64,000 bases of DNA from Proteocatella sphenisci DSM 23131 (GTDB lineage Bacteria > Bacillota > Clostridia > Peptostreptococcales > Filifactoraceae), in assembly GCF_000423525.1 (NCBI RefSeq), contig NZ_AUID01000006.1:62001-126000 (forward strand), read 5' to 3'. Within the stretch, counting starts at the first letter, position 1. Every line of letters starts with the position of its first letter. The translations under genes and the position numbers were made by a program. The notes under the pieces were generated by a model. The model had not been told where the DNA came from, made no database searches, and saw only the letters and a program-made list of their open reading frames with translations. This document shows, in pieces, positions 1 to 64,000 of this stretch.

Positions 1-2
1 CA

Positions 3-611
3 AATCTTGTAAAGCGTGTTGAAAAAGAAAATTTCAGGACCTTTAATATGGAGATATTTGATAACGAAAAGAAGTATTTGATTTCTCCGGAAATGAACAT
101 AGAAAAGACGCCAAGGGAGCAGATGGAGCTGATAATGAGAGAATCCAAAAGCTTTATGGACAGTTTTGACTCAGGAGATACAAAGAGTATTTTATTTTAC
201 GGAGGCACTGGGCTTGGCAAGAGCTTTATGTGTTCAGCTATTGCAAAAGAAATGATGGACAGAGGTCGGACGGTCAGGTATTATACCTCAAATGAGCTTA
301 TAGATATGCTCCAGATGTATACATTTGACAGGGCAAGCTTTCTTAAGGAGTACATACTTGAGGACTATAGAGAACTTGATGATGTAGACCTGCTGATAAT
401 AGACGACCTTGGAGCCGAACTTACCAATAATTTCGTAAAGACGGCTTTGTTTAATATAATAAATACGAGAATAATAAAAGAGAAAAAGATGATTATATCC
501 ACCAATCTGTCGCCGGCTGAGCTTAGAGACAGATATGACGAAAGGATATTTTCAAGGCTTATTATGTATGTGGATACCTACAAGTTTGTAGGTGAAGATC
601 TTAGATGGTAG
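3..611 (+). CDS. DnaC/DnaI-like AAA+ ATPase (5' end outside window)
   Basis: The reading frame is open from the window edge, so the N-terminus lies upstream; the ATG at 48 is internal, because the preceding residues (ending RTFN) belong to the same conserved stretch as in DnaC-like proteins. Walker A is GGTGLGKSF and Walker B is LLIIDDLGAEL, followed by a sensor-like STNLS. These are hallmarks of the DnaC/IstB family of AAA+ helicase loaders, which hand the replicative helicase to DNA. An HD-domain gene starts 12 bases after the stop, probably in the same transcript. The family is clear. Whether this is the main replication loader or a paralogue cannot be told without the missing N-terminal zinc region. 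Confidence 0.85.
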   Translation, partial: NLVKRVEKENFRTFNMEIFDNEKKYLISPEMNIEKTPREQMELIMRESKSFMDSFDSGDTKSILFYGGTGLGKSFMCSAIAKEMMDRGRTVRYYTSNELIDMLQMYTFDRASFLKEYILEDYRELDDVDLLIIDDLGAELTNNFVKTALFNIINTRIIKEKKMIISTNLSPAELRDRYDERIFSRLIMYVDTYKFVGEDLRW

Positions 612-623
612 AGGTGTAAATAT

Positions 624-1220
624 ATGAGTGATAAAATAATGCAAAATAAAAACAGATTTATGGAAATATACAAAACACATATAACAAGAGAAGGAGCAGA
701 CCGCTTGCTGACATATCTGGAAAAAAGCGATTTTTTCACGGCGCCTTCTTCGACCAGATTTCACTGCAGTTACGAGGGAGGCCTGTGTGAACACAGCCTC
801 AATGTATACGACTGTCTCAAGGACTATCTTACGAGGGATTTTGTAAAAAACAGGTACAATTTAAATCCATCTGAAGAAAAGATAGCCATAGTAGCTCTCT
901 TGCATGACCTTTGTAAGGTAAATACTTATACTGTGAGCATGAGAAACAAAAAAAATGAAAGCGGCCAGTGGGTACAGGTACCTTTTTATGAATTTAAGGA
1001 AAAATTTAACTATGGAAGTCATGGAGGCAAGAGTATATTCATAATTCAGGAATTTATGAAGCTTGACCCTGATGAGCAGGTAGCAATAAACTGCCATATG
1101 GGAGCCTATGACAGAATGCCAGGAGACTTCAGTCTTAACAATGCATACGCACAGTTTCCACTTGCACTTGCCCTCCATATTGCAGACGTAGAATCTTCGG
1201 TAATACTTGAGCATGAATAA
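624..1220 (+). CDS. HD-domain phosphohydrolase
   Basis: A 198-residue protein with a metal-binding HD domain. Visible metal ligands are the His of CEHSLNVYDCL, the HD pair in LLHDLCKV, and later His residues around HGGKSIF and NCHMGAYDR. HD proteins of this type hydrolyse phosphate esters of nucleotides or RNA; the substrate here is unknown. The start ATG at 624 follows an AGAGGTG ribosome site, 12 bases after the DnaC-like gene, so the two are probably cotranscribed. No extra domain (for example the OB fold of YhaM-type nucleases) is seen. Confidence 0.75.
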   Translation: MSDKIMQNKNRFMEIYKTHITREGADRLLTYLEKSDFFTAPSSTRFHCSYEGGLCEHSLNVYDCLKDYLTRDFVKNRYNLNPSEEKIAIVALLHDLCKVNTYTVSMRNKKNESGQWVQVPFYEFKEKFNYGSHGGKSIFIIQEFMKLDPDEQVAINCHMGAYDRMPGDFSLNNAYAQFPLALALHIADVESSVILEHE

Positions 1221-1343
1221 AAGTGTTTTCTCTTTTTAACAAAATATGATGTAATTTTGAATGGTTAAGGGTATAACAATAATAATCAATGAAGGAGGAA
1301 TTTTATTTCGAGCAGTTAGAAAAGAGGAGACCCTGGTGTTTTT

Positions 1344-2354
1344 TTAGTCTGTTTTAGTATAAGCGTTGTATATCTCGTTACCACTTTGGTTTATTATATC
1401 AACATAAACACTTTCGGCGCTCTTTTGCAGATCGTATCTAAGTTCTGGTGAGATATTAATTATCTGTATGCCTTCAGCAGTGATATCTTCTGTTTTTTTT
1501 TCTATTCTTTCATCTGAGGCATTTCTTGCAAAATCTCGTGCGATTTTAGCAGCTTTGTCCACTATTTTCTGCTGATCAGCGCTGAGCTCATTATAAAATT
1601 TGTCACTTACAATCAGTGAAATATAATGTGGGATATGATTGGTTTCAAGGATATATTTTTGCTGCTCATGCAATCGCCCAGAAGCGATTACTTCGTATGG
1701 ATTTTCTTGAGCATCTATAGTCCCTTGCTGGAGTCCGACATAAACCTCATTAAAAGACATGGGAGTAGGATTTGATCCGAGGGCTTTCCAAAACCTTATA
1801 TGATTGGGATTTTCCATGGTTCTTATCTTGAGCCCCTTGAAATCATCTATATTTTCGATTTTACGGTTTGAGGTAGTAACGCGAAATCCCTGATCTGCGA
1901 ATCCTAGGACCCTGTAACCAGAGCGTATATACACATTTTCTATCAAATTATAAAAAACAGGATTATCCACGGCACCTCTTGCATCTTTTATATTATCAAA
2001 AGCACAGGGCAGATCAAATATGGATATTTCAGGCATAAATGCGACTTGAGGTGCGGTGTTTTGAACAACAAAAGGGATATCTCCACTTTCGCAGCTTTCG
2101 AGAAGCTCTCTATCTCCTCCAAGCGTACTATTTGGGTACACTTGAATTTTCATTTTTCCATTGCTGAGAACTGAAACTTCATCAGCAAATTTTTGGGCAA
2201 ATATATTTGTCACAGTATCTTCAGGACTTGCGGTTGCAAGAGGCCAAGCATAACGCTGCACATCTTCATCTTGAGAGCCGCAACCAGACGATAATGAAAG
2301 GACGAAGCCTATTATTACAATAAAACATATATGTTTTTTAACATTTATTTTCAT
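1344..2354 (-). CDS. dctP: TRAP transporter solute-binding protein (lipoprotein)
   Basis: A 336-residue extracytoplasmic binding protein of the DctP family. It has a lipoprotein signal peptide with lipobox LSSGC near residues 21-25, so it should be anchored on the outer face of the membrane. The GLKIRTMENP stretch contains the Arg that in this family salt-bridges the ligand carboxylate, and the later GTIDAQENP is also a DctP signature. It is the last gene of the minus-strand operon ydiB-MFS-aroD-dctQ-dctM-dctP. Because the operon encodes quinate/shikimate enzymes, the ligand is probably a cyclic polyhydroxy carboxylic acid; this is inference from context. Confidence 0.9.
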   Translation of the reverse strand: MKINVKKHICFIVIIGFVLSLSSGCGSQDEDVQRYAWPLATASPEDTVTNIFAQKFADEVSVLSNGKMKIQVYPNSTLGGDRELLESCESGDIPFVVQNTAPQVAFMPEISIFDLPCAFDNIKDARGAVDNPVFYNLIENVYIRSGYRVLGFADQGFRVTTSNRKIENIDDFKGLKIRTMENPNHIRFWKALGSNPTPMSFNEVYVGLQQGTIDAQENPYEVIASGRLHEQQKYILETNHIPHYISLIVSDKFYNELSADQQKIVDKAAKIARDFARNASDERIEKKTEDITAEGIQIINISPELRYDLQKSAESVYVDIINQSGNEIYNAYTKTD

Positions 2355-2372
2355 AAAAATTCTCCTTCGCCT

Positions 2373-3668
2373 TCAATTTCCGAGCAGTATCAGACTTATT
2401 TGAGGAAATATAGATATAAGTAGTAGTGCTATAAGAAAAAAACCAATCATAGGAACAACTTTTACCGCGATTTCCGTTACTGGGATTTCTGAAATGGTAC
2501 TTGCAATAAATAAGTTAACTCCAATGGGTGGGGTAACAAATCCGATTGCTAGATTTACGACCATAATCACACCAAAGTGTACAGGATCAATATCAATGGC
2601 TTGGATTATAGGAAGCAAGATAGGGGCAAGAATTAGTATTGCAGGAGTAGTGTCCATTACCATGCCTACCAAAAGCAGGAGCAGATTTATAATTACTAGT
2701 ATAGCAAATCTGCTACTGAAATTTGTCAGTATCATTTCCGAAAGCTGCTGAGGAATTTGCATTAGCGTAAGGACTCTTGAAAAAGCTATTGAGGAGGCAA
2801 GTATGAATAGTATTGGAGAAAAAGTCCTTACTGATTCGATTATAATATCTTTCATTTCCGAAATTTTCAGTGTCTTGTAAACGAATATGCTTATGATGAC
2901 AGAATAGAATACGGATATTACAGCGGCCTCTGTAGGTGAAGTGATTCCGGCATATATAAAGCCAAGTATTATTACTGGAGCCATAAGTGCAAACAGGCTC
3001 TCTTTTATTACAATTAATACCCCTTTTTTATTAAGATCGTCGATTCTTTTGTTTATGAGAGTCCTGTCTTCTCCGTTTTTAATACAATAAAATATGCAAT
3101 AAATCATCAAGAGAAAAGAAATTAGAAGTCCAGGCAATATTCCAGCGATAAAAAGACTGCTTACAGATTCTCCAGATGCCATTGCGTACATTATAAATGG
3201 AATACTAGGAGGAATTATTACCCCAACCCCTCCAGAAACAGCGACTATTGCAGTGCTGAATTTTTTATCATATCCAAGTGATGAAAGTATCGGAATAGTC
3301 ATGCTTCCTACTGCGGCAACTGTTGCAGGACCAGATCCGGAGATTGCTCCAAAAAACAGGCATGTTCCGATTACGGAGCATGGAATCCCAGCTGTAAATC
3401 TTCCAAATAAGAGTGAAAATATGTCGAATATTTTTTTTGATATCCCACCCCTGGCCATTATTATTCCGGAAAGTACAAACATAGGTACGGCAAGGAGTGG
3501 AAAGCTGTCAATACCTCCAACCATAGAACGTATAACGAACTGACCGCTTGCAGTAAATGAAGGGTCGAATACCCCTGGAAGCACTGAGGCCAATCCGAGG
3601 GATATTGACACTGGGATTGCTAGAAGGATTGATATTATGAATATTATCATTATGACAAGTGATGACAT
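2373..3668 (-). CDS. dctM: TRAP transporter large permease
   Basis: A 431-residue, strongly hydrophobic DctM-family protein with about 12 membrane segments. It is the ion-coupled channel subunit of the tripartite TRAP system and contains the typical VPMFVLSG, GSGPATVAAVG and FGAISGSGP stretches. The ATG at 3668 is preferred over the upstream TTG because it sits just behind AAAGGAGGTAATTG; the dctQ stop codon overlaps it (TGATG), which implies translational coupling. It works with dctQ and dctP on either side. Confidence 0.92.
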   Translation of the reverse strand: MSSLVIMIIFIISILLAIPVSISLGLASVLPGVFDPSFTASGQFVIRSMVGGIDSFPLLAVPMFVLSGIIMARGGISKKIFDIFSLLFGRFTAGIPCSVIGTCLFFGAISGSGPATVAAVGSMTIPILSSLGYDKKFSTAIVAVSGGVGVIIPPSIPFIMYAMASGESVSSLFIAGILPGLLISFLLMIYCIFYCIKNGEDRTLINKRIDDLNKKGVLIVIKESLFALMAPVIILGFIYAGITSPTEAAVISVFYSVIISIFVYKTLKISEMKDIIIESVRTFSPILFILASSIAFSRVLTLMQIPQQLSEMILTNFSSRFAILVIINLLLLLVGMVMDTTPAILILAPILLPIIQAIDIDPVHFGVIMVVNLAIGFVTPPIGVNLFIASTISEIPVTEIAVKVVPMIGFFLIALLLISIFPQISLILLGN

Positions 3669-4171
3669 CAATTACCTCCTTTGAGTTTGTTATCCAAAAC
3701 ATCATTTTTAACAATTTTATATTCGATTATCCAGCGCTGCAGTATACGTATAAAGGCCAGCAGAAAACCCACAAGAGGAGCACTTTGGACAAGATACATA
3801 GGAACTCCGAGAGCTGGGCTAACTTGATTGCTGCTTATGGAAGAATTTAAATACATTATGCTGTAAGGAATCAAGTAGGCAAAAAGTAAAAGCTCTATTG
3901 TATGGTTTATTACTTTGAGCAGAGCTCTGTTTCTGTCTGAAAATCTGTGCAAAAACTGCTCTATCTTTATAGATATGCACCTTTTTGTGCAGTAGCTTAT
4001 GCTCAAAAAGGCAGACCATATGAAAAGGTATCTGGTAACTTCCTCTGACCAAGAAAGCGAATAACTGAGCGCATACCTTGAAAATACCTGTATACCCATG
4101 ATCAGTGTCATTGCACACAAAATTGTTACAAGTAATGCTTCCTCGAGATTTTTATCCAGCCACTTTAACAT
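3668..4171 (-). CDS. dctQ: TRAP transporter small permease
   Basis: A 167-residue protein with four predicted membrane helices and the SWSEEVTRYLFIW signature of DctQ subunits. It pairs with DctM in the membrane. Its stop overlaps the dctM start and its own start is about 38 bases after the aroD stop, inside one operon. Size and order (Q-M-P) are normal for a three-gene TRAP transporter. Confidence 0.9.
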   Translation of the reverse strand: MLKWLDKNLEEALLVTILCAMTLIMGIQVFSRYALSYSLSWSEEVTRYLFIWSAFLSISYCTKRCISIKIEQFLHRFSDRNRALLKVINHTIELLLFAYLIPYSIMYLNSSISSNQVSPALGVPMYLVQSAPLVGFLLAFIRILQRWIIEYKIVKNDVLDNKLKGGN

Positions 4172-4208
4172 ATCGTCTACCTCCTTCTTGATTTTAATAA
4201 ATTATAAA

Positions 4209-4970
4209 TTATATTCCTGAGTGTATTATTTTTAGAACTTCATGAAGTTCATTTACACCTATCTGTCCAGGTGCGGAAGCTTTTTTTGCTGCTCCAAATG
4301 TAAGTGCCGAGCCAAATGTCTCTCCGGCAAGACGACTTATCAAGCCTGTCCCAGCCATAGACATAGTAATTATTGGCCTGTCAGCATGATGCGAATACAT
4401 TTCCTCTGTAGCCGAAAGAAGTGTAAGTACATCTTTTTTGCTTTGAGGCATTACGGCTATTTTGGGAATATCGGCACCAAGCTCTTGCATCTTCATGAGT
4501 CTTGATATTATTTCTTCTTTTGAAGGAGTCGCAAAGAAATCGTGATTTGAAGCGACAACTTTAATTCCATATTCATGAACTTTTTCTATTATTTCTTTTA
4601 CTATTTCATCTCCTGTAAAAGCCTCAACGTCAATTAAATCTACGTGACCAGTCCTTGCGGCAGCTATATTAAGTTCTGAATAGGTTTTTGAATCAATGCT
4701 TTTTTCTCCGCCTTCCTTGCTAGTTCGGAAAGTAAAAAGCAGAGGAATCTCTCCAAGAGCGGCTCTAAGTTCAAAAAGAGTTTGTTTTAGGATCTCTATG
4801 TCAAATACGTCTTCGTACCAGTCAACACGCCACTCTGCTATATCTACTGGAATTGAGCCAAAATTCTTAGCTTCTTCTAATATTTCATTTTTCGTAATTG
4901 CGACAATAGGAACGCATATTTTAGGTATTCCACTGCCAAGCTCTATATTTCTTATTTTTACAGTATTCAT
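4209..4970 (-). CDS. aroD: 3-dehydroquinate dehydratase, type I
   Basis: A 253-residue class I dehydroquinase, which interconverts 3-dehydroquinate and 3-dehydroshikimate through a Schiff base. The general-base His is in VVASNHDF, the Schiff-base Lys in PKIAVMP, and the substrate-binding end contains FGAAKKASAPGQI. Good ribosome site (AAGGAG) before the ATG. It lies between an MFS carrier and a TRAP transporter and next to a YdiB-type dehydrogenase rather than with other aro biosynthetic genes. A catabolic role (quinate or shikimate use) is therefore more likely than aromatic amino acid synthesis. E. coli has the same ydiN-ydiB-aroD grouping. Confidence 0.92.
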   Translation of the reverse strand: MNTVKIRNIELGSGIPKICVPIVAITKNEILEEAKNFGSIPVDIAEWRVDWYEDVFDIEILKQTLFELRAALGEIPLLFTFRTSKEGGEKSIDSKTYSELNIAAARTGHVDLIDVEAFTGDEIVKEIIEKVHEYGIKVVASNHDFFATPSKEEIISRLMKMQELGADIPKIAVMPQSKKDVLTLLSATEEMYSHHADRPIITMSMAGTGLISRLAGETFGSALTFGAAKKASAPGQIGVNELHEVLKIIHSGI

Positions 4971-4997
4971 TATATTCTCCTTGTATAAATGTGATAA

Positions 4998-6215
4998 CTA
5001 GCTTATTGTTACTTTGTTTTGTTTGTACTGGATATTTACAAAAGTTGCTAGCAGTATACCAATGAAAGTTATTCCTATATTAAGAATTATAACATGCAAT
5101 GGTCCCTGAGCGCCCCCGTTTTTTGTAAGTATTCCAGCAACATTAAGAATTATATAGTTAGCAAGACTCGATGCGATCATTATTATAGAAGTTATCTTGC
5201 CTTTGTTTGAAGGGAACATATCGTTTGAAGCGGCTGTAGCCATCTGAAGAACTCCTCCTGCTGCCGAGAAACCTATTACAAAACCTCCAAGAAGACATAT
5301 GAAAGGAGTTCTTACTATATAAACTATTATAAGCATAGACATTGCTATTGCAGGATAGATAATAAGGAATCTAATAGGATTTACTTTTTTCTTCATCAGA
5401 TATGCAGTAAGTAGTACTGCTATAATCGTACCTGCTGAGTAGAATGACTGGATTCTTTTAGGGTCAGCTAAGCCAACCATCTTTCCAAACTCCTGGTTAC
5501 AGTTTAGCCAAAGCTGAAATGTTGAGGTACATGTAAATCCGATGGCGATAAGAGCTATTGCAGCAGGTGTAAATTTCATCTTTGAAGATGCGGCTTTATC
5601 ACCCTTCTTTATGTTGCTGTTCATTGGTGGCACTGGCATAAAGGCTATAAGTATACCGTCAATTATTATAAGTGCAGCCATTAGGAAAAATATAGATTTG
5701 AATGAAAGCTCATTTGCAGCTACAAACCCTATCATTGTAGGAAGTAGCAATTGTCCAAGAGATACCGCAAGTTTTGTAAATATAGTAGCAAGGCCACTTG
5801 ATTCAACGAGTATTTCCAGACACGCAGGAATTATACCCGTATCGATGAATGAGTTCGCTGCTCCACCAAGGATAGCGAATGCATAAGCAACGTACATATT
5901 TGGTGAAAATACTATACCTATGAAATATATTGCATAGCATGCTATACCAATTAATGCCGATGCTTTACGGCCAAACTTGTCTGACAAAGGGCCAGCAACT
6001 GGAAGTGTGATTAGTCTTCCGAGTCCAAGTGCAGCGATTACGATAAGCACATTTCCTACGTCAAACGATCCATCTGCGAGTTTTTGAGCTCCCCACTGGC
6101 TTGCAAAGTTTTGTTTATACTGACCTAATATCGATACTCCAATACCATGAATGAAAAAACTGATGTACATGATAAATGCCGTTGGGTAATACTTTTTGTA
6201 GTTTATAGTTTCCAT
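4998..6215 (-). CDS. MFS transporter, YdiN-like
   Basis: A 405-residue major facilitator protein with 12 predicted helices. The loop 2-3 motif is PLSDKFGRKA, and the C-terminal half contains GFVIGFSAAGGVLQ, which resembles E. coli YdiN/YdiM. E. coli ydiN lies directly beside ydiB and aroD, so the shared context supports transport of quinate/shikimate or a product. The start is the ATG at 6215, placed correctly behind TTGGAGGATAA; an in-frame TTG four codons upstream overlaps that ribosome site and is unlikely. With the TRAP system this gives two carriers in one operon, possibly one for uptake and one for product export. Confidence 0.85.
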   Translation of the reverse strand: METINYKKYYPTAFIMYISFFIHGIGVSILGQYKQNFASQWGAQKLADGSFDVGNVLIVIAALGLGRLITLPVAGPLSDKFGRKASALIGIACYAIYFIGIVFSPNMYVAYAFAILGGAANSFIDTGIIPACLEILVESSGLATIFTKLAVSLGQLLLPTMIGFVAANELSFKSIFFLMAALIIIDGILIAFMPVPPMNSNIKKGDKAASSKMKFTPAAIALIAIGFTCTSTFQLWLNCNQEFGKMVGLADPKRIQSFYSAGTIIAVLLTAYLMKKKVNPIRFLIIYPAIAMSMLIIVYIVRTPFICLLGGFVIGFSAAGGVLQMATAASNDMFPSNKGKITSIIMIASSLANYIILNVAGILTKNGGAQGPLHVIILNIGITFIGILLATFVNIQYKQNKVTIS

Positions 6216-6257
6216 TTTATCCTCCAATTATAGTAATATATTTTCAATTTGAAAATC

Positions 6258-7130
6258 TTAGTATTTTATTCCCAGCGTTTCTTTCATGTATTCGATTGGC
6301 ATAGGTTTTCCAGTCCACAGCTCAAATGCTGCAGATCCTTGAAATAACATCATTCCAAAACCGTTCATGCATTTACATCCGATTTCTTTTGCCATTTTCA
6401 AAAGAGCGGTTTCTGCTGGAGAATAAACAACATCGGCCACTACAAGATCAGGTCTAAGATATGAAGAATCAGGTATATATGATTGTCCCTCAAGCGGTTT
6501 CATTCCCATTCCTGTTGCATTTACAAAAAGGCAGCTGGCTGCAATCTCTGATTTTAGCATCTCAAGGTTATCAAGATCAAAAAGTTTTGCATTACAGTTT
6601 GTCTTTTCGTTTATAGCTTTAACATTTCTTTCAGCTCTTTCCCAAAATTCATCTTTTCTGTTGAATACAGACATTTCGGCTACTCCATCTAGTGCTGATT
6701 GGATTTCGATTGCAGTAGCGGCCCCACCGGCTCCAACTATAGTAATTTTTTTACCTTTAATATCAATTTCATTATCTCTGAGAGCAGCCATAAATCCAGT
6801 TCCGTCTGTTATGTGACCAGTAAGTATTCCATTGTCATTTACTATAGTGTTTACAGCGCCTGTAAGTTCTGCTGCTGGAGACAGCTTGTCGAGATACTTG
6901 TGTACTACGGTTTTGTTGGGCATTGACACATTAGAACCTCTCATTTTAAGTGCTCTTATAGATTGCACAGCATCTTCAAGATTGCTGTTGTCTACCTCAA
7001 ATGCAAGATATGCATAGTCGAAACCCATTTTTGAGAATGCCTCATTTTGCATAGCCGGAGAACTGGAATGTCTTATTGGATATGCCATCAATCCTATGAG
7101 TTCTGTATGTCCTGTTATTCTTTCTGCCAT
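6258..7130 (-). CDS. ydiB: Quinate/shikimate dehydrogenase, YdiB type
   Basis: A 290-residue shikimate dehydrogenase-family protein, closest by eye to E. coli YdiB. Shared features are ELIGLMAYPIRHS at the N-terminus, MRGSNVSMPNK (catalytic Lys), TDGTGF (Asp), the GAGGAA dinucleotide fold, FNRKDEF in place of the NRTxxR clamp of NADP-specific AroE, and FGMMLFQGSAAFELWTGK near the end. In E. coli, YdiB oxidises quinate and shikimate with NAD(P)+. This is the first gene of the operon; its promoter region, shared with lysR, holds a strong palindrome. A role in oxidising quinate/shikimate to the 3-dehydro forms is likely. Confidence 0.9.
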   Translation of the reverse strand: MAERITGHTELIGLMAYPIRHSSSPAMQNEAFSKMGFDYAYLAFEVDNSNLEDAVQSIRALKMRGSNVSMPNKTVVHKYLDKLSPAAELTGAVNTIVNDNGILTGHITDGTGFMAALRDNEIDIKGKKITIVGAGGAATAIEIQSALDGVAEMSVFNRKDEFWERAERNVKAINEKTNCNAKLFDLDNLEMLKSEIAASCLFVNATGMGMKPLEGQSYIPDSSYLRPDLVVADVVYSPAETALLKMAKEIGCKCMNGFGMMLFQGSAAFELWTGKPMPIEYMKETLGIKY

Positions 7131-7178
7131 TTTTTCAACCTCTTTTCATAATTTTAATAGTAAGCTTTCGTTATTAAT

Positions 7179-7208
7179 TTGACAATTCCTGTATAGTTAT
7201 TATATGAT
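7179..7208 (+). promoter_or_regulatory. Predicted sigma-A promoter of lysR
   Basis: TTGACA at 7179-7184 and TATGAT at 7203-7208 with an 18-base spacer. Transcription would start near 7215, upstream of the palindrome at 7248-7266, so a regulator bound there could block it (autorepression). Confidence 0.55.
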
Positions 7209-7247
7209 ATAGAAAACATAACTTCCAATACAACTTATGAACAATAT

Positions 7248-7266
7248 TGATAGTTTGGAACTATCA
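7248..7266. promoter_or_regulatory. Palindromic operator between ydiB and lysR
   Basis: TGATAGTTTGGAACTATCA, a palindrome with 8-base arms and a 3-base centre, of the size and T-N11-A style bound by LysR regulators. The same outer arms with the same 7-base spacing recur at 8174-8192. For the ydiB direction a candidate TTGGAA/TATAAT promoter lies downstream of the site, so it is in an activating position. Confidence 0.65.
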
Positions 7267-7283
7267 TTTAGAAGGAGGATAAG

Positions 7284-8171
7284 ATGAATCTAAACCAACT
7301 TTACTATTTTCAAATGGTGGCTAATTTGCAACACTATCATCAGGCAGCGGCGGAGCTAAACATATCTCAGCCAAGTTTAAGTCGATCGATGTCAAATCTA
7401 GAGGAGGAGCTTGGACTATTTCTTTTTGAAAAACAAGGAAGAAATATAGTACTTACAAAATATGGCAGAATTTTTTTGGAACACGTGGACAAAATCATAG
7501 AGGAACTTGAAAATACAAAGAAGAGGATGGAAAATCTTGCAAGTAGCAGTGAGGGGCATATAGACATAGCATATGTTTCTCCACTTGCGAAACACTATAT
7601 ACCATTTTCAGCCAGACGATTTTTGGATATAAAAGAAAACAAAAATGTAACTTTCTCGTTTTCCCAAAATTACACTGCCAAGATGATAGAAGGTCTTAAG
7701 GCCGACAAATTCGACGTAGTATTTGGATCTTATTCTGAAGAAGAAAGTGATCTAAACTTTGTCCCAATAATAAGACAAGAACTTGTAGTTATAGTTCCGC
7801 ATAACCATGAGCTAGCGCAGTATGAAGAAATCGACATAAAGCAGATGCAGAGCCATAACGTGATTGCATATGAAAGATATTCAGGCCTTGGGAAATTTAC
7901 GAGAAAACTTTTCAAAAATTTTGATATGAACCCGGAGATAATATGCGAATCATCAGATGAAGGATCTATAGTGGCACTTGTTGAGGCTGGTTTTGGAGTG
8001 GCTATTGTAGCAAGGGTATCGGAACTTGAATCGGCAAATATAAAAATACTTACGCTCAAAAACAGAGATATGTATCACGACGTATACATGATACATCACA
8101 AATACAGATACCTTGCACCGGCTGTCCAAAATTTTATAAACTTTATAAAGAAACAGTCCAATTCCCTTTAG
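7284..8171 (+). CDS. LysR-family transcriptional regulator
   Basis: A 295-residue LysR protein. The N-terminal winged helix-turn-helix is clear (HQAAAELNISQPSLSRS, residues about 18-35), followed by a linker helix and a periplasmic-binding-like effector domain. It has a strong AGAAGGAGGAT ribosome site and is divergent from the ydiB operon, the usual arrangement for an activator of a catabolic operon. The likely effector is a cyclic acid intermediate (inference). Palindromes lie both in front of the gene and directly after its stop codon. Confidence 0.92.
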   Translation: MNLNQLYYFQMVANLQHYHQAAAELNISQPSLSRSMSNLEEELGLFLFEKQGRNIVLTKYGRIFLEHVDKIIEELENTKKRMENLASSSEGHIDIAYVSPLAKHYIPFSARRFLDIKENKNVTFSFSQNYTAKMIEGLKADKFDVVFGSYSEEESDLNFVPIIRQELVVIVPHNHELAQYEEIDIKQMQSHNVIAYERYSGLGKFTRKLFKNFDMNPEIICESSDEGSIVALVEAGFGVAIVARVSELESANIKILTLKNRDMYHDVYMIHHKYRYLAPAVQNFINFIKKQSNSL

Positions 8172-8173
8172 TA

Positions 8174-8192
8174 TGATAGCTAAAAACTATCA
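8174..8192. promoter_or_regulatory. Second copy of the lysR-region palindrome
   Basis: TGATAGCTAAAAACTATCA begins three bases after the lysR stop and about 130 bases before the reductase gene. The outer arms TGATAG and CTATCA and the 7-base spacer are identical to the site at 7248-7266. It probably brings the reductase at 8320 under the same regulator. Confidence 0.6.
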
Positions 8193-8319
8193 ATAAATCA
8201 TAAAACATACATTAGATTTATCTTTACGGCTGTAATATAATTAGATATATCGTTATTTTATATACAACTACAGTCTATATATATGTCATTTTTATGTTAG
8301 AGATTTATGGAGGAAGAAA

Positions 8320-10320
8320 ATGAAAAGTGCTTACAAACAATTATTGAGTCCGTTGACAGTAAAGAATATGACCTTAAAGAATCGCATTGCCATGACACCT
8401 ATGGGAACCAATTATGCAGAACAAAATGGAGAGATGAGTTTTCTTCATATAAATTACTATGAGCAGAGAGCAAAAGGTGGAACGGGGCTTATAATAGTTG
8501 AAAATACTTGCGTTGATTATCCACTTGGATATAATGGAACGACACAGCTTAGAATAGATTCTGACAATTATATGCCAAGACTTTTCAAACTTTGCGAAAG
8601 TGTACACAAATACGGAGCTGCAATAGCTATACAGCTTAACCACGCAGGAGCGTCTGCAGTGTCATCAAGAATAAATGCTCAGCCGGTATCCGCTTCTGAC
8701 GTTCCAACCAAAGAAGGTGGAGAGATTCCAAGACCTTTGTCAAAAGACGAAATTAAAGACATTGCCAAGAAATACGGAGATTCAGCAAGAAGAGCACAAA
8801 TTGCAGGATTCGACGCTGTTGAAATACATGCGGGACACTCATATCTTATAAGCCAGTTTCTTTCACCATTAACCAACAAAAGAACCGATGAATTTGGGGG
8901 GAGCCCTGAAAATCGTGCACGTTTTGCAGGGATGGTAATTGACGAGGTAAGAAAAGCAGTAGGACCAATGTTTCCAATTATAGTAAGGATAAGTGCAGAC
9001 GAGTTTGTAGAAGGTGGAAACCATCTACAAGACTCTATAGAATATTTAAAATTCTTTGAAAAAGAAGTAGATATGTTTGATGTTTCAGCTGGATTAAATT
9101 CCTCAATACAGTACCAAATAGACGCAAATCACTTCGCGGATGGATGGAGATCATATCTTTCTAAAGCAATAAAGGAAGAATTCGGCAAACCGGTATTTAT
9201 AATGGGAAATATAAGAGATCCTAAAATTGCAGAAGATATAATTGTAAGAGGAGATTCGGACATGATTGGGATTGGAAGAGGGCTTATAGCAGATCCTGAA
9301 TATGTAAATAAGTTCAGCTCAGGCAGAGAGGATGAAATAAGAAAATGTATATCATGTAATATTGGATGTGCAGGAAATAGAATTGGGGTAAACAGGCCAA
9401 TAAGATGCACAGTAAATCCGTGCGTAAATGAGACTGAGGACTATAGAGATGTTGAACTGCTTAAACCTTGTAATGTGGTAGTAATAGGAGGCGGTACAGC
9501 TGGTCTTGAGGCTGCATGTACAGCTGCAGAAGTTGGATGCAGTGTATTTCTTATAGAAAAGAATCAGGAAACTGGAGGACTTGCCGCTGAAATTTCAAAG
9601 ATCCCGGACAAAAATAGACTTGCAGATTTTCCAAACTATCTTAGAAATCGAGCTTCAAAATTGAGAAATCTGTATATACTAAATAACACAGAGGCAAATT
9701 CAGAACTCATAAGAAAACTAAATCCAGATATAATTGTAAACGCAACAGGATCACTTCCACTACTTCCGCCAGTAAAAGGGCTTAATGAGTACATTAGTAA
9801 AGAAGGTACAAATGTATATTCTATTATTGACATGATAGAAAATATAAATAAATATCCACAAGATCTTACAGGAAAGAAAGTCGTAGTAGTCGGTGGAGGA
9901 GCAGTGGGGCTTGATGTAGTTGAGTATTTTGCTCCAAGGAATGCGCAAGTATCTATAGTAGAAATGCAGCCAGTAATAGGAAGAGATATAGATCCTGTAT
10001 CAAAGAGTGACATAAATGCGCTAATGAAGAAGTATAGCGTTAATAAGATGCCAAATACAGCACTTCTTGAAGTGAAACCAGGAGAATTTGTTGTAAAAAT
10101 TGGAGAAGAACAAAAAAGTCTTGATTTCGACTACGGATTTGTGTGTCTTGGTATGAAAGCTAACAGTCCGGTGATAGAAGAGATAAGGTCGGAATTTGAA
10201 AATGAAGACGTTGAAATAATCAATATTGGAGACAGTGTGAGGGCTAGACGCATTATCGAAGGAGTCTTTGAAGGAAGAAATATAATCAGTATTCTAAAAA
10301 ATAAAAAATTTATAAAATAA
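8320..10320 (+). CDS. Old-yellow-enzyme family NAD(P)H:flavin oxidoreductase (2-enoate reductase-like)
   Basis: A 666-residue enzyme. Residues about 1-340 form an FMN-binding TIM barrel (FGGSPENR signature, EIHAGHSYLISQFLSP active-site strand). A four-Cys iron-sulfur motif follows (CISCNIGC...RCTVNP). The rest has an FAD-type GGGTAGLEA fold and an NAD(P)-type GGGAVGLD fold. This is the plan of 2,4-dienoyl-CoA reductase, 2-enoate reductase and BaiCD-type steroid reductases, which reduce activated C=C bonds. In this setting the conjugated enone 3-dehydroshikimate, or shikimate itself, is an attractive substrate, making the enzyme an electron sink; that is inference. Confidence 0.9.
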   Translation: MKSAYKQLLSPLTVKNMTLKNRIAMTPMGTNYAEQNGEMSFLHINYYEQRAKGGTGLIIVENTCVDYPLGYNGTTQLRIDSDNYMPRLFKLCESVHKYGAAIAIQLNHAGASAVSSRINAQPVSASDVPTKEGGEIPRPLSKDEIKDIAKKYGDSARRAQIAGFDAVEIHAGHSYLISQFLSPLTNKRTDEFGGSPENRARFAGMVIDEVRKAVGPMFPIIVRISADEFVEGGNHLQDSIEYLKFFEKEVDMFDVSAGLNSSIQYQIDANHFADGWRSYLSKAIKEEFGKPVFIMGNIRDPKIAEDIIVRGDSDMIGIGRGLIADPEYVNKFSSGREDEIRKCISCNIGCAGNRIGVNRPIRCTVNPCVNETEDYRDVELLKPCNVVVIGGGTAGLEAACTAAEVGCSVFLIEKNQETGGLAAEISKIPDKNRLADFPNYLRNRASKLRNLYILNNTEANSELIRKLNPDIIVNATGSLPLLPPVKGLNEYISKEGTNVYSIIDMIENINKYPQDLTGKKVVVVGGGAVGLDVVEYFAPRNAQVSIVEMQPVIGRDIDPVSKSDINALMKKYSVNKMPNTALLEVKPGEFVVKIGEEQKSLDFDYGFVCLGMKANSPVIEEIRSEFENEDVEIINIGDSVRARRIIEGVFEGRNIISILKNKKFIK

Positions 10321-10396
10321 ATATAATAGGTAATATAAAATAATGTTTGCTAATAACTACATTATATTATATTATAAGGTAATAAGCAAAATCAAT

Positions 10397-10423
10397 CGCA
10401 CTCGCTAAGCAGGTGCGTTTTTT
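10397..10423 (+). terminator. Rho-independent terminator after the reductase
   Basis: Stem with outer arms CGCAC and GTGCG followed by a T run (TTTTTT). It lies between the reductase stop and the next gene, so the ornithine-cyclodeaminase-like gene is probably transcribed separately. Confidence 0.7.
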
Positions 10424-10477
10424 GTTAACAGTAAAAATTAATTATGTAAAAAATACAAAAACGGAAGGGGATGAAAT

Positions 10478-11602
10478 ATGTCCAAAGAGAAAATTGAATT
10501 CCTTTATCTGTCGGAGCCGGACATGATAGAGGCCGGTGTGCTCGATATGAAGGAGTGCGTAAGAGTTATGGAAGATGTATTTTCGCTTATGAGCGACAAT
10601 GACTATCTTATGGGAGGTCCCAAGGGAAGTTCTCACGGTATGAAACTCTGGTATCCTAAGGAAAAAAGAGGGAAAAACATGCCAGTAGCGGGTGCTGACA
10701 GAAGAGCAATGACCATGATAGCTTATGTCGGTGGAGAATACGACGTATGTGGAAATAAATGGTATGGATCTAATGTATCAAACAAAGAAAAAGGTCTTCC
10801 AAGATCGATACACAGCATAACCCTAAGTGATCCGGAAACTGGAGCCCCACTTGCTATGTGTTCAGGAAACCTTGTAAGCGCTATGAGAACTGGCGCTGTA
10901 CCTGGGATAGCGACAAAACACCTGAAATCAGATCAAGCTTCAACAGTGGGTATAATAGGAGCGGGAGTAATAAACCGCGCCGCTCTGATAGCAATATGCG
11001 AGGCTATGGAAAATGTAGATAATGTAAAAATATATAATCGCAGCAAATTAAAAGCAGAAATTCTTTGTAGAGAACTTTCAGAAGAATTGGGTATAAAGAT
11101 GATAGCTGTAGATTCTGTAGAAGAAGCGGTAAAGGGAAGTGATGTAATCAGCATAGCAACTTCGGGCGCTCAAAGTGCAAAAATTGAGGATGCCTGGGTA
11201 AAAAAAGGTGCAATCATACATCTTGTTGGTACAGCATCTCTGAGTGAGGAACTCTACATGAATAGCACAGTGGTAGTTGACAACTGGAATATGCACCTGG
11301 ACTGGATTGATGAGGGTCTTAGACATTCAGATGGAATAGACAGTCTTTTGTTATCAGCACCATCTGCACCTTTGATGAAACTATATCTTGAAAAAAAGAA
11401 GGACCAGAGCCAAATCATAAACCTGGGAGATATAATAACAGGAAGATCGGTGGGAAGAAAAAACAACGAAGAAACGGTAATTTTCATATCAGGAGGAATT
11501 CCAGCTGAAGACGTAGCATGGGCCTACACCGTATATAACAATGCGCTTGAAATGGGCATAGGGCAGAAACTTCTTCTTTGGGAAAAACCACACTGGTCAT
11601 AA
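10478..11602 (+). CDS. Ornithine cyclodeaminase / mu-crystallin family protein
   Basis: A 374-residue protein with the conserved NLVSAMRTGAVPGIATKHL stretch (substrate and NAD contacts) and a Rossmann GIIGAGVINRAAL motif, typical of the OCD/mu-crystallin family of NAD(P)-dependent imine or amino acid enzymes. It is somewhat longer than classical OCD (about 320-350), resembling the subgroup often annotated as tyramine oxidase subunit B. No partner gene is adjacent. Substrate unknown; candidates are ornithine, lysine-type imines or amino-cyclohexane compounds. A terminator separates it from the reductase, so membership in the cyclic acid island is only suggestive. Confidence 0.75.
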   Translation: MSKEKIEFLYLSEPDMIEAGVLDMKECVRVMEDVFSLMSDNDYLMGGPKGSSHGMKLWYPKEKRGKNMPVAGADRRAMTMIAYVGGEYDVCGNKWYGSNVSNKEKGLPRSIHSITLSDPETGAPLAMCSGNLVSAMRTGAVPGIATKHLKSDQASTVGIIGAGVINRAALIAICEAMENVDNVKIYNRSKLKAEILCRELSEELGIKMIAVDSVEEAVKGSDVISIATSGAQSAKIEDAWVKKGAIIHLVGTASLSEELYMNSTVVVDNWNMHLDWIDEGLRHSDGIDSLLLSAPSAPLMKLYLEKKKDQSQIINLGDIITGRSVGRKNNEETVIFISGGIPAEDVAWAYTVYNNALEMGIGQKLLLWEKPHWS

Positions 11603-11650
11603 GGGCATAAGTAAGATAATATATTGTATTAATTTGAAGGATCAGAGTGA

Positions 11651-13408
11651 ATGAGTATGGAGACGAGAATCGACAAGGATAGTCGAAGTGATTTAATAGC
11701 AAAGCTCACAAGAGAAAATGATATTCTTAAGAGAGACACTGAGAGGTACAGGCTTTTGCTTGAAGGCTCGCAGGAAAGTGTCTGGGAATGGGATCTTGAG
11801 AGGGGAATATATAATTTTTATACAGATAGAACTGATTTTCAGCATATGAACGCGACTGAGAGTGAAATGGCCGTGGATCTCTGGAGCAAGCATATACATC
11901 CAGGGGATCACGATGATTTTGTGGATGACCTGCAGCTTTTTATAAAGAGCAGTAAAAAACACTATGAAAAGACTTTCAGAGTAAAAAACGATAGTGGAGA
12001 ATACAGGTGGATAAAAGCCAGAGGAGCTGCAAGGCATGATGAGTCAGGACAAGTAGTCTTGTTTGCCGGATCTGTACTTGATATTACGGATAGCGTTGAT
12101 ATGGAGAGAAACCTGATCAGGCTTGCATACTACGACAAGCTTACAGGCCTTCCAAACAAGGAAAAGATAAAGGATGACTTTGGTAAAATAATTGCTGAAA
12201 AAGAATGCGATGAGTATATTGCATTTGTTCATATAAATATTGATAACCTTAGCTATATAAACAATACCTTTGGTTATTCGGCAGGTGATGAGATGATCAG
12301 GAGATTTTCTGGTTTTCTTTCGGGATATTTTGTGCAAGGACATTGTTTATCCAGGGTAAATGCAGACGAATTTTTAATTATTTACAGAGATTTTGGTAAT
12401 ATTGAAGATCTTGAGCGAGATATGGACACTTTCTTTACTGCTGTAAGAAATGAAAAACTTCTGATGCACAGCGAAATAAAGACGTCTATAAGTGCAGGAA
12501 TATCTGTACATGGGGTGCATGGAGAAACTTTCTTTGACCTTTTAAAATGCTCGGATGTGGCGCTTTATTACTGCAAGAACAATGGCAAAGACCAATTCAG
12601 GATATATGATTCTAATACAGGTAAAAAACTTTATACAACTATAGATCTTATAAACCAGATAAGAATCGGTCTTGAGAAAAATGAATTTCAGATGCATTAT
12701 CAGCCTATTGTCAGTTCTAAAACTGGTAAACTGGTTGGTATTGAAGCACTTGCAAGATGGTATCATTCCAAAAGAGGTGTGATTTCGCCAGGGGAGTTTA
12801 TTGTAGCTGCAGAAAACTCCGGACAGATAAAAACTCTGGAAAGATGGATAATAGAAGATGTATTCAAGCAGATAGAGGCATGGAGGCATCTTGAGGAGAT
12901 GGACATATTTGTATCTATAAATCTTTCTGCAAAGGGGCTTATAGAGAACGATCTTATTACATATCTTGAGGCTATTCTTGAAAAATACATTGTTAATCCT
13001 GAAAAGATAGAATTTGAAGTTACAGAAACGGCGCTCATGAATAACATTGACCAGTCTATGACTATGCTCAATAAGCTTAAGAAAATGGGATTCAAGCTTG
13101 CACTTGACGACTTTGGGACTGGCTATTCATCCCTTAATTATCTCAAAAATATACCAATAGACAAGGTCAAGCTTGACAGGAGCTTTGTTGAGAATATAGA
13201 CAGGAATACAAAGGATCAGCTTCTTGTAAAATCTATTATAGAGCTTTCTCACCGAATGGAGCTGGAGGTAGTAGGTGAAGGCGTTGAGACGCATTTTCAA
13301 AATACTCTTCTGGGTACTTTTGGGTGCGACTATATACAAGGCTATTTTCATGGAAGACCCCAGGATAAAAACCAGATAAATACGTGGATAAAACAAAATT
13401 ATATTTAA
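11651..13408 (+). CDS. PAS-GGDEF-EAL protein, probable c-di-GMP phosphodiesterase
   Basis: A 585-residue soluble protein. A PAS fold at about residues 35-150 (ESVWEWDLERG...FAGSVLDIT) is followed by a GGDEF domain at about 160-320, whose active-site loop reads NADEF, so cyclase activity is probably lost. The EAL domain at about 335-575 keeps the catalytic set: EALARW, NLS, EVTETALM, DDFGTGYSS, KLDRSF, GEGVET, QGYFHGRP. It should therefore hydrolyse c-di-GMP, with the GGDEF domain perhaps binding GTP as a regulator and PAS sensing a ligand. It stands alone, with a likely terminator behind it. Confidence 0.9.
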   Translation: MSMETRIDKDSRSDLIAKLTRENDILKRDTERYRLLLEGSQESVWEWDLERGIYNFYTDRTDFQHMNATESEMAVDLWSKHIHPGDHDDFVDDLQLFIKSSKKHYEKTFRVKNDSGEYRWIKARGAARHDESGQVVLFAGSVLDITDSVDMERNLIRLAYYDKLTGLPNKEKIKDDFGKIIAEKECDEYIAFVHINIDNLSYINNTFGYSAGDEMIRRFSGFLSGYFVQGHCLSRVNADEFLIIYRDFGNIEDLERDMDTFFTAVRNEKLLMHSEIKTSISAGISVHGVHGETFFDLLKCSDVALYYCKNNGKDQFRIYDSNTGKKLYTTIDLINQIRIGLEKNEFQMHYQPIVSSKTGKLVGIEALARWYHSKRGVISPGEFIVAAENSGQIKTLERWIIEDVFKQIEAWRHLEEMDIFVSINLSAKGLIENDLITYLEAILEKYIVNPEKIEFEVTETALMNNIDQSMTMLNKLKKMGFKLALDDFGTGYSSLNYLKNIPIDKVKLDRSFVENIDRNTKDQLLVKSIIELSHRMELEVVGEGVETHFQNTLLGTFGCDYIQGYFHGRPQDKNQINTWIKQNYI

Positions 13409-13449
13409 AAAATCATATTAAAAAAACAATTTAATAACAATACAAAAAA

Positions 13450-13487
13450 CTGCAGCGGCATCTACATAATGCCCTGGAGTTTTTTTG
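13450..13487 (+). terminator. Probable terminator after the EAL gene
   Basis: CAG-GGCAT paired with ATGCC-CTG (one bulged C), followed by GGAG and seven T. The stem is imperfect. Confidence 0.5.
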
Positions 13488-13505
13488 TATTTAGATATAA
13501 AGATA

Positions 13506-14681
13506 TCAGAGGCTCAAGAATTTTTTATAAGTTCTATCTATTCCGATGGCTCCTATAGGAGCACTTATTATTATGGCAAGTACGGCGACTGTAAGGATAG
13601 TGTTTCCAGCGCTTACTCCTGCAGCAAGCGGGACAGATCCTATTGCGGCTTGTACTGTAGCTTTGGGTATATATGCGATGGAACAAAAGACGCGTTCTTT
13701 AAGGTTAAGGTCGGTTTTTGCAAGACTTATATTTACCCCTATTATTCTTAAGAGGAGTGCGAGTATTATAAGGATTACAGAATTGATGCCTGCAGAGGAA
13801 AGATAGCTTATATCAACCTGGGCACCTACAAGTACAAAGAGAAGTATCTCAGCACCAACCCATATTTTTGAGAATTTGCCCATTAATCTTTTTGCAAGTA
13901 TTTCATGGGTTTTCAGTATGGTGCATCCCAGTGCCATAACGGCCAGGAGTCCGGATACGGGGAAGTACGGTTTAAGGAAAGTTTCGACAGATACAAATAT
14001 AAAAGAGACACTAAGTATTATAAGGACCTTGACAGTATCTCTCATATGTATTTTTTTAAAGATGCCTACCAGAATAATTCCGGTGACAACGCCCATGATT
14101 ATGCCTGTTATAATTGAAATAGGGACAGAGATAAGCGTCATAGCGCTGAAGTCCTCGCCCTTATACATGCCAAGAAAAGCTGTAAAAAGAACAATCACAT
14201 ATATATCATCTACAGAAGCTCCGGCCATTATGATTTGGGGTATTTTTTTCTTCTTCCCATATCCGGTTTCTATCAGATGTATCATGCGAGGAACTATTAC
14301 TGCAGGTGAAACTGCAGCAAGTACGCATCCCATTATGGCAGCCTCGATATGGGAAACGCCAAGCAAAGCTGGAGCCAAGAATGTCACTGCTCCTATTTCA
14401 AAGGTTGCAGGAATGAAACACATTAAAACTGCAGGTCTGCCCACCTTTTTCAGATCCTTTATATCAATGGAAAGTCCTGCTCTTACAAGGATGACTATAA
14501 GCGCAATTTCGCGAAGGTCCGCTGATATATTAAGTATATCGCCAGAAATCAGGTTTAGTATGTTTGGTCCAAGAACTACTCCAGTAAATATCATGCCTAT
14601 AAGACCGGGGATATGAAGCCGGTTGAGTATACCACTTAGAGAAAAGCCGATTATAAGTATTAGTGAAAGGGAAAGTAACAT
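13506..14681 (-). CDS. Cation:proton antiporter (NhaP/Kef-like)
   Basis: A 391-residue membrane protein with about 12 helices of the monovalent cation:proton antiporter superfamily. The conserved features are the N-terminal IPGLIGMIFTGVVLGP stretch and ASVDDIYVIVLFT, which carries the paired acidic residues used for ion exchange. It lacks the C-terminal nucleotide-binding (TrkA-N) domain of full Kef channels. Start ATG follows AAAAGGAGGC. Exchange of Na+ or K+ for H+ fits an organism with a Na+-dependent ATP synthase, but the ion cannot be read from sequence. Confidence 0.85.
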   Translation of the reverse strand: MLLSLSLILIIGFSLSGILNRLHIPGLIGMIFTGVVLGPNILNLISGDILNISADLREIALIVILVRAGLSIDIKDLKKVGRPAVLMCFIPATFEIGAVTFLAPALLGVSHIEAAIMGCVLAAVSPAVIVPRMIHLIETGYGKKKKIPQIIMAGASVDDIYVIVLFTAFLGMYKGEDFSAMTLISVPISIITGIIMGVVTGIILVGIFKKIHMRDTVKVLIILSVSFIFVSVETFLKPYFPVSGLLAVMALGCTILKTHEILAKRLMGKFSKIWVGAEILLFVLVGAQVDISYLSSAGINSVILIILALLLRIIGVNISLAKTDLNLKERVFCSIAYIPKATVQAAIGSVPLAAGVSAGNTILTVAVLAIIISAPIGAIGIDRTYKKFLSL

Positions 14682-14770
14682 TTAGAGCCTCCTTTTTAGT
14701 AAAATGATGTATAATGATATCACATTGAAGTGATTTGCGCAATAAAAGGTCAGGGAAAGCAGGTAATATT

Positions 14771-15937
14771 ATGAGAAACGTAATTATACTTGGGTTTATA
14801 AGTTTTTTTGCAGATATAAGTACCGAGATGGTATATCCCATAATTCCTCTCTATCTTACTACGGTATTTGGGGCAACTCCCGCGCTTGTGGGAATAATAG
14901 AAGGAACGGCAGAGAGCCTTGCCAGTCTTCTGAAGGTATTTAGCGGATATATAACTGATAAATATAAAAACAGGAAAAAGGTTGCATTTGCAGGTTATGC
15001 AACGGGAATAATATATAAACTGATGCTTATATCAGCAACTTCTTGGACAGGGATACTTGGGGCAAGAGTGATAGACCGAATTGGAAAGGGAGTAAGGACG
15101 GCGCCAAGAGATGTAATGGTAAGCCAGGCCTCTGAAAAAGGCCAGCTTGGAAAAGCCTTTGGTATACACAAGGCTATGGATATGGCAGGATCAGCGCTGG
15201 GCATACTATTTGCATATTTTATCATGAAAGCCTACAATGGAGAAATAGAGTACAAGAAGATATTTCTGATCTCCATAATTCCAGGATTGGCAGCACTTAT
15301 GCTGTTCTTTTTTGTAAAAGAAAATAAAAACAAAGAAAAAGGACCCGCTATTGAGCCCTTTTGGAAAAATATTAAAAAGCTGGATTCTCAGCTTAGGATG
15401 TATCTGATTGTGGTTTTTCTCTTTACTTTGGGAAACTCGTCCAACGCATTTCTCTTACTCAGGGCAAAGAGCGTAGGATTTGATAATTCGAGCGTTATAC
15501 TGATGTATTTCATATATAATATTACGGCTTCAGTACTTTCTATACCCTTTGGCAAAAGATCAGACAAGTCGGGTAGAAAAAAGTTTCTTGTATCGGGCTA
15601 TATAGTATTTGCGCTGGTATACATGGGTTTTGCACTGGCTATAAACAAAGCATTTGTAATTCTGATGTTTGTAATGTATGGTGCATACACGGCTATGATT
15701 GCTGGAGTTGAAAGAGCATTTATATCTGAAATTTCACCGCCTGATCTCAAAGGAACTATGCTCGGACTTCATTCTACTGTGGCCGGAATAGCACTTTTTC
15801 CAGCAAGTGCATTAGCTGGCATACTATGGAATTCTTTTGGAGCAGAGGCACCCTTTATTTTTGGAGCAGGTATGTCACTTTTAGCGGCACTTATACTAAT
15901 TCTGTTTATGAAAAACAGTTCTTATATAGAAGCCTGA
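14771..15937 (+). CDS. MFS efflux-type transporter
   Basis: A 388-residue major facilitator protein with 12 predicted helices; motif A appears as GYITDKYKNRKK. The sequence GARVIDRIGKGVRTAPRDVMVS is characteristic of a widespread group of uncharacterised MFS exporters. The ATG at 14771 is chosen over an upstream TTG at 14735 because the membrane domain begins there. Its 3' end overlaps the converging antiporter gene by 16 bases. Substrate unknown. Confidence 0.82.
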   Translation: MRNVIILGFISFFADISTEMVYPIIPLYLTTVFGATPALVGIIEGTAESLASLLKVFSGYITDKYKNRKKVAFAGYATGIIYKLMLISATSWTGILGARVIDRIGKGVRTAPRDVMVSQASEKGQLGKAFGIHKAMDMAGSALGILFAYFIMKAYNGEIEYKKIFLISIIPGLAALMLFFFVKENKNKEKGPAIEPFWKNIKKLDSQLRMYLIVVFLFTLGNSSNAFLLLRAKSVGFDNSSVILMYFIYNITASVLSIPFGKRSDKSGRKKFLVSGYIVFALVYMGFALAINKAFVILMFVMYGAYTAMIAGVERAFISEISPPDLKGTMLGLHSTVAGIALFPASALAGILWNSFGAEAPFIFGAGMSLLAALILILFMKNSSYIEA

Positions 15938-16905
15938 AGAAAAAGTATATAGCTTATAACTGGGATTGCGCCAGCAGCCGTATATAAAATCTTTGGAAAT
16001 GCTATGGTTTTTTGGGATGTTTTTGATTTAAAATGAAGGATTGCAAAGCCCGCGATTCCAGCGATAACTCCAAAGAAAAGAAGACTGTGTAATTGTGAAT
16101 TTGCAGTGTAAATAGAGCCTCCACTATATAAAAGATCGGCTATAAACAGTATAGAAAAATTGAAAAGATTGCTTCCAACTATATTTCCAGTGGTAGCATT
16201 AAAGTTTCCAAGGCGCACAAGGGATATGGACGACGCAAGCTCTGGCAAAGAGGTCGCAACTCCAAGCAGCAAGGCTCCAGCAAAGGTCATTCCAAGGTTT
16301 AGTTTGGTTGCTATTATGTCTGTAGTAAGCGTAAGCGCTATACTCACAATTACAAGAAGAACGCTTTGAAATGCAAATCGCACAAGAATCTGTTTTTTGC
16401 TCAGATGAGAAATGGCGGTCTCCTCTTCATCTTCGGCGCTGCTGTCATCACCAGACATGTTTTTTACGCAGTAAACATAGAGTAAAAAAACCACTATGGA
16501 TATGGGATTTATTCCAAGTATATTCAGATTTGAAGGTACAATGAGAGCTATGCTTACCAGTGCATACATCATAAGAGTTGCAATTACTGTGTTTTTATGA
16601 CTTACAGAAATAAAACTTTTTGAGAATCTGCCTGTTCCAAACAGGATAAGTGCACCAAGTATAGCAAGATTGAAAAGATTGCTCCCAAGCACATTACCAA
16701 TAACCAGGTCTGGCTGGTTTACAAAAAGGGTGGCAGCGATACTTGTAAAAAGCTCTGGCAGACTGGTTACTGCGGCAAGCATTACTCCGCCTATAAAGGC
16801 TCCAGATATGTTAGTAGTCTTATCGAGAAGGTCGACATAGACAGAAAGTTTTACAGATATTAGTACAATAGCAGCGGCAAGCGCCAGGTAGATTATATAG
16901 ATCAT
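15922..16905 (-). CDS. Calcium/sodium antiporter, CaCA family (YrbG-like)
   Basis: A 327-residue membrane protein with two homologous halves, each carrying the alpha-repeat signature: TSLPELFTS...GNVLGSNLFN in the first and TSLPELASS...GNIVGSNLFNF in the second. An acidic loop (DDSSAEDEEE) separates the halves. The start is the ATG at 16905, directly behind CGGAGGAACA; the upstream in-frame extension has no ribosome site. It is expected to exchange Ca2+ for Na+ or H+, and would draw on the Na+ gradient. Confidence 0.9.
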   Translation of the reverse strand: MIYIIYLALAAAIVLISVKLSVYVDLLDKTTNISGAFIGGVMLAAVTSLPELFTSIAATLFVNQPDLVIGNVLGSNLFNLAILGALILFGTGRFSKSFISVSHKNTVIATLMMYALVSIALIVPSNLNILGINPISIVVFLLYVYCVKNMSGDDSSAEDEEETAISHLSKKQILVRFAFQSVLLVIVSIALTLTTDIIATKLNLGMTFAGALLLGVATSLPELASSISLVRLGNFNATTGNIVGSNLFNFSILFIADLLYSGGSIYTANSQLHSLLFFGVIAGIAGFAILHFKSKTSQKTIAFPKILYTAAGAIPVISYILFLQASI

Positions 16906-17058
16906 TGTTCCTCCGATAAATTGTCTTTTAAATAATATTAAAATAAATATCAAACAGTACTAATTATATCATTTACCAGATTATTTGTATATAATAAGTA
17001 CAGGCAATATGTACTTATTAAAAAATGTTAAGTGCCTCAGATAGAGACAGGAGAAAAA

Positions 17059-17748
17059 ATGCCCAGAAAAAAAGTGTTAGTTATTGATGATGAAAAGGAA
17101 ATCAGAGAAATAATAGGAGAATATCTTGTTTCAGAGGATTTTGATTTTTATGAAGCAGGTGACGGCATGAGCGCAATGAAGATCTTTGATTCTCTGCATC
17201 CAGACCTTGTCATACTTGACGTGATGATGCCTCGCATGGATGGATGGGAGGTCTGCAGGGAAATACGGAAAACTTCAATGATTCCACTTATAATGCTTAG
17301 CGCAAGAGGAGAGGAGTATGATAAGCTGTTTGGGTTTGAGCTTGGGGTAGATGATTACATAGTAAAGCCATTTAGCCCCAAAGAACTTATGGCCAGAGTA
17401 AAGGCTGTGCTCTCAAGAGGCGCTGCAAATGACGAGGATATCCATGAAACAATTGAGATAAAGGATCTTAAGGTGGATTTTGATGCAAGGACCATACACC
17501 TTGGAAATAACCTGCTTAGCCTTACCCCCAAGGAATATGATCTTTTAAGTTTCTTTGTAAAGAATAAAGGAAGAGTTTTTTCAAGAGAACAGCTCCTAAA
17601 TCAGGTGTGGGGCTATGAATTCATGGGTGATGCAAGGACGGTAGACACTCATGTGAAAATGTTAAGAGAAAATCTGGCCCATCGCAGAAACTGGATAGTA
17701 ACCTCATGGGGGATTGGATACAAATTTGAAGCAGGTGAAAATAAATGA
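17059..17748 (+). CDS. OmpR-family response regulator
   Basis: A 229-residue regulator with a receiver domain (phospho-acceptor Asp in LVILDVMMPRMDG, conserved Lys in YIVKPFSP) and a C-terminal winged-helix DNA-binding domain (SLTPKEYDLLSFF...DARTVDTHVKMLREN). The ATG at 17059 sits behind CAGGAGAAAA; a GTG at 17032 upstream of that site is rejected. The stop overlaps the kinase start by four bases (ATGA), so the pair is translationally coupled. Confidence 0.93.
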   Translation: MPRKKVLVIDDEKEIREIIGEYLVSEDFDFYEAGDGMSAMKIFDSLHPDLVILDVMMPRMDGWEVCREIRKTSMIPLIMLSARGEEYDKLFGFELGVDDYIVKPFSPKELMARVKAVLSRGAANDEDIHETIEIKDLKVDFDARTIHLGNNLLSLTPKEYDLLSFFVKNKGRVFSREQLLNQVWGYEFMGDARTVDTHVKMLRENLAHRRNWIVTSWGIGYKFEAGENK

Positions 17749-19160
17749 AAAGCATAAGAATGAGGCTTTGGAGCGGAATGATGTTTCTTTGCGCCATAGT
17801 AATATTGCTTATATTTCTTTTTCAGATAGTTTTTCTCGACAAATTTTATACGCAAATGGAAATAAACAAAGTGGAAAAAAACATAAGAGAGATTGTTTCA
17901 CAGATAGAAGATTATCAAGACATGAATACCGCCCTAAAAGCAAGCGATCTTACTGAAAAAATCGATCAGATATCTTATGACAAAAATATGGAAGTTCAGA
18001 TAGTAACTTCTGATGAAAAGCTCATTTACAATACAACTAAGAGCGGAAATAAAATGCCGGGCATGATGCAGGGAGAAATAACAAATTCAATTATCTTTGG
18101 TCTAAAGGGTGAGGAATATAAAAATCAGACTATCCACAGGCGATTTGGGAATAAAATTGTAGTTATGGGGCTTCCAGTTTATATGGGTGGAGAAGTTAAG
18201 GGGGCAGTAGCTTTATCATTTCCTCTGGCATCGGTTGAAGATACAGCTGATATACTGAAAAAGCAGCTTATAATTATAACATTTGTAATACTTGCAGTCT
18301 CTATAATAATGTCATCTCTAATGTCGAAAAAGTTTACAAAGCCCATACTTCTTATAAGTGAAACTGCTGAGATTTACAGCCACGGAGAGTTTGAAAAACG
18401 CTTGCCAGATCTTGGGGAAGATGAAACTGGTCAGCTTGCGAGGCGGATGAATCAGATGGGAGAAGCTCTTTCTCGCAATGAGATGCTTAAGAGAGAACTC
18501 ATATCCAATGTGTCTCATGAACTCAGGACACCTCTTACTATAATAAGAGGGTACGCAGAGGCACTAAGAGATATAAGTGGAGACGATATTGAAAAAAGAA
18601 ATAAGCAGCTTGGGGTAATAATAGAACAGTCCAAGCGATTGGGCAGTATAGTAGAGGACATGCTTAGTCTGTCAAAACTCCAATCTGGCACAGAATCACT
18701 TAAGGTGGAAGAATTTTTAGTAGAAGGTATTCTTGAAGATATAAGAATGATGTATTGTGTAAACAATGAAAAAAGGACATTTATAATATCAGAAAGTGAA
18801 GGCAAGAATCGAAATGTAATAGGTGACAAGAGAAAGATAGAGCAGGTGCTTTATAATTTTATAAGTAATGCTTTTGTTCACACATCTTCAGAAAATATGG
18901 TTGAGGTAAGACTTATAGAACTAAGTGATGCTATGAGAGTAGAAGTCAGAGATAATGGGCCAGGCATTTTAAAAGCTGATATTGACCATATTTTTGAACG
19001 TTATTACAAGGGATCCAAAACCGGAGATAGGTTTGCTTCAGGTTCAGGACTTGGACTCGCCATTGTAAAGGGAATAATGGAGCTTCATAAAGCCCCATAT
19101 GGAGTAGAGAGCGAACCTGGTAATGGGACTATTTTCTGGTTTGAACTCCCATTTTCATAA
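17745..19160 (+). CDS. Membrane sensor histidine kinase
   Basis: A 471-residue kinase: a membrane helix at about 8-28, an extracytoplasmic sensor of about 140 residues, a second helix at about 170-190, a HAMP linker, the phospho-acceptor box NVSHELRTPLT, N box NFISNAFVH, and ATP-lid motifs RDNGPGI and GSGLGLAIV. It is the partner of the response regulator before it. The small secreted Gly-rich protein immediately downstream could be a target or an accessory ligand of this sensor (inference). Confidence 0.93.
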   Translation: MKSIRMRLWSGMMFLCAIVILLIFLFQIVFLDKFYTQMEINKVEKNIREIVSQIEDYQDMNTALKASDLTEKIDQISYDKNMEVQIVTSDEKLIYNTTKSGNKMPGMMQGEITNSIIFGLKGEEYKNQTIHRRFGNKIVVMGLPVYMGGEVKGAVALSFPLASVEDTADILKKQLIIITFVILAVSIIMSSLMSKKFTKPILLISETAEIYSHGEFEKRLPDLGEDETGQLARRMNQMGEALSRNEMLKRELISNVSHELRTPLTIIRGYAEALRDISGDDIEKRNKQLGVIIEQSKRLGSIVEDMLSLSKLQSGTESLKVEEFLVEGILEDIRMMYCVNNEKRTFIISESEGKNRNVIGDKRKIEQVLYNFISNAFVHTSSENMVEVRLIELSDAMRVEVRDNGPGILKADIDHIFERYYKGSKTGDRFASGSGLGLAIVKGIMELHKAPYGVESEPGNGTIFWFELPFS

Positions 19161-19275
19161 ATTCCTCAGTTATTATGAACTTTCATCACAATTCCATCAT
19201 ATTTGTTTCCTATAATGGGTTTAAGGGAAGATTTTGAAAACCTTAACTGAAATATTTGTAAAAAAGGAGAAAATT

Positions 19276-19584
19276 ATGAAAAAGAATATGAAAAGAACAA
19301 TAGCAGGACTTGCAATGGCAGCAGTGATGGCAGTAGGAATATCTGGAGGACCAGCATTTGCAGATTCTGGAGATACAGCGCAAAGTGGTCAGCAGTTCCA
19401 GGGAACCAGGAATGGTCAGTGTGAATTTTGTCAAAATGGCGAAAACAGAGTTGGCGGATTCAAAAATGGAAGTGGTTTTGGAGCTGGAGAAAAAAGAGGC
19501 ATGGGTAAGGGAAACAGAACGGGCCCTAAGGATGGAAGCGGAATAAGAGCTCAGGATGGAACCTGCGTGCTAAACAATAATTAA
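19276..19584 (+). CDS. Small secreted Gly/Asn-rich protein
   Basis: A 102-residue protein starting at the ATG at 19276 behind AAAAAGGAGAAAA; an in-frame ATG at 19234 is upstream of that ribosome site. It has a clear signal peptide with a cut after GPAFA (near residue 29). The mature part of about 73 residues is rich in Gly, Asn, Lys and Arg, with one CEFC pair and a Cys near the C-terminus. No family is recognised. It lies 115 bases behind the two-component genes and ends at a strong terminator, so it may be regulated by, or report to, that system. Confidence 0.75.
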   Translation: MKKNMKRTIAGLAMAAVMAVGISGGPAFADSGDTAQSGQQFQGTRNGQCEFCQNGENRVGGFKNGSGFGAGEKRGMGKGNRTGPKDGSGIRAQDGTCVLNNN

Positions 19585-19592
19585 TATTTGTC

Positions 19593-19619
19593 AGGAGTGC
19601 CATGGGCGCTCCTTTTTTT
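19593..19619 (+). terminator. Rho-independent terminator
   Basis: Stem AGGAGTGCC / GGGCGCTCCT with a CAT loop followed by seven T. Confidence 0.85.
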
Positions 19620-19693
19620 ATCTAAAATTTTGGGTATACTATAATGGTAAGGTTAAAACTTCGATTTTGAAATTTTCAGGAGGGAGTATAAAG

Positions 19694-20539
19694 ATGGTTG
19701 AGAAAATAATTTTTGCATCAGGCGCTTCAGACACTTCAATGGAAGTTATAAGGTGTATGAAAAGTGTAAGAAAGCTGGGTATAAAAAAGTGCCTTTTACT
19801 TCAGTGCTATAGTTCGGGAGAAGAGGCTTCTTCGATTGGAGGGATTGTAGAAGAAATTTATAATGAGAATCTGGAAAGACAAAAAGAATTGCTCATTGAT
19901 CAGGGATTTGAGGTTGAGACAAGGATAGTAAAGGGATCTATAGAAAATGAAATAAATGAGATTGCACAAAAAGAAAATGCAGATATGATAGTTACAAAAG
20001 CAACTAACAGGTCTCTTATTGGGGAGGCGGTGTTTAAGGGGCTTGCATATGAGGTTCTTCATAACTCCCAAAAACCAGTTATGCTTGTGAGGGCTAACAA
20101 TAAAGATGACGCTGATGTGGAATGTGACATAATGGAGCACATAATGTTTCCTACAGACTTTTCTCAAAATGCAAAAAAAGCATTTGAAGTTCTCAAAATT
20201 CTTGCTCCATGTGAAGGCACTAAAATCACCCTGGTTCATGTACAAGACCCAACGAGGATGGATTTGGAACGTTTGCAGATACTTGACAAAATGAACAAAG
20301 AAGATTTTGCCAAGCTTATGGATATGAAAAGAGAGCTTGAGGGAAATGGAGCTAAAAACGTTGGAGTACAGGTGGTTCAGGGTATTCCGACCACGGAAAT
20401 AATGAATCTTATGGCTGATAAGGAAGTATCTCTTATAATAATGGGAACTCAGGGACTGGGTTTTGTAAAAGAATTGTATTTAGGAAGTGTAAGTCATTAT
20501 CTGGCAAGGCATGCTGTTTCTTCTGTTTTGCTGGTATAA
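19694..20539 (+). CDS. Tandem universal stress protein (two UspA domains)
   Basis: A 281-residue protein of two UspA folds, about residues 1-140 and 148-281. The second keeps the ATP-binding signature (IMGTQGLG...LYLGSVSHYL); the first has a weaker version (VTKATNRSLIGEAV). The ATG at 19694 follows CAGGAGGGAG. Tandem Usp proteins bind ATP or other nucleotides and help cells survive stress or growth arrest. It is monocistronic, converging on the EAL-HDOD gene across a shared terminator. Confidence 0.88.
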   Translation: MVEKIIFASGASDTSMEVIRCMKSVRKLGIKKCLLLQCYSSGEEASSIGGIVEEIYNENLERQKELLIDQGFEVETRIVKGSIENEINEIAQKENADMIVTKATNRSLIGEAVFKGLAYEVLHNSQKPVMLVRANNKDDADVECDIMEHIMFPTDFSQNAKKAFEVLKILAPCEGTKITLVHVQDPTRMDLERLQILDKMNKEDFAKLMDMKRELEGNGAKNVGVQVVQGIPTTEIMNLMADKEVSLIIMGTQGLGFVKELYLGSVSHYLARHAVSSVLLV

Positions 20540-20566
20540 TTAAAACATAAAAATAAAGACAAATAA

Positions 20567-20598
20567 AATAAGACCGCACACACAAATGCAGTCTTATT
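20567..20598. terminator. Bidirectional terminator between converging genes
   Basis: AATAAGAC and GTCTTATT are exact inverted repeats around a 16-base loop, placed between the stops of the Usp gene and the EAL-HDOD gene. Confidence 0.65.
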
Positions 20599-20610
20599 CT
20601 ATTTAAATAC

Positions 20611-21819
20611 TTATATTTTTATCATGTTCATTATGCGATTGGACCATTCTATAGATTGTATATACCATCTGAATAATTCGCTTTCATCTATGTTCAGTTT
20701 TTGAGCGCTTTCAGAAATATGGGAGGAGCCATTTCCTGTTTCGTAATAACTTATGATATCATACACGGGGCTCAAGATACCCTTTTTATGGATTAAGGAA
20801 TCCTTGATATCATCTCCCACTTGGAGGTCTTCAAGTGCTTCTGGCATTGGCACATCAAGCATGGCATCAAGTACACTGAACAGGCACATAAGTGAGACTT
20901 CGTGGCGTCTGTTTTTAATATTGCTGTTTTGTGAAATAAGTTCACCAAATTTAGACCTTACAAGTGAAAGTCTCACAATTTCTTCTGGTTTTTTAAAAGA
21001 AATATCCTGAAGCATGAGGACAGAAAACCAGCGTTCGAGTTCAATAAGTCCCATTCTGGTGAGTATGGACATGATAGAATTATTTTTGTATTGGCTGTTT
21101 CCGCCAACTTTGACTACCCTGTAAGCCATATTTACATCTTTTTCTATAATGTTTGTAAGTTTATGAAAGGAAGGTTCCTCAGATCGCAGTTCTGAAAGCA
21201 GGTGCTGGTATATAGTTATGTCAGTTTTTTGAGATTTAAGTCCCGCAATAATTACAGGGCGACTGAAAAAATATCCCTGGAAAAGCTGAAAACCCATTTT
21301 TTTTGCTTTTATGTAGGTGTCTTGATCTTCTATTTTCTCGGCAACGAGCATTTTATTTTCTGAAAGAGCCTTGGTAACTTGATCTTTTATGTCATCTAGC
21401 GGAGTAAGCAAAATATCAAATTTTATTATATCAGCATGCTCAACAGCCTTGTAGGAACCTTCACTATTGCCAAAGTCATCCAGTGCTATATGATAGCCCT
21501 GTTTTTTGAGGTGAAGGATTCTTTGTACCAGAGCCTCGTCGACGAAAGTATCCTCTAAAATCTCTATTATTAGAATGTCAGGCTTAATGAGTTCTATAAA
21601 TTCGGAATTAAGGAAATCATAATTAAAATTTATAAATGCTTTTTTATCGCCTACTATCTGGTCAATTCCAGACTCGAAAAGTCCACCAAGAACAGTGGCA
21701 GTTGACTTGTTACTGTCTGCAAACCCAAAAGAAGTAGATTCAGAATCATTGCGGTACAAAAGTTCATAGCCATATACATTCATGTTTGTGTCAAATATAG
21801 GTTGCCTTGCAATATACAT
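20611..21819 (-). CDS. EAL-HDOD signalling protein (YuxH/CdgJ type)
   Basis: A 402-residue protein with an N-terminal EAL-like domain (about 1-200) and a C-terminal HDOD domain (about 205-390). The EAL motif is replaced by YELLYR, though ALDDFG, KFD, EKIE and QGYFFSRP remain. In characterised EAL-HDOD proteins this domain usually binds or senses rather than cleaves c-di-GMP. Such proteins control motility or surface behaviour. No neighbour clarifies the target. Together with the PAS-GGDEF-EAL and REC-GGDEF-hemerythrin genes it shows an active c-di-GMP network in this region. Confidence 0.85.
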   Translation of the reverse strand: MYIARQPIFDTNMNVYGYELLYRNDSESTSFGFADSNKSTATVLGGLFESGIDQIVGDKKAFINFNYDFLNSEFIELIKPDILIIEILEDTFVDEALVQRILHLKKQGYHIALDDFGNSEGSYKAVEHADIIKFDILLTPLDDIKDQVTKALSENKMLVAEKIEDQDTYIKAKKMGFQLFQGYFFSRPVIIAGLKSQKTDITIYQHLLSELRSEEPSFHKLTNIIEKDVNMAYRVVKVGGNSQYKNNSIMSILTRMGLIELERWFSVLMLQDISFKKPEEIVRLSLVRSKFGELISQNSNIKNRRHEVSLMCLFSVLDAMLDVPMPEALEDLQVGDDIKDSLIHKKGILSPVYDIISYYETGNGSSHISESAQKLNIDESELFRWYIQSIEWSNRIMNMIKI

Positions 21820-21998
21820 AGTAATCCACCCCTCCTTAAATCGAAATGCCTTATTGTCTAAAGATATGTTTATATGACTTAAGTATAATACATTTTTTAA
21901 AATTATACTACAAATTTTGATGCTTGTGGATGTTGAAAGTATAAGCTTGATAATATATAATTAATATTGGTAGAAAAAAAATAATAATGAGGAAACAT

Positions 21999-22679
21999 AT
22001 GGAAATATCAGTGATAATACCTGTTTATAATGAAGAAAAAACAATAGAAGAAATGAAAGATATTATGAGGCCTCTTAAAGGCCGGTGTGAAATTATTTTT
22101 GTTGACGGAGGATCCACTGACAATACTGTATCGCTTATATCAGATGAATTCACGCTTATAAACTCTCCTAAAGGGCGGGCGAACCAGATGAACAAGGGAG
22201 CACTCAAAAGCAGGGGAGAGGTACTTTTTTTTCTGCACTGCGATAGCACTTTGCCAGATGCGGCACTTGAACAGATAGAAGAAGTAATGAATAAATTCAG
22301 ATCAGGATATTTTGGAATAAAATTTGACTCAGAAAATATACTCATGAAATGCTGCGCTTTTATGTCTAATCTTAGATCAAAGATGTCAGGGATAGTTTTT
22401 GGAGACCAAGGTATGTTTATAGAGAGAGACCTTTTTTTTCAAGTGGGAATGTTCCCGGAGATTCCTTTGATGGAGGATTATCAGTTTTCGCTGAATCTCA
22501 AAAAAATGAAAATAAGATATGGCGATGCCAAAGAAAGAATATGTACTTCGGACAGAAGGTTTGGAGAGGGAAATGTGAACAGGCTCAGGGTGATGTGGAA
22601 CATGCACAGGCTGAGATTTCTATATAGAAAGGGGATTCCTGCAGATGAGATTGCAAGGATGTACAGTAATATAAGATGA
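21999..22679 (+). CDS. Family 2 glycosyltransferase (TIGR04283-like)
   Basis: A 226-residue GT-A glycosyltransferase with ISVIIPVYNEEKTI at the N-terminus, FVDGGSTDNT and FFLHCDSTLP (the DxD-like site). It resembles the small glycosyltransferases named for arsenosugar clusters, but no arsenic methylase or other arsenosugar gene is nearby, so that product name should not be carried over. The ATG at 21999 follows ATGAGGAAAC; the first ATG at 21987 lies upstream of that site. It overlaps the next gene by four bases. Confidence 0.82.
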   Translation: MEISVIIPVYNEEKTIEEMKDIMRPLKGRCEIIFVDGGSTDNTVSLISDEFTLINSPKGRANQMNKGALKSRGEVLFFLHCDSTLPDAALEQIEEVMNKFRSGYFGIKFDSENILMKCCAFMSNLRSKMSGIVFGDQGMFIERDLFFQVGMFPEIPLMEDYQFSLNLKKMKIRYGDAKERICTSDRRFGEGNVNRLRVMWNMHRLRFLYRKGIPADEIARMYSNIR

Positions 22680-23380
22680 ATGAAGCAATAATAATATTTA
22701 CAAGAGTGCCGGTTGCAGGGAAAACAAAAACGAGGCTTGAATCACTGTTTTTGCCAGAAGAATGTGCAGAGATTCACAGCTGTTTTTTGAAAGATATAAA
22801 GAAGTGCTGTGAAAATACAGGGAGAGACTGTTTTGTTTTTTATACCCCATATGGGAAGAAAAACATCCTGTATTCGCTTCTGGGAAAAGATAAGAAATAT
22901 GTTCTTCAAAAAGGAGGAAATCTGGGGATAAGAATGCATAATGCCATAGAATACGTACTGAAAAGTGGATACGATTCATGCGTTCTTATAGGATCTGATA
23001 TACCAGAGCTTGAGAGTTCGGACTTGGTCAAGGCGTTTGATGTGTTAAGAAGAAATGATTTGGTTTTAGGGCCTACTACAGATTATGGATATTATCTTAT
23101 AGGTATGAAAAAACCAGATATTAAGGTTTTTGACAATCAGATATATGGATATGGAAGCGTGCTTAAAAATACCATAGAAGCTGTAAAAACAGCGGATCTA
23201 AGCTATAACCTGATAAAAGCGTATGCAGATATAGATGAACCAGAAGACGTATTCAATCTTAAGAAGCGATTTGACATGAAAGAATATGATGAAAATAAAT
23301 ATACAGCGAAGTATGTGGAATATCTTGTAAAGGAGTACGAAGATAGATGGATAGAATCAGCGGACTGCGGGACTATGTAA
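22676..23380 (+). CDS. Glycosyl/nucleotidyltransferase, DUF2064 (TIGR04282-like)
   Basis: A 234-residue protein of the DUF2064 / TIGR04282 family, a GT-A fold related to nucleotidyltransferases: IIFTRVPVAGKTKTRL, LIGSDIPELESSDL, LGPTTDYGYYLIGM. It overlaps both neighbours (4 and 34 bases), so the three genes form one translational unit. Usually found as a partner of the TIGR04283 enzyme; the joint product in this organism is unknown. Confidence 0.82.
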   Translation: MNEAIIIFTRVPVAGKTKTRLESLFLPEECAEIHSCFLKDIKKCCENTGRDCFVFYTPYGKKNILYSLLGKDKKYVLQKGGNLGIRMHNAIEYVLKSGYDSCVLIGSDIPELESSDLVKAFDVLRRNDLVLGPTTDYGYYLIGMKKPDIKVFDNQIYGYGSVLKNTIEAVKTADLSYNLIKAYADIDEPEDVFNLKKRFDMKEYDENKYTAKYVEYLVKEYEDRWIESADCGTM

Positions 23381-24354
23381 AAACGAGCTTATATCTTGAG
23401 GCACTTGGAATTCCTGAAGATCGGGAGATAGAGTATAAGATGCTTGCTCAGGGCGAGTACAACATAAATTATTATTTCGTTCATCCTGTGACGCGAAGGG
23501 CTCTGGTTTTGAGGATAAATACCGCTAGTCAGATGAATTTGAGGAATCAGGTTGAATATGAATACACGACGCTTAAGCTACTTGAGAAATCAGGAAGGAC
23601 TCCGGAGGTCCTTTATTTTGATCCGGCACCTGAAAATATGGAGTACGGCGTCATAGTGATGGAATTCTTGAGCGGGAGGCATCTTGACTACAAATCGGAT
23701 CTTGTGTCGGCGGCTCAGTGCCTGGCGGACGTACACAGCGTCAAGGTAAAGGAGGAAAGTCATCTCATCTCTCCAGAGGCTCCGTTTCAGGCTGTAATAG
23801 ACGAATGCAGAGAAATGATAAAAACCTACTGCGAATATCAGTTTGCAGATGAAAACAAGAAAGCGCTGATCGAGGACCTTTTGGAGCGTGGGAGCAAAAT
23901 GGCAAGAGGATGCTCCAGCTACAAAGGATACAGATGCTGCATAAATACGGAGCTCAATTCAACAAATTTCCTAATTAACGAAAACTATGGACAGGACTTT
24001 CTGGTGGACTGGGAAAAGCCACTATATGGGGACCCCGCTCAGGACATAGGCCATTTCCTTGCTCCAACCACTACCTTCTGGAAGACAGACATTATCCTCG
24101 GGAGAAAAGCTATGGACGATTTTATTTCTGACTATGAAAAAGCGGTCGCAGGAAGATTTGATACCTGCGGGCTGAGAGACAGGGTTAACGTATATATCCC
24201 GCTAAACTGCCTCAGAGGAATAACATGGTGCGCCATGGCCTGGGTTCAGTACAAAGACCCGCAGAGGCTTATTGCAAATGAGTCGACCCGATTAAAACTT
24301 GAGCAGTATCTGGACATGGAGTTTCTGCAGAGGATAGAGCGAGATTATTTCTAA
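23347..24354 (+). CDS. Aminoglycoside phosphotransferase-fold (APH/choline kinase-like) protein
   Basis: A 335-residue protein with the APH/ChoK kinase fold: a glycine-poor nucleotide loop at LAQGEYNINY, an ATP-site Lys/Arg near VLRINTAS, and the metal-binding Asp in FLVDWEKP. The catalytic loop, normally HGDxxxxN, reads NTELNSTN, with Glu where the catalytic Asp is expected. Either the enzyme has an altered active site or the loop is a family variant. The gene overlaps the preceding glycosyltransferase by 34 bases, suggesting a joint role in modifying a sugar or polyol. Resistance to antibiotics should not be inferred. Confidence 0.7.
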   Translation: MDRISGLRDYVKTSLYLEALGIPEDREIEYKMLAQGEYNINYYFVHPVTRRALVLRINTASQMNLRNQVEYEYTTLKLLEKSGRTPEVLYFDPAPENMEYGVIVMEFLSGRHLDYKSDLVSAAQCLADVHSVKVKEESHLISPEAPFQAVIDECREMIKTYCEYQFADENKKALIEDLLERGSKMARGCSSYKGYRCCINTELNSTNFLINENYGQDFLVDWEKPLYGDPAQDIGHFLAPTTTFWKTDIILGRKAMDDFISDYEKAVAGRFDTCGLRDRVNVYIPLNCLRGITWCAMAWVQYKDPQRLIANESTRLKLEQYLDMEFLQRIERDYF

Positions 24355-24507
24355 CATGGAATTATTTCTGAAAAAATGCACGATTGCTGACAGGTAATAT
24401 TAAAAAGGACAATCATCCTCTAAAAAAAGGACTATTGAAACGTAGACATATGAATGTTTTAACGGTATAATCTAATGCATGAGAAGTTCAGAAAAGAAGG
24501 TGACGAT

Positions 24508-24789
24508 ATGATTCCAAGACTCTTTATGCTTATTGCATTCGTGATTATTTCCTTAAAGGTATTCCACATGATTTATTTAAGCCTTTTCAGGGAAGGGCTT
24601 TGTGATGACGGCTTTTATTGTGGAGGGATAGCAGAGAGTAGTTATGCAAACAGCATGAAACAGAGGAGGATTGCGCCGCAGACCAGATCAGGAAACAGGA
24701 AAGCACTCATTCGAAGGTCTTCTGCCTCATCAGGAATTCATCTGAACACAGGCTCATATAGCTCATATAAAAAACTCAATTCGCTTTAA
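24508..24789 (+). CDS. Small membrane-anchored hypothetical protein
   Basis: A 93-residue protein starting at the ATG at 24508 behind GAAGGTGACG. It has one N-terminal membrane helix (about residues 3-25) and a basic, Ser/Arg-rich tail of about 60 residues. Two Cys follow the helix (GLCDDGFYC). No family recognised; topology suggests the basic tail faces the cytoplasm or binds nucleic acid or the membrane surface, but this is speculation. Confidence 0.55.
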   Translation: MIPRLFMLIAFVIISLKVFHMIYLSLFREGLCDDGFYCGGIAESSYANSMKQRRIAPQTRSGNRKALIRRSSASSGIHLNTGSYSSYKKLNSL

Positions 24790-24868
24790 AGACAACTCGA
24801 AAGAAAACATATCTACATATGCCCAGTATAACCCCCATCCTTTTATATCCCGGGCTTCGCGATTAAAA

Positions 24869-24900
24869 CAGATGCAGATTCAGCTGCACTGTTTTTTTTT
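24869..24900 (+). terminator. Rho-independent terminator
   Basis: CAG-TGCAG pairs with CTGCA-CTG (one A/C mismatch) and is followed by ten T. The rest of the 24790-25087 gap holds a possible TATAAT-type promoter near 24953 and nothing else that can be recognised. Confidence 0.7.
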
Positions 24901-25087
24901 GAAAAAAATCACAAAAAATCATAAAATTAATTGTAAATCATATGGGATAGTGTATAATACTAACCATAAATATATTTTTGAAAGGGACTGATATTGATGA
25001 TTGAAGATAACCGTAGAGAGCAACCTTTTTTGCAGGGGTTGTTTGATATGGTATTTTTTTACTTATTTCAGAAATATGGAGGAAGAA

Positions 25088-25555
25088 ATGAATAATCTAA
25101 GGATTGAAGATTACGGATATAATGATTTTTTCAAAAAACAGAAGAAAGATTACGACAGGAGCGGCGAGCTGGCCGTTGCCAGAATAACTCAGGTACACAG
25201 GGAAAGCTATACTGCAGTATCAGATATGGGCGAAAAGAATGCAAGGCTCAAGGGCTCGATTTTCTTCAGCCCTGAGCGCGCGCAGACTTATCCGGCTACG
25301 GGAGATTTTGTGCTGATAAAGCACAATCCTATGGGAGAAGATATTATATACAAGGTATTGGATAAAAAGAGCAAGTTTTCAAGAATGGATACATTCAACA
25401 GCAGGGAGCAGGTGGTGGCAACCAACTTTGATTATGTGTTCATTGTCACATCTATGAGAAAGGAAAAGCAGACTGCCCTCATGAACAAGAATGCAGTTGA
25501 AAAGAGCATCGCAAAGCTCCAGAAGGAGATGTATAAATCAAGAAAGAAGAGGTGA
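25088..25555 (+). pseudogene. RsgA-like GTPase with the GTPase domain deleted in frame
   Basis: A 155-residue frame starting at the ATG at 25088 behind ATGGAGGAAG. Residues 1-122 match the N-terminal part of RsgA-type ribosome-assembly GTPases: an LxxYGYNDFF start, an OB fold (ARITQVHRESYTAVSD, YPATGDFVLI), and the linker KSKFSRMDTFNSREQVVATN...FIVTSM. Normally about 200 residues of GTP-binding and zinc domain follow. Here the chain passes straight into a basic tail (KNAVEKSIAKLQKEMYKSRKK) that looks like the natural C-terminus. No Walker A (GxxGxGKS) is present, so it cannot act as a GTPase. Probably a decaying copy, although the frame is intact. Confidence 0.7.
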
Positions 25556-25561
25556 AGCTTT

Positions 25562-25675
25562 ATGTACAGGAATGTTCTGATAGTGTGTGTTTCGGTTCAT
25601 CATGGAAATACCCTCAGGATCACAGAGGCCATGAACAGGGAGCTTTGTAGATTTTATCATCCAATTGATAAATAA
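25562..25675 (+). pseudogene. N-terminal remnant of a flavodoxin-like protein
   Basis: A 37-codon frame from the ATG at 25562 to the TAA at 25675, preceded by AGAGGTG. It encodes NVLIVCVSVHHGNT, the phosphate-binding loop of flavodoxin-type FMN proteins, then EAMNREL and stops after a few unrelated residues. Flavodoxins need about 140 or more residues, so this is a truncated gene. It directly follows the RsgA remnant, so one rearrangement may have cut both. Confidence 0.65.
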
Positions 25676-25719
25676 TATGATATAATTAGATAAATCTGAA
25701 AATTTACAGGAGGAAGAAT

Positions 25720-26130
25720 ATGGGTAACAAATATGTAGCAATAATACAGTGTGACATTGCGCACAACAGATGCAGCGGCTATGCGTGCACAGAGTCGTTC
25801 TATAACAGAGAAGGAATGTTTGAAAACTATGAAGATGGGACCAGATATATTTCATTTACATGCGGAGGATGCTGCGGCAAGAGCGTAGCAGCCAAGCTGG
25901 AGCATTTTGCGGCAAAGTGCAAAAAATACGGAGATATAGCAAAAGACGATGTAACAGTTCACCTGTCTTCTTGTATGGTAACAGACAATCACCACTATGA
26001 CAGATGCCCTCATGTGGATTACATAAGAGATATCGTGCGTAAAAAAGGATATGAGAATGTGGTGGAGGGTTCATTTATAAGCAAGACTGCAGCATTTAAG
26101 AGAGAAAAGGGTATACATAAAGTATATTAA
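25720..26130 (+). CDS. CGGC domain-containing protein
   Basis: A 136-residue protein of the CGGC family, named for the central CGGCCGK motif (FTCGGCCGKSV). Other conserved Cys residues are in NRCSGYAC, LSSCMV and RCPHVDYI, so the protein probably binds a metal or a cluster. Biochemical role unknown; these proteins are common in anaerobes. Strong AGGAGGAAG ribosome site. Followed by the HD gene 30 bases later, probably cotranscribed. Confidence 0.82.
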   Translation: MGNKYVAIIQCDIAHNRCSGYACTESFYNREGMFENYEDGTRYISFTCGGCCGKSVAAKLEHFAAKCKKYGDIAKDDVTVHLSSCMVTDNHHYDRCPHVDYIRDIVRKKGYENVVEGSFISKTAAFKREKGIHKVY

Positions 26131-26160
26131 TAAAATACAAAAAATATGGAGGAAACAAAT

Positions 26161-26754
26161 ATGATAAGTAGAGAAGAGGCGTGGAAACTTCTTAAAAAAT
26201 ATAACAAGGAAGAATTTCATCTGCAGCACGCACTTACTTTAGAAGGTACTATGAGATACTTTGCTAAGGAAGAGGGTTATGGCGAGGAAGCAGATTACTG
26301 GGCGATGGCAGGACTTCTTCATGATCTGGATTTTGAACTATATCCAGACCAGCACTGCACCAAGACTCAGGAAATTTTAAGAGAGTATGGTTTTGAGGAA
26401 AAATTCATAAGAGCGGTTGCAAGTCATGGATACGGGCTTTGCACAGAGCCGCTGCCACAGCCTGAACATACTATGGAAAAAATACTTTTTGCAACAGATG
26501 AGCTCACGGGATTAATAGGTGCAGCCGCAAGGATGAGGCCGTCTAAAAGTGTAATGGACATGGAAGTTTCGAGTATTAAAAAGAAATTCAAAGATAAAAA
26601 ATTCGCCGGTGGATGTTCCCGTGACGTGATAAAACAAGGGGCAGACATGCTGGGATGGGAATTGGACAAACTCTTTGAAGAGACAATAATGGCCATGCGT
26701 TCGTGTGAAGAGTCAGTGAACCTTGAGATGGACAAGCAGAATATAGAGCAGTAA
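26161..26754 (+). CDS. HD-domain hydrolase
   Basis: A 197-residue HD protein: the first His is in HLQHALTLEGTM, the HD pair in GLLHDLDFE, then DQHCTKTQEIL and SHGYGL. It belongs to the group of small HD proteins related to predicted metal-dependent nucleotide hydrolases. The ATG at 26161 is chosen because GGAGG lies just before it; the ATG at 26146 overlaps that ribosome site. Substrate unknown. Confidence 0.82.
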   Translation: MISREEAWKLLKKYNKEEFHLQHALTLEGTMRYFAKEEGYGEEADYWAMAGLLHDLDFELYPDQHCTKTQEILREYGFEEKFIRAVASHGYGLCTEPLPQPEHTMEKILFATDELTGLIGAAARMRPSKSVMDMEVSSIKKKFKDKKFAGGCSRDVIKQGADMLGWELDKLFEETIMAMRSCEESVNLEMDKQNIEQ

Positions 26755-26791
26755 CACTAAAATAGATTATTATTTTGAAAGGGGGGAGAAT

Positions 26792-27895
26792 ATGGACAGA
26801 TTTACTGTAACGGGAAAAATGAGGATTGCTTTTGCTGTAATGATAATTATTACGGCAGTAATGGCATCATACAACTTTGCCAAAAGTAATTTTCAGGACA
26901 CTCTTATTAAAGATGTTGAGCTAACGGAAAAACTTGAAATTGGAAAGCCTGAGTATGTAGGGTTTGAAGAAATAAATACCGCAGATTACAATCTGGAGAA
27001 AGATGATTCTTCTTCTTATTCTCAGATCGAGATAAAAAACATATCAGATGAAACCCTTTATGAAATAAGTGTTGAAATGGCTGAACAAGAAACTGCCACA
27101 AAAAACCATTTCCTCATACCATCTTATCATATAAGTATCCTCCGATCAGGTGAATCAGCGCTACTTAGCTCTCAACATGAAAATGTAAAGCAGGAGCAGC
27201 CGCTAAAAGTTACAGAGGCGTCTTACAGAGATTCAGAAGGTAATGCTATACTTATATCGGGGTCCTTTGATCAAGGTCAAAGCCGAAATATTAAAGCAGA
27301 GCCTAATATAAAAACAGAATTCAAAAGCCTGAGTGAGGAAGTAGACAAAATCCGTACTGGGGAGATAATTATATCTCAGGACTCAGGACAAAAAACTGCA
27401 CAGGTAGAAGTAACAAATAAATCAAGTGACAAACTCTATGATGTCTATATTAATTTTCAGGAGTATTATGATGGAAAAGCGGTAGGCAACCTATATAGCA
27501 GGCTGGAGGTCTTAGACGGAGGTTTTGGAGGAACAATAAAAATAAATACAAAACCTGATACCGAGCTGAAGATATCTGATATAGGCTACAGACTAAAGAC
27601 TTCTGATAATCAAAATGCTTATGTATATTCTATATATCCCCAGGAAAAAACATACAAGACGAGTCTATATGGGAGCGTGGCAGCATCTAGAACAAGTAAT
27701 CCAGCTATTACCTTTGCAAGACTTGCAGCGATTATTATATTTTTGGAAGTAAACAGAAGAGAAGCAGCATACAGAATAAAAGGTATTAAAGAAGGAAACG
27801 ATGAATATCTCAAAAAAGCAGGATATGCAGCAATAATAAAGTGGATAACTCTTGTTATTTATATAGTCCTTGTTGCAGATTTGTTTATGAAATAA
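26792..27895 (+). CDS. Hypothetical membrane protein with two beta-rich repeats
   Basis: A 367-residue protein with a membrane helix at about 10-28 and hydrophobic segments near the C-terminus (about 308-325 and 345-365). The middle is probably outside the cell and holds two similar blocks: YSQIEIKNISDETLYEISVE at about 76-95 and AQVEVTNKSSDKLYDVYIN at about 205-223, which look like immunoglobulin/CARDB-type strands. No family is recognised. It is monocistronic, with a very strong GAAAGGGGGGAG ribosome site and a terminator behind it. Confidence 0.65.
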   Translation: MDRFTVTGKMRIAFAVMIIITAVMASYNFAKSNFQDTLIKDVELTEKLEIGKPEYVGFEEINTADYNLEKDDSSSYSQIEIKNISDETLYEISVEMAEQETATKNHFLIPSYHISILRSGESALLSSQHENVKQEQPLKVTEASYRDSEGNAILISGSFDQGQSRNIKAEPNIKTEFKSLSEEVDKIRTGEIIISQDSGQKTAQVEVTNKSSDKLYDVYINFQEYYDGKAVGNLYSRLEVLDGGFGGTIKINTKPDTELKISDIGYRLKTSDNQNAYVYSIYPQEKTYKTSLYGSVAASRTSNPAITFARLAAIIIFLEVNRREAAYRIKGIKEGNDEYLKKAGYAAIIKWITLVIYIVLVADLFMK

Positions 27896-27896
27896 A

Positions 27897-27920
27897 AAAA
27901 GAGCCTGAGGCTCTTTTTTT
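27897..27920. terminator. Terminator between converging genes
   Basis: GAGCC-TGA-GGCTC stem flanked by A and T runs on both sides, serving the unknown membrane protein and probably also the speDAEB operon from the other strand. Confidence 0.85.
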
Positions 27921-27935
27921 GATTTATCATTAAAT

Positions 27936-28790
27936 TTACTTGTTTTGTGAAACTATCATTATAAGCTCTCTTAAGAGTTTACATGCCACTGCAGTCGAAA
28001 CGCCGCTGTGGTCATATACAGGAGAAAGTTCATTTATATCAAGACCAACTATATTAAGCTGGCTCAGTTTCATTATAGCTCCAAGAAGTTCGTTGAATGT
28101 AACCCCACCAGCTTCTGGAGTTCCAGTTCCTGGGAATATAGAAGGGTCAAGGACGTCAAGGTCAAGCGTAAAGTAAACCGGCTTGCCCTTCAATCTATCT
28201 ATTGCCTCATCAAGTCTTGTAAAGCTGAACTTATTAGTCTGAACATGATCTTTTCCCCACTCAAACTCGGATCTTTCACCTGAACGAATCCCGAACTGGA
28301 ATATTTTGTCGTCTCCAACTATTTCCCAGCATCTTCTCATAACCGTCGCATGAGAGAGTTTTTCGCCCATGTAATCTTCTCTTAGATCTGCGTGAGCATC
28401 AAAGTGGATTATATGAAGATCTGGATATTTTTCTGCGACGGCCCTAACTGTTCCAAGGGTTACAAGGTGTTCTCCACCTATCATTAAGGGCAGCTTTGAA
28501 TCACCCAGGACTTTTTTTGTAAAGTCTGTTATTGTATCAAGGGTCACTGCAGCATTTCCAAAGGTAAGCTCAAGATCGCCTGCGTCAAATACTGGAATAT
28601 CTTCCAGATCCATATCCTGATATGGACTGTAAGTCTCTATTCCAATAGATTCAGTTCTCATTGCACTGCTCGCAAAACGTGTACCAGGTCGAAATGAAGT
28701 AGTAGAGTCAAATGGAGCGCCAAAAAGCACTATGCCTGACTCGTCATATTCATTTTCACATCCTATGAATGTGGATACATTTCTATTCAT
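27936..28790 (-). CDS. speB: Agmatinase
   Basis: A 284-residue ureohydrolase that converts agmatine to putrescine and urea. The manganese ligands are in GGEHLVTLG, HFDAHADLRED and TLDLDVLDPS, the three arginase-family signatures. Last gene of the operon speD-speA-speE-speB; its start overlaps the speE stop by eight bases. With SpeA it makes putrescine from arginine. Confidence 0.93.
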   Translation of the reverse strand: MNRNVSTFIGCENEYDESGIVLFGAPFDSTTSFRPGTRFASSAMRTESIGIETYSPYQDMDLEDIPVFDAGDLELTFGNAAVTLDTITDFTKKVLGDSKLPLMIGGEHLVTLGTVRAVAEKYPDLHIIHFDAHADLREDYMGEKLSHATVMRRCWEIVGDDKIFQFGIRSGERSEFEWGKDHVQTNKFSFTRLDEAIDRLKGKPVYFTLDLDVLDPSIFPGTGTPEAGGVTFNELLGAIMKLSQLNIVGLDINELSPVYDHSGVSTAVACKLLRELIMIVSQNK

Positions 28791-29637
28791 GGGCCTGGTC
28801 CAGCAAGTCCTTCACGTAGTTTGGAAGTGCAAAACATCCTGTATGAAGGTCAGTATTGTAGTATTTTGTCTTAAGTCCAAGTGCATTCCATCTTGCCGCA
28901 TCGAGGTCTGTCAGTGGATTGAATTTTTTTGATGCAAATCCAAACAGCCAGTGTCCTGACGGATACGTTGGTATATGAGCCTGATACACGCTGCACATTG
29001 GGAAGAACTCTGTGATTCTTTTGTGAGCTCTTTGCATAGAAGCGGCATAGCTGCTGTAGTATGGGCTTTCGTGCTGATTTACAAGAATCCCTGTTTCGTT
29101 AAGCGCCTTGAAGCAGTTTCCGTAGAATTCTTTTGTGAAAAGCCCTTCGCCAGGTCCAAATGGATCTGTAGAGTCAACTATGATAAGATCATATTCATTT
29201 ACCTTGTTTCTAACAAACTTAAGTCCATCTTCATAGAAAAGGTTAACTCTTGGATCATTAAGTTTTGATGAAGTCAGCGGAAAAAACTCAAGTGAAATAT
29301 CTACAACCTGTTTGTCTATTTCAACCATGTCAATCTGCTCGATAGTTTCATATCTTGTAAGTTCTCTTACAGTTCCACCGTCACCAGCCCCTATTACAAG
29401 GACTTTTTTTATATCAGGGTTTGTAGCCATTGGAACGTGAACTATCATATCGTGATAGATAAACTCGTCTTTTTCTGTAACCATCATAAGTCCGTCAAGA
29501 GTAAAGAACTTGCCGAATTCTTTTGATTCAAAAACATCTATTCTTTGAAAGTCACTTTGACCTGAGTAAAGCTGACTTTCTACTTTTATTGAAAAGCGTA
29601 CATCATCTGTATGCTGCTCTGTATACCATAATTCCAT
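28783..29637 (-). CDS. speE: Spermidine synthase
   Basis: A 284-residue aminopropyltransferase that moves the aminopropyl group of decarboxylated SAM onto putrescine. Visible motifs are the nucleotide loop VLVIGAGDGGTVREL, MVEIDKQVVDIS and IIVDSTDPFGPGEGLF. The ATG at 29637 directly follows TTGGAGGGAAAATAAT; upstream codons in frame overlap the speA end and lack a site. One base separates it from the speA stop. Confidence 0.94.
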   Translation of the reverse strand: MELWYTEQHTDDVRFSIKVESQLYSGQSDFQRIDVFESKEFGKFFTLDGLMMVTEKDEFIYHDMIVHVPMATNPDIKKVLVIGAGDGGTVRELTRYETIEQIDMVEIDKQVVDISLEFFPLTSSKLNDPRVNLFYEDGLKFVRNKVNEYDLIIVDSTDPFGPGEGLFTKEFYGNCFKALNETGILVNQHESPYYSSYAASMQRAHKRITEFFPMCSVYQAHIPTYPSGHWLFGFASKKFNPLTDLDAARWNALGLKTKYYNTDLHTGCFALPNYVKDLLDQAHE

Positions 29638-29638
29638 A

Positions 29639-31093
29639 TTATTTTCCCTCCAAAACATTTATTTTTTCAATATTCATATCCTCTGTTCCAGTAAGAAGGC
29701 TTCCCTTTTCTTTGGCAAAGGCTATATAGTCAAGAGAGTCTCTTGATATTCTTTCACCAGGTGCCAGAATAGGGATACCAGGAGGATAACACATTACAAA
29801 TTCACCTGAAACCAGGTTTTCACTTTCTTCTATTGGAACTTGATGTTTTTTACCATAAAAGGCTTCTGTAGGGGAAACTACAACATCTGGTTCAATATAT
29901 TCATGGTCAAACATTCCTGCTGGATCTTTCTGGTAGAGCCTTTTTATTTCAGACAGTGCAGCTATAAGTCTTTCGATGTCGAGAAGCCTGTCTCCTACAG
30001 AAATTATGGCAAGTATATTTCCTACATCGCCAAATTCTATCTGAATTCCATAATTGTCTCTTAAAATATCGTAAACTTCGACTCCTGCAAGGCCCATTTC
30101 TCTTGTATGAATAGAAAGTTTTGTAATATCAAAATCATATACAGTATCACCATTTATGATTTCTTTTGAAAATGCATAGTATCCACCTATGTTGTTTATT
30201 TCTTTTCGTGCATACTCCGAAATCTCCTGAACTTTGTCAAATATCTGCTTTCCATTTAGAGCAAGATTCATTCTGGATATGTCAAGTGATGACATAAGAA
30301 GATAAGAACCGCTAGTTGTCTGGGTAAGATTGATAATTTGCCTTACATATTCAGGATTCATGGCAGGACCAGTAAGCAGGAATGAACTCTGTGTAAGAGA
30401 TCCTCCTGTCTTGTGCATGCTTACAGCCGCCATATCAGCGCCTGCAGCCATAGCGGTAACTGGCATATTGTCTCCAAAATAGAAATGCGTTCCGTGAGCC
30501 TCATCGACAAGCACTTTCATGCCTGCTTCATGAGCCAGTTTTACTATTGATTTAAGGTCTGAGCAGATTCCATAATATGTTGGATTGTTGACTATTATGG
30601 CCTTTGCATCAGGATAATCCTTTATGGCCTGCCTTATGTCAGCTATGGACATTCCAAGTGGAATACCCAGTCTTTGGTCAACTCCCGGATTAAGGTATAC
30701 AGGAGTTACCCCACCTACGATAAGCGCGTTTATGGCGCTTCGGTGTACATTTCTTGGCATTATAATCTTGTCGCCGGGCTTACATACGCTCATTACCATA
30801 GCCTGAACAGAAGAAGACGTTCCTCCTACCATCAAAAAGGCATGGTCAGCGCCAAAAGCCTCAGCAGCGAGTATCTCTGCATCTCTTATTACTGAAGACG
30901 GATGGCACAGATTGTCCAGCATCTTCATGGAATTTACATCCACGGACATACAGTCAGCACCCAAAAATTCCTTCAGCATTGGATTGCCAGAGCCTTGCTT
31001 GTGACCTGGAACATCAAAAGAAACTATTCTCAGTTCCCTGTATTTCTTGAGTGCCTCATATATTGGGGCACTGTTTTGGGAGACTTTATTCAA
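29639..31093 (-). CDS. speA: Arginine decarboxylase (PLP, Orn/Lys/Arg decarboxylase fold)
   Basis: A 484-residue fold type I PLP decarboxylase. The PLP Lys is in [15 protein letters not shown]; other markers are [13 protein letters not shown] and [11 protein letters not shown]. It is the short Bacillus SpeA-type enzyme. The likely start is a TTG at 31093, eight bases behind GGAGG and overlapping the speD stop; upstream in-frame ATGs lie before the ribosome site. The neighbours agmatinase and spermidine synthase show that arginine, rather than lysine, is the substrate. Confidence 0.92.
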
Positions 31094-31931
31094 TTTCGCT
31101 ACCTCCGCCGTATACATTGAATCCACTGAAGATCTCGATCATTTCTCTTCTGAGATTGTTGGTAATCTCGAGTCTGGCCTTTGGATTGATTTCATAAACA
31201 TCTTTGTTGAAAAGATAGTTTTGAAGCTCTATATCTTTTATAAGCATTTTTGTATGGAAAATATTAGCCTGATATACGTTGACATCTATGGCATCATATT
31301 TTTGTAAAGTTTCGTCCGCTATATAGTCTTGTATGGAAGTAATGTTATGATCTATATAACACTTTTTGCCATCAACATCTCTGGTAAAACCTCTCACCTT
31401 GTAATCGATTGTCATTATGTCGGAATCAAAGCTCCCTATAAGATAATCCAAGGCATTGATTGGTGAAATTTGTCCACATGTGGATACGTCTATATCCACT
31501 CTAAATGTAGCAATGGAGTTATCAGGATGATACTCCGGATATGTGTGCACAGTTACGTGACTTTTGTCCAGGTGTGCTACCACCGTATCTTTCATTTCTC
31601 TCGTATCAAAAAAGAGATTTCTCCCCTGATTGCATGATTCGTCAACCACTTCATCTGGAAGCGCTTCCTCTGCAATCAAAATCGTTACGCTTGCTCCTTG
31701 AGGATCGTAGTCCTGTTTGGAAATATTGAGCACATGTGCTCCAATCATTTCAGTGACATCGCAGAGGATTTTAGTTAATCTCTCCGAGTTATATTGCTCA
31801 TCAATGTAAGCAATGTAATCTTTTTGCTCTCTCTCACTCTTCGCATAACATACATCATAGATGTTGAAGCTAAGTGTTTTTGTGAGGTTGTTAAAGCCAT
31901 ATAGTTTTAGCTTATTTTGCAACCCTAACAT
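31086..31931 (-). CDS. speD: S-adenosylmethionine decarboxylase proenzyme (E. coli type)
   Basis: A 281-residue proenzyme of the long, E. coli-like class. Self-cleavage should occur between Lys and Ser in [14 protein letters not shown], making the pyruvoyl group from that Ser. It supplies decarboxylated SAM to SpeE. First gene of the polyamine operon; the ATG at 31931 follows AAAGGTTGTG. The 3' end overlaps the TTG start of speA, so the genes are translationally coupled. Confidence 0.93.
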
Positions 31932-32154
31932 CACAACCTTTCTATTTTATATTTAAAATATCAAAAAGTCTAATCAACTTTTAGAGTTAATAATATCAAT
32001 AAAATTAGAAAATGTCAATGAATTATAATTAAGTTTGATAAATGACCAGGCTTGATTACATCAAGCTTTGGAAGGGGTTTATCGTGCTAAACAATACAAA
32101 GACTCCCACTAAAATTATTTTGTAAAAAAAATACACTTTTTTGTAAATAAAGTA

Positions 32155-32184
32155 TTGACAGTTGAATACCCGTTCAACTATAAT
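32155..32184 (+). promoter_or_regulatory. Promoter of the metal-efflux operon with an operator in its spacer
   Basis: TTGACA (32155-32160) and a perfect TATAAT (32179-32184), 18 bases apart. The spacer itself is the palindrome GTTGAATACCCGTTCAAC, the type of site bound by SmtB/CadC repressors. The remaining part of the 31932-32262 gap holds the divergent speD leader and no recognisable gene. Confidence 0.8.
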
Positions 32185-32193
32185 AAAATTGTG

Positions 32194-32219
32194 AACAGTT
32201 GAATGCATGCTCAACTGTT
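32194..32219. promoter_or_regulatory. Second operator of the ArsR/CadC-type repressor
   Basis: AACAGTTGA and TCAACTGTT, 9-base arms around ATGCATGC, just behind the -10 box. The core GTTGA...TCAAC matches the palindrome in the promoter spacer, so a repressor could occupy both. Confidence 0.72.
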
Positions 32220-32262
32220 AAAAAATAAAACATAAAAAAGTAAAATCATATGGGAGGAAAAA

Positions 32263-32628
32263 ATGGCCAAAGAAATAGTAAAAGCGATATATTGTGACTG
32301 TGATACCATACACGAAGATATACTTAATGAAGTCAGGGGTAAAATGCCAGATGATGATGTCTTGTATGAACTGGCAGATTTGTATAAGATATTTGCTGAC
32401 AGTACCAGAGTCAGGATACTCTGGGCCCTGGATCAGAGCGAGATGTGCGTGTGTGACATGGCGGTTCTTCTTGGAATGACCAAATCAGCAATCTCACATC
32501 AGCTTAGGACTCTTAAGCAGACAGATCTTGTAAAGTTTAGAAAAGAGGGTAAAAATGTATTTTATTCTCTCAAAGATGATCACGTAAAAAAGATTCTGGA
32601 GATGGGCATGGAGCACATAAATGAATAG
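32263..32628 (+). CDS. ArsR/SmtB-family metal-sensing repressor (CadC-like)
   Basis: A 121-residue winged-helix repressor. It has a Cys pair near the N-terminus (YCDCDTIHED) and the alpha-3 metal motif CVCDMAVLLG, the Cys pattern of CadC-type Cd/Pb/Zn sensors. The recognition helix is TKSAISHQLRTLK, and the C-terminal helix has the DDHVKKILEMGMEHINE ligands of the alpha-5 zinc site. When loaded with metal it should leave the two palindromes upstream and allow the ATPase gene 26 bases downstream to be expressed. Confidence 0.92.
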   Translation: MAKEIVKAIYCDCDTIHEDILNEVRGKMPDDDVLYELADLYKIFADSTRVRILWALDQSEMCVCDMAVLLGMTKSAISHQLRTLKQTDLVKFRKEGKNVFYSLKDDHVKKILEMGMEHINE

Positions 32629-32653
32629 ACAGGTGAATTAGGGAGGAAATGCT

Positions 32654-34639
32654 ATGACAAATTTAATTGAAGATGCAGAAAAAGGTCACGGACACATTAA
32701 AGACCATGGTGACGGCGGATGCTCTGACTGAGCGTCAAAAACGGAAATAGTTATTTCCAAAGGCAACAACCACATTCATGAAATAGACAGAGGAACACTT
32801 GCAAGAATAATAGCTGCAATTGCCATATATGCAGCAGCATTTATAGTTAAAAATGAACTTACTTCTCTTTCTCTCAATGTGTTAGCCTACCTTATAATAG
32901 GATATGATGTCGTATTGAGAGCTTTAAAGAACATTTTCAAAGGTGAAGTTTTTGATGAGAATTTTCTTATGACTATTGCTACAGTCGGAGCATTTGCCAT
33001 AGGAGAGCATCCAGAAGCTGTAGCGGTAATGCTTTTTTATCAAATTGGTGAATTTTTTCAAGACTATGCAGTAAGTCGCTCTAAAAAATCTATAGCAGAC
33101 CTTATGGATATAAGGCCTGACTATGCAAATCTGAAAATAAATGATGAAGTGTTGGTATTTTCACCTGAGGAAGTTGAAATAGATGACATAATAGTTATAA
33201 AGCCTGGTGAGAGGATACCCTTGGATGCAGTAGTGACAGAGGGTACTTCTTCTGTAGATACCTCCGCGCTTACGGGAGAGTCTTTGCCAAGAAGTGTTAA
33301 AGCAGGAGATGAAATCCTCAGTGGAAGCATAAATATAAACAGCGTAATAGAAGCCAGAGTGATCAGAAAATATAAAGAATCTACGGTAAGTCGTATATTA
33401 GACCTTGTAGAAAATGCAGCCAGCAAAAAATCCAAGTCAGAAAAATTTATTACCAGATTTGCAAGATACTATACACCGGCAGTGGTTGCAATGGCAGCGA
33501 TATTGGCTTTTGCAGTACCGATGGTGAGCGGAGGCAGTTTTTCACAGTGGATATCCAGAGCCCTCATATTTCTTGTTATATCCTGCCCCTGTGCACTGGT
33601 AATTTCAGTTCCACTAAGCTTTTTTGGAGGAATAGGGGGTGCGTCAAGAAGAGGTATCCTTATAAAAGGAAGCAATTATCTAGAATCTCTGGCTATGACT
33701 GAAATCGTAGTGTTTGATAAGACTGGAACCCTTACAAAAGGGGTATTTGAAGTTCATGGGGTAAAGCCTTCTCGTAATCCAGGTTCAGCCAATATTAGTG
33801 GCGAAGAATTGCTTGAATTTGCAGCATACGCAGAGAACTATTCAAATCATCCGATTTCAGTTTCTCTCAAAAAAGCTTATGGAAATACAATTGACAGAAA
33901 GAGAATAGGTACAGTTGAGGAAATTGCCGGTCATGGAGTAAAGGCTATGGTTGATGGCAAAACTGTATATGCAGGCAACAACAGGCTGATGGAGATTTTC
34001 GAAATAGGATTTGACAGTGAAGATATAGCAGGAACGGTGGTTCATGTTGCTATAAATGGAAGATATGCAGGTCACATAATGATCTCAGATGAATTAAAGG
34101 ACGATTCGATTGCTACTATTGAAGAACTGAAAAAATCAGGAATCAAAAAAACAGTCATACTGACGGGAGACTCAAAATCAGCAGCAGATTCAGCCGCAAA
34201 CTTGCTTGGAGCGGATCAAGTATATTCAGAACTGCTTCCTGGGGATAAAGTAGATAAAATAGAAGAGTTAATGAAAGACTTATCCACAAAAGGCAAGCTT
34301 GTTTTTGTGGGAGACGGAATAAATGATGCGCCAGTACTCGCAAGATCCGATATAGGTATAGCCATGGGCGGTCTTGGTTCGGATGCAGCAATAGAAGCAG
34401 CGGATGTAGTTATAATGACAGATGAACCATTTAAGGTCATAGATGCAATAAAGATTTCGAAAAAAACATTAGGAATTGCAAAACAAAATATTATATTTGC
34501 ACTTGCCATAAAAGCCCTTGTAATGATTCTGGGAGCTGCAGGATTGGCTAATATGTGGGCTGCGGTTTTTGCAGACGTAGGAGTTACATTTATTGCGGTA
34601 ATAAACTCCATGAGAGCACTGGTATACGAGGATAAATAA
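32654..34639 (+). CDS. Zn/Cd/Pb-exporting P1B ATPase, probable selenoprotein (in-frame TGA at codon 26)
   Basis: Starting at the ATG at 32654 behind GGGAGGAAAT, the frame runs for 661 residues if the TGA at 32729-32731 is read as selenocysteine. The N-terminus is His-rich (GHGHIKDHGDGG) and ends in C-S-D-U, a CxxC-like metal site with the second Cys replaced. The rest is a normal P1B-2 pump: CPC in the membrane, DKTGTLTKG phosphorylation site, NHPIS, GDGINDAP, and DVG in the last helix. Without read-through, the first possible start is a GTG at 32879 inside the second membrane helix, which would remove the first helix. The sequence between is open and clearly coding (a hydrophobic helix of IIAAIAIYAAAF type). 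Alternative: a nonsense mutation or sequencing error. Confidence 0.82.
32743..32758 (+). promoter_or_regulatory. Bacterial SECIS-like hairpin behind the in-frame TGA
   Basis: GGAAAT / ATTTCC form a perfect six-base-pair stem with the loop AGTT. The loop begins 18 bases after the TGA. Known bacterial SECIS elements have an apical loop with a G in the first two positions, at about 16-37 bases from the UGA; both conditions are met. The stem lies within the coding frame, as required in bacteria. Confidence 0.7.
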
Positions 34640-34640
34640 T

Positions 34641-35351
34641 TCACAATCCAATTATTGAACCAATGTCTGTGAGCGGATATTCTTTGAAATATTTGAGTTT
34701 TAGATTTTTGGATTTTATGAAATTTGTGATTATTATAAAGTCTGGATGATCTTCGAGGTTTCCGTTAAAGATTATATAATCATCTATTTGGCCCGAGCTG
34801 CCACCAAGAAATCCATATTCAAAACCATGGAGCCTTACATGGCCAAGAGATACTTTAAGTACATCGATTTGAGGATAATTTTCTCTGATAGTCCTGAATA
34901 TGCCAGCATCTGAGGTTATTATAGAGTTATTATCCACAGCCACTATATTGCAGTTTGCGTATCCTTGTTTTATGTCAATGATTTTTAAGTCGGATTTTTT
35001 TACTGCCTCTATTATTGAATCATCGGTATAGCTTGTATTATGAATAAAAAATCTTCCCACCTGAACCCCGTTATAGATGGCGCTGGCAGGGTATATCTCG
35101 CCGACAGGTTTTGAGCCTGGGATTATATTGAGAGACTCAAAGCCAGGTCCAAGCTGGTCAGCAATGTTTTCAATTTGGTCTCTTGCAACAATTAGATTGC
35201 CATCTATGAGGAATAAATATATGTCCGGGTGGTCAGAGATTTCTTTATAAACTTTACCAGAATCTTTTATTTCTATTACAATTTTTCCAAGGCTTGTCAA
35301 GAATTCCTTGAGTTTAAGGTCGGCTCTGTTTGATAAAAACACATATTTCAT
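34641..35351 (-). CDS. Uncharacterised protein, possibly GME-fold (DUF6873-like)
   Basis: A 236-residue soluble protein with no membrane segment or signal peptide. The pattern GYANCNIVAVDNNSIITSDAGI and the closing LGHVRLHGFEYGFLGGSSGQ resemble proteins of the guanidine-modifying-enzyme (arginine deiminase-like) superfamily that occur in Clostridia; the central Cys and His could be catalytic. No substrate can be named. It converges tightly on the ATPase gene (one base between the stops) and is divergent from the hemerythrin-GGDEF gene. Confidence 0.6.
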   Translation of the reverse strand: MKYVFLSNRADLKLKEFLTSLGKIVIEIKDSGKVYKEISDHPDIYLFLIDGNLIVARDQIENIADQLGPGFESLNIIPGSKPVGEIYPASAIYNGVQVGRFFIHNTSYTDDSIIEAVKKSDLKIIDIKQGYANCNIVAVDNNSIITSDAGIFRTIRENYPQIDVLKVSLGHVRLHGFEYGFLGGSSGQIDDYIIFNGNLEDHPDFIIITNFIKSKNLKLKYFKEYPLTDIGSIIGL

Positions 35352-35421
35352 TATCTACTCCTTCAGTATATTTTTGACTTATGCATACATTATAGAGTCA
35401 AGCCCCTAATATTGCAAGGCA

Positions 35422-35464
35422 TCAGATGATTGTTATTGACTATCATCTGAGTCTTTGTTATACT
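35422..35464 (+). promoter_or_regulatory. Promoter with overlapping inverted repeat
   Basis: TTGACT (35436-35441) and TATACT (35459-35464) with a 17-base spacer, upstream of the response-regulator gene. The inverted repeat TCAGATGAT / ATCATCTGA (35422-35430 and 35442-35450) brackets the -35 box, so it may be an operator. Confidence 0.55.
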
Positions 35465-35503
35465 TTGGAGATATAAAATAAAACAGACATACCTGGAGGT
35501 AAA

Positions 35504-37204
35504 ATGAGGCTTCTGCATATTGATAATAATGAAATGTTTTCGAAAAAAATCAAAAAAATCGTTGAGGATAATGATGTTGTCTATATTTCTTCGGATTCTT
35601 ATGAAAAGGCATATGAAATAATTACGGATATAAAGGTGGACCTGCTTATAATAGCGGAGCAGATAGGTGATTATTCATGTAAAGATTTTATAGAAAAGCT
35701 TCAATTGGAAAAAAGTACAGTCACACCAGTTATAGTTATATCAGATGAGCAGGACTATGATAAAAAATCGGTGTATTTTGATATGGGGATAATGTCATAT
35801 TTGACAAAGTCTCCTTTTTCAAATGAGAGATTTGAAAAATATATTCAAACCATAAAGAATGATCTCAGTCTAATAGATGAACTCAAATATTTGAGTATTG
35901 CAGTAGTCGATGACAGCAGTTTTTCACTGGGAGTTATAAGTCGTTTTTTCAACAGGTATGACATAAAAAATGTGGATTACTTTCAGAATTCATATGAATT
36001 CATGGAAACTGAAAAACATTATGATATATATATTATAGATTATGTTATGCCAGGATTTGATGGGGAAGACCTTATATACAAGATAAGAGAAAAAAACCTC
36101 GATGCCATAATAATCATTGTGACGGGTCATGAAAGTCAGAAGATAATAACTCATTCACTCAATATTGGTGCGGATGATTTTATATTAAAACCTTTGGATA
36201 TAAAACTCTTTATGTTAAGAATAGTTTCATGTATAAGACAGCAAAAGTTAAATAAGGAAAATGTAGATAAAAGCAAATTATTGTTTAATATGGCTACCAA
36301 AGATATGCTTACAGGCCTGTGCAACCGCAATTATTTTTTGGAGTTATATGAAAAGAAAACTTCAGAATCTATAAGAAGCGGAGAACCACTCGCGGTTATA
36401 TTGATGGATATTGACCATTTTAAATCCATAAATGATCAGTATGGACATCTCAAGGGGGACTACGTACTGAGCGAAATTGCAAAAATATTAAACAAAAATC
36501 TCAGAGCATCAGATACCATATGCAGGTGGGGTGGAGAGGAATTCTTGATCTTGTGTTCGCGTACGGACAAGGAAAAGGCTCTGATTGTCGCAGAAAAACT
36601 TAGAAGAGAGATTGAAAGCCATGTGTTTGAAAATATAAATACAATCACATCGAGTTTTGGAGTGACTCAGTGGCAAGTCGGTGATAATCAGGAGAAAATA
36701 TTCAGAAGAATGGATAACTCTCTTTATCTTGCAAAGCTTACGGGGCGTAACAAGGTGGTTTTTGATGAAGAAATTACAATTTTGCAAAATGAAGCACCGT
36801 CAAATATAGAATGGGGAGCTTTTTTCAGAAGTGGAAATGTGAATATAGATATGGATCATCACGAATTGATAGTAATATCAAATGAAATTATTCGCAATTG
36901 TTTTTTGGATCACAGGGAGGAATTTACAAAAATTCTCTTTGACAAGCTAATTGACCTTACGGATAAACATTTTAAAAATGAAGAAGATATATTGAAGCTG
37001 TATAATTATGAGGGACTTGGGGAACATAAGGATATTCATGAAGATTTTCTCCAAAAGGCGCTCATAGTACAAAAAAATCTTAATGATGGAGACGTAAACT
37101 CTGTAGATGTGGCAAAATATCTTATTCAGGATATGATTGTAGGTCACATAGTAAAACATGATTTTGATTTCTTTCATGTATTTGAAACGGATATGAACAA
37201 GTAA
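35504..37204 (+). CDS. REC-REC-GGDEF-hemerythrin diguanylate cyclase
   Basis: A 566-residue protein of four domains. The first receiver (about 1-120) lacks the phospho-acceptor Asp (LLIIAEQ). The second (about 128-245) keeps it (IYIIDYVMPG) and the conserved Lys (ILKPLD). A GGDEF domain (about 265-425) has the active loop WGGEEF and an inhibitory-site RASD just before it. The C-terminus (about 435-566) is a bacteriohemerythrin with HHE, HFKNEED, HKDIHEDF and HIVKHD, the di-iron ligands. It should make c-di-GMP under control of phosphorylation and of O2 or redox state. Monocistronic. Confidence 0.9.
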   Translation: MRLLHIDNNEMFSKKIKKIVEDNDVVYISSDSYEKAYEIITDIKVDLLIIAEQIGDYSCKDFIEKLQLEKSTVTPVIVISDEQDYDKKSVYFDMGIMSYLTKSPFSNERFEKYIQTIKNDLSLIDELKYLSIAVVDDSSFSLGVISRFFNRYDIKNVDYFQNSYEFMETEKHYDIYIIDYVMPGFDGEDLIYKIREKNLDAIIIIVTGHESQKIITHSLNIGADDFILKPLDIKLFMLRIVSCIRQQKLNKENVDKSKLLFNMATKDMLTGLCNRNYFLELYEKKTSESIRSGEPLAVILMDIDHFKSINDQYGHLKGDYVLSEIAKILNKNLRASDTICRWGGEEFLILCSRTDKEKALIVAEKLRREIESHVFENINTITSSFGVTQWQVGDNQEKIFRRMDNSLYLAKLTGRNKVVFDEEITILQNEAPSNIEWGAFFRSGNVNIDMDHHELIVISNEIIRNCFLDHREEFTKILFDKLIDLTDKHFKNEEDILKLYNYEGLGEHKDIHEDFLQKALIVQKNLNDGDVNSVDVAKYLIQDMIVGHIVKHDFDFFHVFETDMNK

Positions 37205-37216
37205 GCTAAAAGAACA

Positions 37217-37254
37217 AAATTGCTCTGGAAAGTAAAAATTCCAGAGCAATTTTT
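37217..37254 (+). terminator. Strong Rho-independent terminator
   Basis: AAATTGCTCTGGAA pairs with TTCCAGAGCAATT around an 8-base loop and is followed by T residues. Confidence 0.9.
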
Positions 37255-37562
37255 TATAAAAATTCATAAAAAGACATTTTACCTGCAAAATTTGGAATTG
37301 AACGAAAAAATACTTTTTTATAAAGAAAATGAATAAATGTTTGTCTTGTGAAAACAAGTTTAAAATAGTTTATAGTTTAACAATACAAAAATGCTGGATT
37401 TACAAAAAAAACCAATGCTTTGATTAAATCGCAAACAAAAAAAGATATAATAAAAAAAATCCCATGTTTACGGGACTTACATAGTTCCGAATTTTCTAAC
37501 AAAGACCACTTGAAATAAAGCTAAATGCTTTAATGAAATAAAAAAAATATATTAAAAAGGGG
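37255..37562. other. Long AT-rich intergenic region before hydCBA
   Basis: About 300 bases with no open frame of coding character. The only structure seen is a short hairpin TCCC-ATGTTTAC-GGGA near 37460-37475. No known riboswitch pattern is recognised. It may carry upstream regulatory sites for the hydrogenase operon. Confidence 0.4.
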
Positions 37563-37591
37563 TTGAAATTGTAATGGAATTAGGATAGAAT
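37563..37591 (+). promoter_or_regulatory. Predicted sigma-A promoter of hydCBA
   Basis: TTGAAA (37563-37568), 17-base spacer, TAGAAT (37586-37591). Transcription would start near 37598, leaving a leader of about 40 bases before the hydC ATG, with its site AAAAAGGAG. Confidence 0.65.
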
Positions 37592-37636
37592 ATCATTATT
37601 ATGTCACATAATTAACAATATAAAAAGGAGATTATT

Positions 37637-38131
37637 ATGAACAACACAGAGATGACAATAAAAGTTGATGAAATTCTGCAAGAATTTGGTCGCGAAAAAG
37701 CTCAGCTTATAAACATAATGCAGGCAATTCAAAAAGAGTATCGCTATCTGCCAGAAGAATCATTAAAATACATATCGGAAAAAATGGAAATAAGCGAAGC
37801 AAAAATATATGGAGTGGCTACATTTTATGAGAACTTTTCACTGAATCCAAAAGGGAAATATGTAATAAAGATATGCGATGGTACTGCTTGTCATGTAAGA
37901 AAGTCAATACCTATACTTGAAGCACTGAGGAAACAGCTTGTGCTCACAGAAAAAAAGAAAACAACTGATGATAAGATGTTTACTCTGGAAACAGTATCAT
38001 GCCTTGGAGCATGTGGTCTTGCTCCTGTAATAACCATTAATGATAAGGTATACCCAAAGGTAACTCCAGACTTTGTAGTCGAGATCATAAATAATATAAA
38101 GGTAGAGGAGGCGCAAAATGCTGATAAATAG
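37637..38131 (+). CDS. hydC: [FeFe]-hydrogenase subunit HydC (NuoE-like)
   Basis: A 164-residue thioredoxin-fold [2Fe-2S] protein. The four ligands are in CDGTACHVRKS and CLGACGLAP. It is the small subunit of trimeric NAD-linked hydrogenases, relaying electrons between HydB and the rest. The gene overlaps hydB by 14 bases. The order hydC-hydB-hydA is the classic arrangement in Thermotoga- and Acetobacterium-like organisms. Confidence 0.93.
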   Translation: MNNTEMTIKVDEILQEFGREKAQLINIMQAIQKEYRYLPEESLKYISEKMEISEAKIYGVATFYENFSLNPKGKYVIKICDGTACHVRKSIPILEALRKQLVLTEKKKTTDDKMFTLETVSCLGACGLAPVITINDKVYPKVTPDFVVEIINNIKVEEAQNADK

Positions 38132-39995
38132 TTATGATAAATTGGTAGAACTGTCAGAGCTTTATAAATCGTCTCTGGATAAGCAAAGAAAAAAGATACT
38201 TGTATGTGCAGGTACCGGATGTATAGCTGGAGGATCTCTGGATGTATATGCAGAGCTGAAAAGACTGGTTGAAGAAAAAGGACTGCTTGTAGACGTGGAC
38301 CTTGAAAAAGAAGAAGAAGGCGTGGGCATCAAAAAGAGCGGATGCCACGGATTCTGCGAAGCTGGGCCTCTTGTAAGGATAGAGCCTGAAAATTATCTTT
38401 ACCTTAAGGTAAAGGTTGGCGACTGTCAAGAAATAATAGAAAAGTCCATACTTGATGACGAATCTGTGGACAGACTGACATATGAGCTTGACTGCAAATC
38501 CTATAAAACACAAGAAGAAATACCTTTTTATAAACGTCAGCACAGAGTAGTGCTAGAGCATTGTGGACATATGGATGCAGAAAGTATACAAGAATACATT
38601 GCCCATGGAGGATATCAGGCTGCTGCAAAAGCAATAACTACGATGACTCAGCAGGAAATTTGCGATACGCTTGTGGAATCAGGTCTTAGGGGACGTGGCG
38701 GTGGAGGATTTCTTGCCGGTACAAAGTGGAAACAAGTACTTGCGCAAAAAGAAAGTCAGAAATATATAGTTTGTAACGGGGATGAAGGTGACCCTGGAGC
38801 ATTTATGGACCGAAGCGTAATGGAGGGAGATCCTCACAAGATAATAGAAGGAATGATGATAGCAGGTTTTGCAACTGGAGCAGATCAGGGATATATATAT
38901 GTAAGAGCAGAGTATCCTATGGCAGTTGAAAGGCTTAAGATAGCCATAGATAAAGCAAGAGAATGTGGATTGTTAGGGAATCACATACTTGGAAGCGATT
39001 TCAGTTTTGAGATTCATATAAACCAGGGAGCCGGGGCATTCGTATGTGGGGAAGGTTCGGCACTGACAGCTTCTATTGAGGGCGAAAGAGGAATGCCAAG
39101 GGTAAAACCGCCTAGAACTGTTGAGCAAGGACTTTGGGCAAAACCGACTGTACTCAACAACGTAGAGACCTTTGCCAACGTTCCGGTAATACTTCTTAAG
39201 GGAGTAGAGGAATTTAGAAAGCTTGGAACTCCAGGAAGCCCGGGTACAAAGGCATTTGCCCTTACAGGAAATGTCGTTAACACAGGACTTATTGAAGTAC
39301 CTATGGGAACAACTCTCAGAGAAGTAATATTTGAAATAGGTGGAGGTATTGCAGGAGGAAAGAAATTCAAGGCAGTACAGATAGGCGGACCATCGGGAGG
39401 CTGCCTTTGCTTTACAAAGCAGCATCTGGACATGCAGCTTGACTTTGATTCTTTGAGCGAAGTAGGAGCAATGATAGGGTCTGGTGGTATGGTTGTAATG
39501 GACGAAGATACCTGTATGGTTGAGGTGGCAAGGTTCTTCATGAACTTTACTCAAACTGAAAGCTGTGGAAAGTGCATACCTTGCAGAGAAGGTACAAAAA
39601 GAATGCTTGAAATCTTGGAAAAAATAGTAAATGGAAACGGAGAGCCAGAGGATCTGGATCTTCTTGAAGATATAGCTGACACTGTAAAAAACACAGCTCT
39701 GTGTGGACTTGGAAAGACTGCGGCAAACCCTATCTTAAGTACACTGGAGTGGTTTAGAGATGAGTACGAAGCTCACGTAATAGATAAAATATGTCCGACA
39801 AAAAACTGTAAAGGCCTTATGAAACTGGAAATAGACCCAGTTCTTTGCAGAGGATGCAGCAAGTGTGCAAGAATCTGTCCGGCGGATGCTATTTCAGGAA
39901 AGATTAAGGAACCGTTTACCATAGATACAAAAAAATGTATCAAGTGTGGAGCTTGTATCGAAGCTTGTGCATTTGATGCTATAAAGGAGGCATAA
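38118..39995 (+). CDS. hydB: [FeFe]-hydrogenase subunit HydB (NuoF-like, NAD/FMN)
   Basis: A 625-residue flavin subunit. An N-terminal [2Fe-2S] thioredoxin-like domain (CAGTGCIAGG, CHGFCEAGP) is followed by the FMN/NADH domain with GLRGRGGGGFLAGTKW, an [4Fe-4S] site CGKCIPCREGTKR, and two C-terminal 4Fe-4S motifs (CRGCSKCARICP and CIKCGACIEACA). In electron-bifurcating enzymes this subunit handles NAD(H) while ferredoxin exchanges at the iron-sulfur sites. The site AGAGGAGG supports the ATG at 38118. Confidence 0.93.
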   Translation: MLINSYDKLVELSELYKSSLDKQRKKILVCAGTGCIAGGSLDVYAELKRLVEEKGLLVDVDLEKEEEGVGIKKSGCHGFCEAGPLVRIEPENYLYLKVKVGDCQEIIEKSILDDESVDRLTYELDCKSYKTQEEIPFYKRQHRVVLEHCGHMDAESIQEYIAHGGYQAAAKAITTMTQQEICDTLVESGLRGRGGGGFLAGTKWKQVLAQKESQKYIVCNGDEGDPGAFMDRSVMEGDPHKIIEGMMIAGFATGADQGYIYVRAEYPMAVERLKIAIDKARECGLLGNHILGSDFSFEIHINQGAGAFVCGEGSALTASIEGERGMPRVKPPRTVEQGLWAKPTVLNNVETFANVPVILLKGVEEFRKLGTPGSPGTKAFALTGNVVNTGLIEVPMGTTLREVIFEIGGGIAGGKKFKAVQIGGPSGGCLCFTKQHLDMQLDFDSLSEVGAMIGSGGMVVMDEDTCMVEVARFFMNFTQTESCGKCIPCREGTKRMLEILEKIVNGNGEPEDLDLLEDIADTVKNTALCGLGKTAANPILSTLEWFRDEYEAHVIDKICPTKNCKGLMKLEIDPVLCRGCSKCARICPADAISGKIKEPFTIDTKKCIKCGACIEACAFDAIKEA

Positions 39996-39996
39996 T

Positions 39997-41691
39997 ATGA
40001 GCAAGGCTATGATTATAGATGGTATGAGAGTGCCTTATACTGATGAAAAAAATATCCTGGCGGTAATAAGGAATGCAGGCATAGATCTTCCTACATTTTG
40101 TTATCATTCAGAACTTAGTATATATGGGGCATGCAGAATGTGTTCTGTAGAAGACCAGAGGGGAAACATAATTGCGTCTTGTTCAGAAAGACCAAAAGAT
40201 GGAATGGTAGTATCTACAAACACTAGGAGAGTTCAGAAGTATAGAAAGACTATCCTGGAGCTTCTTCTTTCAAACCATGATAAGGACTGTACATCTTGTG
40301 AGATAACGGGAAAATGTCAGCTCCAGTCACTGGCGCTCAGATATGGAGTAAAAAAATCCAGATTTGAGAACAATTTCCAGGAAAAAGAAATAGATAATTC
40401 GAGTCCAAGTATTGTAAGGAACCCAAACAAATGCATAAAATGTGGAGACTGCGTTATGGTATGTGAGGATGTCCAAGGCGTTGGAGCGCTTGGATTTGCA
40501 CATAGAGGCTCAGAAGTTGAGATAACCCCTGCATTTGGAAGAAAACTGGCAGAGAGTAATTGCGTAAACTGTGGCCAGTGCAGAATCGTATGTCCTACAG
40601 GAGCAATAACAATCAAAAACGATACTCAGAGAGTATGGGATGCTATATTTGATGATAACACAAAGGTGGTAGCTCAGATAGCTCCGGCTGTGAGAGTAGC
40701 CCTTGGAGAAGAATTTGGACTTCCAGCTGGAACTATGACTCTTGGAAAGATGGTTGCGGCCATGAGAAAGATGGGAGTAGAGCAGATATTTGATACTGCC
40801 ATAGCTGCAGACCTTACAGTAAGAGAAGAATCAGGCGAATTCCTATCTAAATTTACAAAGGGGCAAGGGCTGCCACTCTTTACTTCATGTTGTCCTGCCT
40901 GGGTAAAATTTGTAGAGAACAAATACCCTGAATTTGTACAAAATCTTTCTACGGCGCGTTCTCCTCAGCAGATTTTTGGTTCAGTTTACAAAGAAATTGA
41001 AAATGCCAATAGAGAAAATGAAGACAAAAGAAAGCCGTTTCTGATTTCAGTTATGCCATGCACTGCTAAAAAAGAAGAGATTACAAGACCTGAATTTACA
41101 AAAAATGGAGTACCTGATGTAGATGTAGTCATAACTACTCAGGAACTGGCTATAATGATAAAAGAAATGGGAGTAAACTTTGCAGACCTGGAAGAAGATT
41201 CCATGGATATGCCTTTTGGAGTAGCATCTGGAGCGGGTATAATCTTTGGAAATACGGGTGGAGTTACCGAAGCTGTACTAAGAGACGTGGCGAGCGATAA
41301 ATTTGATAAAATAGAGCTTGAGATTCTTTTTGAAAATGTCAGAGGACTTGAAGAAGTAAAAGAAGCTACGGTAAGCATTGATGGCGCGGAAATAAGAATG
41401 GCTGTTATTCATGGACTTAAGAATGCAGATATGATTCTTAAAGAAATAAAAGAAGGCAAGAGACATTATGATCTTATCGAGGTTATGGCTTGCAGAGGCG
41501 GATGTATATCAGGAGGAGGTCAGCCTGTAAACAAAACACCTGCAAAACAGACAAGGCAAGACAGAGCAGCTGGACTTTACAGTGTAGACAGAAAGAAAAA
41601 GCTTAAGCGTTCTAAGGACAACTATGTAATGAATGAGCTTTATGAAGGAATTCTCAAAGATAATGAACACATAATGCATATACACAGATAA
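39997..41691 (+). CDS. hydA: [FeFe]-hydrogenase catalytic subunit HydA
   Basis: A 564-residue H-cluster protein. From the N-terminus: [2Fe-2S] ferredoxin domain (CYHSELSIYGACRMC), His-Cys [4Fe-4S] site (HDKDCTSCEITGKC), two 4Fe-4S motifs (CIKCGDCVMVC, CVNCGQCRIVC), then the H-cluster signatures L1 TSCCPAWVKF, L2 MPCTAKKEE and L3 MACRGGCISGGGQP, all intact. It makes or uses H2. With HydB and HydC it probably forms the complex that couples H2 to NADH plus reduced ferredoxin; bifurcation itself is inferred from the subunit set. Confidence 0.94.
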   Translation: MSKAMIIDGMRVPYTDEKNILAVIRNAGIDLPTFCYHSELSIYGACRMCSVEDQRGNIIASCSERPKDGMVVSTNTRRVQKYRKTILELLLSNHDKDCTSCEITGKCQLQSLALRYGVKKSRFENNFQEKEIDNSSPSIVRNPNKCIKCGDCVMVCEDVQGVGALGFAHRGSEVEITPAFGRKLAESNCVNCGQCRIVCPTGAITIKNDTQRVWDAIFDDNTKVVAQIAPAVRVALGEEFGLPAGTMTLGKMVAAMRKMGVEQIFDTAIAADLTVREESGEFLSKFTKGQGLPLFTSCCPAWVKFVENKYPEFVQNLSTARSPQQIFGSVYKEIENANRENEDKRKPFLISVMPCTAKKEEITRPEFTKNGVPDVDVVITTQELAIMIKEMGVNFADLEEDSMDMPFGVASGAGIIFGNTGGVTEAVLRDVASDKFDKIELEILFENVRGLEEVKEATVSIDGAEIRMAVIHGLKNADMILKEIKEGKRHYDLIEVMACRGGCISGGGQPVNKTPAKQTRQDRAAGLYSVDRKKKLKRSKDNYVMNELYEGILKDNEHIMHIHR

Positions 41692-41701
41692 AATAATAAG
41701 G

Positions 41702-41737
41702 GGAGCATTCGTATAAGCGAATGCTCTCTTTTTTTGT
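41702..41737 (+). terminator. Terminator after hydA
   Basis: GAGCATTCG / CGAATGCTC stem followed by eight T. Confidence 0.9.
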
Positions 41738-41857
41738 GAAAAGACAATCATAAAGAATCACAGGAAGAATTAAGGTGATTTTGATTGAAAGCAAATAGAT
41801 TTTGTTGTACTATTGATATAGTGGAAATAATAATAGAGAAAGCTGAGGAGGCGTATT

Positions 41858-42277
41858 TTGTTTAGTTTGAATGATTGTATGGGTTTTATAACCAACATTG
41901 CATCTAAAAAACTTTCAGAGGAATTTAACAGAAGGCTTGAATCCTATGGGGTTACAAGAGTAAACTGGATAGCAATTTACTATATTGGGGAAAATAATGG
42001 AATCTCTCAAAGAGAGCTTTCTAATAAGATGGACGTAAACGAATCTTCCATAGCCAGACTTTTGGACAGGATGGAAAAAGAAGAATTTACAATAAGAACC
42101 AAGGATCTTAAAGATAGAAGGACTACAAGAATATTTCTAACTGACAAAGGTAAGTCTTTGAGAAAGAGTCTAATACCTCTTGCAGAAGAATTTCAAAATG
42201 ATGTAACCAGAGAATTGTCAGCGGATGAATTAGAAGTATTTAAAAAAGTATTAGAAAAAATGATTGAAAATTTATAA
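41858..42277 (+). CDS. MarR-family transcriptional regulator
   Basis: A 139-residue winged-helix regulator: ISQRELSNKMDVNESSIARLLDRMEKE is the recognition region, and DLKDRRTTRIFLTDKG the wing. The start appears to be a TTG at 41858 behind GAGGAGG; no ATG is suitably placed. It is followed by a terminator-like hairpin and two tandem palindromes in front of the AhpD-like gene, which are good candidate operators. Confidence 0.85.
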   Translation: MFSLNDCMGFITNIASKKLSEEFNRRLESYGVTRVNWIAIYYIGENNGISQRELSNKMDVNESSIARLLDRMEKEEFTIRTKDLKDRRTTRIFLTDKGKSLRKSLIPLAEEFQNDVTRELSADELEVFKKVLEKMIENL

Positions 42278-42288
42278 ATTATATTGAC

Positions 42289-42318
42289 GATACCATAAAT
42301 TAGTGGTATCATCTTTTT
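42289..42318 (+). terminator. Probable terminator after marR
   Basis: GATACCA / TGGTATC stem with an 8-base loop, followed by ATCTTTTT. Confidence 0.65.
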
Positions 42319-42328
42319 AAACAGATAC

Positions 42329-42355
42329 TTGCTATAGCAAACATTGCTATGGCAA
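42329..42355. promoter_or_regulatory. Tandem palindromic operators before the AhpD-like gene
   Basis: TTGCTATAGCAA (42329-42340) is a perfect 12-base palindrome. TTGCTATGGCAA (42344-42355) repeats it with one change. They are 15 bases apart centre to centre, as expected for a MarR dimer pair. They lie about 45-70 bases before the ATG at 42401. Confidence 0.6.
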
Positions 42356-42400
42356 TCAAAAAATATCACGCTTTTGTGGAAATTAAAATTAGGAGGAAAT

Positions 42401-42754
42401 ATGAAAAAAGATGTTAGAGAAATGCTAAATGATTTTACAGGTGGACTTGGAGTACTGTCAGAAACAAATGGGGAAAGTGTAAATGCTTTTATGAATCTTT
42501 TGGGAACAAATTATGCACCAGGAGCAGTAGATGTTAAAACAAAAGAACTGATAAGTGTAGGAATAGCTACATACAGCCGTTGTGAATACTGCATAGTGTT
42601 TCATGTATATAAGGCGTTTGAAGCAGGAGCAACAAGAGAAGAAATTATTGAATCAGCAATGGTTTCTGTAGCATTTGGCGGAGGGCCTACAATGGCTTAT
42701 TCTGTTACACTTTTAAAAGACGCAATAGACGAATTTGAAAATGACTTTAAATAA
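42401..42754 (+). CDS. Carboxymuconolactone decarboxylase / AhpD-like protein
   Basis: A 117-residue CMD-domain protein. The redox-active pair is in SRCEYCIVFHVYKAFEAG (CxxC plus the following His), as in AhpD, which accepts electrons from lipoyl groups to support peroxidase activity. The ATG at 42401 follows TTAGGAGGAAAT; the upstream frame has no site and runs through the operators. The next gene encodes a dihydrolipoamide dehydrogenase with its own lipoyl domain, a natural electron donor for an AhpD-type protein. Confidence 0.87.
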   Translation: MKKDVREMLNDFTGGLGVLSETNGESVNAFMNLLGTNYAPGAVDVKTKELISVGIATYSRCEYCIVFHVYKAFEAGATREEIIESAMVSVAFGGGPTMAYSVTLLKDAIDEFENDFK

Positions 42755-42786
42755 GAAATTCTTAATATAATTATATTTTTAGCAAT

Positions 42787-42820
42787 ATGGCCCTGGACTT
42801 GAAAAAAAGTCCAGGGCCAT
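42787..42820. other. Long perfect hairpin in front of lpdA
   Basis: ATGGCCCTGGACTT / AAGTCCAGGGCCAT, a 14-base-pair perfect stem with a 6-base A-rich loop. It has no T run behind it and ends only a few bases before the AAGGAG of lpdA. It could be a weak terminator for the previous gene, an mRNA-stability or processing element, or a switch on lpdA translation. Confidence 0.6.
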
Positions 42821-42840
42821 AAAATAAGGAGAAAATAAAA

Positions 42841-44535
42841 ATGGAAATAAAGTTAAAGACTATCACTGGCAATGACAAAACTGCAGTTGTGGGAAAGATA
42901 AATGTAGCAGTTGGAGATCAAATTGAAGCAGGCAAGACTATACTTCAACTGGAAACTAAAAAAGGAAACAGTCCTGTAAAATCAGAAGTTAGCGGCTTGG
43001 TAGAACAAGTGCTTGTATCAGAAGGCCAGACGGTGGAAATTGGTCAGATACTTATTAATGTAAAATCTGATTCCAGCCAGGATGCAAAACCCAAGCCAGA
43101 CTATTTTGCAGGGATGATAAAAGGGAAAAAAGAAGATGTAAACACAGAGTTACTTATTATAGGTGGTGGCCCAGGGGGATATGTTGCAGCGATCTATGCA
43201 TCAAAGAATGGAAAAAAAGTGGTACTTGTAGAGAAAAATGCTATGGGAGGAACCTGTCTCAACCATGGATGCATACCTACAAAGGCCATTGTAAAGTCAG
43301 CTGAGGTTTTTAGTCATATAAAAAATGCTAATGACTTTGGTATTGAAGTTAAAGAAGCCAGAGCTGACATGGACAAGGTTATAGCTAGAAAAAATGCCAT
43401 AACAGGGACGCTTGTATCAGGTATAGACTATCTTATGAATAAAAACGAAATCAGAGTCATCAAAGGAAGCGCATCATTTCTTGAAGATGGAAAAGTTTTG
43501 GTAAAGTCTGGTAAGGACGAATATACGATTGAAGCAGAAGATACAATAATAGCAACAGGCTCCAATGTATCTACTCCAAAAATTCCGGGTATGGACAATG
43601 AATTTGTCATGAACAGCACTCAGGCTCTTGACTGTAAAGAAGACTTTGGGTCTATAACTGTAATCGGGGGTGGAGTAATAGGTATGGAATTTGCATTTAT
43701 TTATTCAAATTTTGGAATGAAAGTAAATGTAGTTGAATATTTTGACAGGGTCCTTACAATGGTAGACAGCGATGTATCTCAGGAGATATGCGGTATTGCA
43801 AAAACAAGGGGCATTGGGATATACACTGGCTCAAAAGTAACTAGAATCGGTAAAGATGAAAATAAAAAAGCTGTTGTATTTTTTGAAGTTGATGGCGAAG
43901 AAAAATTCATAGTAAGTGACAAAGTACTTGTAGCAACGGGAAGAGAAGCCAACGTGGCAGGTCTTGAGCTTCAAAATACACAAATAGCTGCTAATGAAAA
44001 TGGCAGAGGGATAGCAGTTGACGCCAGCATGAGAACCTCAGTTAAGAATATATATGCAATTGGAGATGTAAATTCAAAGATGCAGCTGGCTCACGTAGCG
44101 TCTCATGAAGGAATAGTCGCAGTTGATACTATACTTGGTAAAAAAGCGGATATGGATTACAGCGTAGTTCCAAATGTAATATTCACATCACCAGAAATTG
44201 CTAATGTGGGAATTACAGAAGATGCTGCTGTAAAGGCCGGTCTTAATATCAAAGTAAGCAAATTTCCTTTTGGTGCTAATGGAAAGGCGCTTACAATGGG
44301 AGAACCGGAAGGATTTGTAAAGCTGATCAAAGATATGGATAGCGATAAAATAATAGGAGGAGCTATAATTGGTCCGGAGGCATCGGCACTTATCAGTTCT
44401 CTTACTATTATGATAAACAGCCATATAAGCGAGGAAGAGCTTATACACACTGTTTTTGCTCATCCTACAACAGGTGAGGCTATCCATGAAGCAGTTCTTG
44501 GACTGGGTATAGGAGCGCTTCATTATCATGAATAG
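42841..44535 (+). CDS. lpdA: Dihydrolipoamide dehydrogenase with N-terminal lipoyl domain
   Basis: A 564-residue enzyme. Residues 1-75 are a lipoyl/biotinyl-type domain whose modifiable Lys would be in LETKKGNSP. The rest is dihydrolipoamide dehydrogenase: FAD fold GGGPGGYVAA, redox disulfide GGTCLNHGCIPTK, NAD fold GGGVIGMEFA, second FAD motif YAIGDV and the C-terminal base region FAHPTTGEAIHEA. It passes electrons between lipoyl groups and NAD. lplA overlaps its end by eight bases. No E1/E2 or glycine cleavage gene is in the window, so the partner complex is elsewhere, or it serves the AhpD-like protein. Confidence 0.93.
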   Translation: MEIKLKTITGNDKTAVVGKINVAVGDQIEAGKTILQLETKKGNSPVKSEVSGLVEQVLVSEGQTVEIGQILINVKSDSSQDAKPKPDYFAGMIKGKKEDVNTELLIIGGGPGGYVAAIYASKNGKKVVLVEKNAMGGTCLNHGCIPTKAIVKSAEVFSHIKNANDFGIEVKEARADMDKVIARKNAITGTLVSGIDYLMNKNEIRVIKGSASFLEDGKVLVKSGKDEYTIEAEDTIIATGSNVSTPKIPGMDNEFVMNSTQALDCKEDFGSITVIGGGVIGMEFAFIYSNFGMKVNVVEYFDRVLTMVDSDVSQEICGIAKTRGIGIYTGSKVTRIGKDENKKAVVFFEVDGEEKFIVSDKVLVATGREANVAGLELQNTQIAANENGRGIAVDASMRTSVKNIYAIGDVNSKMQLAHVASHEGIVAVDTILGKKADMDYSVVPNVIFTSPEIANVGITEDAAVKAGLNIKVSKFPFGANGKALTMGEPEGFVKLIKDMDSDKIIGGAIIGPEASALISSLTIMINSHISEEELIHTVFAHPTTGEAIHEAVLGLGIGALHYHE

Positions 44536-45439
44536 GATAATTGTTTCAAAAGAGACAGATCCTTGCTACAATCTTGCTCTCGAAGAAGACCTGCTTAGAA
44601 ATGTAAATGATAATCAAGTGATACTGTATCTTTGGAGGAATAACAAGACTGTTGTAATTGGAAGAAATCAGAATCCTTTTTTGGAGTGTGACATTGAAAA
44701 GATGAATCAGCAAGGGGTTACTCTTGTCAGAAGAATATCTGGTGGTGGAGCAGTATATCATGATATGGGAAATCTCAACTTTACATTTGTCTCAAAAAAA
44801 AATCGAAGTGATGTAGAGCGTCAGCTGAAAGTTATTAAGGCGTCCGTAGAAAAATTTGGAATAAAAGCCGAGTTTTCAGGAAGAAACGACCTTATCTGTG
44901 AGGGGAAAAAGTTTTCTGGGCACGCATTTTATAATGAAGACTCAAACTGCTTCCATCATGGGACTTTGATGATAGATGTGGACAAATCTGTACTGGGAGA
45001 CTTGCTAAAGCCTTCCAGAATCAAACTGGAGTCTAAGGGCATTACTTCAGTTAAAAGCAGAGTGGTAAATTTAAAAGAGCTATGTTCAGATATTACAGCT
45101 GAAGCACTATGTGATTCTCTTAAAGAAAGCTTTGAAATAGAATATCGAGATTGCAAGGGGTTTACTGAATATGGAAAAGAAAATTGCCTTCCAGATCAGA
45201 TGGACAAGTATAGGGACACTAAGTGGACTTATGGAGAAAGTCCGGTTTATGACGCCATATTTGAAAAAAAGACAGACTCTGGGAACTTTCAAGTTCTTGC
45301 CAAAGTAGAAGACGGAGTAATAAAAAGTGTAAAAATATATTCTGACAGCCTGAAAACCTATAATTGTGAGGATATTGAGAAGGCGATTTCCGGGACATAT
45401 TTTCATGAGTTAGATTCTTTATTGGAAAAGTTGATTTAA
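44528..45439 (+). CDS. lplA: Lipoate-protein ligase
   Basis: A 303-residue ligase of the LplA family: RRISGGGAVYHDMGNLNF is the signature lipoate-binding loop, GRNDLICEGKKFSGHA holds the catalytic Lys region. It attaches lipoate to lipoyl domains, most obviously the one in the overlapping lpdA product. Translationally coupled to lpdA. Confidence 0.92.
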   Translation: MNRIIVSKETDPCYNLALEEDLLRNVNDNQVILYLWRNNKTVVIGRNQNPFLECDIEKMNQQGVTLVRRISGGGAVYHDMGNLNFTFVSKKNRSDVERQLKVIKASVEKFGIKAEFSGRNDLICEGKKFSGHAFYNEDSNCFHHGTLMIDVDKSVLGDLLKPSRIKLESKGITSVKSRVVNLKELCSDITAEALCDSLKESFEIEYRDCKGFTEYGKENCLPDQMDKYRDTKWTYGESPVYDAIFEKKTDSGNFQVLAKVEDGVIKSVKIYSDSLKTYNCEDIEKAISGTYFHELDSLLEKLI

Positions 45440-45444
45440 AAGTT

Positions 45445-45481
45445 AAAGAGCAGTATTTCTTTTATAGAAATGCTGCTCTTT
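45445..45481 (+). terminator. Inverted repeat, probable terminator after lplA
   Basis: AAAGAGCAG / CTGCTCTTT with further pairing of ATTTCT and AGAAAT inside. The T run behind it is short. Confidence 0.6.
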
Positions 45482-45650
45482 AAAAATTGATGCACAGACG
45501 TTTATTTTATGATAATGTAAGACAGTAGGATACAAACTGATGAGGAAAATGTTTTTTTAAAACAAAATTTTTGGAATTTATAGAAAATTCTTGAATATAC
45601 ATATTTTGTAGGATATACTATTTAACATTAAACGGGAGCGTAAAAAGCGT

Positions 45651-46832
45651 ATGAAAAAAGAGCTGAAGATATTTACAATAGCAGTAGCTTTTATAGGATT
45701 TGCTGGAGGGATTGATGGGATTCTGGCAAATTATTTTAAAGAAGCATATAATGTGACTGCATTTCAGAGGGGATTTATAGAGTTTCCAAGAGAACTTCCA
45801 GGAGTGCTGGGAGCTTTTGTGATAAGTGGACTTGGATTCATGGGAGATATAAGGATAGCCGTACTTGCACAGATTTTGATGGCTTTAGGTATGACCATAC
45901 TGGGATTGTTTAGCCCGGGCTTTGGGTTTATGCTGGTATTTCTCTTTATATTTTCGCTGGGACAGCACATTTATATGCCGCTTCATGATGGAATAGCCGT
46001 ATCTCTTTCTGAAAAAGGGAAAGAGGGAAAGACTCTTGGAACGTTAAGCGGCGTAAAAGTGGCGAGTGCTATGGTAGCTTCGGTTGTGACCTTTATAGGG
46101 TTCAGGTACGGTTTTTTCAGCTTCACTAATCCCATTATCCCGTTTTTACTTGTGGCCTTGACATCGGTTCTGGGAGCCCTTGTACTTATATATCTTTGCA
46201 GATTTGTAAAAGTGCCGCACAAAGATACTTTGCCTGGGAAAATAGTACTCAGAAAAGAATACAGATATTATTATGCACTTGCGATACTAAATGGAGTACA
46301 AAAACAGATTATGATAGTTTTTGGACCATGGGTTCTTGTAGATCTTCTGGGGGCAAAAGCTGACGCAATGTCGCTGCTGGTAATTCTTACTTCACTTCTG
46401 GGGATGGGTTTTCTTCCATTTATAGGAAGATGCATGGATACTTTGGGAATAAGAAAGATACTTTATGCAGACGCACTTTCATTTATTTTTGTTTATGCGC
46501 TTTATGGAATGCTATGCAGTGCCATAATAGCCGGAGCTGTATCTCTAAAGACTGGGATGATACTTGGGGGGACGATGTTCATATTTGACAGGATGAGCAT
46601 GAACCTTGGAATGGTAAGGACGATGTATCTCAAGAATATAAGTATTAATAAAAATGAACTTACCCAGACCATTTCGCTCGGGATAAGTATGGACCACGTA
46701 GTTTCAATATGCTGCGCCATGTTAAGCGGATATATATGGAAAAGTATAGGACCACAATATGTGTTTTATTTTACAGCAGCACTTTCGATGCTGAATCTTT
46801 TAATAGCAAAAACAGTAGAAATAAATGAATAG
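45651..46832 (+). CDS. MFS transporter
   Basis: A 393-residue membrane protein with about 12 helices and an MFS-like layout (GFAGGIDGILANYFKEAYN at the start, FLPFIGRCMDTLGIRK in the central loop region). The substrate cannot be told. It precedes threonine ammonia-lyase by 26 bases, so the two may be cotranscribed, hinting at amino acid or 2-oxo-acid transport. Confidence 0.75.
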   Translation: MKKELKIFTIAVAFIGFAGGIDGILANYFKEAYNVTAFQRGFIEFPRELPGVLGAFVISGLGFMGDIRIAVLAQILMALGMTILGLFSPGFGFMLVFLFIFSLGQHIYMPLHDGIAVSLSEKGKEGKTLGTLSGVKVASAMVASVVTFIGFRYGFFSFTNPIIPFLLVALTSVLGALVLIYLCRFVKVPHKDTLPGKIVLRKEYRYYYALAILNGVQKQIMIVFGPWVLVDLLGAKADAMSLLVILTSLLGMGFLPFIGRCMDTLGIRKILYADALSFIFVYALYGMLCSAIIAGAVSLKTGMILGGTMFIFDRMSMNLGMVRTMYLKNISINKNELTQTISLGISMDHVVSICCAMLSGYIWKSIGPQYVFYFTAALSMLNLLIAKTVEINE

Positions 46833-46858
46833 ATAATTAGGCAAAGGAGAAAATGAAT

Positions 46859-48085
46859 ATGCTTACACTTGATAAAATATATCATGCAGCTTTTGTGTTA
46901 AAAAATGTAGTGAGGAAAACAGATCTTATTCATGCTCCTAATATAAAGGAAGGCAGTAATGTTTACCTGAAAACAGAGAATCTTCAGCTGACAGGATCTT
47001 TTAAGGTTAGAGGATCTTATTACAAGATATCACAGCTGACTGAGGAAGAAAGAGCCAATGGAGTGATTGCCTGCTCAGCAGGAAACCATGCGCAAGGAGT
47101 TGCACTGGCTGCAACCACAGAAAATATTGAATCACTCATATGCATACCCGATGTGGCACCTATTTCAAAGATAGAGGCAACAAGGAGATATGGAGCCCAG
47201 GTAGAGCTGGTAAATGGAGTCTATGATGATGCCTATAACAGAGCGTGTCAGATTCAAAAAGAAAGAAATATGACATTTATACATCCCTTTGATGATATAG
47301 ATGTAATTGCAGGTCAGGGGACTATAGGTCTTGAAATTTTAGAGCAGCTTGACAATGTGGATGCCGTAGTTGTTCCTATAGGCGGAGGCGGGCTGATATC
47401 TGGGGTAGCTTATGCAATAAAGAGTCTGAAACCAGAATGCAAGATATATGGGGTTCAGGCAGAGGGGGCACCTTGCATGTACAGGTCTATGGAATCTCAA
47501 GAGAAGGTATCTTTGAGCAGTGCTTCCACTTTTGCAGACGGAATAGCTGTTAAAAAACCAGGAGAGCTTACTTTTGATATATGCTGTGGATATGTAGACC
47601 AGATAGTTACTGTAACAGATGATGAGATAGCAGCAGCCATACTCATGCTTATGGAAAAACAAAAACTTGTGTCAGAGGGAGCGGGGGCTGTTGCGGTAGC
47701 GGCAGTTATGTTTGATAAAATTGATACTAAAGACAAAAATACCGTATGCATAGTATCTGGAGGAAACATAGATGTCAATATACTTTCAAGAGTCATAACC
47801 AGGGGCCTGGTAACAAGTGGAAGACTTTCAGACCTTACACTCGAGCTTATAGACAAGCCAGGACAGCTTGAAGGGGTAGCAAAGACTATTTCCCAAAAAG
47901 GCGGAAATGTTATTGCGGTTCACCATGATAAGGCAGAACCTAATATGGCCATCAATGCCTGTCTGCTCAAGATAACCATGGAAACGAAAAACTTTGAACA
48001 CATAGAGGAAATAAAGAATAGTCTTGTTTCAAATGGTTTCAGGTTAGCTCCATCGACTTCGGATTACTGCATAAGGACTGTATAA
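46859..48085 (+). CDS. Threonine ammonia-lyase with C-terminal ACT domain
   Basis: A 408-residue fold type II PLP enzyme (IlvA/TdcB group) that converts threonine to 2-oxobutyrate and ammonia. The PLP Lys is in TGSFKVRGSY, the phosphate-binding loop is PIGGGGLISG, and CSAGNHAQGVA is conserved. A short ACT domain occupies about residues 330-408. The ATG at 46859 is better spaced from AAAGGAG than the ATG six bases earlier. Size and single ACT match the catabolic/biodegradative form, but a role in isoleucine synthesis is possible. Confidence 0.9.
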   Translation: MLTLDKIYHAAFVLKNVVRKTDLIHAPNIKEGSNVYLKTENLQLTGSFKVRGSYYKISQLTEEERANGVIACSAGNHAQGVALAATTENIESLICIPDVAPISKIEATRRYGAQVELVNGVYDDAYNRACQIQKERNMTFIHPFDDIDVIAGQGTIGLEILEQLDNVDAVVVPIGGGGLISGVAYAIKSLKPECKIYGVQAEGAPCMYRSMESQEKVSLSSASTFADGIAVKKPGELTFDICCGYVDQIVTVTDDEIAAAILMLMEKQKLVSEGAGAVAVAAVMFDKIDTKDKNTVCIVSGGNIDVNILSRVITRGLVTSGRLSDLTLELIDKPGQLEGVAKTISQKGGNVIAVHHDKAEPNMAINACLLKITMETKNFEHIEEIKNSLVSNGFRLAPSTSDYCIRTV

Positions 48086-48135
48086 AAAAAGGAAGAGGAA
48101 CTGGGTCTATAAAAACCAGTTCCTCTTCCTTTTTA
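48086..48135. terminator. Bidirectional terminator
   Basis: AAAAAGGAAGAGGAACTGG pairs with CCAGTTCCTCTTCCTTTTT, a 19-base-pair perfect stem, with A and T runs that serve both threonine ammonia-lyase and the converging feo operon. Confidence 0.92.
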
Positions 48136-48154
48136 CCTATTTATCATGGACATG

Positions 48155-48307
48155 TTATTTGCTGTGCATTTTTGCGGCGCTTGGACAGCTACTGCAGCTG
48201 CCGCTACAACCGGCGCATCCTTTGCCATTTTTTTTGTCTTGATGCAGCTTGTATGCTGCAAGTCCGAAAAGTCCGAACACTATAGAAGCAATAATTATTG
48301 TTGCCAT
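48155..48307 (-). CDS. FeoB-associated Cys-rich membrane protein
   Basis: A 50-residue protein from the ATG at 48307, which follows AAGGAGGTTTGT. One N-terminal membrane helix (about residues 2-22) is followed by a Cys-rich tail (GCAGCSGSCSSCPS). Short proteins of this plan are found next to feoB in many bacteria and may help in iron transfer. Its start lies 10 bases behind the feoB stop. Confidence 0.88.
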   Translation of the reverse strand: MATIIIASIVFGLFGLAAYKLHQDKKNGKGCAGCSGSCSSCPSAAKMHSK

Positions 48308-48317
48308 ACAAACCTCC

Positions 48318-50489
48318 TTAAATCTCTGAAGTGCCCAGAGGAGCAATTGATGATCTTGTTCTGTTTCTTGTATCGAGCGAAGACGGCTTTCTAAAGATCA
48401 TATATAAAAGAGCGGCGAATGCCATAAGTGAGAATATGCTCATTAAAGTCACTTGACTTCTTGTAAAAAAGAGTGCAAATTGATAGAATATGAATGAAAC
48501 TGTATAGGCGAATCCGGTCTGATAAATAATTGCAAACCATGTCCATTTGGCGCTTGCCATTTCCCTTCTTATGGCACCTATGGCTGCAAAGCATGGAGCA
48601 CATAAAAGGTTGAATAAAAGGAAGGAATATGCAGATATCTGAGTAAAAGAACTTCCCATGGTAGTCCAGATTTCTGATCCGTTTTCTGCGACTTCTTCAA
48701 ATCCAAACAGTACTCCAAATGTTCCTACGACATTTTCTTTTGCTATAAGGCCTGTAATTGTTGCTACTGCAGACTGCCAGTCACCAAATCCCAGGGGTGC
48801 AAATACTGGTGCAACAAGGCCGCCTAGGAAAGCAAGTATTGAATCTGATGTGTCTACCATGTTGAAAGATAAGTCAAATGAGCTTAGAAACCATATGGTT
48901 CCACTGGCAAGAAATATTATGGTTCCTGCCTTTTTCACAAAAGACTTTCCCTTGTCCAGCATGTGAAGAAAAACATTTGAGAGTGAGGGTATATGATATG
49001 GTGGTAGCTCCATTACAAATGGAGAAGGGTCACCAGAAAAACCGCGCGTTTTCTTTAATATTAGTCCCGAAACTATTATTGCCGCTATTCCTGCAAAGTA
49101 TGCAGAGGGACCTATAAGCACCGATCCGGGGAAAAGTGCACCTGCAATAAGGGCTATAATAGGGAGCTTTGCAGAGCAGGGTATAAAAGAAGTGGTTATA
49201 ATAGTCATTCTTCTTTCATTTTCATTTTCTATGGTCCGTGAAGCCATTATGCCAGGCACGCTGCATCCTGTTCCTACAAGCATAGGTATGAATGACTTTC
49301 CAGAAAGTCCGAATTTACGGAAAATCCTGTCCATTATAAATGCTATCCTGGCCATGTAGCCGCATTCTTCGAGTAAGCCAAGTACAAAAAAAAGTATGAG
49401 CATCTGAGGCAAAAACCCAAGTACAGCCCCAACTCCTCCTATTATACCGTCTAATATGAGAGACGAAAGCCAGGGTGCGCTGTTTACAGATTTCAAAAAT
49501 GATTCCGTAGCAGGAGGTATTATTTCGCCAAAAACTACATCATTGACCCAGTCGGTAGCCCAGGCTCCCAAAGTTGAGACCGAAATAAAATAAACCATAA
49601 ACATTACCAGAGCGAAAATAGGAAGAGCAAGTATTCTGTTGGTAACAATTCTATCGATTTTATCGGAAAGACTCAATTTTCCAGCAGATATTCTCTTTAC
49701 ACATTTTTGAGCAATATTTCCTGTAAAATTATATCTTTGAGAAGTGATTATACTTTCGGCGTCATCATCCATTTCTTTTTCTAGAAGACCTACAAGTTTG
49801 TCAGTTTCTGGTCTTATTTTTTCATAAAAAGGAAGAGTTTTTATTATTTTATCATCTTTTTCAAATATTTTAAGGGCATACCACCTAAGTGGGATGTCTG
49901 ATTGGGTATATGAAGATTCATAAGTATTAGATTTTATAATTTCGCTGATTTTTGAAATTGTATCTTCAACAGGTTTTGAGAATATGTGATTCAAATTTTT
50001 TAAAGGCGCTTTGTTTTTTGCAAGTTCTACGGCTTCTTTGCAACCTTGTCCTTTTATAGCAGAAGTTTCAATCACAGGACAGCCAAGCATTTTGCTGAGC
50101 TTTGATATATCTATAGTATCTCCGCTTTTTTTGAGTACATCAGTCATGTTAAGGGCTATTACTACAGGGATTCCCATCTCTATTATTTGACTGGTGAGAT
50201 ATAAGTTTCTTTCTATATTTGTGCTGTCTATTATATTTATTATTACATCTGGAGATTCACGCAGAAGATAATCCCTGGTCACTACTTCTTCAAGTGTGTA
50301 AGGAGACAGTGAATATATGCCTGGAAGATCTATTATTTCAATATTTTTATCATCTTTAAAAAGTCCGGATTTCTTTTCTACAGTTACACCGGGCCAGTTT
50401 CCAACATGTTGCGAGCTTCCTGTAAGTGCATTAAACATTGTAGTCTTTCCCGAATTGGGATTACCCGCAAGTGCTATCTTTAAATTCAT
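48318..50489 (-). CDS. feoB: Ferrous iron transport protein B
   Basis: A 723-residue Fe2+ transporter. The N-terminal G domain has GNPNSGKTT, DLPG and NMTD; then a helical GDI-like region; then the membrane part with two Gate domains (including the conserved VGTGCSVPGIMASR stretch) and a FeoC-less C-terminus. Start ATG follows GGAGGAAATG. It is preceded by two feoA genes and followed by the Cys-rich protein, one operon. Confidence 0.95.
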   Translation of the reverse strand: MNLKIALAGNPNSGKTTMFNALTGSSQHVGNWPGVTVEKKSGLFKDDKNIEIIDLPGIYSLSPYTLEEVVTRDYLLRESPDVIINIIDSTNIERNLYLTSQIIEMGIPVVIALNMTDVLKKSGDTIDISKLSKMLGCPVIETSAIKGQGCKEAVELAKNKAPLKNLNHIFSKPVEDTISKISEIIKSNTYESSYTQSDIPLRWYALKIFEKDDKIIKTLPFYEKIRPETDKLVGLLEKEMDDDAESIITSQRYNFTGNIAQKCVKRISAGKLSLSDKIDRIVTNRILALPIFALVMFMVYFISVSTLGAWATDWVNDVVFGEIIPPATESFLKSVNSAPWLSSLILDGIIGGVGAVLGFLPQMLILFFVLGLLEECGYMARIAFIMDRIFRKFGLSGKSFIPMLVGTGCSVPGIMASRTIENENERRMTIITTSFIPCSAKLPIIALIAGALFPGSVLIGPSAYFAGIAAIIVSGLILKKTRGFSGDPSPFVMELPPYHIPSLSNVFLHMLDKGKSFVKKAGTIIFLASGTIWFLSSFDLSFNMVDTSDSILAFLGGLVAPVFAPLGFGDWQSAVATITGLIAKENVVGTFGVLFGFEEVAENGSEIWTTMGSSFTQISAYSFLLFNLLCAPCFAAIGAIRREMASAKWTWFAIIYQTGFAYTVSFIFYQFALFFTRSQVTLMSIFSLMAFAALLYMIFRKPSSLDTRNRTRSSIAPLGTSEI

Positions 50490-50503
50490 TTCATTTCCTC
50501 CTT

Positions 50504-50725
50504 TTATTCAATTTCTATAAGTTGAGCATCAGATTTTCTAATTGTAAGCTCATAACCACGAACGTTTACTTCGATAGGGTCGCCTAGTGGAGCCACTTTT
50601 GTGATGGAAATTTCAGTTCCTTTTGTTATTCCCATATCCATAATCCTTCTTCGCAGTGGGCCCTGGCCATGAAGTTTTTTTACATTTACCTTGTTGCCGC
50701 ATTCCACATTATTAAGACTTTTCAT
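50504..50725 (-). CDS. feoA: FeoA domain protein (second copy)
   Basis: A 73-residue SH3-like FeoA protein (VKKLHGQGPLRRRIMDMGITKGTEI). It probably binds FeoB or its regulator and is required for iron uptake. Two bases separate it from the first feoA. Confidence 0.9.
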   Translation of the reverse strand: MKSLNNVECGNKVNVKKLHGQGPLRRRIMDMGITKGTEISITKVAPLGDPIEVNVRGYELTIRKSDAQLIEIE

Positions 50726-50727
50726 TT

Positions 50728-50946
50728 TTATCTCCTCTGCACTATTATTCTTTGAGCCATTGATTTATCTATGGCTATTCTTGTATTCTTTACAGATACT
50801 ATTATATTTCCACCTAGTTCTGAAATAATCGTTACCCATTCTCCGGCCACGAATCCTAAGTTTTCAAGAAACTTTTTTGTAGAATCTTTTCCGTTTATCT
50901 TGTCTATTAAACTGATTTCTCCGATACGAACCATGGCAAGTGGCAT
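50728..50946 (-). CDS. feoA: FeoA domain protein (first copy)
   Basis: A 72-residue FeoA-like protein (GEISLIDKINGKDSTKKFLENLGF...). First gene of the feo operon, with its promoter in the divergent region shared with flavodoxin. Two FeoA proteins per operon is common in Clostridia. Confidence 0.88.
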   Translation of the reverse strand: MPLAMVRIGEISLIDKINGKDSTKKFLENLGFVAGEWVTIISELGGNIIVSVKNTRIAIDKSMAQRIIVQRR

Positions 50947-50972
50947 ATTGGACCTCCTTAAATTTTACAAAA

Positions 50973-50986
50973 TTAGCTATAACTAA
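50973..50986. promoter_or_regulatory. DtxR-like box near the feoA start
   Basis: TTAGCTATAACTAA, an inverted repeat with TTAG/CTAA ends like the DtxR/IdeR consensus half-sites. It lies in the feo leader, downstream of the predicted start point. Confidence 0.6.
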
Positions 50987-51004
50987 CTGCACTTCAAATA
51001 AAAA

Positions 51005-51020
51005 GTTAGCACAAGCTAAC
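51005..51020. promoter_or_regulatory. DtxR-like box in the feo promoter region
   Basis: GTTAGCACAAGCTAAC, with flanking CTAA to the right; read on the minus strand it begins TTAGGTTAG, the full half-site of the DtxR/IdeR consensus. It overlaps the predicted feo transcription start. Confidence 0.7.
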
Positions 51021-51031
51021 CTAATGTCTAA

Positions 51032-51060
51032 ATATTATCATTTGAATGTGTACTTGTCAA
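51032..51060 (-). promoter_or_regulatory. Predicted feo promoter
   Basis: On the minus strand TTGACA (51060-51055) and TAATAT (51037-51032), 17-base spacer. The start point would be near 51025, right at the second DtxR-like box. Confidence 0.65.
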
Positions 51061-51092
51061 CAAAAATTATTGATAATTCTTTAAAAAAATTG

Positions 51093-51121
51093 TTGACCTG
51101 TATTAAAATGAGATGTACAAT
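51093..51121 (+). promoter_or_regulatory. Predicted flavodoxin promoter
   Basis: TTGACC (51093-51098) and TACAAT (51116-51121), 17-base spacer, with a DtxR-like box over the expected start point. Confidence 0.65.
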
Positions 51122-51129
51122 GGCATTAA

Positions 51130-51145
51130 TTAGTTAAAACTAACT
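51130..51145. promoter_or_regulatory. DtxR-like box in front of flavodoxin
   Basis: TTAGTTAAAACTAACT, with the same TTAG...CTAA ends as the two boxes on the feo side. It begins 8 bases after the flavodoxin -10 box. Confidence 0.62.
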
Positions 51146-51171
51146 TTATTTTTTATTGAGGAGGGTTAGAT

Positions 51172-51600
51172 ATGAGCGAGATTGGCGTTATTTACTGGAG
51201 TGGAAGCGGAAATACTAAGGCAATGGCAGAGGCCGTAGCAGAAGGAATAAAATCAGCAGGCGCAGAGACGGACCTGATGGAAGTATCTGACATAAGCCAG
51301 GACAAGGCTGCGGAATACGAAAAGCTTGCATTCGGTTGTCCCTCAATGGGATCGGAAATGCTTGAAGAATCGGAATTCGAACCGTTTTTTGAAGCTGTAG
51401 AGCAGAAGCTTTCTGGCAAGAAGGTCGCACTTTTTGGATCATACGGATGGGGCGATGGAGAGTGGATGAGAGACTGGCAAGACCGAGTAGAGTCAAAGGG
51501 AGCTGTTTTGTTCAAAGAGGGACTTATATTGAATGAGACCCCAGACAGCGATGGACTCGAAGAGTGCAAAGAATTTGGAAAAAGCTTTGCGCAGTTTTAG
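51172..51600 (+). CDS. Flavodoxin
   Basis: A 142-residue short-chain flavodoxin. The FMN phosphate loop is YWSGSGNTKAMAEA, and the second FMN loop GSYGWGDGEWM is typical of clostridial flavodoxins. It replaces ferredoxin as electron carrier when iron is scarce. Divergent from feoAAB, with an iron-box between promoter and gene, so it should be switched on together with Fe2+ uptake. Strong site GAGGAGGG. Confidence 0.94.
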   Translation: MSEIGVIYWSGSGNTKAMAEAVAEGIKSAGAETDLMEVSDISQDKAAEYEKLAFGCPSMGSEMLEESEFEPFFEAVEQKLSGKKVALFGSYGWGDGEWMRDWQDRVESKGAVLFKEGLILNETPDSDGLEECKEFGKSFAQF

Positions 51601-51606
51601 TGATAC

Positions 51607-51642
51607 AAAAACAGGTACCGTTTTAAGCGATACCTGTTTTTG
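51607..51642 (+). terminator. Terminator after flavodoxin
   Basis: AAAACAGGTA pairs with TACCTGTTTT around a CCGTTTTAAGCGA interior (further partial pairing), followed by a T-rich end. Confidence 0.75.
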
Positions 51643-51645
51643 TCA

Positions 51646-51712
51646 TATATACTATTATTTTTTTATATATATTATTTTTTTATATATATTGTTTTTTTAT
51701 ATATATTGTTTT
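51646..51712. repeat. 17-bp AT-rich tandem repeat overlapping the thioredoxin stop codon
   Basis: About four copies of a unit like TATATATATTGTTTTTT (G or A at one position). The first unit from the gene side encodes the last thioredoxin codons and stop (minus strand), and the others follow it without coding function. It looks like local duplication of the end of the gene, or strand slippage. Confidence 0.8.
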
Positions 51713-52008
51713 ATTTTTGCTTCTATTGCCTGCTTTGGCATGAATCCGATTATCCTGTCAACTTCTTTTCCATCTTTTAATATGGCAACTGTTGGGATTG
51801 AAGATACCTGAAACCTTGCAGCTATGTCTTGTGTAACATCAACATCTACCTTTACGAACTTGGCAGTGTCTTTCATTTCTTTGGCAAGGTCCATGAAAAC
51901 TGGGGCAAGCATCTTGCATGGTCCACACCAGTCTGCATAAAAATCAACGATTACTACTCCATCTTTAACCTCTGTATCAAATTCTGATGATCCTATTACT
52001 TTTATCAT
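51697..52008 (-). CDS. trxA: Thioredoxin
   Basis: A 103-residue thioredoxin with active site YADWCGPCKML and cis-Pro in SSIPTVAI. Last gene of a unit with the reductase-like gene and the MarR/OhrR-like regulator. The C-terminal residues (KQYI) are encoded within an AT-rich tandem repeat. Confidence 0.94.
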   Translation of the reverse strand: MIKVIGSSEFDTEVKDGVVIVDFYADWCGPCKMLAPVFMDLAKEMKDTAKFVKVDVDVTQDIAARFQVSSIPTVAILKDGKEVDRIIGFMPKQAIEAKIKQYI

Positions 52009-52044
52009 TATTTTCTCCTTTTATTGTATATAAATTTTAAATTA

Positions 52045-52908
52045 TTACTTTTTCAAGTTGTTAAGGTATGAAACGGCAGACAATGAGGCTATGTTGCCTT
52101 CTCCTGCCGCTTTGATATACTGATATGGAGCTCCTACTACATCACCCGCGGCAAAACAGCCTGGAAGGTTGGTTTTCATCAGTCTGTCAACTTCGACGTG
52201 ATTATCGGCTATTTTTAGGCCTGGAACGAGTTGTCCTGGAGATATACTGTCTCTTAGTATAAACAAGCCATCGGTTTCTATTTCGCTGTTTTTCATAACA
52301 AGTTTATTTACAGAGTTTTCACCTCTTATTGCCAGGGGAATATCATTTACTACCTGGATTGATTTATTCACTTCGACTTTATCTTTGTACATGGGTACGT
52401 AGTATACTTTTGAGGCAAGATCTGAAACATAATTCGCTTCAGCTTCATCATGCTTGTTGTAAGATATTATAGTTACGGTCTTGTTTTTGTAAAGCGGGGC
52501 ATCACATGTTGCACAATAGCCCACTCCTCTTCCCAAAAACTCATCCTCACCTGAAAATGGTTTTCCAAAATTCACTCCTGTTGCCAATATGAGAGAGGAT
52601 GCTTCATACATCTTATCGTTAGCCATGAGTGCATAATATTCACCCATGGGATATATATTGTTTATTTTTTCTTCAGTAATCTCGATTCCCATAGATTCAA
52701 GGTGGTTAGCGAATTCGCCTCGCAGCTCTTCTCCACTTCTTCCAGGAAAACCCAGGTAGTTGTTTATAGATGGGGCCTTGATAAGCTTTGTACTCATTTC
52801 ACGACTTCCAAAAACAATAAAGCTCTTATTTCTGATTTTGGCATTGAGGGCAGCTGAAAGACCAGCAACTCCACTGCCAACTATTGCTATATCATATCTG
52901 TTATTCAT
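52045..52908 (-). CDS. Thioredoxin reductase-like flavoprotein lacking NADPH motifs (possibly ferredoxin-dependent)
   Basis: A 287-residue flavoprotein of thioredoxin reductase fold. FAD motif VGSGVAGLSAALNA and redox site YCATCDAP are intact, as is the closing GCFAAGDVVG. But the NADPH motifs are absent: where GGGDSA is expected it reads SYNKHDEA, and HRRxxxR is replaced by a stretch reading VPMYKDK. The same losses define the ferredoxin-dependent (FFTR) type of clostridial thioredoxin reductase, which draws electrons from reduced ferredoxin. Cotranscribed with thioredoxin, its presumed substrate. Confidence 0.85.
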   Translation of the reverse strand: MNNRYDIAIVGSGVAGLSAALNAKIRNKSFIVFGSREMSTKLIKAPSINNYLGFPGRSGEELRGEFANHLESMGIEITEEKINNIYPMGEYYALMANDKMYEASSLILATGVNFGKPFSGEDEFLGRGVGYCATCDAPLYKNKTVTIISYNKHDEAEANYVSDLASKVYYVPMYKDKVEVNKSIQVVNDIPLAIRGENSVNKLVMKNSEIETDGLFILRDSISPGQLVPGLKIADNHVEVDRLMKTNLPGCFAAGDVVGAPYQYIKAAGEGNIASLSAVSYLNNLKK

Positions 52909-52941
52909 ATTTTATCTCCTGTTTGGATTATTAAAGTAGAT

Positions 52942-53376
52942 TTATTTCATAAGTCTGACAAGAAGTTTCTCAATGGGGACTTTAAGTTCTGATCGTTCTT
53001 TAGAGCTTATTCCAATTTCGCATGATATAAGATGGGGTATATCTTTAATTTTATCTTTAAGATGGTAACCTTTTTCAGTAAGTTCAACAATTACTACTCT
53101 GTCATCGCTGGAAGCTCTTTTTTTTGAAATAAGATTCATTGTTTCGAGTTTCTTAATTACCGGGGTTAATGTTCCAGAATCAAGATGAAGCTCTTTGCCT
53201 ATTTCTTTTACGTTCATGCTCTCATTTTCCCATAATACAAGCAGAGTAAGATATTGTGTATATGTCAGATTGTATTTGTCTAAAAATGGCTTGTAAAGCC
53301 TTATTATTTCTCTTGAGAGGGCATAAAGTGAAAAGCAGAGCTGGTTTTCCAGTTTCAGGCATTCGTATTTTTCCAT
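52942..53376 (-). CDS. MarR-family regulator, OhrR-like
   Basis: A 144-residue winged-helix regulator. ENQLCFSLYALSREI near the N-terminus matches the peroxide-sensing Cys segment of OhrR. The recognition region is VKEIGKELHLDSGTLTPVIKKLE. It precedes the reductase and thioredoxin genes on the same strand, so it probably represses them and itself until its Cys is oxidised. An inverted repeat of the OhrR-box type lies upstream at 53410-53423. Confidence 0.88.
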   Translation of the reverse strand: MEKYECLKLENQLCFSLYALSREIIRLYKPFLDKYNLTYTQYLTLLVLWENESMNVKEIGKELHLDSGTLTPVIKKLETMNLISKKRASSDDRVVIVELTEKGYHLKDKIKDIPHLISCEIGISSKERSELKVPIEKLLVRLMK

Positions 53377-53409
53377 AGTTTAGCTCTCCTGAAATATTGC
53401 TTAAAATTA

Positions 53410-53423
53410 AATTGTACACAATT
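53410..53423. promoter_or_regulatory. Candidate OhrR operator
   Basis: AATTGTACACAATT, with 6-base inverted arms around AC, similar to the AT-rich ACAATT-type OhrR boxes. It is 34 bases upstream of the regulator gene. Confidence 0.55.
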
Positions 53424-53533
53424 GATTATGTTAATATTATAGTATCATAAGCAGCATATGTCAATATGTTTTTATACACAAAAAAAAACAGCTGAATTCA
53501 TGTATCCTTCATCTGTTTTTTTGATTATTTTTT

Positions 53534-53610
53534 TGGTGCACCTAAGAGGACTTGAACCTCCGACGCACAGTTTAGGAAACTGTCGCTCTATCCGGCTGAG
53601 CTATAGGTGC
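53534..53610 (-). tRNA. tRNA-Arg (anticodon CCT)
   Basis: The minus strand folds into a complete cloverleaf of 77 bases with encoded CCA. Acceptor stem GCACCTA/TAGGTGC, D arm with GCTCAGCCGGATAGAGC, anticodon stem ACAGT/ACTGT around the loop TTCCTAA (anticodon CCT), and T arm with GGTTCAAGTCC. It reads AGG codons. Confidence 0.95.
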
Positions 53611-53979
53611 TTAATTTATTCTTGCATACTAAATTTTAACCAAAAAATCAAGAGTTGTCAACATAATGATTTTATAAATATAAAATTTTATGAATAAGAG
53701 GACAAAGTAGATAAAAAAATAACAGAATGATAAAGAAATTTGTAAAATTTAATAGATGAAATGTATTTAATTTGAAATCTCAGCTTTAAAAGTTATTATT
53801 TGTTAAAAATTGTTTAGAATATTCTGAAATGAATATATTTTAAATTGACTTTTTAAACAGTATATAGTAATATTATTTCAAAGTAAAGAATTTTTTAATT
53901 TATGAAAAATGAGAATATATTTGGTGGTTCAGTCATAATTTAAATGTGGTTAATAATAAATAGAGTCAGGAGAAACTTT
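53611..53979. promoter_or_regulatory. Intergenic region with the atp operon promoter
   Basis: Very AT-rich. A good promoter is TTGACT at 53845-53850 and TAATAT at 53868-53873 with a 17-base spacer, giving a leader of about 100 bases to the atpZ-like gene. No gene is seen in the rest. Confidence 0.6.
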
Positions 53980-54231
53980 GTGAAGCGTGATTCTAAAAAC
54001 ATAGGAGATATCGGTAAAAACCTCGCATTAGTAACGCAAATGGGTATTATGATATTGGCTCCGGTGGGACTTTGTATGTTTGTGGCAAACCTTCTGATAA
54101 AGAAGTATAATCTGGGTGACGGGATTATGATAATTGCTATTTTACTGGGAATCTCAGCTGGGTTTCTGAATATTTACAAAATTCTGAGAAATTATTTCGA
54201 AAGTGGAGACAAGAGTAAAAAAAAGAATTAA
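53980..54231 (+). CDS. atpZ: AtpZ/AtpI-family small membrane protein
   Basis: An 83-residue protein with two membrane helices (TQMGIMILAPVGLCMFVANLL and DGIMIIAILLGISAGFLNIYKIL) of the F1F0 ATPase accessory family AtpZ. The start is a GTG at 53980, placed correctly behind CAGGAG; an in-frame ATG at 53944 lies upstream of the ribosome site. Proteins of this family precede atpI in many Clostridia, where they are linked to Mg2+ or assembly functions. Confidence 0.82.
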   Translation: MKRDSKNIGDIGKNLALVTQMGIMILAPVGLCMFVANLLIKKYNLGDGIMIIAILLGISAGFLNIYKILRNYFESGDKSKKKN

Positions 54232-54312
54232 TTTAAATATAAATTAAACCGGGTTAATTAGAATACAAGGGTATTTTTGATAAAAAATAGACAATGAATT
54301 GAGACTGATATT

Positions 54313-54684
54313 ATGGATGAATTATTTGTTACAAAACTAAAAGTAGTAAAGAATGCCATATTTTTGATGGCAGCTGTGATGGTGGCTTCGCTAGTATTTT
54401 TTGATAACTGGACTGCTTTTATTACGGGGCTGGTATTTGGATTACTTATATCCATACTTTGTTTTGAATTACTATCTGGATCCATTGTTAAAGCGGTGAG
54501 TCTTCCTCCTGAAAAAGCTCAGATATTTGCAGGTTCAAGGTATTTTATAAGGCTTGTAATATATGCTGTGGTAATACTGATTTCTATAAAGGCCGACTAC
54601 ATAAATGTGATTGGTACAATCTTAGGACTTTCCAGCATTAAGATGTCTATAGTGATTTCGGCAATTCTAAGTAATTTTAAATAA
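54313..54684 (+). CDS. atpI: ATP synthase assembly factor subunit I
   Basis: A 123-residue membrane protein with four predicted helices in the AtpI family. In Na+ and other F-type ATP synthases AtpI helps assemble the c ring. It lies between atpZ and atpB, and its ribosome site is weak. Confidence 0.82.
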   Translation: MDELFVTKLKVVKNAIFLMAAVMVASLVFFDNWTAFITGLVFGLLISILCFELLSGSIVKAVSLPPEKAQIFAGSRYFIRLVIYAVVILISIKADYINVIGTILGLSSIKMSIVISAILSNFK

Positions 54685-54758
54685 TGTTATTATTACTCGG
54701 TAAATAAAGAGTATTAATATATAAAAGTAAAGAATTAACTGGGAAAGGAGGACTACTA

Positions 54759-55481
54759 ATGGGTGATGGAGGATTTGGAGCAAAAATAATGTTCACTATA
54801 AGTGAAGAAATTCCTATTATTGGGGGTGTGCCTATTACAGAAACTATAACTACGACTTGGATAATCATGGCTATTCTAATAATAGGATCTATTATTTTGA
54901 CCAGAAATTTAAAGCGAATCCCTGGTGGAGTTCAAAACATCGTTGAAACTGTTGTCGGAACCGTTTACAATCTGACTGAAAGTACAATGGGAAAAGACAA
55001 GGTAAGTTTTGCGCCTTATATAGGTACATTGATGATGTATCTGGCTGTGGCCAATCTTGTTGGACTGCTGGGAATCAGGCCTCCGACAGCGGATCTCAAT
55101 ATGACCCTGTCTCTTGCGTTGATGACGTTTTTTATGATTCATTTTAATGGGATTAGAAGAAAAGGGATACTGGGATACTTGAAAGGTTTTACAGAACCTT
55201 TTTTCCTGCTTACACCAATCAATATTATTGGTGAAATTGCGACACCGATATCTTTATCATTTCGTCTATTCGGAAACATGGTCGGAGGAACAATAATCAT
55301 GGCACTTGTATATTCTGCGCTTGCAGCATTAACCACTGCGCTGTTTGGCATGAATATCCCGATATTCCAGCTTGGAATCCCTGCAGTACTTCATGTGTAC
55401 TTTGATGTATTTTCAGGGTTGCTTCAGACATTTATCTTTGCTATGCTTACGATGGTGTTTGTTTCTGGAGCTATGGATTAA
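54759..55481 (+). CDS. atpB: ATP synthase subunit a
   Basis: A 240-residue membrane subunit forming the ion half-channels. The essential Arg is in TPISLSFRLFGNMVGG; the C-terminal HVYFDVFSGLLQTFIF is also typical. Strong site AAAGGAGG. It faces a c ring with Na+ ligands, so this is likely the stator of a Na+ pump. Confidence 0.95.
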   Translation: MGDGGFGAKIMFTISEEIPIIGGVPITETITTTWIIMAILIIGSIILTRNLKRIPGGVQNIVETVVGTVYNLTESTMGKDKVSFAPYIGTLMMYLAVANLVGLLGIRPPTADLNMTLSLALMTFFMIHFNGIRRKGILGYLKGFTEPFFLLTPINIIGEIATPISLSFRLFGNMVGGTIIMALVYSALAALTTALFGMNIPIFQLGIPAVLHVYFDVFSGLLQTFIFAMLTMVFVSGAMD

Positions 55482-55500
55482 ATTGATGAAATAATAGTAA

Positions 55501-56073
<573 letters not shown>

Positions 56074-56076
56074 TGA

Positions 56077-56427
<351 letters not shown>

Positions 56428-56482
56428 TAAATACGAGCGGAACTTAAATGCAAAGCCATTAAAAAGGAAGGAGGGCGTATTT

Positions 56483-56989
56483 ATGGCAGGACTGATAGAT
56501 TTAAATGTCTGGCAGATAGTCTTTAATATAACAAATACAATTATTTTGTTTATTGCACTTAGACATTTTCTGTTTAAACCGGTAAAAAGTTTTATGGATG
56601 AAAGAACAAGAGCCATTCAAGAATCTGTTGAAGCGGCTGAAGAGAAAAACAAGGAAGCGGACAGATTGAGCGAAGAATATCGCAAAAAACTCGAGATATC
56701 GCATGAAGAAGGAAGAGAAATCGTTAGAAATTCTACTAAAAATGCTGAAAGAAAATCTGAGGAAATACTTTCTGAGACAAAAGAAGAGATTGCGCGTATG
56801 AAGTCAAAAGCTCATAAGGATATAGAGCTGGAGAAGGAGAGTGCTTCTAAATCACTAAAAGGTGAGGTTGCAAGCATTGCTGTAATGGCGGCGGGCAAAA
56901 TCATCAAAAAAACAATTGATGAAAATACTAATAGAAATCTTATAGATGAAGTCATAAACGAAATAGGTGATGAGAGATGGTCGAGCTAG
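56483..56989 (+). CDS. atpF: ATP synthase subunit b
   Basis: A 168-residue stator subunit with one N-terminal membrane helix (about 8-28) and a long charged coiled coil. Overlaps atpH by 13 bases. Site AAGGAGGG. Confidence 0.93.
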   Translation: MAGLIDLNVWQIVFNITNTIILFIALRHFLFKPVKSFMDERTRAIQESVEAAEEKNKEADRLSEEYRKKLEISHEEGREIVRNSTKNAERKSEEILSETKEEIARMKSKAHKDIELEKESASKSLKGEVASIAVMAAGKIIKKTIDENTNRNLIDEVINEIGDERWSS

Positions 56990-57510
56990 TATCTAGAAAC
57001 TATGCCAGAGCCTTGTTTGATATCGCGGTTGAGGAAAATCTTGTTGAAGACATAGGTGAAGAAATGACAGCCATTGTCAGCATTTTAAAGTCTGAAAAGA
57101 GTTTTTTTGATTTTTTTATTACACCTCTTGTTTCAAAGCAGGAAAAGATTGAGCTTGTGGACAAAGCATTTGGAGGGAAGGTATCAAAAACTACTGAAAA
57201 CTTTCTGAAGGTTCTTATAAAGAACGGAAGAACAGACGCAATGCCTGCGGTAGATACTTACTATCATAAACTAAAGCTTGAACACTTTAATATGGTAGAA
57301 GCTACTGCATATACTGTGTTGCCAATGACTGATCTTCAGCAGCAAAAGCTGATTGAAAAGCTGGAAAAGCAAACTGGCAAAAAAATAATATTTAAGAATG
57401 AAATTGATCAAAATATCCTTGGAGGTATGCTGGTTAAGATAGGCGAGAAAGAAATTGATGGAACAGTGCTTAATAGTCTCAAAAATTTAGAGGCAGCAAT
57501 AAGCAAATAA
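56977..57510 (+). CDS. atpH: ATP synthase subunit delta
   Basis: A 177-residue delta subunit that links the b stalk to the alpha subunits. N-terminal helical domain YARALFDIAVEE and C-terminal NEIDQNILGGMLVKIGEKEIDGTV are typical. Start overlaps atpF. Confidence 0.93.
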   Translation: MVELVSRNYARALFDIAVEENLVEDIGEEMTAIVSILKSEKSFFDFFITPLVSKQEKIELVDKAFGGKVSKTTENFLKVLIKNGRTDAMPAVDTYYHKLKLEHFNMVEATAYTVLPMTDLQQQKLIEKLEKQTGKKIIFKNEIDQNILGGMLVKIGEKEIDGTVLNSLKNLEAAISK

Positions 57511-57536
57511 ACTATTAGCAAGGGATGTGAAAATAG

Positions 57537-59051
<1,515 letters not shown>

Positions 59052-59071
59052 ACTCAGAGGGAGGTACGCGC

Positions 59072-59923
59072 ATGGCCGGAGCAGGTATGAAGGACATAAA
59101 GCGAAGAATCAAGAGTGTCGAAAGTACAATGCAGATAACAAAAGCCATGGAGCTGGTTTCATCTTCAAAGCTTAGACGAGCAAAAGAAAAAGTTGAGAAA
59201 TCAAGACCATATTTCAACATTCTCCAGGAAACAATCCAAAAAATTCTTGATAATACTAAGTCTCTCAAGTCCGCCTATACACAAGAAAGAGAAGTGAAAC
59301 ATTCACTTTATATTGTGATAGCTGGGGACAGGGGACTTGCAGGGGGCTATAATGCCAATATAATTAAAGCCTCATTAGCCGAGATGGAAGGAAAAAACCC
59401 AAAGATAATTCCGATTGGAAGAAAAGCGTCGGAGTATTTTGGCAAGAGAGGTTATGATGTAGCGGAAGATTATCTGAATGTAGCAGAGTCGCTTGATTTT
59501 ATTGATGCGGCCTTGATTACATCACTTGCGGATGAGCTTTACAGAAAAGGGCAGGTTGATGAAGTATATGTATGTTATACTGAATTTGTTTCTGCGCTGA
59601 CTCAGACGCCTAAGATTATGAAGCTTCTTCCTCTGCAGCTGCAGGCTAACCCTGCGGATATAATATCTTCACTTGAGTTTGAACCATCTCCTGAAGAAGT
59701 ATTTGATAAAATAATACCAAGATACTTGGAAGGGATTGTATACTCGACAATAGTAGATGCCTTTGCTTCAGAGCAGGGCGCGAGAAGAACTGCAATGGAA
59801 TCAGCCAGTGACAATGCAAGCGATATGATAGATTCGCTAAGTCTGCTCTATAACAGAGCGAGACAAGCGAGCATCACACAAGAAATCACAGAAATTGTTG
59901 GTGGTGCAGAAGCAATAAAGTAA
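59072..59923 (+). CDS. atpG: ATP synthase subunit gamma
   Basis: A 283-residue central shaft subunit: N-terminal MKDIKRRIKSVESTMQITKAM coiled coil region, GDRGLAGGYN, and the C-terminal helix ending RQASITQEITEIVGGAEA. Normal length and order. Confidence 0.95.
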   Translation: MAGAGMKDIKRRIKSVESTMQITKAMELVSSSKLRRAKEKVEKSRPYFNILQETIQKILDNTKSLKSAYTQEREVKHSLYIVIAGDRGLAGGYNANIIKASLAEMEGKNPKIIPIGRKASEYFGKRGYDVAEDYLNVAESLDFIDAALITSLADELYRKGQVDEVYVCYTEFVSALTQTPKIMKLLPLQLQANPADIISSLEFEPSPEEVFDKIIPRYLEGIVYSTIVDAFASEQGARRTAMESASDNASDMIDSLSLLYNRARQASITQEITEIVGGAEAIK

Positions 59924-59946
59924 AGATAATCCTGTCATAAGGATGA

Positions 59947-61353
<1,407 letters not shown>

Positions 61354-61357
61354 GCTG

Positions 61358-61756
61358 ATGAGCAAATTTCGTTTACGCATAGTCACCCCAGATCAGTTAT
61401 TCATGGATGAAGAAGTGGAAGCTTTAATTGTAAAAACGACTGAAGGTGAGCTTACCATACTAAAAGATCATATAGATTTTGTATCTAACATCAACATCCA
61501 CATTGCGGGAATCAAACAGAATGGAACTATAAAAAAAGCTGCAATAGCAGGTGGAATACTCCAAAATGATAAGGGAGTCACCACTGTAATAGCTACAGCG
61601 GCAGAGTGGTCTGATCATATAGACTTAGACAGGGCAGAAAGAGCAAGAGCTGACTCTGAAAGAAAAATGCAGATGCACAGGGATAATGTTAATGAACTTA
61701 AGATGGCAGAATATAGACTTAAAAAAGCCATAAACAGAATAAATGCAGCAAGATAA
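61358..61756 (+). CDS. atpC: ATP synthase subunit epsilon
   Basis: A 132-residue epsilon subunit with an N-terminal beta sandwich (LRIVTPDQLFMDEEVEALIVKT) and a C-terminal helical hairpin. Four bases after atpD; last gene of the operon, followed by a terminator. Confidence 0.94.
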   Translation: MSKFRLRIVTPDQLFMDEEVEALIVKTTEGELTILKDHIDFVSNINIHIAGIKQNGTIKKAAIAGGILQNDKGVTTVIATAAEWSDHIDLDRAERARADSERKMQMHRDNVNELKMAEYRLKKAINRINAAR

Positions 61757-61764
61757 AGAATTAA

Positions 61765-61798
61765 AAGTGTCTGAGAATAATCAGATGCTTTTTTTTAT
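61765..61798 (+). terminator. Terminator of the atp operon
   Basis: AAGTGTCTGA pairs with TCAGATGCTT (one mismatched pair) around GAATAA and is followed by eight T. Confidence 0.85.
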
Positions 61799-61926
61799 CA
61801 AGATGGAATATTGGAAATATTCAAAAAAATATTAAAAAAACCTATATAAAAATTAAATAATTGGGTATAATATTAAATTAAGTAGGAAACTAATTTCTTA
61901 TTTGATAAAAGAGACAAGAGGTGCTT

Positions 61927-62832
61927 ATGAAATATGCAATAATAGATATTGGTTCAAACAGCATCAGACTCAGCGTCTACAGACATGATGATGAAGACGG
62001 ACAGATATATATACAGTTTAAAGACAAGATAATGGCAGGACTCGCAGGTTATGTAGAAGACGAAGTTTTGAATGAAAAAGGTATAAAAAAAGCATGTCAC
62101 GCTATGAAAATATACAAAAGAGTGCTTGGCAATCTGGCTATTGAGAATGTGTATCCATTTGCAACGGCTTCGCTTAGAAATATACTAAATGCAAATGAAG
62201 TACTGGAGAGAATAAAATCAGAAACAGGATTTGAAGTGGATATAATAAGCGGGCAAGAAGAAGCGATACTGGATTTTATAGGGGCAACAAAAGTTGTAAA
62301 GATAGACAAAGGAGTCCTTGTAGACATTGGTGGTGGTTCGACTGAGATAGTTATTTTTGAGAGTGGAGTAATAAAATGTGCCCACAGTATTCCTGTGGGA
62401 TCACTGAACATGTACAAAAAATATGTGGAAAAACTATTGCCTTCCAAGGTGGAAAAGCGGGCCATAGCAAATGAAGTGAAAAAAGAAATGGAAAAACTTA
62501 ATATTGAAAATCCAGAAAAACAGCAAAAAATTTGTGGAGTTGGGGGAACACTAAGAGCTGCAAGAAAACTGAGCATAGAAATAACTGGAAAGGATAGTAG
62601 TGAAAAAGACATAGATTCAGGAGATATAAAAAAAATAATGAAAGAGCTTGAGGGCGAAGAAAAACAAACTATAGATAAGATCCTCAAGATAGTTCCTGAG
62701 AGAATTCATACTATTTTGCCAGGCATGATAATACTTAATACTGTAATAAGATATTTTGATGCAAAGCAGATTTATGTGAGCAGCTACGGTGCAAGAGAAG
62801 GATATCTCTATAAAAATGTACTCAAGCAGTAA
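61927..62832 (+). CDS. ppx: Exopolyphosphatase / Ppx-GppA family
   Basis: A 301-residue sugar-kinase-fold phosphatase. Phosphate loops IIDIGSNSIRLSVY and LVDIGGGSTEIV are intact and VGGTLRAARKLS follows. It degrades polyphosphate or (p)ppGpp-type substrates; it is the short form without an HD-like C-terminal domain. The ATG at 61927 follows AAGAGGTG; an in-frame GTG at 61921 overlaps that site. Followed by polyphosphate kinase after about 20 bases, so the pair controls polyphosphate level. Confidence 0.9.
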   Translation: MKYAIIDIGSNSIRLSVYRHDDEDGQIYIQFKDKIMAGLAGYVEDEVLNEKGIKKACHAMKIYKRVLGNLAIENVYPFATASLRNILNANEVLERIKSETGFEVDIISGQEEAILDFIGATKVVKIDKGVLVDIGGGSTEIVIFESGVIKCAHSIPVGSLNMYKKYVEKLLPSKVEKRAIANEVKKEMEKLNIENPEKQQKICGVGGTLRAARKLSIEITGKDSSEKDIDSGDIKKIMKELEGEEKQTIDKILKIVPERIHTILPGMIILNTVIRYFDAKQIYVSSYGAREGYLYKNVLKQ

Positions 62833-62853
62833 TATGCAAGGGGGATGGGTCTA

Positions 62854-64000
62854 ATGGAAAAAGAAGTTGCGGAAAAGTCAAACAACAAGCTTTATACTCA
62901 AGACAGAGAGATATCATGGCTAAAATTCAATAAAAGAGTACTCGAGGAAGCCGAAGACAAAATGGCGCCTTTGCTTGAAAGACTTAAATTCGTATCAATA
63001 TTCATGACCAATCTGGATGAGTTCTACATGATAAGAGTAGGAAGGCTCAATGATTTAAATAAAATAAAGGTAGAAGTAAGGAACGATAAATCCAATCTTA
63101 CTCCAGGAGAGCAGCTCGAAGCTATATTTGAAAAAACTCAAAAATTAATAAAAGAAAGAGATGCAGTCTATTGTGACATAGATGAGCAGCTCAGGAAATA
63201 TGGTATATACAATCTCAAATTTAATGAACTTGACAAAAACGAAAAAAAATATATTGAAAATTATTTTAAAAACAGGATTCAGCCTATACTTTCGCCTATG
63301 ATAATAGATAATCAGCACCCCTTTCCACACCTTGCTAACAAGCAGCTTTATGTACTTACTACACTCAAAGGTGACCAGGGTACAAAAGGCATAAAAGTTG
63401 GTATAATCCCAGTGCCAGAGAGTCTTCCAAGTGTAATATATATAGAAGATCCTGAGTCATTTATAAAAATTGATGAAGTAAGGTTTATAAGGATAGAAGA
63501 GATTATACAAGGATATTCTCAAAATATGTTTGGACAGTATCAGGCTGAAGAAAAAACGGTTATTGCAGTGACTCGCAATGCTGACCTTAACCTAAATGAA
63601 GAGATAGAAGAAGATGACGGTGAAGATTACAGGCACTTCATGAAAAAACTCCTCAAAAAAAGAGGAAGACTATTACCGGTAAGACTTGAGGTGATGGGAG
63701 AATTGTCTGCAGACCAGACCAGATTTATGACTAAAAAACTGGATATTACAGAAAAACAGATTTTTCAGAGTATACTTCCAATAAAGCTAAGTCATGCGTT
63801 TGAACTTGCGGAAAAAATTTCAGTCGAAAAAAAACTACTGCTCTGTGACAGAGTGTTTGAGTCACAGTATCCTTCTTCTTTCACCAAAGATAAGAAAATA
63901 AGGATAACAGACCAGATAAAAAACAAGGATGCATTGCTTCACTATCCTTATGAACAGATGGAACCCTTCATAAGTCTCTTAAAAGAAAGTGCCAGTGATC
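62854..64000 (+). CDS. ppk1: Polyphosphate kinase 1 (3' end outside window)
   Basis: Open from the ATG at 62854 (site GCAAGGGGG upstream) to the window edge, 382 residues seen of about 700. N-terminal REISWLKFNKRVLEEAED and FMTNLDEFYMIRVGRL are Ppk1 signatures, followed by the head domain (PFPHLANKQLYV). The catalytic His residues lie beyond the edge. It makes polyphosphate from ATP. In an operon with ppx. Confidence 0.93.
   Translation, partial: MEKEVAEKSNNKLYTQDREISWLKFNKRVLEEAEDKMAPLLERLKFVSIFMTNLDEFYMIRVGRLNDLNKIKVEVRNDKSNLTPGEQLEAIFEKTQKLIKERDAVYCDIDEQLRKYGIYNLKFNELDKNEKKYIENYFKNRIQPILSPMIIDNQHPFPHLANKQLYVLTTLKGDQGTKGIKVGIIPVPESLPSVIYIEDPESFIKIDEVRFIRIEEIIQGYSQNMFGQYQAEEKTVIAVTRNADLNLNEEIEEDDGEDYRHFMKKLLKKRGRLLPVRLEVMGELSADQTRFMTKKLDITEKQIFQSILPIKLSHAFELAEKISVEKKLLLCDRVFESQYPSSFTKDKKIRITDQIKNKDALLHYPYEQMEPFISLLKESASD

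Follow-up and report, generated by a model that had tools for sequence, protein, structure and literature searches.

Closest described systems

Although structures of ferredoxin-dependent flavin thioredoxin reductases (FFTRs) are known, the cellular role and control of the clostridial enzymes are largely open outside Clostridium difficile. The PDB chains 6gnc, 6gna/6gnb and 6gnd (the last in complex with thioredoxin, Trx) are those of the FFTR of Clostridium acetobutylicum. The enzyme described here lies in a 64,000-nt stretch (the window) of the genome of Proteocatella sphenisci DSM 23131 (G000 in our genome sample; 2.41 Mb, 98.7% complete). It is 56-61% identical to the C. acetobutylicum protein, with which it shares the CATC redox pair, the lack of NADPH motifs and of a C-terminal tail, and a Trx partner; however, its operon is headed by an OhrR-type gene.

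According to PMC10880999, the trxA1B1 operon of C. difficile encodes an FFTR (TrxB1) together with a WCGPC Trx and is induced by 1% O2, and the same genome carries an NADPH-type TrxB with a GCEPC Trx in the grd cluster. The layout given there, one FFTR-Trx operon plus an NADPH-type reductase (NTR)-Trx pair in grd, is shared by P. sphenisci. In contrast to the OhrR-headed operon found here, the C. difficile operon is reported to be under sigma-B, and neither OhrR nor MarR is mentioned in that text (PMC10880999).

The FFTR of Gloeobacter violaceus (5j60, 6xtf) has the same open domain arrangement and the same job (PMC12796991, PMC8469568), but is only 25-26% identical to the window enzyme. In the alignment, the latter lacks the cyanobacterial-type C-terminal tail with its conserved Trp and ends with VSYLNNLKK. 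Against a 24-row profile, the Gloeobacter FFTR scored 141 bits and ranked 18th, below many NADPH-type enzymes, and thus the likeness of clostridial and cyanobacterial FFTRs lies more in their arrangement than in their sequence.

OhrR of the Bacillus subtilis type (1z91, 1z9c) is a one-cysteine peroxide sensor of the MarR family, which the head gene product resembles in being a one-cysteine MarR protein with a similar operator core. Classical OhrR controls Ohr, whereas the OhrR-type genes described here are found with FFTR, Trx and glutathione peroxidase (GPx).

Table 1. Features of the window discussed in the text.
Feature	Position	Strand	Evidence or remark
Sigma-70-type promoter, TTGACA-17-TATAAT	53436..53464	-	12/12 consensus positions; 5' of OhrR-type gene
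OhrR-operator-like site TACAATTTAATTTTA	53402..53416	-	3' of -10 box; one mismatch to TACAATTnAATTGTA
OhrR-type MarR regulator, Cys14, 144 aa	52942..53376	-	OhrR 1z91/1z9c, 138.5 bits
FFTR-type thioredoxin reductase, 287 aa	52045..52908	-	ATG start; PDB 6gnc 391 bits, tree, predicted fold
FAD-binding GSGVAG, residues 11-16	52861..52878	-	No variation at G11, G13 or G16 across 24 aligned sequences
CATC redox pair, residues 132-135	52504..52515	-	Invariant in 24 aligned sequences
SYNKHD, residues 149-154, at GxGxxA position of NADPH enzymes	52447..52464	-	Motif missing
Thioredoxin, WCGPC, 103 aa	51697..52008	-	TIGR01068, 123.6 bits (cut-off 96.8)
Flavodoxin, short-chain	51172-51600	+	TIGR01753, 154 bits (cut-off 123)
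Ferredoxin-linked hydrogenase cluster	37637-41691		NuoE-like, NuoF-like, [FeFe] hydrogenase group A6 (scores)

Family assignment of the reductase

A sequence-only reading of the window had described the FAD motif and the CATC pair as intact and both NADPH signatures as gone. The reading frame has exactly the coordinates given there, the first two motifs are present in it (Table 1), and the NADPH signatures are indeed absent: SYNKHD replaces GxGxxA, HRRxxxR is missing from the protein, and HRR occurs nowhere in it. By pattern search, CATC is present in 28/28 homologs on the FFTR side of the tree described below, and GxGxxA and HRRxxxR in 0/28, whereas across the branch GxGxxA is kept in 28/29 rows, L030 alone lacking it. 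The weaker divider is HRRxxxR, as the pattern search also missed it in many NADPH-side rows. Given the split of 28/28 versus 28/29, the motif loss is not a matter of chance.

In a single-sequence search against solved chains, 6gnc, 6gna and 6gnd scored 391, 379 and 374 bits, and the next best chain 116 bits. The 24-row profile gave 469, 451 and 445.5 bits for the C. acetobutylicum FFTRs and 192 bits for the next chain, so that the gap became wider than with the single sequence. Meanwhile, the match to TIGR01292 (NCBI thioredoxin-disulfide reductase) reached 182 bits, far under the cut-off of 343. A maximum likelihood (ML) tree of 58 rows, which did not contain the solved FFTRs themselves, was parted by one branch (100/100) into 29 FFTR-side rows (28 homologs plus the window protein) and 29 TrxB-like rows. 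Within the former, the window FFTR is sister to 16 rows from Clostridium, Romboutsia, Cellulosilyticum and their kin.

AlphaFold was run on the window protein together with 18 named homologs and gave a model with a mean pLDDT of 81. This model superimposes on 284 residues of 6gnc at 2.3 A and on 280 residues of the Gloeobacter FFTR 5j60 at 3.6 A despite only 25% identity, whereas full-length alignment to most NADPH-type chains gives 9-15 A (TM 0.90 versus about 0.55). The predicted domain arrangement is therefore open as in FFTR; since AlphaFold may have learned 6gnc, the fold is supporting rather than independent evidence. Taken together, sequence, tree and predicted fold support the membership of the protein in the clostridial FFTR family, a class already known. 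The match to clostridial FFTRs proposed earlier was thus borne out, including by the phylogeny against NADPH-TrxB that had been suggested as its check.

Judging from this family membership, ferredoxin would be the electron donor. Reduced ferredoxin (possibly also flavodoxin) would deliver two electrons, one at a time, to the FAD of the homodimeric flavoenzyme, whose disulphide domain would swing so that the CATC pair is reduced, and the reduced pair would pass electrons to the neighbouring WCGPC thioredoxin.

The presumed operon and its OhrR-type head gene

The OhrR-type gene, which the earlier reading had overlooked, is the first of the presumed operon and is separated from the FFTR gene by 33 nt on the same strand. 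The thioredoxin gene, which the earlier reading had rightly placed directly downstream, follows 36 nt 3' of the FFTR gene in the same direction. A consensus promoter and an operator-like site precede the first gene (Table 1); the reference motif for the latter, TACAATTnAATTGTA, is the OhrR operator consensus. A search of the window against Rfam returned only a tRNA, and hence no known riboswitch precedes the operon. In the regulator, Cys14, the presumed sensing cysteine, lies in the NQLCF context and is itself kept in 24/24 homolog rows (two rows represent one gene). As the protein scored 164.6 bits with NF052638 (TransRegOhrRVib), below the cut-off of 200, we name it OhrR-type.

OhrR would repress the operon by binding an AATTnAATT palindrome close to the promoter; oxidation of its N-terminal cysteine by organic (or hydrogen) peroxide would release the repressor. 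Reduced thioredoxin would then serve thiol repair and, probably, a GPx-family peroxidase encoded beside a second OhrR. We give a probability of roughly three in four to this main reading, i.e. a clostridial-type FFTR in an OhrR-FFTR-Trx operon that is released by peroxide and feeds electrons from ferredoxin through FFTR and Trx to GPx.

An operator-like core upstream of OhrR units

The strict TACAATTnAATTGTA consensus is matched at 13/14 positions in the window, 14/14 in L048 and L050, and 12 in L051. However, most Clostridium units score like background, and the strict consensus was therefore dropped as a general operator. No strict site was found before the internal OhrR genes of L038, L039, L041 and L042.

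The shorter core AATTnAATT occurs within 150 nt before the first gene in 12/14 OhrR units, where shuffles expect 1.38, and in 2/77 of the remaining upstream regions at these loci. The Fisher p of 2.5e-11 for this comparison ignores kinship; the counts are non-independent because the species are related, and the test is partly post hoc because the shorter motif was adopted only once the strict one had failed in most units. The core precedes units starting with Trx, GPx or OhrR, and is found in 2/9 FFTR units without OhrR. Among later OhrR units it was present in 4/7 (0.60 expected). The held-out set alone gave 4/7 units versus 4/21 other regions (p 0.077), the latter four belonging to an OhrR, an FFTR, a gene that diverges from a GPx unit and, once more, the OhrR-GPx unit of P. 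sphenisci. Among further OhrR-GPx units, from the family to which P. sphenisci belongs, 3/3 carry the core, one as a perfect TACAATTCAATTGTA; the core is missing before the first gene in L004, L051, L069, L071 and L073.

Recurrence of the gene neighbourhood

At 23 named FFTR loci, which were found with the window's own peptides and are thus biased towards close kin, OhrR accompanies the FFTR gene in 11 and Trx in 14, and GPx is present in nine (by eye from N-termini); two more loci, L055 with an NTR-side protein and L056 with a fragment, were not counted. Gene orders include OhrR-GPx-FFTR-Trx, Trx-FFTR-OhrR and GPx-FFTR-Trx-OhrR, and the pairing of OhrR with FFTR was seen in contigs of Clostridium, Romboutsia, Cellulosilyticum, Lachnospiraceae and Treponema. 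When the class was sampled evenly, FFTR was found in 32/245 genomes, P. sphenisci included. Among the other FFTR-bearing genomes (31 sampled plus G044), such an OhrR occurs in 8/32 but adjoins FFTR in only two (G019 and G190), and therefore OhrR is not a general FFTR partner. In seven of those eight genomes (all except G175) OhrR lies near Trx or GPx. The sample counts thus suggest that OhrR goes with the Trx/GPx/FFTR set, yet most FFTRs are without OhrR.

This scarcity of OhrR beside FFTR, together with the FFTR-Trx pairs without OhrR that are common at the named loci, would fit a different explanation, in which OhrR stands next to FFTR by chance or regulates nothing but its own gene, and FFTR-Trx is a housekeeping pair or works for ribonucleotide reductase or in Stickland metabolism. 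We consider this unlikely, given the short same-strand gap between the OhrR-type and FFTR genes, the recurrence of their association in varied gene orders across the contigs listed above, and the operator core before units led by Trx, GPx or OhrR; in addition, an NTR and a CEPC thioredoxin are encoded within the grd cluster itself.

In one sampled genome (L072:920-1701, G185), a tandem pair of GPx-like genes was seen beside OhrR, one with an in-frame TGA, which makes it either a selenoprotein gene or a broken gene.

A second OhrR, beside GPx, and the possible origin of the operon

The genome of P. sphenisci contains a second OhrR (66-68%) that adjoins a GPx gene (locus L062). The AATTnAATT core is present upstream of this unit, with only 10/14 consensus matches. 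The best solved relative of the GPx is yeast Hyr1, a thioredoxin-using peroxidase; a GPx of this kind would close the chain from ferredoxin through FFTR, Trx and GPx to peroxide.

The OhrR-GPx pair is shared by G001, a genome from the genus of P. sphenisci, and by two others of the family, G005 and G008. FFTR was found in 0/10 other genomes of the family (four of the ten are <90% complete) and in 2/48 other genomes of the order (G044 and G019). In the tree, the window FFTR groups with Clostridium and Romboutsia rows, away from those of G044 and G019. On the simplest reading, an acquired OhrR-FFTR-Trx unit joined a resident OhrR-GPx unit; differential loss in the relatives, instead of transfer, is possible.

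The operon suggests that fermentative electrons are used against peroxides. A wider proposal, which we hold tentatively and with slightly more doubt than belief, is that OhrR-type sensors of anaerobes would control FFTR, Trx and a Trx-dependent GPx as one peroxide regulon paid for by ferredoxin and not NADPH, the FFTR-Trx half having been transferred into this lineage and plugged into the resident OhrR-GPx unit via a shared operator. If true, the OhrR link would provide FFTR with organic peroxide as a direct and testable signal and with GPx as a client, and fermenters would spend ferredoxin electrons on peroxide defence. The literature searched, which covered few subscription papers and included PMC8557875, yielded no link between OhrR and FFTR, and nothing on FFTR with glutathione peroxidase in Clostridium. 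The enzyme class itself is not new; what the OhrR-headed arrangement adds to it is modest and testable.

Electron donors and other redox genes

At least four small frames of the genome carry two CxxCxxCxxxC motifs, and such small, free 2[4Fe-4S] ferredoxins could be candidate donors for FFTR. The catalytic chain of the iron-sulphur ferredoxin-thioredoxin reductase (PF02943) had no match in the genome (controls were positive in 2/14), and this enzyme was ruled out. The ferredoxin-linked hydrogenase mentioned in the sequence-only reading was recovered in the window by its scores (Table 1). As to the role of the operon, the OhrR-type head gene tells more than this distant hydrogenase or the convergent flavodoxin gene.

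The same reading had listed an iron-regulated flavodoxin. The flavodoxin stands, but its iron regulation is only suggestive: the gene points away from feoA-feoA-feoB, and a search of the DNA between them for a Fur box, allowing up to three mismatches, found none. TTAG...CTAA palindromes that resemble DtxR/IdeR-type sites were seen by eye in the feoA/flavodoxin divergent region (50947-51171). In the interval between the thioredoxin and flavodoxin genes, an AT-rich repeat of TTTTTTATATATATTGT-like units was noted at 51650-51710.

Given that 96 bases separate the end of the flavodoxin gene from the Trx gene, and that feo lies next to the former, the enzyme might be an FFTR whose donor in the cell is this flavodoxin, mainly under iron limitation, the operon being part of iron physiology. 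We regard this as improbable, since the flavodoxin gene is convergent with the operon and no member of it, no flavodoxin matched in the 23 named FFTR loci when flavodoxin and feo were among the queries, and a Fur box is missing as described. Least probable is a reductase that uses NADH or NADPH and has a modified nucleotide site: the overall fold family is common to FFTR and NADPH-type TrxB, and TIGR01292 gives a match far under its cut-off, but GxGxxA is missing from the window protein and all 28 homologs on their separate branch, a full NADPH-type TrxB is already present in the genome, and the ordinary NADPH-type enzyme is ruled out by motifs, tree and fold.

That other TrxB, encoded elsewhere in the genome, has GGGDSA and HRRDALR; its neighbours are a CEPC thioredoxin and an ORF that was recognised by eye as GrdX-like. 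In the same genome (L060:1477-1800; G000:C11 near 68171-68452), a thioredoxin-like frame reads through one TGA as PTUGAC, and the codon may possibly encode a selenocysteine replacing the first active-site cysteine. Finally, the ATP synthase operon of the window has two c-subunit genes (55516-56073 and 56098-56427), one whose 185-aa product contains two c-type repeats and another of single-hairpin type, a set similar to the mixed sodium c-ring known from Acetobacterium woodii.
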